Source: Parvibaculum sp.
Lineage (GTDB): Bacteria > Pseudomonadota > Alphaproteobacteria > Parvibaculales > Parvibaculaceae
Length of the DNA: 42,089 bases
Reading direction: 5' to 3'
Assembly: GCA_013823365.1 (NCBI GenBank)
Contig: PNMC01000006.1
Span: 1-42,089, forward strand
Shown: positions 1-42,089 of the stretch, one piece after another
Numbering within the stretch: position 1 is the first letter of the stretch
How the letters are laid out: the number at the start of each line of letters is the position of its first letter
Notes under the pieces: generated by a model
Databases searched by the model: none
Told to the model about the DNA's origin: nothing
What the model saw: the letters and a program-made list of their open reading frames with translations, nothing else
Made by a program: the position numbers and the translations under genes

Positions 1-228
1 GACGGCGAGCAGGACCAGATTGGCGATAAAAGCAAAGAAGGTTCCGGCAACTGGTCGGAAGATTGACCAGATCAAGGCCCATATGCCGGCAAGGAGAGCC
101 CCGATCGTCAAGGCCATGACGAACCCGCCAACCGACCCAAGCATCTCCATGTCACGATGAGTTTGCATTTGAGCGCGCGCGTCGGCAAGTGCGGCGCTGT
201 AAGTGGGGCCGTGTCCGATAACTTCCAT
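1..228 (-). CDS. Small membrane protein, unrecognised, cut off by the left edge
   Basis: An open frame of 76 codons starts at ATG 228-226 and runs off the window, so the C-terminus is missing. A Shine-Dalgarno-like GAGGGA sits about six bases before the start. The first 30 residues are polar; two hydrophobic stretches follow (about residues 31-51 and 56-76), so the visible part looks like a two-helix membrane protein. I do not recognise the family. Codon use (GAA, GTT, ACT, CAT) is less GC-biased than in the other genes here, and the 220 bases before it are AT-rich, so it may be accessory or recently acquired. It is separated from bpt by a weak terminator and its own candidate promoter. The open frame with a well-placed ribosome site makes a real gene likely; the function is unknown. 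Confidence 0.6.
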   Translation of the reverse strand, partial: MEVIGHGPTYSAALADARAQMQTHRDMEMLGSVGGFVMALTIGALLAGIWALIWSIFRPVAGTFFAFIANLVLLAV

Positions 229-279
229 ATTGCGTCCCTCGTCGGAAAACAAATGTAGCTATGAACCGCAACGATGTAA

Positions 280-309
280 TTATTAGTTATCCGGAAGCAT
301 AAAAATCAA
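280..309 (-). promoter_or_regulatory. Candidate sigma-70 promoter for the gene at 1-228
   Basis: Read on the minus strand, TTGATT (309-304) is followed after 18 bases by TAATAA (285-280), inside an AT-rich stretch unusual for this window. It lies about 50 bases before the start codon of the small membrane protein. The -35 box overlaps a 10-base perfect palindrome CAAATATTTG (307-316). Assigned from sequence resemblance only. Confidence 0.4.
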
Positions 310-366
310 ATATTTGTTTCTTCTTGATGAGTGAGAGCCATGAAAGTGGACAATTCAGCCTCGGAT

Positions 367-385
367 AAAAAGGGAGTTCATCCCT
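367..385 (-). terminator. Weak intrinsic terminator after bpt
   Basis: On the minus strand a 5-bp stem AGGGA/TCCCT with loop TGAAC is followed directly by a T-run (TTTTATC). It lies about 65 bases after the bpt stop codon and ahead of the next leftward gene. The short stem makes it a modest candidate. Confidence 0.35.
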
Positions 386-448
386 CCTAGAGGAACGCTA
401 TCGGTTAATAGTCTTTCACCAATGCGGCTGCGATAGGTGCCGGCCCGA

Positions 449-1192
449 TCAGGGCGTTTGCGGGGGTAGCTTCCGCCAGCCCTCGGGGAAGAGCGCCTCG
501 AGGGGGGCGAAGCGGGTCTTGTAGGACATCTTGCGGGAGCCATCGACCCAGTAGCCGAGATAGACATAGGGCAGGCCGAGCGCGCGGGCGCGCTCGATAT
601 GGTCGAGCACCATGAGGGTGCCGAGGCTGCGGGCCGTCTCCTGCGGGTCGTAGAAGCTGTAGACCATGGACAGGCCGTCATCGAGCGTATCGGTCAGCGC
701 CGCGGCGATCAGAGGGGCGGCGCCCATGTCGTCCCGCAGCCGGTATTCCACCACGCGGGTCGAGACCGTGGTGTCCTCGACCATCGCCACATAGTCGAGC
801 CGGGACATGTCCGCCATGCCGCCCTCGGCATGGCGCGTGTCGAGATAACGGCGGAGAAGCCCGTATTGCTCGTCGGTCGCCGCCGCGGGGGCGAGAGCCG
901 GCTGGATGTCGCCATTGCGCGCCACGATGCGGCGAAAGGTGCGGCTCGGCCGGAAGTCGTTCACGATCACCCGGACGGAGACGCAGGACTGGCAATCCTC
1001 GCAGGCGGGCCGGTAGGCGATGTTCTGGCTGCGGCGGAATCCGGCCTGCGAGAGCATGTTGTTCAACGAAACCGGCTCGTCGCCGAGGAGATGCGTGAAG
1101 ACCTTCTTCTCGTAGCGGCCCGGCAGGTAAGGGCAGGGCTGCGGCGAGGTTATGTAGAATTGGGGAAACCTTATGCGGGACTGGTCCGTCAC
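449..1192 (-). CDS. bpt: Aspartate/glutamate leucyltransferase (Bpt/Ate family)
   Basis: The 247-residue protein matches the bacterial arginyl/leucyl-tRNA-protein transferase family. It moves leucine from Leu-tRNA onto proteins with N-terminal Asp or Glu, marking them for ClpS/ClpAP degradation in the cytosol. The N-terminal domain shows the family opening ([16 protein letters not shown]) and the cysteine cluster CEDCQSC around residues 64-70; the C-terminal acyltransferase-like domain contains the conserved YLGYWVDGS and MSYKTRF stretches. Length is normal for the family. The start is GTG at 1192, giving the conserved short N-terminus. It is the first of a run of leftward genes but is separated from the others by 45 bases or more. 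The Bpt (leucyl) assignment over an Ate-like one follows the bacterial family; specificity is inferred. Confidence 0.93.
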
Positions 1193-1237
1193 TGGCCTGC
1201 TCTCGCTCGCTGTTGCCCGATATGCGCCGCCGCCTGC

Positions 1238-3100
1238 TCAGAGACCGTAATACCAGGGGGCGAAGAAAGAATAGGCCAGCCAGAGGAGAATGACGAGAGG
1301 CGTTCCCGTTCGGACGAAATCCCTGAACTCGTAATGGCCGGGCCCCATGACCAGCAGGTTGGTCTGATAGCCCATGGGCGTGGCGAAGGAGCAATTGGCG
1401 GCGAAAATCACCGCATAGATGAAAACGAAGGGATCGACGCCGAGCTGCGCCGCCGTGCTGATGGCGATCGGCGTGAAGAGAACGGCGGTCGCGTTGTTCG
1501 TCAGCACATTGGTCGTGATCGCCGCCGCCAGGAAGAAGGCGGAGAGGATCACCGGCACGCTGTAGCCGGAGAAGAGATAGACGGTCGTCTCGGCGATGGC
1601 CCGCGCGCCGCCCGTTGCGTCGAGGGCGGCGGCGATGCCGAGCATTGCGCCGACCATGAGGAATATCCGCCGGTCGATGGCGCGGGCCGCCTGGCGGATG
1701 TTGAGCACGCCGGTCGCGATGATCGCGCCGGCCGCGCCGATGGCGGCGATTTCGATGGGCAGGATATCGAGCAGCACCATCGTCACCATCACGCCGAAAA
1801 TGGCGAGCGCGCGGTGGCCGAGTTTCGGGTCCGGCAGTTCCGTTGCCGACCATTCGAGCAGCAGCACATCGCGGTTGTGGCGAAGGTCCTGAATGCGGGC
1901 GCCCTTGCCGAGGACCAGCAGCACGTCGCCCGCTTCGAGGCGGATGTCGTTGAGGAGGGTGCGGATCATGCGGCTGCGGCGCTGAACGCCGAGCACGATG
2001 CAGCCCGTCTGGTGGCGGAAGGCGATCTGTTCGATGGTCTGGCCGATCATGCGGGAGCCGGGGGCCACCACGGTCTCGGCGAGGATCAGCTCGCCGCCGG
2101 GCTTTGCCGGGCCGCCATTGGTTTCGGCCCCTTCGGCGAAGCGTTCCTCCAGCATCCCCTCGAAGATGCGCCCCCCGGACTTCAGGGCTTCGGTGAGGGT
2201 CTGGCGCGTGGCGGCGACGATCACGACATCGCCGGTCATCAGCGTCACATCCTCGAAAGGCGGCAGGATCGGGTGTTCGCCGCGCTGGATCATGCGAACG
2301 GTCATGTCGCGCAATTGCGGGAAAAGGCCTGCCTTCGAACTCTCGCCGCGCAGCGGGTGATCGGCGGTGATTTCGAGCTGCGCGATATATTGCTTGCCGC
2401 TGCCGGTATCGCCGCCCGGCAGATCGAGCGCCGCGCCGCCGCGGTCGGGCACAAGGCGGGGAACGACCAGCGTCGAATAAATGAAGCCGATCGAGGCGAG
2501 GAAGATGCCCGGCACGACGAAATCGAAGATCCCGATCGGCGGGAGGTGCGACGTCATGACGACGCCCGCGACGAGGAGATTGGTGGACGAGCCGATCAGG
2601 GTCGTCATGCCGCCGAGGATCGAGACATAGCTCAGCGTCATCATCACCTTCGGCGTGCGGGAGCCGAAGCGATGCGCGAGCGTCGCAAGCACCGGAATGA
2701 ACATCACGGCGACAGGCGTGTTGTTCAGGAAGGCGCTGGTGATCGCGACCAGGAGGAAGGTGAAGAAAATGGTCGTGCCGGGATTCTTGGAGCCGAGATC
2801 GGCGACATAGCGCGCGGCGCCGTCAAGCGCACCGGTCTGGAACATGCCGTGGCCGACGACGAGCAGCGCGAGCACGGCGATGAGCGCGGGGTTGGCAAAG
2901 CCTGCCAGAAGCGTTGTCGAGCCGAGCAGGTTCCTGCCATCCGCACCGATGAGCGGGAAGAAATAGAAGAAGATGAGCAGCGCGGCGAGGATGCCGATCG
3001 CGGAAAGCTCGAGCGGAATGCGCTCGATGCTGAACAGAATGACCGCGGCGACGATAACGCCGTAGGTCACCCACATCTGCCAAGCGTAGACTAGCTCCAT
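1238..3100 (-). CDS. SLC13/DASS-type transporter with two TrkA_C domains
   Basis: The 620-residue integral membrane protein belongs to the SLC13 permease family (Na+- or H+-coupled carriers for dicarboxylates, sulfate or other anions). Two inverted-repeat membrane halves flank a soluble insert. The first half has the SAFLNNTPVAVMF motif and GSSTNLLVAG, the second has TTNVLTNNATAVLFTP; these paired Asn/Thr motifs form substrate and sodium sites in the family. Between them, about residues 225-400, are two TrkA_C (RCK-C) domains, typical of the bacterial branch and probably regulatory ligand binders. Start ATG 3100 gives a hydrophobic first helix. The stop is 45 bases upstream of the bpt start, so co-transcription with bpt is possible. 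Substrate cannot be told from sequence; sulfate or a dicarboxylate is plausible. Confidence 0.88.
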   Translation of the reverse strand: MELVYAWQMWVTYGVIVAAVILFSIERIPLELSAIGILAALLIFFYFFPLIGADGRNLLGSTTLLAGFANPALIAVLALLVVGHGMFQTGALDGAARYVADLGSKNPGTTIFFTFLLVAITSAFLNNTPVAVMFIPVLATLAHRFGSRTPKVMMTLSYVSILGGMTTLIGSSTNLLVAGVVMTSHLPPIGIFDFVVPGIFLASIGFIYSTLVVPRLVPDRGGAALDLPGGDTGSGKQYIAQLEITADHPLRGESSKAGLFPQLRDMTVRMIQRGEHPILPPFEDVTLMTGDVVIVAATRQTLTEALKSGGRIFEGMLEERFAEGAETNGGPAKPGGELILAETVVAPGSRMIGQTIEQIAFRHQTGCIVLGVQRRSRMIRTLLNDIRLEAGDVLLVLGKGARIQDLRHNRDVLLLEWSATELPDPKLGHRALAIFGVMVTMVLLDILPIEIAAIGAAGAIIATGVLNIRQAARAIDRRIFLMVGAMLGIAAALDATGGARAIAETTVYLFSGYSVPVILSAFFLAAAITTNVLTNNATAVLFTPIAISTAAQLGVDPFVFIYAVIFAANCSFATPMGYQTNLLVMGPGHYEFRDFVRTGTPLVILLWLAYSFFAPWYYGL

Positions 3101-3182
3101 GCACGCATCGTTCCCGTTGACGCATCATGCGGAGAGGCATTTACGCGTCGGGTGAATTCCAGGATGAAAGAAGGGGCCCCGT

Positions 3183-3662
3183 TCAGACGTCGCTACGGAT
3201 GAATACCGTACCGCAAAGATAGTCGTGAAGACAGCGGCGGCGTTTGTTGAAGAAGGGGACGAGGAGGACCAGCGCCGTCCCTACGGTAACCGTTACATAG
3301 AACAGCAGCGTCTGGAGAAAGGCCTGGAGATAGCCGGGCCGGTTGCCGTTCCAGGCGCGCAGTTCGATGCGCTGCCAGCGCATGCCGGGCGTTGCGGAGT
3401 GGCGGCCGCCCAGCGTCAGGGTGAAATAGGCGAGGACGAGGAGCGGCGTGAGGGCGGCGCCCGGCCAGAGCAGGCCGAAGGAGAGAATGCCGAGAACGCC
3501 GAAGACGACCGAGGCGACGATCAGCAGGATCGTGACGACCAGAAGATCGGCGATGAAGGCAAGGCATCGCGCAAGGATCACCCCTTCGAAGGCCTTTGCC
3601 GGCCATTCGGCGCCGCCTGCCGATGAAAAGGCGGATTCAGCTAGCCTGTTGCTTTCGCTCAT
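3183..3662 (-). CDS. RDD family membrane protein
   Basis: A 159-residue protein with the RDD signature: the early ARCLAFIADLLVV stretch (Arg, then Asp in the first helix) is followed by two more hydrophobic segments around residues 60-82 and 110-135. RDD proteins are small inner-membrane proteins of mostly unknown role; a few have been linked to ion exchange. ATG at 3662 is the likely start, giving a soluble head of about 25 residues. It lies between the SLC13 carrier and motB with gaps of about 80 and 70 bases. No specific function can be given. Confidence 0.85.
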   Translation of the reverse strand: MSESNRLAESAFSSAGGAEWPAKAFEGVILARCLAFIADLLVVTILLIVASVVFGVLGILSFGLLWPGAALTPLLVLAYFTLTLGGRHSATPGMRWQRIELRAWNGNRPGYLQAFLQTLLFYVTVTVGTALVLLVPFFNKRRRCLHDYLCGTVFIRSDV

Positions 3663-3734
3663 CTTTTCCCGTCTCCCGAAGACCTGCCGTCTGACATAGA
3701 GGCAGTCACGCCGGAAGGCAAGGGAGATTGGAAC

Positions 3735-4631
3735 TCAGGGGCTGAAGCCAGGCGGCGTCACGGGGGCTTCACGCAGCAGGACGATCGAAAGACGCCGGTT
3801 TGCGGCCATATAGGGGTCTTCGGGGAAAAGCGGCTCTGAATCGGCCTTGCCGACGACTTGGTACACCCTGTCGTTTGTAAGGCCCGCATTTTCCAGAATG
3901 CGACGGGCGGCGTTGGCGCGGTCGGAGGTGAGTTCCCAGTTCGAATAGCCGTTGCGGCCTGCCATCGGATTCGCGTCGGTATGGCCCGACACGCTGACGC
4001 GGTTCGGCAGCTTGATCAGGATCTTGCCCACTTCGTCGATGAGTTTGCGCGTGCGTTCATAGGGTTCCGACAGGCCGGTGGGGAACATGGACCGGCCGTC
4101 CTGATCGACGATCTGGATGCGGAGACCTTCCGGCGTCTCGTCGATGATGACATTCCGCGAGAGCTCGGCGAGGTCCGGGTTCTCGCGCATCGACTGGCGG
4201 ATGCTTTCGGCGGCGCTGCGGAAATTCTGTTCGTCGCGCGCGGACTTCTCTTTCATGAGCTTGTCCATCTGCGCGGCCTTTTCCGCCTCTTCCTTTTCGA
4301 TCTCGGGCGTTTTCGGCTGGGCGGGGGTCGAGATGGTCATGATGACCTGCGGCTTCGTGCCCGGCATGCGCGAGCCTTCCTGGTCGAAGGCCGTGCCGCC
4401 CATGATGCCGCCCGCGCCGCTGGTCGAGCGGCTGACATTCGACGGAGCGAAATAGTCGGCAAGACCCTGCTTCTGCTCGGGTGTGGTCATGCTGATGAGC
4501 CACATGAGCAGGAAGAAAGCCATCATCGCCGTCACGAAGTCGGCATAGGCGATTTTCCATGCGCCGCCATGATGGCCGTGAACGACCTTCTTGACCTTCT
4601 TGAGAATGATCGGCTGTTCGTTGGTGGCCAT
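3735..4631 (-). CDS. motB: Flagellar motor stator protein MotB
   Basis: A 298-residue MotB with the classic order: basic cytoplasmic head, one transmembrane helix, a plug/linker, and an OmpA-like peptidoglycan-binding domain. The helix contains YADFVTAMMAFFLLMW with the proton-binding aspartate at residue 31. The linker (about residues 55-140) is rich in Pro, Glu and Lys. The OmpA-like domain (about 165-290) carries SGHTDANPM and the ANRRLSIVLL ending. With MotA it forms the H+-driven stator that turns the flagellar rotor, anchored to the cell wall. ATG 4631 lies 18 bases after the motA stop, so the two are an operon. No other flagellar genes are in the window. All key residues are present. 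Confidence 0.94.
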   Translation of the reverse strand: MATNEQPIILKKVKKVVHGHHGGAWKIAYADFVTAMMAFFLLMWLISMTTPEQKQGLADYFAPSNVSRSTSGAGGIMGGTAFDQEGSRMPGTKPQVIMTISTPAQPKTPEIEKEEAEKAAQMDKLMKEKSARDEQNFRSAAESIRQSMRENPDLAELSRNVIIDETPEGLRIQIVDQDGRSMFPTGLSEPYERTRKLIDEVGKILIKLPNRVSVSGHTDANPMAGRNGYSNWELTSDRANAARRILENAGLTNDRVYQVVGKADSEPLFPEDPYMAANRRLSIVLLREAPVTPPGFSP

Positions 4632-4649
4632 CTGATACCGCTTCCCGGC

Positions 4650-5513
4650 TTAGCCGGCGGCCTGCAATGCAGCCGTCGCCTGTTCGACTTCGATGAAGGT
4701 GGGGCGGACTTCGGACATCAGCGCCTTGCGCGCGAATTCGATCGAGACCGCCGGTGCATAACCCGCCATATGAGCGAGAAGGCCGGCCTTCATCGACAGG
4801 AAATATTTGGACTCGGCTTCGTAGGTGTTGCGAAGCGACTGCGCCATGGGGCCGAAGAAGCCATAGGCGACGAAGACGCCGAGGAAGGTGCCGACGAGCG
4901 CGCCGCCGATCAGGCCGCCGAGCACTTCCGGAGGCTGGTCGATCGAGCCCATGGTCTTGATGACGCCCAGCACGGCGGCGACGATGCCGAGGGCGGGTGT
5001 GCCGTCGGCCAGCGCCTGCACGGCGCTAACGATGCGTTCGCGCTCCTGGTGATGGGTCTCGAGTTCCTCATCCATCAGGGCTTCGAGCTCATGGGCGTTT
5101 TCGGTGCCGAGCGTGATCATGCGCAGGTAGTCGCACATGAACTCGACGGCGTGATGATCGGAGGTGAATTTCGGAAACTGCGCGAAGATGGCGCTTTCGG
5201 CCGGATTTTCGACATGAGCTTCGAGCGCGAGGTTGCCCTTGCTCTTGGCGAGCTTGAAGAGCGTGTATTGCAGGCCGAGAAGCTCGAGGAAGGCATCCTT
5301 GTCGTATCGGGGCCCTTTAAAAAGGGCGCCGAAGATGCTGCCGACGGCTTTGAGCACGGTGGGCGGATTGGCGATGCAGAAGGCGCCGAGAGCGGCGCCG
5401 AGAATGATCACGGCCTCGAAGGGCTGCCAGAGCACCTCGATATGGCCGCCCATGGCCATATAGCCGCCGAAGACGCTCAACAAGACCACAACGATGCCGA
5501 CGATCAGCCGCAT
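4650..5513 (-). CDS. motA: Flagellar motor stator protein MotA
   Basis: The frame is open from 5702, but the conserved MotA N-terminus (MRLIVGIVVVLLSVFGGYMA) begins at ATG 5513, giving 287 residues, the family norm. Four transmembrane helices are recognisable: near residues 1-20, 28-48, about 165-190 and 200-222. The signature stretch between the last two includes DGTPALGIVAAVLGVIKTMGS and the following GGLIGGALVGTFLGVF. The cytoplasmic loop between helices 2 and 3 contains the charged region that contacts FliG. MotA surrounds MotB in the proton-driven stator. motB follows after 18 bases. The 254-base gap to the divergent flavin reductase gene must hold its promoter. Confidence 0.95.
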   Translation of the reverse strand: MRLIVGIVVVLLSVFGGYMAMGGHIEVLWQPFEAVIILGAALGAFCIANPPTVLKAVGSIFGALFKGPRYDKDAFLELLGLQYTLFKLAKSKGNLALEAHVENPAESAIFAQFPKFTSDHHAVEFMCDYLRMITLGTENAHELEALMDEELETHHQERERIVSAVQALADGTPALGIVAAVLGVIKTMGSIDQPPEVLGGLIGGALVGTFLGVFVAYGFFGPMAQSLRNTYEAESKYFLSMKAGLLAHMAGYAPAVSIEFARKALMSEVRPTFIEVEQATAALQAAG

Positions 5514-5590
5514 TTGCTCAAGCACTTTCTGCACATTGCCCCGCGGCTGCCCGCAAGATGCAAGCCCGCCCCGCCAGAAGCGCCATTTTC

Positions 5591-5602
5591 GGGGCATGCC
5601 CC
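5591..5602. promoter_or_regulatory. Perfect 12-base palindrome between motA and the flavin reductase gene
   Basis: GGGGCATGCCCC is an exact dyad about 80 bases upstream of motA and 165 bases upstream of the divergent flavin reductase gene. It could be an operator, but a GC-rich 12-mer can arise by chance and no known regulator site is recognised. Confidence 0.25.
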
Positions 5603-5767
5603 TTAACAGCGGGTTTAACCAAATTGGCGGAAGGCCGAAAACTGGGGTGATTTGCAAGAATTCCGAGAGGTTTGCGCGCCGTGGTGTTGCATGGGCGGCC
5701 ATGCGTGACCTAAACCGGGGGCAAGCGTTAACGGGAGGTTGACGTTTTGCGGCGAAGCGAGGATGCG

Positions 5768-6286
5768 ATGAGTACGGTTCAGGTATCGGCAGACAAGGCG
5801 GCGGTGGATGAGTCGCGCAAGTTCCGTAACGCGCTTGGCTGGTTCACGACCGGCGTTGCCGTCATCACGAGCTGTGCGGAGGGCGGGAGGCCGATCGGCA
5901 TCACGGTCAATTCCTTCTCGTCCGTCTCGCTCGATCCGCCGCTGGTGCTGTGGTGCCTCGACAAGAAGTCGGACACGCTGCCGCTGTTCGAGAAGGCGAA
6001 GCACTTCACCGTCAATGTGCTGCGCGAGGAACACCAGGAAATTTCCTCACGTCTCGCCCGGAAGGGCGATCACAGTCTTGAGGCGATCGATCTTCTGCCC
6101 ATGGAGAGCGGCTGCCCGGCCTTGCGGGAAGCCCTCGCTCATTTCGAATGCGAAGTGGAAGCGCGGCACGATGCCGGCGATCACATCATCATGATCGGAC
6201 GGGTTTTGAAGTTCGACCATGCGGAAGACGGACGGCCGCTTCTTTATCACCGCGGCGGCTACCAAATGCTGCCGCCGGTCGGTTGA
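5768..6286 (+). CDS. Flavin reductase-like (FMN-binding split barrel) protein
   Basis: About 172 residues in the flavin reductase-like domain family (HpaC/RutF/small-component type). Such proteins bind FMN or FAD and use NAD(P)H to supply reduced flavin to a partner monooxygenase. Visible features are the opening FRNALGWFTTGVAVITS, the ITVNSFSSVSLDPPLV flavin-binding strand-loop, and a C-terminal HIIMIGRVLKFD strand ending in a YHRGGYQ motif. ATG 5768 is preceded by GAGG with a 5-base spacer; a TTG at 5747 with GGGAGG upstream would add seven residues and cannot be excluded. No monooxygenase is adjacent, so the partner is unknown. It is convergent with the MarR gene 13 bases away. Confidence 0.87.
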   Translation: MSTVQVSADKAAVDESRKFRNALGWFTTGVAVITSCAEGGRPIGITVNSFSSVSLDPPLVLWCLDKKSDTLPLFEKAKHFTVNVLREEHQEISSRLARKGDHSLEAIDLLPMESGCPALREALAHFECEVEARHDAGDHIIMIGRVLKFDHAEDGRPLLYHRGGYQMLPPVG

Positions 6287-6299
6287 TCGTACCGTTCTT

Positions 6300-6791
6300 T
6301 CAGGCGCCCGCCGTTTCCTCGGCTTCCAGCGCCTTCAGGTTCTCGAACATCCTCTCCATGCATTTCAGCATGGTCAGATAGTCCTTGTCGGCAATGCCCG
6401 CCGTCGCGGCGCGATGGATCGCGGCGTAGTGTTCGCGGCCGATATGCTTGCTCGCATGCAGGAGCGGCGTGACCCAGATGCATTTTGCGCGACCGTCTGT
6501 CGGATGCGTCCGCCGTTCGACAAGACCCATGGCTTCGAGTTCCGCCACATAGATGCCGAGAGATACCTTGTGCATCGTCAGGGTGTTCGCGAGTTCCGTC
6601 TGGGTTTGCCCGTCGCGTTCCAGCAGCTCGACCACGATGCGTGTCTGGTTCCGCGTCAAGCCGGTGCGGCGGTCATAGATCGTCGCGAGACTCGTACCGA
6701 GTTCGGTAATCGTCCTGATGAATTTTTCGGGCGAGAGCGGATCGTCCTGTTCCGCTTCCGGCCTGGCGGCGGGTGCCTTGTTGGTTTTCAT
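6300..6791 (-). CDS. MarR-family transcriptional regulator
   Basis: A 163-residue winged-helix protein. The DNA-binding core runs from about residue 50 (TRNQTRIVVELLERDG) through helix-turn-helix QTELANTLTMHKVSLGIYV to the wing ERRTHPTDGRAKCIWVT, the typical MarR DxR wing. Alpha-helical dimerisation segments lie on both sides. The first 25 residues are charged and probably disordered. The gene is divergent from the ExbB cluster across 268 bases, so it could control that cluster as well as itself, and it is convergent with the flavin reductase gene. Ligand and targets are unknown. Confidence 0.88.
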   Translation of the reverse strand: MKTNKAPAARPEAEQDDPLSPEKFIRTITELGTSLATIYDRRTGLTRNQTRIVVELLERDGQTQTELANTLTMHKVSLGIYVAELEAMGLVERRTHPTDGRAKCIWVTPLLHASKHIGREHYAAIHRAATAGIADKDYLTMLKCMERMFENLKALEAEETAGA

Positions 6792-7059
6792 TTTGTCTCA
6801 CCTGTCGCGTCGGCCGGAAAGGCAGACAGCAGAAAGTACATGCGGTTTGAGGGTATCAACGCAACTTCACGCGGCAAACCCGAGGCACGACGAAATTACA
6901 CTCTTATGAACGCCGTAACGCTTGACCTCCGGCGAAAGCAGTGATTTCGTAAATCCACTTTACTAAAAACGCCGTCGCGGGTCATCCGAAATCGGACCTC
7001 GCGGCACGGCTGTCGGGAGCGGCCGGGGCGGGGGATTCTGTCGGGAGGAGTATCGGGCG

Positions 7060-7833
7060 ATGCCTGAGGAAAATCTTGAAGTCGAAGGCGCTGAGGGCGC
7101 CGCAAACGGGGCGGAAAACGGCGCGGATGCGATTGCCGGCGCCGCCGATGTGATCGCCGCCTCGGGCGGCGGAGACGCCTGGTATTCGATCGGGTCGCTG
7201 GTCGACAAGGGCGGGCCCATCGTCGCCATTCTGCTCATCCTGTCGGTGATTTCGCTGGCAGTGATTCTCCTCAAGGTCTTCCAGTTCTGGTCGGCCGGGC
7301 TCTCGAAGCGGAGCTTTGTCGATCCTGCCGTCGACAAGATCGAGGCGGGCGACCTCGGTGCGGCGCTCGACATCCTGAAGAAGCACAAGACGCCCCTCGC
7401 CCGCGCGATGGCGGCCGGCGTGCGCGCCAAGATGCGCGGCGACCTGCGCGACGAGGACGTGGCCTCCGAAATCGCGCGTGTCGGCACGATGGAGATCGGC
7501 TCGCTTCAGCGCTATCTGCGCTGGCTCGAAGTGATCGGCAATATCTCGCCGCTGCTCGGCCTTCTCGGTACCGTTATCGGCATGATTAACGCCTTCCAGA
7601 GCCTGGAGGCGGCGGGCACGCAGGTCGATCCGGCGCTGCTGTCGGGTGGTATCTGGGTGGCGCTGCTCACCACGGCGGTCGGCCTTATCGTGGCGTTGCC
7701 GGCGATCACGGCGCTCAATCTCCTTGAAGGCAAGATCGACCAGGTCCGGCTCTCGATGCGGGATGCTTCGGCGCGGGTGATCGCGGCGCTTCACGTGCGG
7801 CCCTCATCCGTTCAATCGAGAGCGGCGCAGTAA
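7060..7833 (+). CDS. exbB: ExbB/TolQ-type proton channel protein
   Basis: A 257-residue member of the MotA/TolQ/ExbB family, which forms the pentameric membrane channel that lets protons drive an ExbD dimer and a TonB-type rod. Three membrane segments are visible: about residues 48-72 (GGPIVAILLILSVISLAVIL), about 155-180 with SPLLGLLGTVIGMINAF, and about 190-215 with LLTTAVGLIVALPAI; the Thr residues and Gly-rich motif of the family are present. It begins with an acidic Ala/Gly/Glu-rich extension of about 40 residues that is not part of the core fold. ATG 7060 follows GGGAGGAG, a strong ribosome site. exbD1 begins 13 bases after the stop, so this is the first gene of a four-gene operon. Confidence 0.92.
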   Translation: MPEENLEVEGAEGAANGAENGADAIAGAADVIAASGGGDAWYSIGSLVDKGGPIVAILLILSVISLAVILLKVFQFWSAGLSKRSFVDPAVDKIEAGDLGAALDILKKHKTPLARAMAAGVRAKMRGDLRDEDVASEIARVGTMEIGSLQRYLRWLEVIGNISPLLGLLGTVIGMINAFQSLEAAGTQVDPALLSGGIWVALLTTAVGLIVALPAITALNLLEGKIDQVRLSMRDASARVIAALHVRPSSVQSRAAQ

Positions 7834-7846
7834 GGCGAGGTTCGCC

Positions 7847-8254
7847 ATGTTTGAAGAACCTGTCCGCCGGAGAGGGATGGCGAGTCTGACACCGCTTATC
7901 GATGTGGTGTTCCTGCTCCTCATCTTCTTCATGCTGACCACGTCGTTTCTGCAGACGCAGTCCCTTGCCGTGGTGACGCCCGCGCCGAGCGTCGACGAAT
8001 TGCCGACGGATGCGCGCGTCATCGAGATCTGGCTGCTCGGTAACGATACGATCGCCATCGACGGCACGCCGGTCGAGCGGGCGGCGCTGGCGGAGAGCCT
8101 TAAGCAGGCGATCGGCGAACGCACCGACCTTACGGTGACGATCCTGGCCGAGAAGGGCTCGAAGACGCAGGCGCTGATCGCGGCCATCGAGGCAGCGCGC
8201 CAGTCGGGGGCGAAAAGCGTCGGTACGGCCCGTGTCGAAAGGATCGCCCCATGA
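7847..8254 (+). CDS. exbD: ExbD-type proton channel partner, first copy (Asp present)
   Basis: A 135-residue ExbD/TolR protein: short cytoplasmic head, one transmembrane helix, periplasmic domain. The helix reads TPLIDVVFLLLIFFMLTTSF, with the essential proton-binding aspartate at residue 19 (GAT at 7901-7903). The periplasmic part (about residues 45-135) has the expected pattern of short strands and a helix. Its stop overlaps the start of the second ExbD by four bases (ATGA), which suggests coupled translation. It should sit inside the ExbB pentamer and pass energy to the TonB-like protein encoded two genes on. Confidence 0.92.
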   Translation: MFEEPVRRRGMASLTPLIDVVFLLLIFFMLTTSFLQTQSLAVVTPAPSVDELPTDARVIEIWLLGNDTIAIDGTPVERAALAESLKQAIGERTDLTVTILAEKGSKTQALIAAIEAARQSGAKSVGTARVERIAP

Positions 8255-8655
8255 TCGAGTTCGACCAGGAGCCGCCGCGGCGGCAATTCGAAACGTTGAT
8301 CCCGCTGATCAATGTGGTGTTTCTGCTGCTGATCTTCTTCCTGCTCGCGGGCACCATGCAACCGGCGGAAAACGTCGCCGTGTCGCTGCCCAAGGGCGCA
8401 CTCAACGACAAGGAGCGCGACCTGCCCTCGACGCTGATCGTGGAGGCGGACGGCTTCGTCTGGCTTGGCGACCGGGTGATGGACGCGAAGCTCGCGGGCC
8501 ATTTTGTGAAACAGCATCTCGGTGAAGAGGGCTCGCGCCGCGTCGCCGTGAAGGCGGATCGGGATGCGCCTGCCGAAGCGGTGCTCGAACTGATGGAGGG
8601 CCTGCGCGAGGCAGGCGTGGAACAGGTGACGCTGCTGACGGAGCGCGGATCATGA
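8251..8655 (+). CDS. exbD: ExbD-type protein, second copy, with Asp replaced by Asn
   Basis: A 134-residue paralogue of the preceding ExbD with the same plan: short head, one membrane helix, periplasmic domain. The helix reads IPLINVVFLLLIFFLLAGTM: the proton-binding aspartate of ExbD/TolR is asparagine at residue 21 (AAT at 8311-8313), while the flanking residues match ExbD1 closely. The frame is intact and overlaps both neighbours by four bases, so this is not a decayed gene. In E. coli ExbD, replacing this aspartate with Asn abolishes energy transduction. The protein may therefore pair with ExbD1 in a heterodimer with one active aspartate, or have a structural role. Confidence 0.9.
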   Translation: MIEFDQEPPRRQFETLIPLINVVFLLLIFFLLAGTMQPAENVAVSLPKGALNDKERDLPSTLIVEADGFVWLGDRVMDAKLAGHFVKQHLGEEGSRRVAVKADRDAPAEAVLELMEGLREAGVEQVTLLTERGS

Positions 8656-9500
8656 GCGTGAGTGCGTCATATCCGGGCGACGGAATGGAACCGCGCGAAT
8701 TCAACATTCGCAAGTTCATCGTCGTTTCCGTGCTGCTGCATGCGCTTCTCTTCCTGTCGTTGCTGCTGACCTTCGGCGGCATTTTCGGCGGGCCGGGGCC
8801 GGGCGGCGGCGAATCCGTCACCTTCCAGCTCGCGGCGGGTTCCGCGAATGACCGTTATGCCGCGCCGCCGGAGCCGGTTGTCGAGCCGGAGCCGCAGCCC
8901 GAACCGGAGCCCGTGAAGCCGCCGGAGCCGAAGCCCGAAACGGCCGTGCGCAAGGATGCGAAGCCCTTGCCGCCGCCCGAAGAGATTCCGGAGCCCGTGC
9001 GGGAGACGGTGCAGCCCGCAGCGCCCGCAGGCGGCGGCGTCCAGGACGGCATGGCCGGCGGGGCGGGCGGCGATGCGGCGGAAACGATCCTCAACAAGAA
9101 GGGCGACTCGCTCACCGCCGGACAGATCCGCTCGCAGATGGTCGGCAAGACCTTTCATCTGGAAATGGGGCGGCTCGATCTGCAGGGCGGCAACAGGCTC
9201 ATCAATACGATCATCGCGCTCGATGGCGGCGGATCGACCAAGGTCGAGCTCATCCAGTATTTCTTCCAGACGTTCCATCGCGGCACCTCGTCCACGCGGA
9301 GCCGGCGCGGCACGGGCCAATGGTGGATCGACGGCAACCGCTGGTGCCACAGGTCGGAAGAAATCCAGTACAACACGACCGACTGCTACGACATGACGCT
9401 CGAGGGCAATATCGTCCGTCTCTATTACGGGCCCTGCACGCAGCAATCCTCGACGCTCTGCAAGACCGGACGTCTCGCCGCCGAGGGCGAAGTCCGCTAG
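8652..9500 (+). CDS. TonB-like anchored rod protein with a non-TonB four-cysteine C-terminal domain
   Basis: A 282-residue protein. About 20 cytoplasmic residues precede one membrane helix (about 22-45) that carries the TonB Ser-x3-His motif (S26, H30). A periplasmic stalk (about 72-125) follows, rich in PEP/PKP repeats as in TonB, then a Gly/Ala-rich linker and a globular end (about 150-282). That end starts LTAGQIRSQMVGKTF and contains GQWWIDGNRWC and DCYDM, with cysteines at 232, 245, 262 and 270 that could form two disulfides in the periplasm. It does not look like the TonB_C fold; the layout recalls DUF995-type small domains (from memory, unverified). It overlaps exbD2 by four bases. I infer that it is the output arm of the ExbB/D motor. 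ATG 8685 (residue 12) is an alternative start. Confidence 0.75.
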   Translation: MSVSASYPGDGMEPREFNIRKFIVVSVLLHALLFLSLLLTFGGIFGGPGPGGGESVTFQLAAGSANDRYAAPPEPVVEPEPQPEPEPVKPPEPKPETAVRKDAKPLPPPEEIPEPVRETVQPAAPAGGGVQDGMAGGAGGDAAETILNKKGDSLTAGQIRSQMVGKTFHLEMGRLDLQGGNRLINTIIALDGGGSTKVELIQYFFQTFHRGTSSTRSRRGTGQWWIDGNRWCHRSEEIQYNTTDCYDMTLEGNIVRLYYGPCTQQSSTLCKTGRLAAEGEVR

Positions 9501-9565
9501 GCCGGTTTTGCGCTTCGCGCGCTCCGCCTGTTACAAGGACAGGTGGACATTTGCGAGGAGCGGAT

Positions 9566-10435
9566 ATGAGCAAGGTCGCCTTCATCGGGCTTGGCGTTAT
9601 GGGATTTCCGATGGCGGGCCATCTCGCCCGGGCCGGGCATGACGTCACCGTCTATAACCGCACGGGCGCGAAGGCCGATGCCTGGGTGAAGACGCATGGC
9701 GGCCGGGCGGCGGCGACACCGAAGGAAGCGGCTCAAGGTGCCGATTTCGTTTTTGCCTGTGTGGGGAACGACGGCGATCTGCGGGACGTGACGGCGGGCG
9801 CCGATGGCGCATTTCACGGCATGGATGCGGGTTCGATTTTCGTCGATCATACCACGGCGTCGGCAGCTGTCGCGCGTGAGTTGGATGCAGTGGCGGCGGC
9901 GCGCGGCATTGCCTTCATCGATGCGCCGGTATCGGGCGGACAGGCCGGCGCCGAGAATGGCGTGCTCACAGTGATGGCGGGCGGCGATGCGGCCGCCTTC
10001 GACAAGGCGGCGCCCGTCATCGCGGCCTATGCGCGGATGGCGAAGCTCCTCGGGCCCTCCGGCGCCGGGCAGCTCACCAAGATGGTGAACCAGATCTGCA
10101 TTGCGGGGTTGGTTGAAGGTCTCGCCGAGGGGCTTCACTTCGCGCAGAAGGCGGGGCTCGATGCGGAAGCCGTGATCGAGACGATCTCCAAGGGCGCGGC
10201 GCAGAGCTGGCAGATGGAAAACCGTTACAAGACGATGATAGAGGGCAGGTTCGATTTCGGCTTCGCGGTGGACTGGATGCGCAAGGATCTGTCGATCTGT
10301 CTCGATGAGGCGCGGCGCAACGGCGCGCAGCTTCCGGTCACGGCGCTGGTCGATCAGTTCTATTCGGAGGTTCAGTCCATGGGCGGCAACCGCTGGGACA
10401 CATCGAGCCTGATTGCGCGTCTGGAGAAGGCATGA
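9566..10435 (+). CDS. NAD(P)-dependent beta-hydroxyacid dehydrogenase (3-hydroxyisobutyrate dehydrogenase-like)
   Basis: A 289-residue enzyme of the beta-hydroxyacid dehydrogenase family. The Rossmann motif is VAFIGLGVMGFPMAGHLARAG at the N-terminus; the substrate-binding stretch DAPVSGGQAGAENGVLTVMAGG lies near residues 115-140, and the catalytic lysine is in GAGQLTKMVNQI around residue 170. It oxidises or reduces a 3-hydroxy acid with NAD(P). The frame is open well upstream, but ATG 9566 follows GCGAGGAG and fits the family start. It overlaps the next gene, a decarboxylase, by four bases. A second paralogue, the likely mmsB, lies at 15521-16411 in the valine operon, so this copy probably has another substrate such as tartronate or succinic semialdehyde. 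Substrate unproven. Confidence 0.88.
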   Translation: MSKVAFIGLGVMGFPMAGHLARAGHDVTVYNRTGAKADAWVKTHGGRAAATPKEAAQGADFVFACVGNDGDLRDVTAGADGAFHGMDAGSIFVDHTTASAAVARELDAVAAARGIAFIDAPVSGGQAGAENGVLTVMAGGDAAAFDKAAPVIAAYARMAKLLGPSGAGQLTKMVNQICIAGLVEGLAEGLHFAQKAGLDAEAVIETISKGAAQSWQMENRYKTMIEGRFDFGFAVDWMRKDLSICLDEARRNGAQLPVTALVDQFYSEVQSMGGNRWDTSSLIARLEKA

Positions 10436-11589
10436 ACGGTACTACCGGCACGAACGGCGAGCTGCGGTTTTCATCGGTCGCGGAAGTGATTGAGCGGCTG
10501 GAGCCCTCCTATCCCGTCTTCTGCATTTTCCCGGATATTCTCCGCGCGCGGGCGAGGGCTTTCGTGGAGGGCTTTCCCGGCACGGTGCTCTATGCGGTGA
10601 AATGCAATCCGCATCCTTTCGTGCTCGAGGCACTGGCCGAAGGCGGTATCGCGCATTTCGACACGGCGTCGATTACGGAAATAGCCAAGATCACCGAGCT
10701 GATGCCGGAGGCGCGCTGCTATTTCAACCATCCGGTGAAGGGACGGGGCGCGCTCAAGACCGCGGCGGATGTCTATGGCATCGCCGATTATGTCGTCGAT
10801 CACATGGACGAACTCGACAAGCTGGTCTCGATCGCGGGCACCGATATTACCGTCGAGGTGCGTATCGCCACGCCGAAGGGCAAGGCCGTCTACGACCTGT
10901 CGGCAAAGTTCGGTGCGGTGCCGGACGAGGCGGTGGCGCTTTTGAAGGAAGCGAAAAAGCGCGGCTGCCGTACGGCGCTTGCCTTCCATGTCGGCAGCCA
11001 ATGCGTCGATCCTGCCGCCTTCCGCATCGCGATGGAGATCGCGGCCAGGGTGCGGGATGCGGCCGGCGTCCCTCTCGACTATCTCGATGTCGGCGGCGGG
11101 TTCCCTGCAATCTACAAGCTCAATGTGCCGCCGCTCACCGATTATTTCGGCGTGATCGAAAAGGCGCGGGACGAGCTTGGCTTCGACATTCCGCTGCTTG
11201 CAGAGCCCGGCCGCGCGCTTGTCGCCGATGGCTGTTCGGTGCTGACGCAGGTGCATCTCAGGAAGGGCGACGATCTCTATATCAATGACGGCATCTATGG
11301 CTGCCTGTCCGAAATTCGCGACGGCGATCTCGATCCGCCGGTGCGCGCCGTCTCCCGTTCGGGGCCTGTCGAGGGCAAGACGCAGCCCTTCCGTATTTTC
11401 GGTCCGACCTGCGACAGTCTCGACGTGCTCAAGCTTCCCTTCCATCTTCCCGAGGCAGTGGAAGAGGGGGACTGGGTCGAGTTCGGATTGATGGGTGCCT
11501 ATTCGATCGGCATGCAGACCGGCTTCAATGGTTTCATCACCGATACGATCGTCCGCATCGACGGGATGCACGAGGAATTCGTATTCTGA
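10432..11589 (+). CDS. Ornithine/diaminopimelate/arginine decarboxylase family 2 (PLP, fold III)
   Basis: A 385-residue PLP enzyme of the alanine-racemase-like fold. The PLP-binding lysine is K57 in LYAVKCNPHPFVL; the HVGSQ stretch, the Gly-rich phosphate loop DVGGGFPA, and EPGRALVADG are all present, and the catalytic cysteine of ornithine decarboxylases is C327 in GPTCDSLD. Length and motifs match bacterial ornithine or lysine/ornithine decarboxylases, which make putrescine or cadaverine. ATG 10432 overlaps the dehydrogenase stop by four bases. Alphaproteobacteria often use this fold rather than the SpeC fold for putrescine synthesis. Specificity for ornithine over lysine is inferred. Confidence 0.9.
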   Translation: MNGTTGTNGELRFSSVAEVIERLEPSYPVFCIFPDILRARARAFVEGFPGTVLYAVKCNPHPFVLEALAEGGIAHFDTASITEIAKITELMPEARCYFNHPVKGRGALKTAADVYGIADYVVDHMDELDKLVSIAGTDITVEVRIATPKGKAVYDLSAKFGAVPDEAVALLKEAKKRGCRTALAFHVGSQCVDPAAFRIAMEIAARVRDAAGVPLDYLDVGGGFPAIYKLNVPPLTDYFGVIEKARDELGFDIPLLAEPGRALVADGCSVLTQVHLRKGDDLYINDGIYGCLSEIRDGDLDPPVRAVSRSGPVEGKTQPFRIFGPTCDSLDVLKLPFHLPEAVEEGDWVEFGLMGAYSIGMQTGFNGFITDTIVRIDGMHEEFVF

Positions 11590-11630
11590 CAAATTATCGT
11601 CTGTTCACGGAGCGTTCCGGGTTTTTACTT

Positions 11631-11656
11631 GATATAAATGTTAACGTCGCTAACAT
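11631..11656 (+). promoter_or_regulatory. Candidate -10 region with TetR-type operator
   Basis: ATGTTA (11638-11643) and TAACAT (11651-11656) are perfect inverted arms around a 7-base centre (ACGTCGC), a 19-base dyad like many TetR-family operators. It sits directly after an AT-rich -10-like GATATAAAT (11631-11639) and 37 bases before the tetR start codon, where a bound dimer would block transcription. Autoregulation is inferred from position. Confidence 0.5.
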
Positions 11657-11692
11657 GGAAATTATCGAGACAAAGCGGGAACGGGAAGGGCG

Positions 11693-13317
<1,625 letters not shown>

Positions 13318-13319
13318 TC

Positions 13320-14459
13320 ATGCATTTCGAGCTCAGCGAGGAGCAGCAGGCCTTTCAGGATGTGGCGCGGAATTTCGCCGCCGACGAGCTGGCGCCCCAT
13401 GCGGGCGACTGGGACCGCGATCATCATTTCCCGGTCGACAAGCTCCGCAAGGCGGCCGAACTCGGCTTTGCCGGCATCTATGTGCGCGAGGATGTGGGCG
13501 GTTCGGCGCTGACGCGGCTCGACGCGGCATTGATCTTCGAGGCCCTGTCCGAGGGCTGCACCTCGACGGCGGCCTTCCTCTCGATCCACAACATGGCCTC
13601 CTGGATGATCGACCGTTTCGGCACGGAGGAGCAGCGCCAGAAATGGCTGCCGAAGCTCACGCCGATGGATCTCATCGCCAGCTATTGCCTCACCGAACCG
13701 TCGAGCGGATCGGATGCCGCTTCGCTCAAGACGAAGGCGGTGAAGGATGGCGACCATTATGTACTGAACGGCTCCAAGGCCTTCATCTCGGGCGCCGGCA
13801 CGTCGGACATCTATGTCTGCATGGTGCGTACCGGCGAGGCGGGGCCGAAAGGCGTTTCCTGCCTCGTCGTCGAGAAGGGGACGCCCGGTCTTTCCTTCGG
13901 TGCGCCCGAAAGAAAGATGGGCTGGAACAGCCAGCCGACGGCGCAGGTGATTTTCGAGGATTGCCGCGTGCCGGTCGCGAACCGTCTCGGTGCGGAAGGC
14001 GAGGGCTTCAAGATCGCCATGATGGGGCTCGATGGCGGGCGCCTCAATATCGGCGCCTGCTCGCTCGGCACGGCGCAGGCGGCGCTGAAGCGCGCCAAGG
14101 CCTATGTCGGCGAGCGCGAGCAGTTCGGCAAGAAGCTGGCGCAGTTCCAGGCGTTGCAGTTCAAGCTCGCCGACATGGCGACGGAGCTCGAAGCGGCGCG
14201 GCTGATGATCTATCACGCGGCCTCGAAGGTCGATGCGAAGACGCCGGATGCGACCATGCATGCGGCGATGGCGAAGCGCTTCGCGACGGATGCAGGCTTC
14301 AACATCATCAATGATGCGCTGCAGATTCACGGCGGCTATGGCTATCTCAAGGATTTCCCGCTGGAGCGGCATCTGCGCGACGCGCGTGTGCACCAGATCC
14401 TCGAAGGCACGAACGAGATCATGCGCGTCATCATCGCGCGCGAATTCCTGAAGGAGTAA
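13320..14459 (+). CDS. Acyl-CoA dehydrogenase, probably isobutyryl-CoA dehydrogenase
   Basis: A 379-residue FAD enzyme with the full acyl-CoA dehydrogenase fold: helical N-terminal domain ([20 protein letters not shown]), middle beta domain ([17 protein letters not shown] and [12 protein letters not shown]), and helical C-terminus with [20 protein letters not shown] and the catalytic glutamate E362 in LEGTNEIMR. Two start codons compete. ATG 13311 abuts the GGGAGG site with no spacer, so ATG 13320 (nine bases away) is preferred. The next genes encode 3-hydroxyisobutyryl-CoA hydrolase and 3-hydroxyisobutyrate dehydrogenase, so the natural substrate is isobutyryl-CoA from valine, giving methacrylyl-CoA. 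A methacrylyl-CoA hydratase and mmsA are not in the window. Confidence 0.9.
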
Positions 14460-14468
14460 CGGCGCGGC

Positions 14469-15509
14469 ATGAGCGAGGAAGCGGAAGTCCTGTTCGAGAA
14501 GCGCGGCGTCGCGGGCATCGTCACGCTCAATCGCCCCAAGGCGCTCAACGCGCTGACGCTCGGCATGGTGCGTCTCATCCATCCGAAGCTGAAGGAATGG
14601 GCGACAGATGCGAGTGTGCAATGCGTGATCGTCGAGGGCGCGGGCGAGAAGGCTTTCTGCGCGGGCGGCGATATTCGCGCGCTTTACGACTGGGGCCGCG
14701 CAGGTGAGACGACGGCTATCGATTTCTGGCGCGAGGAATATCTCCTCAACACCTTCATCAAGCGCTATCCGAAGCCTTATGTGGCGCTCATGGACGGCAT
14801 CAATATGGGCGGCGGTGTCGGCCTCTCCGTGCATGGCTCGCATCGCGTGGCGACCGAGCGGCTCACCTTCGCCATGCCGGAAACCGGCATCGGCCTTTTC
14901 CCGGATGTCGGCGGCACCTGGTTTCTGCCGCGCGCGCCGGGCGAGACGGGCATGTATCTCGCGCTCACAGGTGCGCGGCTCAAGGCGGCGGACGCGATCT
15001 TCGCCGGCATTGCCGATGTCTATGTGCCCTCGTCGCGGCTCGATACGCTGAAGGACAGGCTCGCGGGCGGCGCCTCGCCGCGCGAGGCGCTGGCGGAAGT
15101 CGCGGAAGAAGAGGGCGCGGCGCCGCTTGCCGCGATGCAGAACGACATCTCGGCCCATTTCTCGAAGGGCTCGGTCGAGGAGATCGTCGCCTCGCTGCGC
15201 GCCGATGGCAGCGACTGGGCGGTGCAGACGGCGGACACCATCGAGGCCAAGTCGCCCATTTCGACGCTGGTTGCCTTCTGGCAGGTGCGCGAGGGCGCGA
15301 AGCTCGATTTCGAGGATTGCATGAAGCTCGAATTCCGGCTGACGAACCGCTTCGCCGCGGGGCATGATTTCTACGAGGGCGTGCGCGCCGTCGTCATCGA
15401 CAAGGACCAGTCGCCGAAATGGCAGCCGGCGCGGCTTGCCGATGCCGACCCGGCGGAGGTCGCGCGCTATTTTTCGCCGCTTGAAGGCGGCGATCTGGAT
15501 TTCGGCTGA
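14469..15509 (+). CDS. 3-hydroxyisobutyryl-CoA hydrolase (crotonase superfamily)
   Basis: A 346-residue crotonase-fold protein. The length, longer than simple enoyl-CoA hydratases (about 260), and the motifs match 3-hydroxyisobutyryl-CoA hydrolase: GIVTLNRPKALNALTLGM at the start, the CoA/oxyanion loop EKAFCAGGDIRALYDWG, MDGINMGGGVGLSVHGSHRVATE, and the catalytic stretch MPETGIGLFPDVGGTWFLPR. It cleaves 3-hydroxyisobutyryl-CoA to the free acid in valine breakdown. It starts nine bases after the dehydrogenase stop and ends 11 bases before mmsB, so the three are one operon. The context makes the assignment strong. Confidence 0.91.
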   Translation: MSEEAEVLFEKRGVAGIVTLNRPKALNALTLGMVRLIHPKLKEWATDASVQCVIVEGAGEKAFCAGGDIRALYDWGRAGETTAIDFWREEYLLNTFIKRYPKPYVALMDGINMGGGVGLSVHGSHRVATERLTFAMPETGIGLFPDVGGTWFLPRAPGETGMYLALTGARLKAADAIFAGIADVYVPSSRLDTLKDRLAGGASPREALAEVAEEEGAAPLAAMQNDISAHFSKGSVEEIVASLRADGSDWAVQTADTIEAKSPISTLVAFWQVREGAKLDFEDCMKLEFRLTNRFAAGHDFYEGVRAVVIDKDQSPKWQPARLADADPAEVARYFSPLEGGDLDFG

Positions 15510-15520
15510 GGAGGGTGGAG

Positions 15521-16411
15521 ATGGCGGCAATCGGATTTATCGGGCTCGGCAATATGGGCGGGCCGATGGCGCGCAACCTCGTCAAGGCAGGGCATGCGCT
15601 GAAAGTCTTCGATCTCTCGGCCACGGCCGTCGATGCGCTGGTCGCAGCCGGCGCCACGAAAGCCGCGACGGCGAACGAGGCGGCGAGCGATGCCGATTTC
15701 GTGGTGACCATGCTTCCCGCGGGCGAGCATGTGCGCTCGGTCTATCTGGGCGAGGGCGGGCTCATTGCCTCGGCGCGCAAGGGCACGGTCTTCATCGACA
15801 GCTCGACCATCGACATTCCCTCGGCCCGCGAGACGATCGCGGCGGCGGAGAAGGCCGGCATGATGATGGTGGATGCGCCGGTCTCGGGCGGCGTCGGCGG
15901 CGCGGAGGCGGGCACGCTCACTTTCATGGTGGGCGGCTCGGACGAGGCCTTCGCCAAGGCGAAACCTGTGCTTGAGAAGATGGGCAAGAACATCTTTCAC
16001 GCCGGTGCGGCGGGCAACGGCCAGGTGGCCAAGGTCTGCAACAACATGATCCTCGGCATCTCGATGATCGCCGTCTCCGAAGCCTTCGTGCTCGGCGAGA
16101 AGCTCGGCCTCGATGCGCAGACGCTCTTCGACATCTCGTCCACGGCGTCGGGCCAGTGCTGGTCCATGACCTCCTATTGCCCTGTGCCGGGCCCGGTGCC
16201 GGCCTCGCCTGCCAACCGGAATTATCAGCCGGGTTTCACGGCGGGCATGATGCTGAAGGATCTCCGGCTCGCGCAGGATGCCTCCAAAACGGCCCGGTCG
16301 CCCATCCCGCTCGGGGCGCAGGCCGCCCAGCTTTATGCGCTGATGGAGGCCGCCGGCGAGGAAAACATCGATTTCTCGGGCATCATCAAGCTCGTCCGGG
16401 GCGATATCTGA
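15521..16411 (+). CDS. mmsB: 3-hydroxyisobutyrate dehydrogenase
   Basis: A 296-residue beta-hydroxyacid dehydrogenase. The Rossmann motif IGFIGLGNMGGPMARNLVKAG is at the N-terminus, VDAPVSGGVGGAEAGTL near residues 117-135 binds substrate, and the catalytic lysine is in NGQVAKVCNNMILG around residue 171. The C-terminal half includes ASGQCWSMTSYCPVPGP, typical of true 3-hydroxyisobutyrate dehydrogenases. It oxidises 3-hydroxyisobutyrate to methylmalonate semialdehyde with NAD+. ATG 15521 follows GAGGAGGG; the in-frame GTG at 15515 lies too close to that site. Last gene of the valine operon. Confidence 0.94.
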   Translation: MAAIGFIGLGNMGGPMARNLVKAGHALKVFDLSATAVDALVAAGATKAATANEAASDADFVVTMLPAGEHVRSVYLGEGGLIASARKGTVFIDSSTIDIPSARETIAAAEKAGMMMVDAPVSGGVGGAEAGTLTFMVGGSDEAFAKAKPVLEKMGKNIFHAGAAGNGQVAKVCNNMILGISMIAVSEAFVLGEKLGLDAQTLFDISSTASGQCWSMTSYCPVPGPVPASPANRNYQPGFTAGMMLKDLRLAQDASKTARSPIPLGAQAAQLYALMEAAGEENIDFSGIIKLVRGDI

Positions 16412-16554
16412 ATCGCATTTAACTGGCTCGACTTGGACAGCAAGCCGGTCCGTTTAAGGCCTCGTTAGCAACCCATTGGGTACAGTACGCAATCTGCGGG
16501 ACAGAACGTGCCGCAATTGTGCGATCCGTTGCGAGCCAGAGGTCAAGAATTCAA

Positions 16555-17067
16555 ATGGGTATGACCAACGTCAAGCGAGAGACCGTCATCGAGGATCAGG
16601 AAGATCCGGGACGGAAGCAGGCCTATCTCGAGGCGCTCACTTATGTCGAGCGGCTGCATCGCCGTCTGCTCGATGTGATCAAGGACGAGCTCGACCGCAC
16701 CGATTGCACCGAGATCAACAGCGTGCAGGCGCTGCTGCTGTTCAATATCGGCGACTCCGAAATGACGGCGGGCGAGCTTCGCACGCGCGGCCATTATCTC
16801 GGCTCGAACGTCTCCTACAATCTCAAGAAGCTGGTGGAAGCGGGCTATATCCACCATCAGCGTTCGCGGTCCGACCGCCGCTCCGTGCGCGTGCGCCTGA
16901 CGGACAAGGGCCGGGCGATCTGCGCCTCGATCAACGAGCTCTACAACAAGCATTGCGGTATGCTGGTCGGCGTCGGCGATATCTCCGCCGAGGAGCTGCG
17001 CCAGACCAATGCCACGCTGTTCAAGCTCGAACGCTTCTGGACCGACCAGATTCGCTACCGCCTCTGA
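16555..17067 (+). CDS. ldtR: MarR-type winged-helix regulator of cell-wall remodelling (LdtR)
   Basis: About 170 residues. The central winged helix reads VQALLLFNIGDSEMTAGELRTRGHYLGSNVSYNLKKLVEAGYIHHQRSRSDRRSVRVRLTDKG in outline (about 45-115), with long helices on both ends for dimer formation. This matches LdtR of Liberibacter and rhizobia, a regulator linked to osmotic tolerance that controls a neighbouring L,D-transpeptidase gene; the same neighbour follows here after 190 bases. ATG 16555 is chosen; GTG 16519 (12 residues longer) and ATG 16561 are in frame. The identity rests on family resemblance plus the conserved neighbour. Confidence 0.85.
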   Translation: MGMTNVKRETVIEDQEDPGRKQAYLEALTYVERLHRRLLDVIKDELDRTDCTEINSVQALLLFNIGDSEMTAGELRTRGHYLGSNVSYNLKKLVEAGYIHHQRSRSDRRSVRVRLTDKGRAICASINELYNKHCGMLVGVGDISAEELRQTNATLFKLERFWTDQIRYRL

Positions 17068-17258
17068 CCGCCGCACCCGGCCGGTTTCGTTCCCGGAGCC
17101 GCCGGCATGGCAGCATGAAAGTTGCAATTCCGCCACTGAGCGGCCAAGTCTGACCGGTAATGGGGCGGATAAGGCCGGGATTGGTCCCGGAAGCGACGGA
17201 TTTCATGGCAAGCTGCAGCCTGAAACAGGTAAATGAACCTGCATTGTCCCAAATCGGT

Positions 17259-18599
17259 ATGGGGCAGGCGTTGGTTCGTGCCTGCGGGGCAGTTATCCGG
17301 AGTGAGCGGGGCAGGGTGAAGACGGAAATCTCCAGAGCGGCAGGGTTCGGTGCGCTCGCCCTTCTATGGGCGGTTTTCGGCGCGCCCTTGCAGGCTCACG
17401 CCCAGACGGCCTTGAGCTACGGACAGGGCCAGACCCATTGGGTCGATCCCTGGGCGGCGACCGCCGAGACGCAATCGCGCGAGGCCGAAGTCGCGCCGCG
17501 CGAGGCCATGGTGCCGACCATCGGCGACCGGTCGGCCGCGGCCATCGCGCTGGCGATCCAGAAATATCAGGAGATCGCGGGCTGGGGCGGCTGGGGCCAT
17601 GTCCCTGCCGGCGAGCGGCTCGAACTCGGTGTCCGCGACGAACGCGTCGCACGGGTGCGCGAACGGCTGATGGCTTCCGGCGATCTCAACGTCTCGCCGG
17701 GCGACCCCTTTCTCTACGATGCCGAACTCGAACAGGCCGTGAAGGGCTTTCAGCGGCGCAACGGGCTCGATACGGACGGTATCGTCGGGCGGCGCACGAT
17801 CGCGGCGATGAACGTTCCCGTGCAGACGAGGCTGCGCCAGCTCGAGCTCAATCTGCGCCGCGTGGAGCGTCTCGCGCCGCAGCTTCAGGGCCGCTACATC
17901 CTCGTGAATATCGCCGGGCAGGAAGTGGAGGCGGTCAATCACGGCATGGTGGAATTCCACGAGCGCGTCATCGTCGGCACGTCGCTCCGCCAGACGCCGG
18001 AAATCACGAGCCATGTGAACTCGATCACCTTCAATCCCTACTGGTATGTGCCGAAGTCCATCGCCATGGCGGACATGCTGCCGAAGATCAGGGCCAATCC
18101 GGATTACCTGAGGCGGCAGGGCATCAGGGTCATGCAGGGATGGGGAGACAATATCCGGGAGCTCGATCCGGCACGGATCGACTGGTCCAATCCGCGCATC
18201 AACGAAGCCTATTATCTGCGGCAGGACCCCGGGCCGGGGAACTCCCTCGGTTCGCTCAAGATCAACTTTCCGAACAACGACGCGATCTTCCTGCACGATA
18301 CGCCGACGCAGACCCTGTTCGGGCGGCAGGAGCGCAATTTCAGTTCCGGCTGCGTCCGTGTGCAGAATGTCGCCGGCCTCGTCTCATGGATCATGCAGGG
18401 CGACAGCCCGGACTGGGACGCCACGCGCGTCCAGTCTTCCGTCGCCTCCGGCCAGTTCCGCAATGTCTATCTCGCCGCGCCCGTGCCGATCTTCCTTGCC
18501 TATCTGACGGCCTGGGTCGACCCTTCCGGTGTCGTGCAATTCCGCGACGATGTGTATGCTCGCGACGGGGGCGTGAACACGAGCGCGCTCACCAACTAG
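17259..18599 (+). CDS. Periplasmic L,D-transpeptidase (YcbB/LdtD-like) with peptidoglycan-binding domain
   Basis: The enzyme forms 3-3 crosslinks in peptidoglycan or attaches proteins to it. A signal peptide is clear: hydrophobic AAGFGALALLWAVFGAPL, then cleavage after AHA. Next come a PG_binding_1-like region (about LYDAELEQAVKGFQRRNGLDTDGIVG, then RRTIAAMN) and the YkuD catalytic domain, which contains ITFNPYWYVPKSI and the active-site HDTPTQTLFGR ... FSSGCVRV with the nucleophilic cysteine. The long insert between His and Cys is typical of the YcbB branch. Start choice is uncertain: the frame is open from 17160; ATG 17259 is given, but GTG 17316 would give a tidier signal peptide (427 residues). 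ldtR upstream is the likely regulator. Confidence 0.9.
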   Translation: MGQALVRACGAVIRSERGRVKTEISRAAGFGALALLWAVFGAPLQAHAQTALSYGQGQTHWVDPWAATAETQSREAEVAPREAMVPTIGDRSAAAIALAIQKYQEIAGWGGWGHVPAGERLELGVRDERVARVRERLMASGDLNVSPGDPFLYDAELEQAVKGFQRRNGLDTDGIVGRRTIAAMNVPVQTRLRQLELNLRRVERLAPQLQGRYILVNIAGQEVEAVNHGMVEFHERVIVGTSLRQTPEITSHVNSITFNPYWYVPKSIAMADMLPKIRANPDYLRRQGIRVMQGWGDNIRELDPARIDWSNPRINEAYYLRQDPGPGNSLGSLKINFPNNDAIFLHDTPTQTLFGRQERNFSSGCVRVQNVAGLVSWIMQGDSPDWDATRVQSSVASGQFRNVYLAAPVPIFLAYLTAWVDPSGVVQFRDDVYARDGGVNTSALTN

Positions 18600-18623
18600 G
18601 CTCCTCTGGCGGCGGGCAGGCTC

Positions 18624-19397
18624 ATGCGTCCGGCAAAGTTTCCCTATCTCGAGCATGACGGGCTGCTCGCCTTCGCGCATCGCGGCGGCGCGGGCGCCTG
18701 GCCGGAGAACACGATGCCGGCCTTTCAGGGCGCGGTCGATCTCGGCTATCGCTATATCGAGACCGATGTGCATGCGACGAGGGACGGCGTGCTGCTCGCC
18801 TTTCACGACGATCATCTCGACCGCGTGACCGACGCCACGGGCTGCATCGCCGAGATGGACTACGCCGATGTGAAGAAGGCGCGGATCGCGGGGGCGGAGC
18901 CCATCCCGCTGATGGCGGAGCTGCTTTCGGCCTGGCCGGCTATCCGCATCAATATCGATCCGAAGCGGGATAATGCGGCGCTGCCGCTCATCAAGCTGCT
19001 GAAGGATAGCGGTGCGCTGGAGCGGGTCTGTGTGACTGCATTTTCGGGGCGTCGCATAGCGGGCATCAGGGAAGCGCTGGGGCCGAGGCTCTGCACCGGC
19101 ATGGGGCCGCTTTCCACCGGGCGGTTGCGGTTTGCGAGCTGGGCGGGCCCGGCCGGTTTCCTGCTGGGCGGCTTTATCGAGGGCTGCGCGCAGATCCCGA
19201 TCGAGCAATATGGCATCCGGCTCGTCGACGAGGCCCTGGTCGGCAAGGCCCATGAACTGGGCCTCCAGGTTCATGTCTGGACCATCGATGACGAAGCGGA
19301 GATGCGGCGTCTGATCGATCTCGGCGTGGACGGGATCATGACCGACGAGCCGGCGCTTCTGCGAAAGGTTCTCATCGAAAAAGGCCAGTGGGCCTAG
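18624..19397 (+). CDS. ugpQ: Glycerophosphodiester phosphodiesterase (UgpQ-type)
   Basis: A 257-residue TIM-barrel enzyme that hydrolyses glycerophosphodiesters to glycerol-3-phosphate and an alcohol. The GDPD motifs are present: [19 protein letters not shown] (metal/catalytic His-Arg and Glu), [24 protein letters not shown] (metal Glu/Asp and catalytic His), and [16 protein letters not shown] near the C-terminus. There is no signal peptide, so it is cytosolic like UgpQ. It starts 24 bases after the L,D-transpeptidase stop and may share its transcript. Substrate range is inferred; some relatives prefer other phosphodiesters. Confidence 0.91.
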
Positions 19398-19428
19398 CGG
19401 CGGGCTTCTTCATTCCCCATGTCCATTG

Positions 19429-19482
19429 TGCGACAATTCGCAACTGGCGAGGCTGTGGATGTGGACTAAGCTGTGCTAGAAT
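19429..19482 (+). promoter_or_regulatory. Candidate hemA promoter (extended -10) with upstream dyad
   Basis: TGCTAGAAT (19474-19482) is an extended -10 box (TAGAAT at 19477-19482) 43 bases before the hemA start; the -35 region (near CTGTGG, 19453-19458) is weak. Upstream, TGCGA and TCGCA form a perfect dyad around CAAT (19429-19442). A weak -35 plus a dyad suggests activator control, which is inference. Confidence 0.4.
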
Positions 19483-19525
19483 CACGCGAAATTGCCGGTT
19501 AGACGGTAGACAAGTCGGGAACGCC

Positions 19526-20737
19526 ATGGACTACGAGCGGATACTGAGCGACGCGCTGCGCGCTGTCAGGGAAGAGGGGCGCTACCGCGTCTTTGCCGAT
19601 ATCGTGCGCCATCGAGGCTCGTTTCCCCGCGCCACCTTTCACACGCCGGAAGGCACCAAGGACATCGTCGTCTGGTGCTCGAACGACTATCTCGGCATGG
19701 GGCAGCATCCCGCGGTGCTCAAGGCCATGCATGAAGCGATCGACACGGTGGGCGCCGGCTCCGGCGGCACGCGCAATATTTCCGGCACGACGCATTACCA
19801 TGTCGAGCTGGAGCGCGAGATTGCCGATCTCCACGGCAAGGAAGCCGCGTTGCTCTTCACCTCGGGCTATGCCGCGAACGATGCGACGCTTTCCACGCTG
19901 GCGCGCATTCTCGGCGATTGCGTCATCATCTCCGACGAGATGAACCATGCCTCGATGATCGAGGGCATCCGCCGCGGCGGCGGGCCGAAGCGCCTGTGGA
20001 AGCATAACGATCTCGTGCATCTCGAAGAACTGCTGAGCGCGATCGATCCGGCCCAGCCGAAGATCGTGGCCTTCGAATCCGTCTATTCGATGGATGGCGA
20101 CATCGCGCCGATCGGCGCGATCTGCGATCTCGCGCGGAAATACGGCGCACTCACCTATCTCGACGAGGTTCATGCTGTGGGTCTTTACGGCCCGCGCGGC
20201 GGCGGTATCGCCGAGCGCGACGGCGTGCTCGACAAGGTCGACATCATCGAGGGCACGCTCGCCAAGGGCTTCGGCGTGATGGGCGGCTATATCGCCGCTT
20301 CCGCCGATCTTGTGGACGTCGTGCGCTCCTATGCGCCGGGCTTCATCTTCTCCACCTCGCTGTCGCCCGTTCTGGTGGCCGGGGTTCTTGCCGCCGTCCG
20401 CCACCTCAAGGCGAGCAATGTCGAGCGCGAGGTTCACCAGGAGCGTGCGGCCACGCTCCGGCAGATGATGGCGGATGCGGGCCTGCCGGTGATGTGGTGC
20501 GAAAGCCATATCGTGCCGGTCATGGTCGGCGATCCGGTCGTCTGCAAGCAGGTAAGCGACGAGTTGCTGAGCGACTACAGTATCTATGTCCAGCCGATCA
20601 ATTATCCGACCGTGCCGCGCGGCACGGAGCGCCTGCGCTTCACGCCGCTTCCGGTGCATACGGATGAAATGATGCGCGACCTCGTGGCGGCGCTCGATCA
20701 GGTCTGGACGCGCCGCAAGATCCGGCGTGCCGCCTGA
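19526..20737 (+). CDS. hemA: 5-aminolevulinate synthase
   Basis: A 403-residue PLP enzyme of the alpha-oxoamine synthase family. It condenses glycine and succinyl-CoA to 5-aminolevulinate, the alphaproteobacterial (C4) route to heme. Conserved features: [50 protein letters not shown], and the PLP lysine K247 in [16 protein letters not shown]. The frame is open upstream from 19388, but ATG 19526 gives the family N-terminus [21 protein letters not shown]. hemB is about 6 kb away on the other strand. The next small gene overlaps its 3' end by 11 bases if its GTG start is right. Confidence 0.96.
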
Positions 20738-21023
20738 GAACCGTCATAGGGGCAAGCGCCCCGTGAACCGCGATGGCCGCGAGGTCATCTTCGAGTTCGT
20801 TCCCATCGGGATCAGCATGAAGGTCTCGGCAATCGACGTGGAGACCGGCAAGGAAGTCTCCATCGTCGGGCCGTCCAGTGCCGCGCAGACGGAGCTTGAG
20901 AACATCGCCCTGCGCAAGTTGCGCTACGTCCTTCAAAAGGCAAGCGGGGCCTCTGGCGGGTCTGAGGACGAGGGCGAACCGCCTGTCCGCCCGGATGACG
21001 GCAAGGGCGGCATCGTCGCCTGA
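20727..21023 (+). CDS. Small alphaproteobacterial protein (DUF6898-like)
   Basis: At most 98 residues. The core [31 protein letters not shown], followed by a helix [12 protein letters not shown], resembles a small conserved alphaproteobacterial family (DUF6898, from memory). It looks like a compact beta-strand domain with one helix and an acidic, disordered tail. The start is unsure: GTG 20727 overlaps hemA by 11 bases, while GTG 20763 lies after AGGGG and gives a shorter protein beginning at NRDGREV. It is convergent with mucR, 13 bases between stops. Function unknown. Confidence 0.7.
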
Positions 21024-21036
21024 ACGGTCGGCGTCT

Positions 21037-21474
21037 CTATTTCTTCCGGCGGGGTTTTGCCTGCGCGTTCGCCACGCGGCCGAGGCCGATCTGCTTGGCG
21101 AGCTTGGAGCGCTGGGCGGCGTAGTTCGGCGCCACCATCGGGTAATCGTGGGGCAGGCCCCAGCGGGCGCGGTATTCTTCCGGCGTCAGCCCGTATTGCG
21201 AGCGCAGATAGCGCTTCAGCATTTTCAGCTTCTTGCCGTCTTCGAGGCAGATGATGTAGTCCGCGGTGACGGACTTCTTGACCGGAACGGCAGGCGTAAG
21301 GTCGCTTTCCTGCTGCAAGGGGGCCTGGTCCAGCCCGGCCAGCGTCGAATGCACGGTCCGGATCATCGCCGGCAGGTCGTTCGCGGCCATCGGATTGTTA
21401 CTGACATAAGCCGCAACAATTTCAGTCGCCAGACGCAATATTGCGGTGGAATCCGAAGATTTGGTGTCGCTCAT
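21037..21474 (-). CDS. mucR: MucR/Ros-family transcriptional regulator with degenerate zinc site
   Basis: A 145-residue MucR-like protein. The N-terminal half (about 1-60) is the helical oligomerisation part: LRLATEIVAAYVSNN. The C-terminal DNA-binding domain has the strongly conserved frame VKKSVTADYIICLEDGKK, then LTPEEYRARWGLPHDYPMVAPNYAAQRSKLAKQIGLGR. MucR proteins bind AT-rich DNA, behave like H-NS and control envelope and cell-cycle genes. Zinc ligands of Ros (Cys, Cys, His, His) are here Cys, Asp, Tyr and Tyr, so zinc binding is doubtful. The frame is open from 21558, but ATG 21474 gives the family start. A long AT-rich region upstream could be its own binding site. Confidence 0.9.
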   Translation of the reverse strand: MSDTKSSDSTAILRLATEIVAAYVSNNPMAANDLPAMIRTVHSTLAGLDQAPLQQESDLTPAVPVKKSVTADYIICLEDGKKLKMLKRYLRSQYGLTPEEYRARWGLPHDYPMVAPNYAAQRSKLAKQIGLGRVANAQAKPRRKK

Positions 21475-21936
21475 TTCTGCGTCTTGCCTGACCGGATGCG
21501 GAACCGCTGCAAAGCGGAGCCGTGAATACAATTGCCTGCGGCGGTATAGCGCCTTCAAATATGAATATCAAGATTACTGTCCAGAAGGGAGCATGTCTAA
21601 ACCATTTGGAGCCAAGGTGAATCAATGAATTTCGTGTTGACTCAATAGATGATCGTGCGAAACACCAAGTAAACCCCCCATTTCTCTCATTTCTTACATC
21701 AAATCCACATAGAATAGATCGACATCATTGCGGCGGCCGTGCCCGCGGCCCGGCCTGATGCGGATCGCGGAAAGCCGCGCCTTTGCGCGAGGCTTTGTGG
21801 CCAATTGGCGATGGCTGACGAGATGTGGTATCAAGCCGCCGTCGAGCGGGGCCCATCCTCTGCGGCGCCCTTAAGTGGCGCGAAGGCGCGGAAAGCGGCC
21901 CCGAACTTGTTCGAATTGGCACGAAAAGGGAGAGTC
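21475..21936. other. 462-base intergenic region between divergent mucR and glyA
   Basis: No convincing gene is seen. The left part (about 21590-21720) is AT-rich, unusual here, and contains a possible -10 box TAGAAT (21711-21716) facing glyA. It may hold the mucR promoter and a MucR binding region. The right part (about 21725-21936) is GC-rich and full of inverted repeats. These include CGCGG-AAAG-CCGCG (21766-21779) and the arms CGGGGCC (21847-21853) and GGCCCCG (21897-21903), enclosing GCGCC-CTTAAGT-GGCGC. This suggests a structured glyA leader. It does not match the ZTP or glycine riboswitch patterns I know. Confidence 0.5.
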
Positions 21937-23253
21937 ATGTCGTTGAGCGATGCCGCCTCCGGGCAGGGTCAACAAGCCGGTTTCTTTGCGGACGGGCTCG
22001 CCAAGAGCGATCCGGAAATTCTGGCGGCGATCGAGAAGGAGCTCGGCCGGCAGCAGAACGAGATCGAGCTGATCGCTTCCGAGAATATCGTGTCCCGCGC
22101 CGTGCTTGAGGCGCAGGGCTCGATCATGACGAACAAATATGCCGAGGGTTATCCCGGCAAGCGCTATTACGGCGGCTGCGAATTCGTCGATATTGCGGAA
22201 AACCTGGCCATCGAGCGGGCGAAGAAGCTCTTCGGCTGCTCCTTCGTCAATGTTCAGCCCAATTCCGGCTCGCAGGCGAACCAGGGCGTGATGATGGCGC
22301 TGCTGAAGCCCGGCGACACCATCATGGGCATGAGCCTTGCCGCCGGCGGCCACCTGACGCATGGCGCGGCGCCCAACCAGTCCGGCAAATGGTTCAACGC
22401 GGTCCAGTATGGCGTTCGCCAGCAGGATCACCTCATCGACATGGACGAGGTGGCGAGCCTCGCGAAGGAACACAAGCCGAAGATGATCATTGCCGGCGGC
22501 TCCGCCTATCCGCGCGTGATCGACTTCAAGGCCTTCCGCGAGATCGCCGACAGCGTGGGCGCGCTCTTCATGGTGGACATGGCGCATTTCGCCGGCCTCG
22601 TCGCCGGCGGTGCGCATCCGAGCCCGCTGCCTTACGCGGATGTCGTGACGACGACCACGCACAAGACGCTGCGGGGACCGCGCGGCGGCATGATCCTCTC
22701 GAACAACGAGGAGATCGGGAAGAAGATCAATTCGGCGATCTTCCCCGGCATTCAGGGCGGCCCGCTGATGCATGTGATCGCGGGCAAGGCCGTCGCCTTC
22801 GGCGAGGCGCTCAGGCCCGAATTCAAGGCCTATGCGAAGGCCGTGGTGGAGAATGCGCGCAAGCTCGCCTCGACGCTGGTCGATGGCGGCGCGGCGATCG
22901 TGTCCGGCGGCACGGATACGCATCTGATGCTGGTCGATCTCCGCCCGAAGAAGCTCACCGGCAAGGTCGCGGAAGCGGCGCTTGAGCGCGCGCATATCAC
23001 CTGCAACAAGAATGGCATTCCGTTCGATCCGGAAAAGCCGACGATCACTTCCGGCGTCCGCCTCGGCACGCCCGCAGGCACGACGCGCGGCTTCGGCCTT
23101 GCGGAGTTCGAGACGGTCGGCAAGCTCATCACCGAAGTGCTCGACGGGCTGGCGAAGAACGGCGAGGAAAACAACGCGGATGTCGAGGCCGGTGTGCGGG
23201 AACAGGTGATCGCACTCTGCCGCCGCTTTCCGATCTATGGCGGGCCGAAATAA
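21937..23253 (+). CDS. glyA: Serine hydroxymethyltransferase
   Basis: A 438-residue PLP enzyme that converts serine and tetrahydrofolate to glycine and 5,10-methylene-tetrahydrofolate. Family stretches are all present: [58 protein letters not shown], and the PLP lysine K243 in [14 protein letters not shown]. The frame is open from 21739, but ATG 21937 follows AAGGGAGAG and gives the normal length. nrdR follows after 42 bases and the riboflavin genes after that, an order common in alphaproteobacteria. One-carbon units from GlyA feed the same nucleotide and cofactor pathways. Confidence 0.97.
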
Positions 23254-23295
23254 GGGACCAGGGGTCCAGTTGCATTACGAGGGGGCTGGTGGCGC

Positions 23296-23781
23296 ATGCG
23301 GTGTCCATATTGCGGTAACGAAGACACGCAGGTGAAGGACTCACGTCCCACCGAAGACAATACGGCGATCCGGCGGCGGCGCTTCTGCTCGGCCTGCGGC
23401 GGCCGGTTTACCACGTTCGAGCGGGTGCAGCTCCGCGAGCTGACGATCATCAAAACCAGCGGGCGCAGGGTCCCCTTCGACCGGGATAAACTCATGCGTT
23501 CTGTGCAAGTTGCCATGCGTAAACGCCCTGTTGAGCAGGAGCGGATTGAGCGTATGGTGAGCGGCATCGTAAGGCGGCTCGAAAGCATGGGAGAGAGCGA
23601 GATCCCCTCGAATGTGATCGGCAAACTGGTCATGGAAGGCTTGAGCTCTCTCGACGCGGTCGCCTATGTACGCTTCGCGTCGGTTTACCGGAACTTCCGC
23701 GAGGCCAAGGATTTCGAGGATATTCTCGGCGAGCTGAAGCCCATCGGGTCGATTGCCGACGAGGATGACGACGACCGCTAG
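23296..23781 (+). CDS. nrdR: Ribonucleotide reductase repressor NrdR
   Basis: A 161-residue NrdR. The N-terminal zinc ribbon is [18 protein letters not shown] then [17 protein letters not shown] (two Cys-x2-Cys pairs); the ATP-cone (about residues 49-139) begins [22 protein letters not shown]. It senses (d)ATP and represses ribonucleotide reductase genes by binding NrdR boxes. The acidic C-terminus (DEDDDD) is unusual but harmless in the family. It lies between glyA and ribD, as in many alphaproteobacteria. The 57 bases to ribD contain a GC-rich hairpin (CCGCCCG/CGGGCGG, 23784-23809) without a T-run, so read-through to rib genes is likely. Confidence 0.97.
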
Positions 23782-23838
23782 GTCCGCCCGGCTGCCCTTG
23801 CGCGGGCGGGGCCTGCCGAGAGGAATGACGACGCGGCC

Positions 23839-24960
23839 ATGGCAATGCGGCCTTACGACATCCCCTTCATGAAGGCGGCGCTGGCTCTTGCCGAGCGCGG
23901 GCTTGGCCGTGTCGCGCCCAATCCCGCCGTCGGCTGCGTCATCGTGCGCGAAGAGGCGGAAGGCCCCCGCGTGGTGGGGCGAGGCTATACGCGTCCGGGC
24001 GGGCGGCCCCATGCCGAGACGGAAGCGCTGGCGCAGGCGGGCGATCTCGCCCGCGGTGCCACGGCCTATGTCAGCCTCGAGCCCTGTTCCCATCACGGCA
24101 AGACCGGCCCCTGCGCCGAAGCGCTGATCGAGGCGGGCATTGCCCGCGTCGTCGGGGCGATTGCAGACCCCAATCCGGAGGTGGCCGGGCGCGGCTTTGC
24201 CCGGCTGGAGGCGGCAGGTGTCGAGGTGACGGAGAATGTCTGCGCCGCCGATGCGCAATATCTCAATCAGGGGTTCTTCCTCACCATGTCTGAGCGCCGT
24301 CCTCTGGTGACGCTGAAGATTGCGGCATCGCTCGACGGACGGACGGCGACGCATGAGGGCCAGAGCAAGTGGATCACGGGAGAGGCTTCCCGCGCGCGGG
24401 GGCATCTCTTGCGCGCCACGCATGACGCGATCCTGGTCGGCTCCGCCACCGCCATCGTGGACGATCCGGAACTCACCTGCCGCCTGCCGGGGCTCGGCGA
24501 CCGCTCGCCGGTGCGTGTCGTGGCCGATGGCCGGCTGCGGCTGCCGCTCACCTCGAAGCTCGTTCGCGAGGCGGATCGGGTGCCGCTCTGGATTCTGACC
24601 ATGGCGGAGGGCGATGCCGTCCGCCGCAAGGCCTTCGAGGATTGCGGCGTGGAGCTGATCGACGTCGCGGCGGGCGAGGGCGGGGTGATGGACATGCGCC
24701 GGGCGATGGAGCTTCTGGCCGAACGCGGCATGACGCGGGTGCTGGTGGAAGGCGGGGCGCGGCTCGCGGCGTCGCTGATGCGCGATGCGCTGGTCGACCG
24801 GATCGAATGGTTCCAGGCGGCGAAGCTGATCGGGGGCGATGGTTATCCGGCCGTCGCCGGGCTCGGCATCCGCCACGTCGAAGGCGCGCCGCATTTCGTC
24901 CTGCGCCATGCGGGCCGGTCCGGAGGCGACCTCTATGCGAGCTATGTGAGGAGCGTCTGA
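23839..24960 (+). CDS. ribD: Bifunctional riboflavin deaminase/reductase RibD
   Basis: A 373-residue fusion enzyme doing the second and third steps of riboflavin synthesis. The N-terminal deaminase domain (about 1-150) has the zinc motifs GGRPHAETEAL and EPCSHHGKTGPCAEAL. The C-terminal reductase domain (about 150-370) starts RPLVTLKIAASLDGRTATHEGQSKWITG and includes RVLVEGGARLAASLM. ATG 23839 is used; ATG 23845 two codons later is possible. The stop is three bases before the ribE TTG start. All catalytic motifs are intact. Confidence 0.96.
   Translation: MAMRPYDIPFMKAALALAERGLGRVAPNPAVGCVIVREEAEGPRVVGRGYTRPGGRPHAETEALAQAGDLARGATAYVSLEPCSHHGKTGPCAEALIEAGIARVVGAIADPNPEVAGRGFARLEAAGVEVTENVCAADAQYLNQGFFLTMSERRPLVTLKIAASLDGRTATHEGQSKWITGEASRARGHLLRATHDAILVGSATAIVDDPELTCRLPGLGDRSPVRVVADGRLRLPLTSKLVREADRVPLWILTMAEGDAVRRKAFEDCGVELIDVAAGEGGVMDMRRAMELLAERGMTRVLVEGGARLAASLMRDALVDRIEWFQAAKLIGGDGYPAVAGLGIRHVEGAPHFVLRHAGRSGGDLYASYVRSV
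24948..24953 (+). promoter_or_regulatory. Ribosome binding site that fixes the ribE TTG start
   Basis: GAGGAG inside the end of ribD lies nine bases before TTG 24963. There is no ATG or GTG that preserves the conserved FTGII N-terminus of riboflavin synthase, so the TTG start is well supported. Confidence 0.65.
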
Positions 24961-24962
24961 AC

Positions 24963-25589
24963 TTGTTTACGGGAATCATCACCGATGTCGGGCGGGTTCG
25001 CGCGGTGGAAAAGCGCGGCGACACGCGCTTCACGATCGCCACGGCCTACGATCCCGACGGCATCGATATCGGCGCGTCGATCGCCTGTGCGGGCTGCTGC
25101 CTCACCGTGGTCGAGAAGGGCCGCGATGCCGAGGGCAACTGGTTCGCCGTCGATGTCTCGCAGGAGTCGCTCGATTGCACGACGCTCGGCGCCTGGGCGG
25201 AGGGCACGCGGATCAATCTCGAACGCGCCCTCAAGGCCGGCGACGAGCTTGGCGGCCATGTCGTCAGCGGCCATGTGGACGGGGTCGGCCATATCGTCGA
25301 TATCCGTCCGGAGGGGGATTCGCTCCGCTTCACCTTCGAGGCACCGGAAGGGCTTGGCCGCTTCATCGCGCCGAAAGGCTCCGTCACCCTGAACGGCACG
25401 TCGCTCACCGTGAACGAGGTCGAGGATCCGAACCCCGGCGGAAACGCGAAGGGAACCCGCTTCGGCGTCAACATCATTCCGCACACCCAGGCCGTCACGA
25501 CCTGGGGAACGGCGAAAGCCGGCGATCCGATTAATCTTGAAATCGACATGCTCGCCCGCTATGTGGCGCGGCTGGTTCAAAAGGACTGA
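24963..25589 (+). CDS. ribE: Riboflavin synthase alpha chain
   Basis: A 208-residue protein with two repeated lumazine-binding barrels. The invariant start FTGIITDVGRV (residues 2-12) requires a TTG initiator at 24963. The first barrel has SIACAGCCLTVVEK and FAVDVSQESL; the second has GGHVVSGHVDGVGHI and GSVTLNGTSLTVNEV. It dismutates two 6,7-dimethyl-8-ribityllumazines to riboflavin and the pyrimidine precursor. It begins three bases after ribD and ends five bases before ribB, so the rib genes are clearly one operon. It is the partner of RibH, encoded two genes on. Confidence 0.95.
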   Translation: MFTGIITDVGRVRAVEKRGDTRFTIATAYDPDGIDIGASIACAGCCLTVVEKGRDAEGNWFAVDVSQESLDCTTLGAWAEGTRINLERALKAGDELGGHVVSGHVDGVGHIVDIRPEGDSLRFTFEAPEGLGRFIAPKGSVTLNGTSLTVNEVEDPNPGGNAKGTRFGVNIIPHTQAVTTWGTAKAGDPINLEIDMLARYVARLVQKD

Positions 25590-25594
25590 GACCC

Positions 25595-26740
25595 GTGTAC
25601 AAGGAATTTTTGTCGCCGATCGAGGAAGTCATCGAAGACGCCCGTAACGGCAAGATGTTCATTCTCGTCGATGCGGAAGACCGCGAGAACGAGGGCGACC
25701 TCGTCATCCCCGCACAGATGTGCACGCCCGAAGCGGTCAACTTCATGGCGAAGTACGGGCGCGGTCTCGTCTGCCTCACGCTGACGGGCGACCGGGCAAA
25801 GCAGCTCAACCTGCAGCTCATGTCGCTGAACAACCAGTCGCGCAACCAGACGGCCTTCACCGTGTCGATCGAAGCGCGGGAAGGCATCTCGACCGGCATT
25901 TCCGCGCATGACCGCGCGCATACGGTCTCCGTCGCGATCGATCCCACCAAGGGCGCCAACGACATCGTCTCGCCGGGCCATGTGTTCCCGCTCGTCGCGC
26001 GCGATGGCGGCGTGCTGGTGCGTGCGGGCCATACCGAAGCGGCGGTCGACATCGCACGGCTTGCCGGGCTTTATCCCGCCGGCGTCATCTGCGAGATCAT
26101 GAATGACGACGGCACCATGGCCCGCCTGCCGGACCTCGTGCAGTTCGCGCAGCTTCACGGCCTCAAGATTGCGACCATCGCCGATCTCATCGCCTATCGC
26201 CGCCGCTACGACAACTTCATCCATCGCGCCATCGAGACCGAACTCGAAAGCGAGTATGGCGGCGAGTTCAAGATGATGGTCTATCTGAACACGGTGGAAT
26301 ATGCAGAGCATATCGCGCTGGTGAAGGGAGACATATCGGGGCCCGAGCCCGTGCTTGTGCGGGTGCATGCGATCAATGTCTTCGACGACATTCTGGGGGC
26401 GACCGGTCCCCGCTCGCATATCCTCGAGGAGTCCATGCGGATGATCGAGGAGGAGGGGCGGGGCGTCGTCGTGCTCATTCGCGACACGACGGCGACGGTC
26501 GTTTCCGACATGCTGCTCCGCAAGGGCGAGGGCGGCGAGCAGGGCATGCCGCGCCGGCTCAGGGAATATGGCGTCGGCGCGCAGATTTTGCTCGATCTCG
26601 GCGTCCATGACATGATTTTGCTCTCCGACACGGACCGCAGCATTGTCGGCCTCGAAGGATACGGGCTTCGGGTCGTCGGACAGCGGCCGGTGACGACCAA
26701 GGCGAAAGCCGGCGCCCGCGCAAAGGAAATCACGCAATGA
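25595..26740 (+). CDS. ribB: 3,4-dihydroxy-2-butanone-4-phosphate synthase fused to a degenerate GTP cyclohydrolase II domain
   Basis: A 381-residue RibBA-like fusion. The N-terminal domain (about 1-210) is an intact DHBP synthase: ILVDAEDRENEGDLV, STGISAHDRAHT, and AGHTEAAVDIARLAG are present, so it should make the four-carbon precursor from ribulose 5-phosphate. The C-terminal domain keeps the GTP cyclohydrolase II frame (LVRVHAINVFDDIL ... YGVGAQILLDLGV) but has no cysteine at all. The three zinc cysteines of the SxCLTGD...CDCG motif are lost, so GTP cyclohydrolase activity is not expected. Such RibB-RibX hybrids occur in alphaproteobacteria; a separate RibA must exist elsewhere. GTG 25595 is the start. 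The stop overlaps ribH by four bases. Confidence 0.92.
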   Translation: MYKEFLSPIEEVIEDARNGKMFILVDAEDRENEGDLVIPAQMCTPEAVNFMAKYGRGLVCLTLTGDRAKQLNLQLMSLNNQSRNQTAFTVSIEAREGISTGISAHDRAHTVSVAIDPTKGANDIVSPGHVFPLVARDGGVLVRAGHTEAAVDIARLAGLYPAGVICEIMNDDGTMARLPDLVQFAQLHGLKIATIADLIAYRRRYDNFIHRAIETELESEYGGEFKMMVYLNTVEYAEHIALVKGDISGPEPVLVRVHAINVFDDILGATGPRSHILEESMRMIEEEGRGVVVLIRDTTATVVSDMLLRKGEGGEQGMPRRLREYGVGAQILLDLGVHDMILLSDTDRSIVGLEGYGLRVVGQRPVTTKAKAGARAKEITQ

Positions 26741-27195
26741 CGACACAGGCCCATATTCTCATTGTCGAGGCGCGTTTCTACGAAGACCTTGCCGACGAGC
26801 TGGCAAGGGGTGCGATTGCAGCGCTCGAGGCCCGCGGCGCCACCTGGCAGCGGATTTCCGTGCCGGGCGTGCTCGAAATTCCGGCGGCGGTGAAGTTCAC
26901 GCTCGATGCCATGGCCAAGGGCGGCCTCACCCGTGCGGTCGATGGATTCGTGACGCTGGGCTGCGTCATTCGCGGCGAGACGACGCATTACGACATCGTG
27001 TCGAACGAGTCCGCCCGCGCGCTGATGAACCTTTCGGTCGATCGCTCGCTGGCGCTCGGCAACGGCATCCAGACGGTCGAGAACGAGGCCCAGGCCTGGG
27101 CACGCGCCAAGGTCGACCAGAAAAACAAGGGCGGCGGCGCGGCCAATGCCTGTCTCGACATGATCGAACTGAAGCGCCATTTCGGCGCGTCCTGA
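26737..27195 (+). CDS. ribH: 6,7-dimethyl-8-ribityllumazine synthase
   Basis: A 152-residue lumazine synthase. The signature stretches are VPGVLEIPAAVKFTLDAM, FVTLGCVIRGETTHYDIVSNE (with the active-site His region) and LALGNGIQTVENEAQAWARA. It condenses the RibB product with the RibD-derived pyrimidine, giving the RibE substrate. It overlaps ribB by four bases (ATGA). nusB follows after 21 bases, the usual ribH-nusB order of many bacteria. Confidence 0.96.
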   Translation: MTTQAHILIVEARFYEDLADELARGAIAALEARGATWQRISVPGVLEIPAAVKFTLDAMAKGGLTRAVDGFVTLGCVIRGETTHYDIVSNESARALMNLSVDRSLALGNGIQTVENEAQAWARAKVDQKNKGGGAANACLDMIELKRHFGAS

Positions 27196-27216
27196 TACCG
27201 GAGTTTCCTTTAGTTT

Positions 27217-27744
27217 ATGTCCTCCATTCCCGCAGAACCCGCTTCCGACGGCCGCCTCGATCCGAAGGCGCGCGCTGCCGCGCGGCTTGCGGCGGTGCAG
27301 GCGCTCTATCAGATGGATGTTGCCGCGACGCCGCTCGACGATGTCATCGAGGAGTTCGTCGAGCATCGGCTCGGGCAGGACATTGAGGGTGTCGGCATCG
27401 TCGAGGCGGATGCCGCGCATTTCGAGGATATCGTGCGCGGTGTCGTGCGCGAGCAGCGCGAGCTCGACAAGCAGGTCAATGGCGCGCTGGCCAAGGGCTG
27501 GTCGCTTTCGCGCATCGACTCCACGCTTCGCGCCATCCTGCGCTGCGGGACTTATGAAATCCGCCGCTGCAAGGACATCCCGGTCAAGGTCGTCATCAAC
27601 GAATATGTCGATGTGGGGCATGCCTTCTTCGAGGGCGACGAGCCGGGCGTCGTGAATGCGGTTCTCGATCGTCTCGGGCAGGAAATCCGCCCGGAAAAAC
27701 GCAAAGGCGCGGGAGCGGGCGATGACGCCGCCGGCCGGAGCTGA
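27217..27744 (+). CDS. nusB: Transcription antitermination factor NusB
   Basis: A 175-residue all-helical NusB, which with NusE (S10) binds boxA RNA and prevents early termination of rRNA transcription. Recognised stretches are ARLAAVQALYQMDVA near the start, ALAKGWSLSRIDSTLRAILRCGTYEI in the middle, and KVVINEYVDVGHAFFEGDEPGVVNAVLDRL at the end. A low-complexity basic N-terminus (about 20 residues) and tail are normal in alphaproteobacteria. ATG 27217 has GGAG about 13 bases upstream. The thiL start lies inside its last 23 bases. Confidence 0.95.
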   Translation: MSSIPAEPASDGRLDPKARAAARLAAVQALYQMDVAATPLDDVIEEFVEHRLGQDIEGVGIVEADAAHFEDIVRGVVREQRELDKQVNGALAKGWSLSRIDSTLRAILRCGTYEIRRCKDIPVKVVINEYVDVGHAFFEGDEPGVVNAVLDRLGQEIRPEKRKGAGAGDDAAGRS

Positions 27745-28732
27745 CGGGCGCGACAGACCCGGCGAGTTCGAGATCATCGGCGACATCTTTGCGCCTCTTG
27801 CGGCGGGCGCGCCCGGCGCCTGGGGCCTGAAGGACGATGCCGCGCTTTTCCATCCCACCTCCGGTTTCGAGACGGTGCTCACCGTCGATGCGATGGTGGC
27901 GGGCGTCCATTTCCTGCCGGACGATCCGCCCGAAAGCATCGCGAAGAAGCTTCTGCGTGTGAACCTTTCGGATCTTGCGGCGAAGGGCGCCGTGCCGCGC
28001 GGCTATCTTCTGGTCACGTCCTTTCCCGCGGATATCGACACCGGCTGGATAAGGCGCTTTGCCGAAGGGCTCGCCGCCGATCAGGCGCGCTACGGGGTGA
28101 CGCTCTGGGGCGGCGACACGGTGAAGACGCCGGGCCCGCTCACCCTCTCGCTCACCGCCATCGGCGAGGTGCCCGAAGGGCGGATCGTCCGCCGCGGGGG
28201 CGCGCAAGCAGGCGACGATCTCTATGTCACCGGCACGCTGGGCGATGCGGCGCTCGGGCTTGCCGTGCTGAAGAATGAAATCGCCGGACTGGACGCGGCG
28301 CATGCGGCCTTTCTCGCCGGCCGCTACCGGGAACCCGAGCCCCGCACCACCTTCGGGCAAAGGCTTCCGGGAATCGCCCATGCCGCGCTCGATGTGTCGG
28401 ACGGGCTGATGGCCGATCTCGGTCATCTCTGTTCGGCCTCGGGCCTCGGCGCGCAGGTCGAGTTCCATCGCCTGCCTGTGTCGGAGGCGGGGCGGGCGGC
28501 GCTCGAATTGCATCCGGAGCTGAGCGATCTCGTGGCCTCCGGGGGGGACGATTATGAAATTCTCTTTGCAGTGCCCCCCGGCCGGGCCGGATTAGCCGAC
28601 GCCGCCGCAGCGGAAAGCGGGGTCCGGATCGCTCGAATCGGCACGCTTCTTCCCGCCGGAAAGGGTGTTACGGCGGTCGATGAGGCAGGGCGTGAGATAC
28701 CCCTCAAGCGGTTGGGATATCGTCACTTTTAG
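27722..28732 (+). CDS. thiL: Thiamine-monophosphate kinase
   Basis: A 336-residue ThiL, which phosphorylates thiamine monophosphate to the active cofactor using ATP. Motifs: GEFEIIGDIFAPL, LKDDAALF, LTVDAMVAGVHFLPDDPP, LSDLAAKGAVPRGYL (metal and nucleotide site), WGGDTVKTPGPLTLS, and ALDVSDGLMADLGHLC. ATG 27722 overlaps nusB by 23 bases and follows GGGAGCGGGCG. The nusB-thiL order is common in proteobacteria. The gene ends the riboflavin-nusB operon; 145 bases separate it from hppA. Confidence 0.95.
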   Translation: MTPPAGADGRDRPGEFEIIGDIFAPLAAGAPGAWGLKDDAALFHPTSGFETVLTVDAMVAGVHFLPDDPPESIAKKLLRVNLSDLAAKGAVPRGYLLVTSFPADIDTGWIRRFAEGLAADQARYGVTLWGGDTVKTPGPLTLSLTAIGEVPEGRIVRRGGAQAGDDLYVTGTLGDAALGLAVLKNEIAGLDAAHAAFLAGRYREPEPRTTFGQRLPGIAHAALDVSDGLMADLGHLCSASGLGAQVEFHRLPVSEAGRAALELHPELSDLVASGGDDYEILFAVPPGRAGLADAAAAESGVRIARIGTLLPAGKGVTAVDEAGREIPLKRLGYRHF

Positions 28733-28877
28733 GTCCTCCCGGTTGCTTTCCCACCGCGTATTTGGCATCTTTCCGCGCGATTTCGACAGTCGGCAGGGGG
28801 AGGACTTCCGGCGTTCTGCTGGAAGCTGAGTGGCTGTTCCCGCCGGTCAATCCGTCAAGGAAACCAAGGAAAAAACA

Positions 28878-30992
28878 ATGAGCACTGCTTTGTGGGCTAT
28901 CATCGGCTGCGGCGTGCTTGCGATCCTCTATGGCATCTGGGCCGTGCGCTCGGTGCTGTCGCTGGACGCGGGCAATGCGCGCATGCAGGAGATCGCTGCG
29001 GCGATCCAGGAGGGAGCGAGCGCCTATCTCGCACGCCAGTACACGACCATCGCCATCGTCGGCGCGGTCATCTTCGCCGTGGTCTGGTATCTGCTGACAT
29101 TCAAGGTCGCCGTCGGCTTCCTGGTCGGCGCGACGCTTTCGGGCGCGGCCGGCTATATCGGCATGCTGGTCTCGGTGCGGGCGAATGTGCGCACCACGCA
29201 GGCCTCCAGCGTCAGCCTCGCGGCCGGCCTTGACGTCGCCTTCAAGTCGGGCGCGGTCACGGGCATGCTCGTTGCCGGTCTCGCGCTGCTCGCGGTGGCG
29301 GTCTATTATGCGGTGCTGACGACGCAGCTCGGCTTCGCGCCCGGCTCGCGCGACGTGATCGACGCGCTCGTGGCGCTCGGCTTCGGTGCCTCGCTCATCT
29401 CGATCTTCGCCCGTCTCGGCGGCGGCATCTTCACCAAGGGCGCCGACGTGGGCGGCGACCTCGTGGGCAAGGTGGAAGCCGGCATTCCGGAAGACGATCC
29501 CCGCAACCCGGCGACCATCGCCGACAATGTCGGCGACAATGTCGGCGACTGCGCGGGCATGGCGGCGGACCTTTTCGAAACCTATGCGGTGACGGTCGTT
29601 GCCACCATGGTTCTCGCCTCGATCTTCTTCGCGGCCGATGTGGCGCCTGCGATGATGGTCTATCCGCTGGCGATCGGCGCCGCCTGTATCGTCACCTCGA
29701 TCATCGGCACCTTCTTCGTGCGCCTCGGCAAGAGCCAGAGCATCATGGGCGCGCTCTACAAGGGCTTCATCGCCTCTGCGGTGCTGTCGCTCGGTGCGCT
29801 CTATTTCGTCACCGACTACATGATCGGCCTCGGCAACACCTATGCCATCGGCGCGCTCACCTTCACCGGCATGGACCTCTACCTCTGCGGTGTGGCCGGT
29901 CTCGTCGTGACGGGTCTCATCATCTGGATCACGGAATACTACACGGGCGTGAACTTCCGCCCCGTGAAGTCGGTGGCCGCCGCCTCGGCGACGGGCCATG
30001 GCACCAACGTCATCCAGGGCCTTGCCATCTCGATGGAAGCGACGGCGCTGCCGGCGCTCGTCATCGTGGTCGGCATTCTCGTCACCTACGGTCTTGCCGG
30101 TCTCTTCGGCATCGCCATCGCGGTCACGACGATGCTGGCGCTTGCCGGCATGGTGGTCGCGCTCGACGCTTTCGGTCCGGTGACGGACAATGCGGGCGGC
30201 ATCGCCGAAATGGCGGACCTGCCGGCTGACGTCCGCAAGACGACGGACGCGCTCGACGCCGTCGGCAACACGACCAAGGCCGTGACCAAGGGCTATGCCA
30301 TCGGTTCGGCCGGTCTCGGCGCGCTGGTGCTCTTCGCGGCCTATACGGCCGACCTCGAGTTCTTCGCGAACAATGCCGATACCTACAGCTACTTCGCCGG
30401 CGTGAGCCCGAACTTCTCGCTGTCGAATCCCTTCGTGGTGATCGGCCTCTTCATCGGCGGCCTGCTGCCTTACCTCTTCGGCTCGATGGGCATGACGGCG
30501 GTTGGCCGTGCTGCCGGTTCGGTGGTCGAGGAAGTCCGGCGTCAGTTCAAGGCCGATCCGGGCATCATGGCGGGCACCTCCAAGCCCGACTATGCGCGCG
30601 CGGTGGACATGCTGACCAAGGCGGCGATCAAGGAAATGATCATCCCGTCGCTTCTGCCGGTCCTGTCGCCGATCGTTCTCTACTTCGCCATTCTCGCCAT
30701 CGCCGACAAGTCGGCTGCCTTCTCGGCGGTCGGCGCGATGCTGCTCGGTGTGATCGTGACGGGCCTCTTCGTCGCGATTTCCATGACGTCCGGCGGCGGC
30801 GCATGGGACAATGCGAAGAAGTACATCGAAGACGGCCATTACGGCGGCAAGGGTTCCGAAGCCCACAAGGCTGCCGTGACGGGCGATACCGTCGGCGATC
30901 CCTACAAGGATACCGCCGGCCCCGCCGTCAACCCGATGATCAAGATCACGAACATCGTGGCCCTGCTGCTGCTCGCCGTGCTCGCACACTAA
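28878..30992 (+). CDS. hppA: Membrane-bound proton-pumping pyrophosphatase, K+-independent type
   Basis: A 704-residue protein with about 16 membrane helices. It couples hydrolysis of pyrophosphate to proton export. The catalytic loops are clear: [20 protein letters not shown], the nearby [23 protein letters not shown], and late [10 protein letters not shown]. The residue that separates K+-dependent (Ala) from K+-independent (Lys) enzymes is lysine here, K467 in [21 protein letters not shown], so it should be K+-independent. ATG 28878 follows AAGGAAAAAA. An 8-base inverted repeat (28733-28740 with 28798-28805) lies in the leader. A strong terminator follows at 31014. Pumping versus Na+ specificity is inferred from family motifs. 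Confidence 0.96.
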
Positions 30993-31013
30993 GGGCGGCT
31001 GCCTGCAATACGA

Positions 31014-31043
31014 AGCCCCGCGGAGCGATCCGCGGGGCTTTTT
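31014..31043 (+). terminator. Strong intrinsic terminator after hppA
   Basis: An exact 11-bp stem, AGCCCCGCGGA/TCCGCGGGGCT, with a GCGA tetraloop (GNRA type) is followed by a T-run (the last stem T plus four). It begins 21 bases after the hppA stop and is the clearest terminator in the window. It separates hppA from the antiporter gene. Confidence 0.93.
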
Positions 31044-31123
31044 GCCGTCTGCGGCATTCTCGCGATTGACGCGCTCGCCGTTCGAATGAACACTGCCTTG
31101 ATGACCTGCAGGGGACGCGCGTA

Positions 31124-32833
31124 GTGGGAGAGTTTTCAGCCTTTTACGAAGTGGCCGCGTTGCTGCTTCTGGCATCGGTCGTCGGCGCATTGGGGCTGAA
31201 GCTCAAGCAACCCGTGATCGTCAGCTTCATCCTGGTGGGCATGCTCGCCGGGCCCGCGGGCTTCGATATCGTGCGTTCCACCGACAATCTGGAACTCCTG
31301 TCGGAACTCGGTGTCACGCTTCTCCTGTTTCTCGTCGGGCTGAAGCTCGATCTCAATCTCGTCCGCACGCTCGGTACGGTGGCCCTCAATACCGGCCTCG
31401 GCCAGATTCTCTTCACGTCGGTGATCGGCTTTCTGATCTGTCTCGGCCTCGGCATGCCGCCGCTCGCATCGGTCTATGTCGCGGTCGCGATCACCTTTTC
31501 GAGCACGATCATCATCGTGAAGCTGCTCTCGGACAAGCGCGAGCTCGATGCGCTGCATGGGCGGATCGCGCTCGGCTTCCTCATCGTGCAGGATCTCGCG
31601 GTCGTCGTCGCCATGGCCGTCATGTCGGCCATTACCGCGGGCGCGGCCGCCGGCGACGGGCTTGGCGGTGCGCTGATCGGTCTTGCGGCCGGCGCGGTGC
31701 CGTTCCTGCTGCTCTGGCTCTTCGTCTCGAAGATCGCCACCAGGGTTCTCGACAGCATCGCGAAGGCGCCCGAACTTCTGATCGTGTTCGCGCTCGGCCT
31801 CGCCGCGGCCTTTGCCGCGCTCGGCGATTATCTCGGCTTCAGCAAGGAGCTCGGCGGCCTCGTTGCAGGCGTGGCACTTGCATCCACGCCATTCCGCGAG
31901 TCGATCGCCTCGCGGCTGGCAAGCCTCCGTGATTTTCTCCTCGTCTTCTTCTTCATCTCGCTCGGTGCACATCTCGATCTGCGGCTCGTGGGCGATGCGG
32001 TCGGCGAAGCGCTCGTCCTTTCCGCCTTCGTGCTGATCGGCAATCCGATCATCGTCATGGTCATCATGGGCGCGATGGGCTACCGCAAGCGCACGGGCTT
32101 CCTCGCGGGGCTGACGGTTGCGCAGATCAGCGAGTTCTCGCTCATCTTCGTCGCCATGGGCGTTGCGCTCGGTCATGTCAGCGTCGAGGCGGCGGGCCTC
32201 GTCACGCTGGTCGGCATCATCACCATTGCCCTGTCGACCTACATGATCCTCTATTCGCAGCCCCTTTATGCGATGATCGAGAAATATCTCGGTATTTTCG
32301 AGCGCCATATTCCCCACCGGGAGGGCGATATCGCCGAAAGCCCCGAGGGCGAGAAATACGACGTTCTTCTCTTCGGCCTCGGCCGTTATGGGCGCGCGCT
32401 GCACTCCAAATTTTCCGAACACGGGCTTCGCGTGCTGGGCGTAGATTTCGATCCCGACGTCATACGGCAATGGCGCAAGGCGGGCGGGGACGCCATCTAC
32501 GGCGATCTGCAGGACCCCGACATGTGCGAGACCCTGCCCATGGGGGGTGTGCGCCTCGCGATCATCGCCGTGCCGCCGCATGAGATCGGCGTCACGCATG
32601 ACGATCCGCGCGGTTCGCTCATCGCCGCGCTCCGGGCAGGCAATTTCTCGGGTCAGATCGCGGCCATCGCCCGGAGCGAGGCCGATCTCGCTCTTTTGAG
32701 GGCGAAGGGGACCGATATCGTCCTCAGTCCCTTTGCCGATGCCGCCGAGCGGGCGATGGAACGCATCTTCGGTATCGGTCTTTCCACGGAAGCGGATTCT
32801 TTGCCTGCTTCGGAAGTCGAAAGGAGCGCCTGA
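31124..32833 (+). CDS. CPA2-family cation/proton antiporter (KefB/RosB-like) with TrkA_N domain
   Basis: A 569-residue membrane protein. Residues about 1-390 form the Na+/H+ exchanger-like domain with some 12 helices (VSFILVGMLAGPAGFD, AITFSSTIIIVKLLSD, GLVAGVALASTPFRE). A cytosolic TrkA_N domain (about 405-530) follows, with a nucleotide-binding GLGRYG loop in YDVLLFGLGRYGRALHSKF. No TrkA_C follows. Proteins of this type exchange K+ or Na+ for protons and are gated by NAD(H) or similar ligands. GTG 31124 follows AGGGGA at a good distance. The uspA-like gene overlaps its stop by one base (TGATG), so the two are translated together. Confidence 0.88.
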   Translation: MGEFSAFYEVAALLLLASVVGALGLKLKQPVIVSFILVGMLAGPAGFDIVRSTDNLELLSELGVTLLLFLVGLKLDLNLVRTLGTVALNTGLGQILFTSVIGFLICLGLGMPPLASVYVAVAITFSSTIIIVKLLSDKRELDALHGRIALGFLIVQDLAVVVAMAVMSAITAGAAAGDGLGGALIGLAAGAVPFLLLWLFVSKIATRVLDSIAKAPELLIVFALGLAAAFAALGDYLGFSKELGGLVAGVALASTPFRESIASRLASLRDFLLVFFFISLGAHLDLRLVGDAVGEALVLSAFVLIGNPIIVMVIMGAMGYRKRTGFLAGLTVAQISEFSLIFVAMGVALGHVSVEAAGLVTLVGIITIALSTYMILYSQPLYAMIEKYLGIFERHIPHREGDIAESPEGEKYDVLLFGLGRYGRALHSKFSEHGLRVLGVDFDPDVIRQWRKAGGDAIYGDLQDPDMCETLPMGGVRLAIIAVPPHEIGVTHDDPRGSLIAALRAGNFSGQIAAIARSEADLALLRAKGTDIVLSPFADAAERAMERIFGIGLSTEADSLPASEVERSA

Positions 32834-33735
32834 TGAGTGCAGGCGAAACGGCGGACCGCCTTGCCGGGCTCCGCAACATTCTGATCGCGACGGATCTGTC
32901 CGGCCGCTCGGAGAAGGCCGTGATGCGAGGGCTTTCGCTCGCCGCGCGGTTCGCCGCCCGGGCCGTGGTCGTGCATGTGGTGGACGACGACCAGCCATCC
33001 TCCCTCGCCGATGTCGAGGCGGAAAGGTCCGCCGCCTTGCTGAACGAAATGCTGGCGCCGCTCGCCGGAAGTCTCGGCATTCGGCCCGAGGTCCGGATTC
33101 TCCGCGGTATCGAATCCGAGGCCATCCGTCTCGCGGCCGACGAGATCGACGCCGACTTGCTGGTGCTTGGTGCCCATCGAAGGCAGATTCTGCGCGAGGT
33201 CTTCACCGGCACCACCGTGGAGCGCGTCATACGCACGAGCGGTCGGCCTGTGCTGGTCGCACGCCTCGACGGTGACGAAAGCTACGGCACCGCGATTGCC
33301 GCCATCGACCTCTCGCAGCCTTCGCTCGATGCATTCCGCTTCGCGTCGGGCGTCTCCTTCCTCGGATGCCGGGAGGTCACCTTGCTGCACGCCTTCCTGC
33401 CGCTTGCGGGCGGGATGATGCGCTATGCCGATGTCGGCGAGAGCCGCATCGATGAATATTCGGGCTCGCTCGCGGATGAGGCGCGCGGTGCCTTGGATCA
33501 TGTCCTTGAGGCGGTACCTCTTGGCGATGTCGCCGCACGGGTGGAGGTGACGGAAGGTGCCGCCATTGGCGTGATCAGGGAGGCTATATCCACCGCCCGT
33601 CCGCAGCTCATTGTGCTCGGCACGAAGGGGAATTCCTCCCTGAAGAGCCTGCTGCTTGGAAGCGTCGCCAATGCGATCCTGCGCGATGCCGAATGCGACG
33701 TGCTGGCCTGGTCCGGCCGCCGCCCGGCGGCGTGA
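32833..33735 (+). CDS. Tandem universal stress protein (UspA-type)
   Basis: A 300-residue protein with two Usp domains. Domain 1 (about 15-145) starts LRNILIATDLSGRSEKAVMRGLSLAARF and lacks the ATP-binding Gly pattern (GAHRRQILREVFTGTTVERV). Domain 2 (about 150-297) ends with IVLGTKGNSSLKSLLLGSVANAILRDAECDVLA, close to the nucleotide-binding G-x2-G-x9-GS pattern. It begins on the last base of the antiporter stop codon. A Usp protein coupled to a CPA2 antiporter suggests it senses nucleotide or energy state and modulates the antiporter, which is inference. It is convergent with bamE, 27 bases apart. Confidence 0.88.
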   Translation: MSAGETADRLAGLRNILIATDLSGRSEKAVMRGLSLAARFAARAVVVHVVDDDQPSSLADVEAERSAALLNEMLAPLAGSLGIRPEVRILRGIESEAIRLAADEIDADLLVLGAHRRQILREVFTGTTVERVIRTSGRPVLVARLDGDESYGTAIAAIDLSQPSLDAFRFASGVSFLGCREVTLLHAFLPLAGGMMRYADVGESRIDEYSGSLADEARGALDHVLEAVPLGDVAARVEVTEGAAIGVIREAISTARPQLIVLGTKGNSSLKSLLLGSVANAILRDAECDVLAWSGRRPAA

Positions 33736-33762
33736 AACCTGCCGGGCCGCAAAAGGGAAGGA

Positions 33763-34266
33763 TCAGCGCCGCTGCGTCGGATCGTTAGAGGGCAGGGAGC
33801 CGGGAGAGTTGAAGCGGCCGAGATTGCCGAAGAGCTGACCGAGAATGGTGAGTTCCTTGCCGCGGGTCGGCGTCGTGCGATTGACGAAGTTCACGATCTG
33901 CCCGTCTTCGAGCCCGTAATAGGCGATCTCCTGCACCGACTCGGTCTTGTCGAAATAGACGGCGGCGACCGTCCGCTCCACTTCCTTCGGGCGATAGAAC
34001 ATCGTTGTCTCGAAGCGGCTGGAGATGTAGTACCAGGCCTCCCCATCGACGGTGGACGTAGTCGAGGGGGACCCCATCACGGTCCGGACCTGCTCCTTCG
34101 ATGCGCCAGTCTGCAGCTTTGCGAGATCGTTCGGATCGAAGATATAGCCGCGGTCTTCAATCACCGGCTGAACCAGTGGCGCGCAGCTTACCAGCACCGT
34201 TGCGGCCGAAAGGGTCGCAGCGGTCAGCAACAGCCGTGCGGAGCGGTGCAGGCGGAACGTCGTCAT
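33763..34266 (-). CDS. bamE: Outer membrane assembly lipoprotein BamE (SmpA/OmlA)
   Basis: A 167-residue lipoprotein. A signal peptide (RLLLTAATLSAATVLVSC) ends in a lipobox LVSC with the lipidated cysteine at 28. The SmpA/OmlA domain (about 38-120) starts GYIFDPNDLAKLQTGASKEQVRTVMGSPS and includes EAWYYISSR. BamE is part of the Bam complex that inserts beta-barrel proteins in the outer membrane. The frame is open from a TTG at 34299, but ATG 34266 has GAGGAG about ten bases upstream. A Gly/Pro/Ser-rich tail of about 25 residues follows the domain. It is divergent from the chaperone gene, as is usual in alphaproteobacteria. Confidence 0.93.
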   Translation of the reverse strand: MTTFRLHRSARLLLTAATLSAATVLVSCAPLVQPVIEDRGYIFDPNDLAKLQTGASKEQVRTVMGSPSTTSTVDGEAWYYISSRFETTMFYRPKEVERTVAAVYFDKTESVQEIAYYGLEDGQIVNFVNRTTPTRGKELTILGQLFGNLGRFNSPGSLPSNDPTQRR

Positions 34267-34384
34267 GGCGCGGGGTCTCCTCGGACCGGAAAAGTTCAAT
34301 CGTTGACCTACCCTTGTCGCCAGCTAAATTCAATCGGCATGTGCGGCGGGGCCATCAAGCCACACCCCGGGCCGGAGCGAAACC

Positions 34385-34951
34385 ATGATATGGAAAAGAA
34401 TTTTCGGCAGTTCGGCCAAAAACGAGGTGCCGCTCGCGCTTTATGGGGCCGTGGTCAGGCAGGCCCGGGTCCCGGCCTTCTACCTCGAGGGCGGGGTTCC
34501 GGACACGGTCGAGGGCCGATTCGAGATGGTGGCCGCCCATGCCTGCCTGGTGCTCCGGCGGCTCCGGCAGGGCGGCGAGGCGGGCAAGGCGATGGGCCAG
34601 AAGCTCTTCGACATCCTGTTCGACGACATGGACCAGACGCTGCGCGAAATGGGCGTGGGCGATCTCTCCGTCGGCAAGAAGATCAAAGCGCTCGCCTCCT
34701 CCTTCTATGGCCGGATGCGGGCCTATGACGAAGGCTTCCGGGACGAGGGTTCCCTGCTCGCATCGGCATTGGCGCGCAATGTCTATGGCGAGGCGGGGGG
34801 CACCGGCCCTCATGCCGAGGCGCTTGCCGCCTATATGAGAGCGGCGGACAGCGCTCTCCAGGACCAGCCGATGGAGGAACTCCTGGCAGGACGGGTCGTT
34901 TTCGAGCCGCCGCAAATATCGCTGAGCCCGGCCCCTCACGGCGCCGGTTGA
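34385..34951 (+). CDS. Ubiquinol-cytochrome c chaperone (CBP3/UQCC1-like)
   Basis: A 188-residue protein of the ubiquinol-cytochrome c chaperone family, bacterial relatives of yeast Cbp3 and human UQCC1 that help assemble cytochrome b into the bc1 complex. Seen: the short basic N-terminus, YGAVVRQARVPAFYLEGGVPDTVEGRFEMVAAHACLVLRRL in outline, and LFDDMDQTLREMGVGDLSVGKKIKALASSFYGRM. The last 15 residues are Pro/Ala-rich. ATG 34385. The next gene, DUF177, starts 10 bases after the stop. This order (bamE divergent, chaperone, DUF177, plsX, fabH, ihfA, merR) is widely kept in alphaproteobacteria. Confidence 0.92.
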   Translation: MIWKRIFGSSAKNEVPLALYGAVVRQARVPAFYLEGGVPDTVEGRFEMVAAHACLVLRRLRQGGEAGKAMGQKLFDILFDDMDQTLREMGVGDLSVGKKIKALASSFYGRMRAYDEGFRDEGSLLASALARNVYGEAGGTGPHAEALAAYMRAADSALQDQPMEELLAGRVVFEPPQISLSPAPHGAG

Positions 34952-34961
34952 GAGGACGACC

Positions 34962-35516
34962 ATGACGCAGCCGGAATTCAGTTTGCGGATCGCCTTTGCC
35001 GAGGTTCCCCCCTCGGGCAAGGAGCTCCGTTTCGAGGTGGATGAAACCTCCCGCAGGAGGCTTGCCGAGCGCATGGGGATTGTCGAGCTGCGCCGCTTCG
35101 TGGGCGTTGCGCATGTGAAGCCCTACCGCAAGGAGGGGCTCACGCTCGACTGCAGCTTCGAGGCCGATGTGGTGCAGAGCTGCGTGGTGACGCTCGATCC
35201 GGTCGAGCAGCATGTCGGCGAGACCTTCCGCCAGCGCTATCTGCCCGAAGCGCAGCTCAATCTTCCGTCGTCGAAAGCGCCGGAGAGCCAGCGCGAGGTC
35301 GCCGTCGATATCGAGGCTGAAGACGCGCCGGAACCGCTCGCCTCCGGCGGAATCGATATCGGCGAAGCGGTCGCCGAGCGTCTGGCGCTTGCCCTCGATC
35401 CCTATCCGCGGAAACCCGATGCGAGCTTCGATACCCCCTCCGAAGAGGTGGATGACGCATCGGAAAGCCGCCCGAACCCCTTTGCGGCACTCGAAAAACT
35501 CAAGAAAAATTATTGA
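34962..35516 (+). CDS. DUF177 (YceD-like) protein
   Basis: A 184-residue DUF177 protein. The domain has a C-terminal strand-rich part including LTLDCSFEADVVQSCVVTLDPVEQHV, the cysteine/TLDP signature, and an acidic region after it. DUF177 genes usually lie before rpmF-plsX-fabH; in plants and some bacteria the family is linked to 23S rRNA accumulation. Here rpmF (L32) is absent and plsX follows 117 bases on. The tail from about residue 110 is acidic and low complexity. Function is inferred only from the family. Confidence 0.88.
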   Translation: MTQPEFSLRIAFAEVPPSGKELRFEVDETSRRRLAERMGIVELRRFVGVAHVKPYRKEGLTLDCSFEADVVQSCVVTLDPVEQHVGETFRQRYLPEAQLNLPSSKAPESQREVAVDIEAEDAPEPLASGGIDIGEAVAERLALALDPYPRKPDASFDTPSEEVDDASESRPNPFAALEKLKKNY

Positions 35517-35633
35517 GTTGGCCTGATTCGAGGGCAATCGCGCCTATTGTTTGCGCCTCTCAAGGCTGTATCTTCGGGGCGCGCGCGGCAGAGGCCGCGT
35601 GCCGGGACCGGCAATGCTCAGGGGGTCTGAAGG

Positions 35634-36713
35634 GTGACGCGAGTTCTGACGATTGCGCTGGATGGAATGGGTGGCGATCATGGCCCGGCAACGGTCATGG
35701 GCGGCGCCGAGATTGCGCTCGTCCGGCATCCCCAGATCAGGTTCCTGATTTTCGGCGACCAGGCAGCGCTCCGGCCCTGGCTTGAGAAATATCCGCGCGT
35801 CGCCTCCGCCTGCGATCTCGTCCATACCGAGGTTGCCATTTCCATGCATGACAAGCCGAGCCAGGCGCTTCGCCGCGGCCGCAAGACGAGCAGCATGTGG
35901 TGCGCCATCGATGCGGTGAAGACCGGGCAGGCGCAGGCCGCCGTCTCGGCCGGCAATACCGGTGCGCTCATGGCGATGGCCAAGGTCATTCTGAAGACGA
36001 TGCCCGATGTCGAGCGCCCGGCGCTTGCGGCGCTCTGGCCGACCGCGCGGGGCGAAAGCGTTGCGCTCGATCTCGGCGCCACGGTCGGCGCCGATGCGCG
36101 GCAGCTCGTGCAGTTCGCCACCATGGGCGAGGCCTTCGCCCGCGTGATCTTCAATCTCGACCGGCCGACCGTCGGATTGCTCAATATCGGCGAAGAGGAA
36201 GTGAAGGGCACGGAAGAGGTGAAGGCGGCCGCGCAGATGCTGCGCGACAAGGCGCTTCCGATGCGCTTCCACGGCTTCGTCGAAGGCGACGATATTTCCA
36301 AGGGCACGGTCGATGTCGTGGTGACGGATGGCTATACCGGCAATATCGCTCTCAAGACGGCGGAAGGCACGGCGCGGCTCATCGTCAGCTATCTGCGCGA
36401 GGCGATGGCAAGTTCATGGACCTCGAAGCTCGGCTATCTGCTGGCGCGCGGCGCCTTCAAGACGCTGCAGAGCAAGCTCGATCCGCGCGCATCGAATGGC
36501 GCCGTGTTTCTCGGCCTGAACGGCCTTGTGGTGAAGAGCCATGGCGGCGCGGACGATGTCGGCTTTGCCTCCGCCATCGATGTCGCCGTCGAAGTTGCAT
36601 CGGCGGATCTCGTGGCAAGGATCATGGCCGATCTGGAGCGGCTCAAGGAGCTTGCCGTTCTGAACGGAAAAGAAGAAACCCCGATACAAGAATCCGAGGC
36701 AGTTCTGTCGTGA
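35634..36713 (+). CDS. plsX: Phosphate acyltransferase PlsX
   Basis: A 359-residue PlsX, which converts acyl-ACP to acyl-phosphate for phospholipid synthesis. Signature stretches: [79 protein letters not shown], and a C-terminal [14 protein letters not shown]. The start is GTG 35634, preceded by AGG-rich sequence. Its stop overlaps fabH by four bases (GTGA), coupling lipid head and fatty acid initiation steps. Downstream of DUF177 as usual. Confidence 0.96.
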
Positions 36714-37687
36714 GCGTAATTCGAACCGTAGTAGCCGGGGTCGGCAGCTATCTGCCGTCCCGCGTGATGACCAATGACGATATCTCGAAAATCGTCGAGA
36801 CGACCGATGAGTGGATCGTCGAGCGGACCGGCATCCATCAGCGCCACATCGCGGCGGATGGCGAGCTCACCTCGCATCTCGCGCTGGCGGCGGCGCGTGC
36901 GGCGATCGCCGATGCCGGGATCGACGTGCAGGAGATCGACACGATCATTCTGGCAACCACCACGCCCGACAATACGTTTCCCGCGACCGCGACCACGGTC
37001 CAGGCGGAACTCGGGCTCTATCACGGCGCCGCTTTCGACGTTCAGGCCGTCTGCTCGGGCTTCGTCTATGCGCTCACCATCGCCGATACCTTCATCAAGA
37101 CCGGCCAGTCGAAAACGGCCCTGGTGATCGGCGCCGAGACCTTTTCACGGCTTCTCGACTGGACCGACCGGACGACCTGCGTGCTCTTCGGCGATGGTGC
37201 CGGCGCCGTTGTCGTGCGCGGCGAAACGGGCGAGGGGACCAATGCCGACCGGGGCATCCTGACCGCCCATCTCCATTCGGACGGGCGCTACAAGGAGAAG
37301 CTCTATGTGGACGGCGGTCCGTCCTCCACCCAGTCCACCGGTCATGTCCGCATGGAGGGCCGCGAGGTCTTCCGCCATGCGGTGGTGAATATCGCCGAGG
37401 CGATCAGCGAATCGCTCGAAGCGACGGGGCTCAAGGCCGACGATATCGACTGGTTCGTGCCGCATCAGGCGAACAAGCGCATCCTCGACGGCACGGCGAA
37501 ACGCATCGGCCTGCCGCCCGAGAAGGTCGTGATGACCGTCGGCGAGCAGGGCAATACATCCGCCGCTTCCGTGCCGCTTGCGCTCGACAAGGCGGTGAAG
37601 GACGGCAGAATCAAGAAAAACGATCTCGTGCTGCTGGAGGCGATGGGCGGCGGCTTTACCTGGGGCTCGCTTCTTTTCAGATTTTAG
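36710..37687 (+). CDS. fabH: Beta-ketoacyl-ACP synthase III
   Basis: A 325-residue FabH, the enzyme that starts fatty acid synthesis by joining acetyl-CoA with malonyl-ACP. The Cys-His-Asn triad is complete: C115 in [14 protein letters not shown], His in [12 protein letters not shown], and Asn in [10 protein letters not shown]. The start GTG 36710 overlaps the plsX stop; it gives the expected N-terminus [19 protein letters not shown]. ihfA follows after 140 bases with its own promoter candidate. Confidence 0.96.
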
Positions 37688-37734
37688 GAGAATTAGGCGC
37701 CGCATCTGAGCCAAAAATTAGCGGCAATCCTGAA

Positions 37735-37750
37735 TCTCTCACCTGAGAGA
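37735..37750. promoter_or_regulatory. 16-base dyad upstream of ihfA
   Basis: TCTCTCA-CC-TGAGAGA has exact 7-base arms around a 2-base centre, 48 bases after fabH and 21 bases before the predicted ihfA -35 box. The tight centre suits a protein-binding dyad more than an RNA hairpin. No regulator is recognised. Confidence 0.35.
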
Positions 37751-37770
37751 AGTTAGCCATCCCCTTGATA

Positions 37771-37799
37771 TTGACGGGTTTCGGGGCGGGCAATAGGCT
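37771..37799 (+). promoter_or_regulatory. Candidate ihfA promoter
   Basis: TTGACG (37771-37776) and TAGGCT (37794-37799) are separated by 17 bases, about 30 bases before the ihfA start. The -35 box is good, the -10 box partial. Confidence 0.45.
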
Positions 37800-37827
37800 T
37801 CGGATATAACTTGCAGAGGTGGAGGCC

Positions 37828-38145
37828 ATGGGGGATACGATCACGCGCGCGCATCTGAGCGAGGCGGTCTATCAGGAAGTCGGTCTGTCGCGTAACGAGT
37901 CGGCGGAACTCGTGGAGCTTGTGCTGGCGGAGATTGCCAACAGTCTCGCGCTGGGCGACACGGTGAAGCTTTCGTCCTTCGGCTCCTTCTCGGTGCGCAA
38001 GAAGGGCGGCCGCATGGGCCGCAACCCGAAGACCGGCGAGGAAGTGCCGATCAAGCCGCGGCGGGTGCTCGTGTTCCGGCCGAGCCATGTGCTCAAGGAG
38101 CGCATCAACACCTCGCTCAACGGCAAGCAGGCCGCGGCCGACTGA
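37828..38145 (+). CDS. ihfA: Integration host factor alpha subunit
   Basis: A 105-residue IHF/HU-family DNA-bending protein. The alpha-subunit pattern is clear: [33 protein letters not shown] helices, [29 protein letters not shown] beta arms with the DNA-intercalating Pro in RNPKTGEE, then [20 protein letters not shown] 37828 has AGAGG eight bases upstream; an in-frame GTG at 37819 would overlap that site. It is followed after 16 bases by a MerR-like gene, a conserved alphaproteobacterial pair. Confidence 0.95.
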
Positions 38146-38161
38146 TCCTGGGGAATCTGCC

Positions 38162-38689
38162 ATGCCCTTGAGCAGATCCGGGTTCGCAAATCGGATTGAA
38201 GAAGACCGACAGGGGCTTCATTTGTCGATACAAAAGTCACCGGACGCCTTTCGGACCATCAGCGAGGTCGCAGCCGAGCTCGATGTGCCGCAGCATGTGC
38301 TCCGGTTCTGGGAGAGCAAGTTCAGCCATATCCGCCCGCTCAAGCGCGGCGGCGGGCGGCGCTATTACCGGCCCGAGGATGTGGACCTGCTGCGCGGCGT
38401 GCGCACGCTTCTCTATAATGACGGCTACACCATCAAGGGCGTGCAGAAGGTCTTTCGTGAGCAGGGCGTGAAGTTCGTCGCGGAAACGGGCCGCGGCACG
38501 GTCGATGCCTCGCTCGCCGAGCTTGCGCGCGAGGCTGTGGTGCGCAGCGAGCAGGAGGAGCGCGAGATGCCCGCGCGCCCCGTCGGCAGCGAGGCCCGCA
38601 AGCGCCTCGCCACCATTCTCGACGATCTGATTTCGCTCAAGGACGAGATCGACGAGACGCTCTGGGAAAGCGAAGAGGAAGAGGGCTGA
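38162..38689 (+). CDS. MerR-family regulator paired with ihfA
   Basis: A 175-residue protein. After a variable head of about 27 residues comes the MerR DNA-binding domain (about 30-100): [66 protein letters not shown]. The C-terminal part is a charged coiled helix region ending in an acidic tail, with no effector-binding domain. Orthologues follow ihfA in most alphaproteobacteria; their role is not well defined. ATG 38162 follows GGGGAA. There are no metal-binding cysteines, so it is not a metal-sensing MerR. Confidence 0.9.
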
Positions 38690-38773
38690 GAAGGCCCCGG
38701 TCTTTACTGCCGTCTCCACACCTTTGTCTTACGGACACAGTCGGCGACCGAGAATTTTGTACCTAAAATTAGT

Positions 38774-38868
38774 CGTCATGACCCGGCTTGTCCGGGTCAT
38801 CCACGTCTTCCCTTTCTTTCTTGCAATCCGCAAAGACGTGGATGGCCCGCATAAAGCGGGCCATGACG
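38774..38868. repeat. Multi-hairpin palindromic element, copy 1
   Basis: A nested structure: outer CGTCAT (38774-38779) and ATGACG (38863-38868); hairpin ATGACCCGG-CTTGT-CCGGGTCAT (38778-38800); central arms CCACGTCTT (38801-38809) with AAGACGTGG (38833-38841); hairpin ATGGCCCGC-ATAAA-GCGGGCCAT (38842-38864). Together it can fold as a cloverleaf or act as a dispersed repeat. Copies 2 and 3 with the same plan lie at 41083 and 41294. Similar intergenic palindromes are common in alphaproteobacterial genomes. The rest of 38690-38980 holds no gene that I can see. Confidence 0.8.
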
Positions 38869-38980
38869 ATCTGGGGAGTGGGAAAACGAGCCGTTCTCTG
38901 GGCCGATTTAGCCCTTTTGTTCTCCCGCCCGCTTTTAGGACTTGCGGAAAAATCCAAGGATATATAAGGGTTTCGGCGTT

Positions 38981-39057
38981 CGGAGCGTAGCGCAGCCCGG
39001 TAGCGCACTTGTCTGGGGGACAAGGGGTCGTGGGTTCGAATCCCGCCGCTCCGACCA
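38981..39057 (+). tRNA. tRNA-Pro (anticodon GGG)
   Basis: A 77-base tRNA with CCA encoded. The acceptor arm CGGAGCG pairs with CGCTCCG. The D arm is GCGC...GCGC with loop AGCCCGGTA. The anticodon stem CTTGT/ACAAG has loop CTGGGGG, giving anticodon GGG. The T arm GTGGG-TTCGAAT-CCCGC is canonical, and the discriminator A is followed by CCA. The first base pair (C1-G72) is typical of bacterial tRNA-Pro. A TATATAAG stretch (38961-38968) about 15 bases upstream may be its -10 box. Confidence 0.96.
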
Positions 39058-39086
39058 TTTATTGCTGAGGCTGAAGGAGCACGCCG

Positions 39087-39170
39087 ATGATCGACGCCAT
39101 TCTCCCGATCGTGATCTTCCTGATCGTCATCTTCGCGCTGAACAAGCTCGTCACCGGCCGTTTCGGCTGA
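39087..39170 (+). CDS. 27-residue single-helix membrane protein
   Basis: ATG 39087 follows AAGGAG with a seven-base spacer. The product is 27 residues: a short acidic start (MIDA), a hydrophobic helix ILPIVIFLIVIFALNKLV, and a basic end TGRFG, fitting a single membrane helix with the C-terminus inside. It is too short for most gene finders. The strong ribosome site, good codon use and helical pattern suggest a real gene. I do not recognise a family with certainty. It lies just after tRNA-Pro and converges with the DUF2842 gene 22 bases away. Confidence 0.6.
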   Translation: MIDAILPIVIFLIVIFALNKLVTGRFG

Positions 39171-39192
39171 GACGGCGCCTGAGGCTCCGGGC

Positions 39193-39408
39193 TCACACAG
39201 GGTCCGGGCGGACCATCCAGGTGATGAGATATTTCGCCGGAAACGCCCAGATCACGCCTGCCGTCAGGTAATAGAGAAACTGGACGAAGCCATTCTCCGG
39301 CAGATGGCCGCTGACCGCGATGGTCATGATCAGAAACGAATAGAGCGTGAGGAAGATCAGAAGCACCAGGGTGCCGATGAGCTTTCGGGTGCGGATGCCG
39401 AGGCGCAT
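39193..39408 (-). CDS. DUF2842 small membrane protein
   Basis: A 71-residue protein with two membrane helices (about 9-33 and 41-65): KLIGTLVLLIFLTLYSFLIMTIA and FLYYLTAGVIWAFPAKYLITWM. The sequence fits DUF2842, a small alphaproteobacterial family of unknown role; the WAFPAKYLI motif is its mark. ATG 39408. It is divergent from ctaA across about 145 bases, a pairing that may hint at a link to respiration. Confidence 0.85.
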   Translation of the reverse strand: MRLGIRTRKLIGTLVLLIFLTLYSFLIMTIAVSGHLPENGFVQFLYYLTAGVIWAFPAKYLITWMVRPDPV

Positions 39409-39554
39409 GAGCGGCGCTTCCTCTCGTTCGTGTCAGGACGGCCCTTCCATAAAACATTCGGGCGCTGCGCGCAAAGCGTCCGCTCCCGCGCGGCGACCTG
39501 TCGCGGCTGCACCCCGCTAGGCGCATGGGCAAGGGCAGGGTAAACAAGGGGCCC

Positions 39555-40589
39555 ATGAGCGTTCTTTCTGCGATCAATGCAGCCAGCAATGCCGAGGCGA
39601 ACAGGCGCGCGATTGCCATCTGGCTCGCTGCGGTTGCCGCGCTCGTCTTCATCATGGTGGTGGTGGGCGGCCTCACGCGGCTCACCGAAAGCGGGCTCTC
39701 GATCACCGAATGGAAGCCCGTCACCGGCGCCTTGCCGCCGATGAGCGAGGCGCACTGGCAGAAGGAGTTCGATCTCTACCGCCAGATCCCGCAATACCAG
39801 CTCATCAACAAGGGCATGACGCTCGACGAGTTCAAGACCATCTATTGGTGGGAATGGGGGCACCGGTTCCTCGGACGGCTGATCGGGCTCGCCTTCTTCG
39901 TGCCCTTCGTCTGGTTCGCGCTGACGCGGCGCGTCGAGAAGGGGCTGATGCCGCGGCTCATCTTCCTCTTCGTGCTGGGCGGCATGCAGGGCGTGCTCGG
40001 CTGGTGGATGGTGATGAGCGGCCTCACCGAGCGCACGGAAGTAAGCCAATACAGGCTCGCCGCGCATCTCGGCCTTGCGACCGTCATTTTCGGGGCGCTG
40101 GTCTGGACGGTTCTCGACCTTCTCCATGGGCGCAAATCCCGCTTCACGGACGGGCTCGCGAAAGCCGCGCTGGCGCTCATGCTTTTCGTCTTCCTGCAGA
40201 CGATCCTCGGCGCCTTTGTCGCAGGGCTTCGCGCGGGCTTCATCTACAACACCTGGCCGCTGATGGCCGGCGCCTGGCTTCCCGATGGGCTCCTGCGCAT
40301 GGAGCCCCTCTGGCATAATTTCTTCGAGAACCATCTCACCGTGCAGTTCCAGCACCGGCTGGCCGCCTATCTCCTCATCGCCGCCGCTGCATGGCACTGG
40401 TGGGCGGCGCGGAAAACGGACGCGGCCTCCGGCGCGCGCCTCCTCACCCTCGGCATCCTGGCGCAAGCCGCGCTCGGCATCTGGACCGTCCTCTGGGTCG
40501 TGCCGATCCCCCTCGGCGCCGCGCATCAGGCAGGTGCCATGATCGTCTTCGCCCTCTCCATCTGGCATCTGCACCGGCTGGCGAAATAG
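39555..40589 (+). CDS. ctaA: Heme A synthase (COX15/CtaA)
   Basis: About 344 residues with eight membrane helices. It oxidises heme O to heme A for cytochrome c oxidase. The four histidine heme ligands are in the expected contexts: WWEWGHRFLGRLIG, RLAAHLGLA, VQFQHRLAAYLL, and GAAHQAGAMI. The start of the core is FIMVVVGGLTRLTESGLSITEWKPVTG. ATG 39555 follows AAGGGG; ATG 39525, ten residues upstream, is an alternative. The extracellular cysteine pair of Bacillus CtaA is absent, as in the alphaproteobacterial/mitochondrial type. Confidence 0.95.
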   Translation: MSVLSAINAASNAEANRRAIAIWLAAVAALVFIMVVVGGLTRLTESGLSITEWKPVTGALPPMSEAHWQKEFDLYRQIPQYQLINKGMTLDEFKTIYWWEWGHRFLGRLIGLAFFVPFVWFALTRRVEKGLMPRLIFLFVLGGMQGVLGWWMVMSGLTERTEVSQYRLAAHLGLATVIFGALVWTVLDLLHGRKSRFTDGLAKAALALMLFVFLQTILGAFVAGLRAGFIYNTWPLMAGAWLPDGLLRMEPLWHNFFENHLTVQFQHRLAAYLLIAAAAWHWWAARKTDAASGARLLTLGILAQAALGIWTVLWVVPIPLGAAHQAGAMIVFALSIWHLHRLAK

Positions 40590-40631
40590 GGCGGGCGGCG
40601 CTAGGCTTTCCCCGGGGAAATGGGGGAGCAT

Positions 40632-41030
40632 ATGACGCTTGAACCGCTGCTGACGGCATCGCCCGTTATCCAGATACATGCCTTTGCCGCTTTCGGCGCC
40701 TTCGCGCTCGGGCTTGTGCAGCTTGCCGCGCCGAAGGGCACGCTGCCGCACAGGACGATCGGCTGGACATGGGCGGGGCTCATGTTCGCCGTGGCCATCA
40801 CGGCCTTCTGGATTCACGAGATCCGGCTCTGGGGCATATGGAGCCCGATCCATCTCCTCGCGATCCTCACCCTCGTCACGCTTCCCATGTCGCTCTATGC
40901 CGCGCGCAAGGGCCGGATAGGGCCGCACAAGCGGGGCATGATCGCGCTCTTCGTCTTTGCACTGGTGACGGCCGGCGCCTTCACCTTCTTCCCCGGCCGC
41001 ATCATGCATTCGGTGCTGACCGGCGGGTGA
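40632..41030 (+). CDS. DUF2306-type membrane protein
   Basis: About 132 residues with four hydrophobic segments: IQIHAFAAFGAFALGLVQL, WTWAGLMFAVAITAFWI, IHLLAILTLVTLPMSLY, and GMIALFVFALVTAGAFTFFP. The spacing, the HRTIGWTWAGLM motif and the late HKRGMIALF fit DUF2306, a family of small membrane proteins with unknown function. ATG 40632 has GGGGGAG just upstream; ATG 40620 (four residues longer) is possible. It follows ctaA by 42 bases and may be co-transcribed. Confidence 0.8.
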   Translation: MTLEPLLTASPVIQIHAFAAFGAFALGLVQLAAPKGTLPHRTIGWTWAGLMFAVAITAFWIHEIRLWGIWSPIHLLAILTLVTLPMSLYAARKGRIGPHKRGMIALFVFALVTAGAFTFFPGRIMHSVLTGG

Positions 41031-41082
41031 GGCACAGGGCCGTAGAGGCGCGGAGGTTATTGGAGCATCGCCAAAAACTCAG

Positions 41083-41223
41083 TGTCACCCCGGCACTTGT
41101 TGCTGGGGCCCATTGGTTCCCTCGGCAAGAGCCGTTCTGTGCGGGGCAAGCGCCGAATGCGCAAGCGTAAGCTGAGGCAAGAGGCGCTGCGAGTGGGTCC
41201 CGGGCACAAGGCCCGGGATGACA
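41083..41223. repeat. Multi-hairpin palindromic element, copy 2
   Basis: Outer TGTCA (41083-41087) and TGACA (41219-41223); hairpin CCCCGGCA-CTTGT-TGCTGGGG (41088-41108, one G-T pair); a central part with near-complementary CCCATT and AGTGGG; hairpin TCCCGGGC-ACAAG-GCCCGGGA (41198-41218). The first loop (CTTGT) is identical to copy 1. It is longer than copies 1 and 3 because of a bigger centre. Confidence 0.75.
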
Positions 41224-41293
41224 TTCGTTTTTTGATTCAGTCAGTGGATTTCCGCTCAAAGAGCAGAGGGTTTCTATAAACCTAACCAACTAC

Positions 41294-41379
41294 GTCACCC
41301 CCGGGCTTGACCCGGGGGTCCAGAGCGGCTTGCTCAGTGCTCACGGCCCCTGGATTGCCGGGTCGAGCCCGGCAATGAC
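41294..41379. repeat. Multi-hairpin palindromic element, copy 3
   Basis: Outer GTCA (41294-41297) and TGAC (41376-41379); hairpin CCCCCGGG-CTTGA-CCCGGGGG (41298-41318); central TCCAG (41319-41323) with CTGGA (41350-41354); hairpin ATTGCCGGG-TCGAG-CCCGGCAAT (41354-41376). It lies 70 bases after copy 2. Copies 2 and 3 fill most of the 372-base gap between the DUF2306 gene and metY; nothing else is seen there. Confidence 0.8.
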
Positions 41380-41402
41380 ATTCATCCTTTAAAGCTTCGC
41401 TC

Positions 41403-42089
<687 letters not shown>

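Follow-up and report, generated by a model that had tools for sequence, protein, structure and literature searches.

In the published models of the MotAB, TolQR and ExbBD motors, the two Asp residues of the subunit dimer take protons in turn, with 36 degrees for each (PMC12583513, PMC12215075), and the two have been described as oriented differently, one lying on the Thr ring and the other facing the cytoplasmic cavity (PMC12905483). The locus described here raises the question of how such a motor would be built when the second of two adjacent ExbD proteins carries Asn at the position of that Asp. It lies in a stretch of 42,089 nucleotides of Parvibaculum sp. DNA, called the window below. An earlier note, made from the letters of the window, had drawn attention to this residue and pointed out that the D25N form of E. 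coli ExbD is inactive, which is likewise stated in a review (PMC11658791).

An Asp/Asn pair of ExbD proteins

The cluster consists of four head-to-tail genes on the forward strand, namely exbB, exbD1, exbD2 and a TonB-like gene. The first (7060-7833) encodes an ExbB-type subunit of 257 aa, recognised by PF01618 (1.3e-30) and by alignment to solved TolQ/ExbB. The following two encode ExbD1 (7847-8254, 135 aa) and ExbD2 (8251-8655, 134 aa), which match PF02472 with 76.2 bits (3.2e-21) and 71.2 bits (1.1e-19), respectively, the curated cut-off of this model being 25.4 bits. The last gene (8652-9500) encodes a putative TonB-like force transducer of 282 aa, assigned from an alignment (A2) and a structure model. 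Start and stop codons overlap as ATGA at 8251-8254 (exbD1/exbD2) and at 8652-8655 (exbD2/TonB-like gene); the note had called the exbD2 frame intact and translationally coupled.

The open reading frames, coordinates and codons on which the earlier note relied were all recovered. Residue 19 of ExbD1 is Asp (GAT, 7901-7903) and corresponds to Asp25 of E. coli ExbD, whereas ExbD2 has Asn at the equivalent residue, 21 (AAT, 8311-8313); a profile of ExbD2 orthologues, aligned to the solved E. coli and Serratia ExbD, places Asn21 on Asp25, in agreement with the note. The mid-membrane Asp of energising ExbD/TolR/MotB subunits is accordingly present in ExbD1 and absent from ExbD2, and inspection of the ExbD2 sequence revealed no other acid within the membrane helix that could replace it. 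On the cytoplasmic side, seven residues before Asn21, ExbD2 has Glu14 (GAA, 8290-8292). The membrane helices are nearly identical, as the note had said, since the stretches PLIDVVFLLLIFFML (ExbD1) and PLINVVFLLLIFFLL (ExbD2) differ at 2 of 15 positions, while over the whole proteins identity is about 33%. ExbD2 is otherwise a complete member of its family. Its match covers positions 10-127 of the 128 in the PF02472 profile, its model (mean pLDDT 75) has one membrane helix (16-35) followed by mixed strands and helices, and an ExbD-like periplasmic domain is predicted from profile alignment to 7ajq and 6tyi. Other motors of the window genome have ExbB/TolQ and ExbD/TolR sets of their own.

Conservation of the pair and of its ExbB

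Within the order (Parvibaculales), 32 of 40 genomes gave a high-scoring match in an orthologue survey, and the 30 loci that were read all contained the whole cluster. Asp is found in ExbD1 and Asn in ExbD2 of all 30, the Asn being encoded by AAT or AAC depending on the genome and remaining invariant though the ExbD2 orthologues fall to about 51% identity. The dN/dS of ExbD2 (0.03-0.23, Nei-Gojobori) is similar to that of ExbD1 and ExbB, and by this measure the Asn copies are under purifying selection, which bears out the impression that selection keeps the gene. One genome (G009) has a second, more divergent Asp/Asn (D/N) cluster (L131) beside the Parvibaculales one.

Wider searches employed the ExbD2 alignment and a DNA pattern for P-[LM]-I-N-[VI]-[VI]-F, which had matches in 52 of the 385 alphaproteobacterial genomes scanned, the reversed control in about 8; two pattern matches with neither ExbB nor ExbD (L083, L085) were dropped. 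Over all searches, the control described below included, the set comprises 71 aligned Asp/Asn clusters, 70 of them distinct (L122 and L017 belong to the same genome), from about 25 family codes, two of which (f215, f230) lie outside the Alphaproteobacteria. Gene order is constant, a single exbB coming first, the Asp-type exbD second and the Asn-type exbD third. The first ExbD has Asp in 71/71 clusters and the second Asn in 70/71, the sole exception (L116:4945-5350) having Ser at the Asp25 position. The Asn-type proteins share a median identity of only 31% with one another, and the Asn is among the six most conserved of the 131 columns of their alignment. The pore helix is their most conserved part, P22, I24 and L29 being invariant and N25, F28 and F33 reaching 98%. 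A related tandem (L117:4403-5286) whose second copy is Asp, within an altered helix (SLIPLIDVSMF), was excluded from the set; it may have an older origin or result from reversion.

As these searches were seeded with Asn-type sequences, they alone give no measure of how frequent the Asn is. A control search for the ExbD family was run over 86 genomes, and 28 single ExbDs and 12 tandems, chosen manually from its matches, were read. All 28 singles have Asp, and the tandems comprise three Asp/Asn pairs and nine Asp/Asp pairs (Asp in 18/18 proteins). The latter, one of which is in the window genome, rule out that the D/N pattern is a general trait of exbD tandems. The tandem in question (L133, contig C1) is a separate exbB-exbD-exbD set, with Asp in both copies, about 5 kb or less from a TonB-dependent receptor gene.

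The Asn in every orthologue read in the order and in nearly every cluster of the wider set goes against the finding that the earlier note had named as refuting, Asp in ExbD2 of orthologous clusters. That the window comes from a draft assembly of 482 contigs could have suggested a sequencing or assembly error, a one-off mutation or a decaying copy; the 30/30 orthologues, the 70/71 clusters and the low dN/dS rule this out, leaving it a practically negligible chance.

Other positions vary along with the Asn. All 28 single ExbDs have an acid 7-8 residues ahead of position 25, as do 13/18 proteins of the other tandems and 63/71 Asn-type proteins, but only 3/71 Asp-type partners do. The position of Thr21 is Val, Ile or Leu in 70/71 Asn-type proteins, and the Thr is kept in 66/71 Asp-type partners. 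In the window ExbB, Thr171 and Thr205 correspond to Thr148 and Thr181 of E. coli ExbB, a ring found in all 71 D/N clusters, while Trp199 stands for Ala175, Val200 for Glu176 and Thr204 for Ala180. Trp175 occurs in 71/71 D/N clusters, where controls have Ala, Gly or Ser, and Thr180 in 70/71. Glu176, at the periplasmic entrance, is kept in 28/28 single-ExbD systems but has been lost in 45/71 D/N clusters (26/71 keep it); E173A at the matching site of TolQ is lethal (PMC12583513). Judged by these residues, the ExbB of D/N clusters is a distinct type.

When 141 ExbDs were placed in a tree, a single branch (support 71/86), recovered in 74% of bootstrap trees, separated the Asn-type rows from the rest, and the Asp/Asn proteins are set apart from classical ExbD/TolR (94/65), the deep forks being weak because of the few columns available. 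The Asn-type ExbDs look like the outcome of one old duplication, which is the simplest reading.

A putative motor with one proton-carrying Asp

The explanation that we favour, and hold to be rather probable on the pattern of residues and genes, is a heterodimer, ExbB5-ExbD(D)-ExbD(N), forming a one-Asp 5:1:1 motor with a dedicated transducer. The ExbB pentamer would hold one ExbD1 and one ExbD2 in place of two identical ExbDs. ExbD1 alone would carry the mid-membrane Asp, which would take up and release protons against the ExbB Thr ring, and the Asn of ExbD2, with a shape like that of protonated Asp, would fill the second helix position without a proton there. ExbD2 would probably also supply the second periplasmic half, and it retains the acid close to the cytoplasmic mouth, lost from ExbD1. 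Proton uptake by the axle would be confined to a single Asp and would not alternate between two. One proton site is thus probable for the motor; this site, the step size, the assembly of the heterodimer and the role of the split acid are all inferred. The heterodimer is favoured because the ExbB type, both ExbDs and the gene order travel together and because two acids are split between the partners; such a split of the N-terminal acid is what would be expected if both occupied one complex. That exbD1 and exbD2 are inherited together is no proof of a shared ring, and an Asp-type homodimer could form within the same ExbB. Moreover, given that E. coli ExbD with D25N has been called inactive, a one-Asp motor would need some compensation.

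The main rival, which we regard as unlikely, makes an ExbD1 homodimer the working motor and ExbD2 a regulator that slows or silences some complexes, the ratio of the two setting activity. The inactive D25N subunit of E. coli (PMC11658791) would make the Asn protein a natural brake, and with separate genes the amounts of the two proteins could differ. Against this, the strict gene order and the overlapping or near-overlapping frames suggest similar dosage, and the ExbB of every D/N cluster has its own signature. In addition, the Asp-type partner has lost the acid shared by all 28 single ExbDs, a change suggesting that this protein can no longer function by itself. A less probable alternative keeps both proteins on one axle with two staggered sites, the Asn subunit conducting through the acid at -7/-8 as a displaced proton site. 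The retention of this acid in Asn-type but rarely in Asp-type proteins would fit, and so would its relation to ExbB: by raw counts, all eight Asn-type proteins that lack the acid pair with an ExbB that keeps Glu176, and 45/63 of those that have it pair with one that lost Glu176, an association that nevertheless follows few lineages. However, the single ExbDs read, all of them with Asp25, have this acid at -8 too, and it therefore need not carry protons. Finally, ExbD2 might sit outside the pore, anchored in the membrane next to an ExbD1 homodimer, and bind peptidoglycan or the transducer in the periplasm. Its selected membrane stretch could pack against ExbB externally, but an external helix would not need to be the protein's most conserved part or to resemble that of ExbD1 so closely, and we give this possibility very little credence.

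The D/N clusters share with the E. coli Ton system (ExbB5ExbD2) the ExbB and ExbD families, the Thr148/Thr181 ring and an operon that includes a TonB-type transducer gene and lies, in some genomes, beside siderophore-uptake genes. They differ from it in having two different ExbDs, one without Asp25, and an ExbB with Trp175 and often without Glu176, and the window transducer has no TonB C-terminal domain. Among solved structures, TolQ is the best sequence match of the window ExbB; TolR, however, has Asp23 in both copies, the essential Glu173 of TolQ (PMC12583513) is matched by Val, and a closer TolQ/TolR candidate exists elsewhere in the window genome. The AglR-AglQ-AglS gliding motor of Myxococcus likewise combines one ExbB/MotA-like protein with two different ExbD/MotB-like proteins, but AglQ and AglS both have the conserved Asp (PMC9389320). 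A further published system similarly combines a single motor gene with two distinct ExbD/TolR genes and a transducer other than TonB, and its description, as far as consulted, mentions no Asn-bearing partner. The heme cluster of Ruegeria sp. TM1040 (Rhodobacterales), exbB-exbD1-exbD1a-tonB, also has one exbB, two exbD and tonB; its second exbD is described as a duplicate, and the receptor hmuR is needed for heme uptake (PMC5225302). The likeness lies in gene content; the description, as far as consulted, does not report the residue at the Asp25 site. No description of an Asn-bearing ExbD partner was found in the open-access literature, subscription papers and preprints being outside the scope of the search, and this silence is a weak sign of novelty.

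If the one-Asp heterodimer is correct, a one-site motor would challenge two-site models of motor turning, since a motor family that, by sequence, lost one Asp long ago would mean that alternation is not required. The D/N pair would also fix which subunit sits where, making these motors ready-made asymmetric complexes for structure and proton-counting work, and many genes that bear the plain annotation ExbD probably do not encode proton carriers.

Transducers and genomic surroundings

The fourth protein is TonB-like by sequence in most D/N clusters, and the scanned TonB-type partners of other D/N clusters match the TonB C-terminal domain (best 2.4e-17). The window transducer has a membrane helix (19-40) with Ser26 and an invariant His30, followed by a Pro-rich linker (alignment A2). 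Sub-threshold matches to TonB models, and TonB_N in 6/25 members, also point to a TonB-type N-terminus, and none of the 25 window-type transducers gave a Pfam match to the TonB C-terminal domain (PF03544/PF13103). The C-terminal part (144-282) is a predicted eight-stranded barrel with four conserved Cys, at 232, 245, 262 and 270. Foldseek with the transducer model gave no match below 0.001; a second structural alignment of the predicted model placed the barrel nearest to ToxS/lipocalin-like proteins (Z 10.7), a predicted fold assignment that rests on that alignment and carries no functional meaning. The four-Cys barrel transducer occurs throughout Parvibaculales and in two other families (L091, L107, L116). 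Two clusters of family f18 (L099, L100) are followed by a membrane-anchored protein that is not TonB. In L100, the only one of the two scanned, it carries a vWA domain, which recalls the system with two ExbD/TolR genes mentioned above; the window cluster has no vWA domain.

Taken as a whole, we see about an even chance that these clusters represent a naturally occurring 5:1:1 rotary motor in which each complex has a single proton-carrying Asp. It would have arisen once, when a duplication left the acidic sites divided between two ExbDs, and would have been retained in about 25 families and coupled to TonB, vWA or lipocalin/ToxS-like transducers.

As to function, plasmids yielded no match to the window ExbD2 or to two other Asn-type proteins used as queries, and a Rhodobacterales query gave matches. 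In Leisingera plasmids, a D/N cluster (ExbD pair Asp, Asn) lies between genes for a siderophore ABC transporter and a siderophore-interacting protein, on one side, and a TonB-dependent siderophore receptor gene, on the other, a role of the locus that is assigned by annotation; TonB is also present there. Among the clusters fetched with flanks, only 6 have a receptor-type (TBDT) neighbour by BLAST, and a general iron-uptake role for D/N motors is therefore not established. In the window itself, MotB/MotA-like genes, assigned from their sequences (MotA_ExbB match), lie on the opposite strand at 3735-5702, about 1.4 kb upstream of the cluster, which makes two motors of one superfamily near neighbours.
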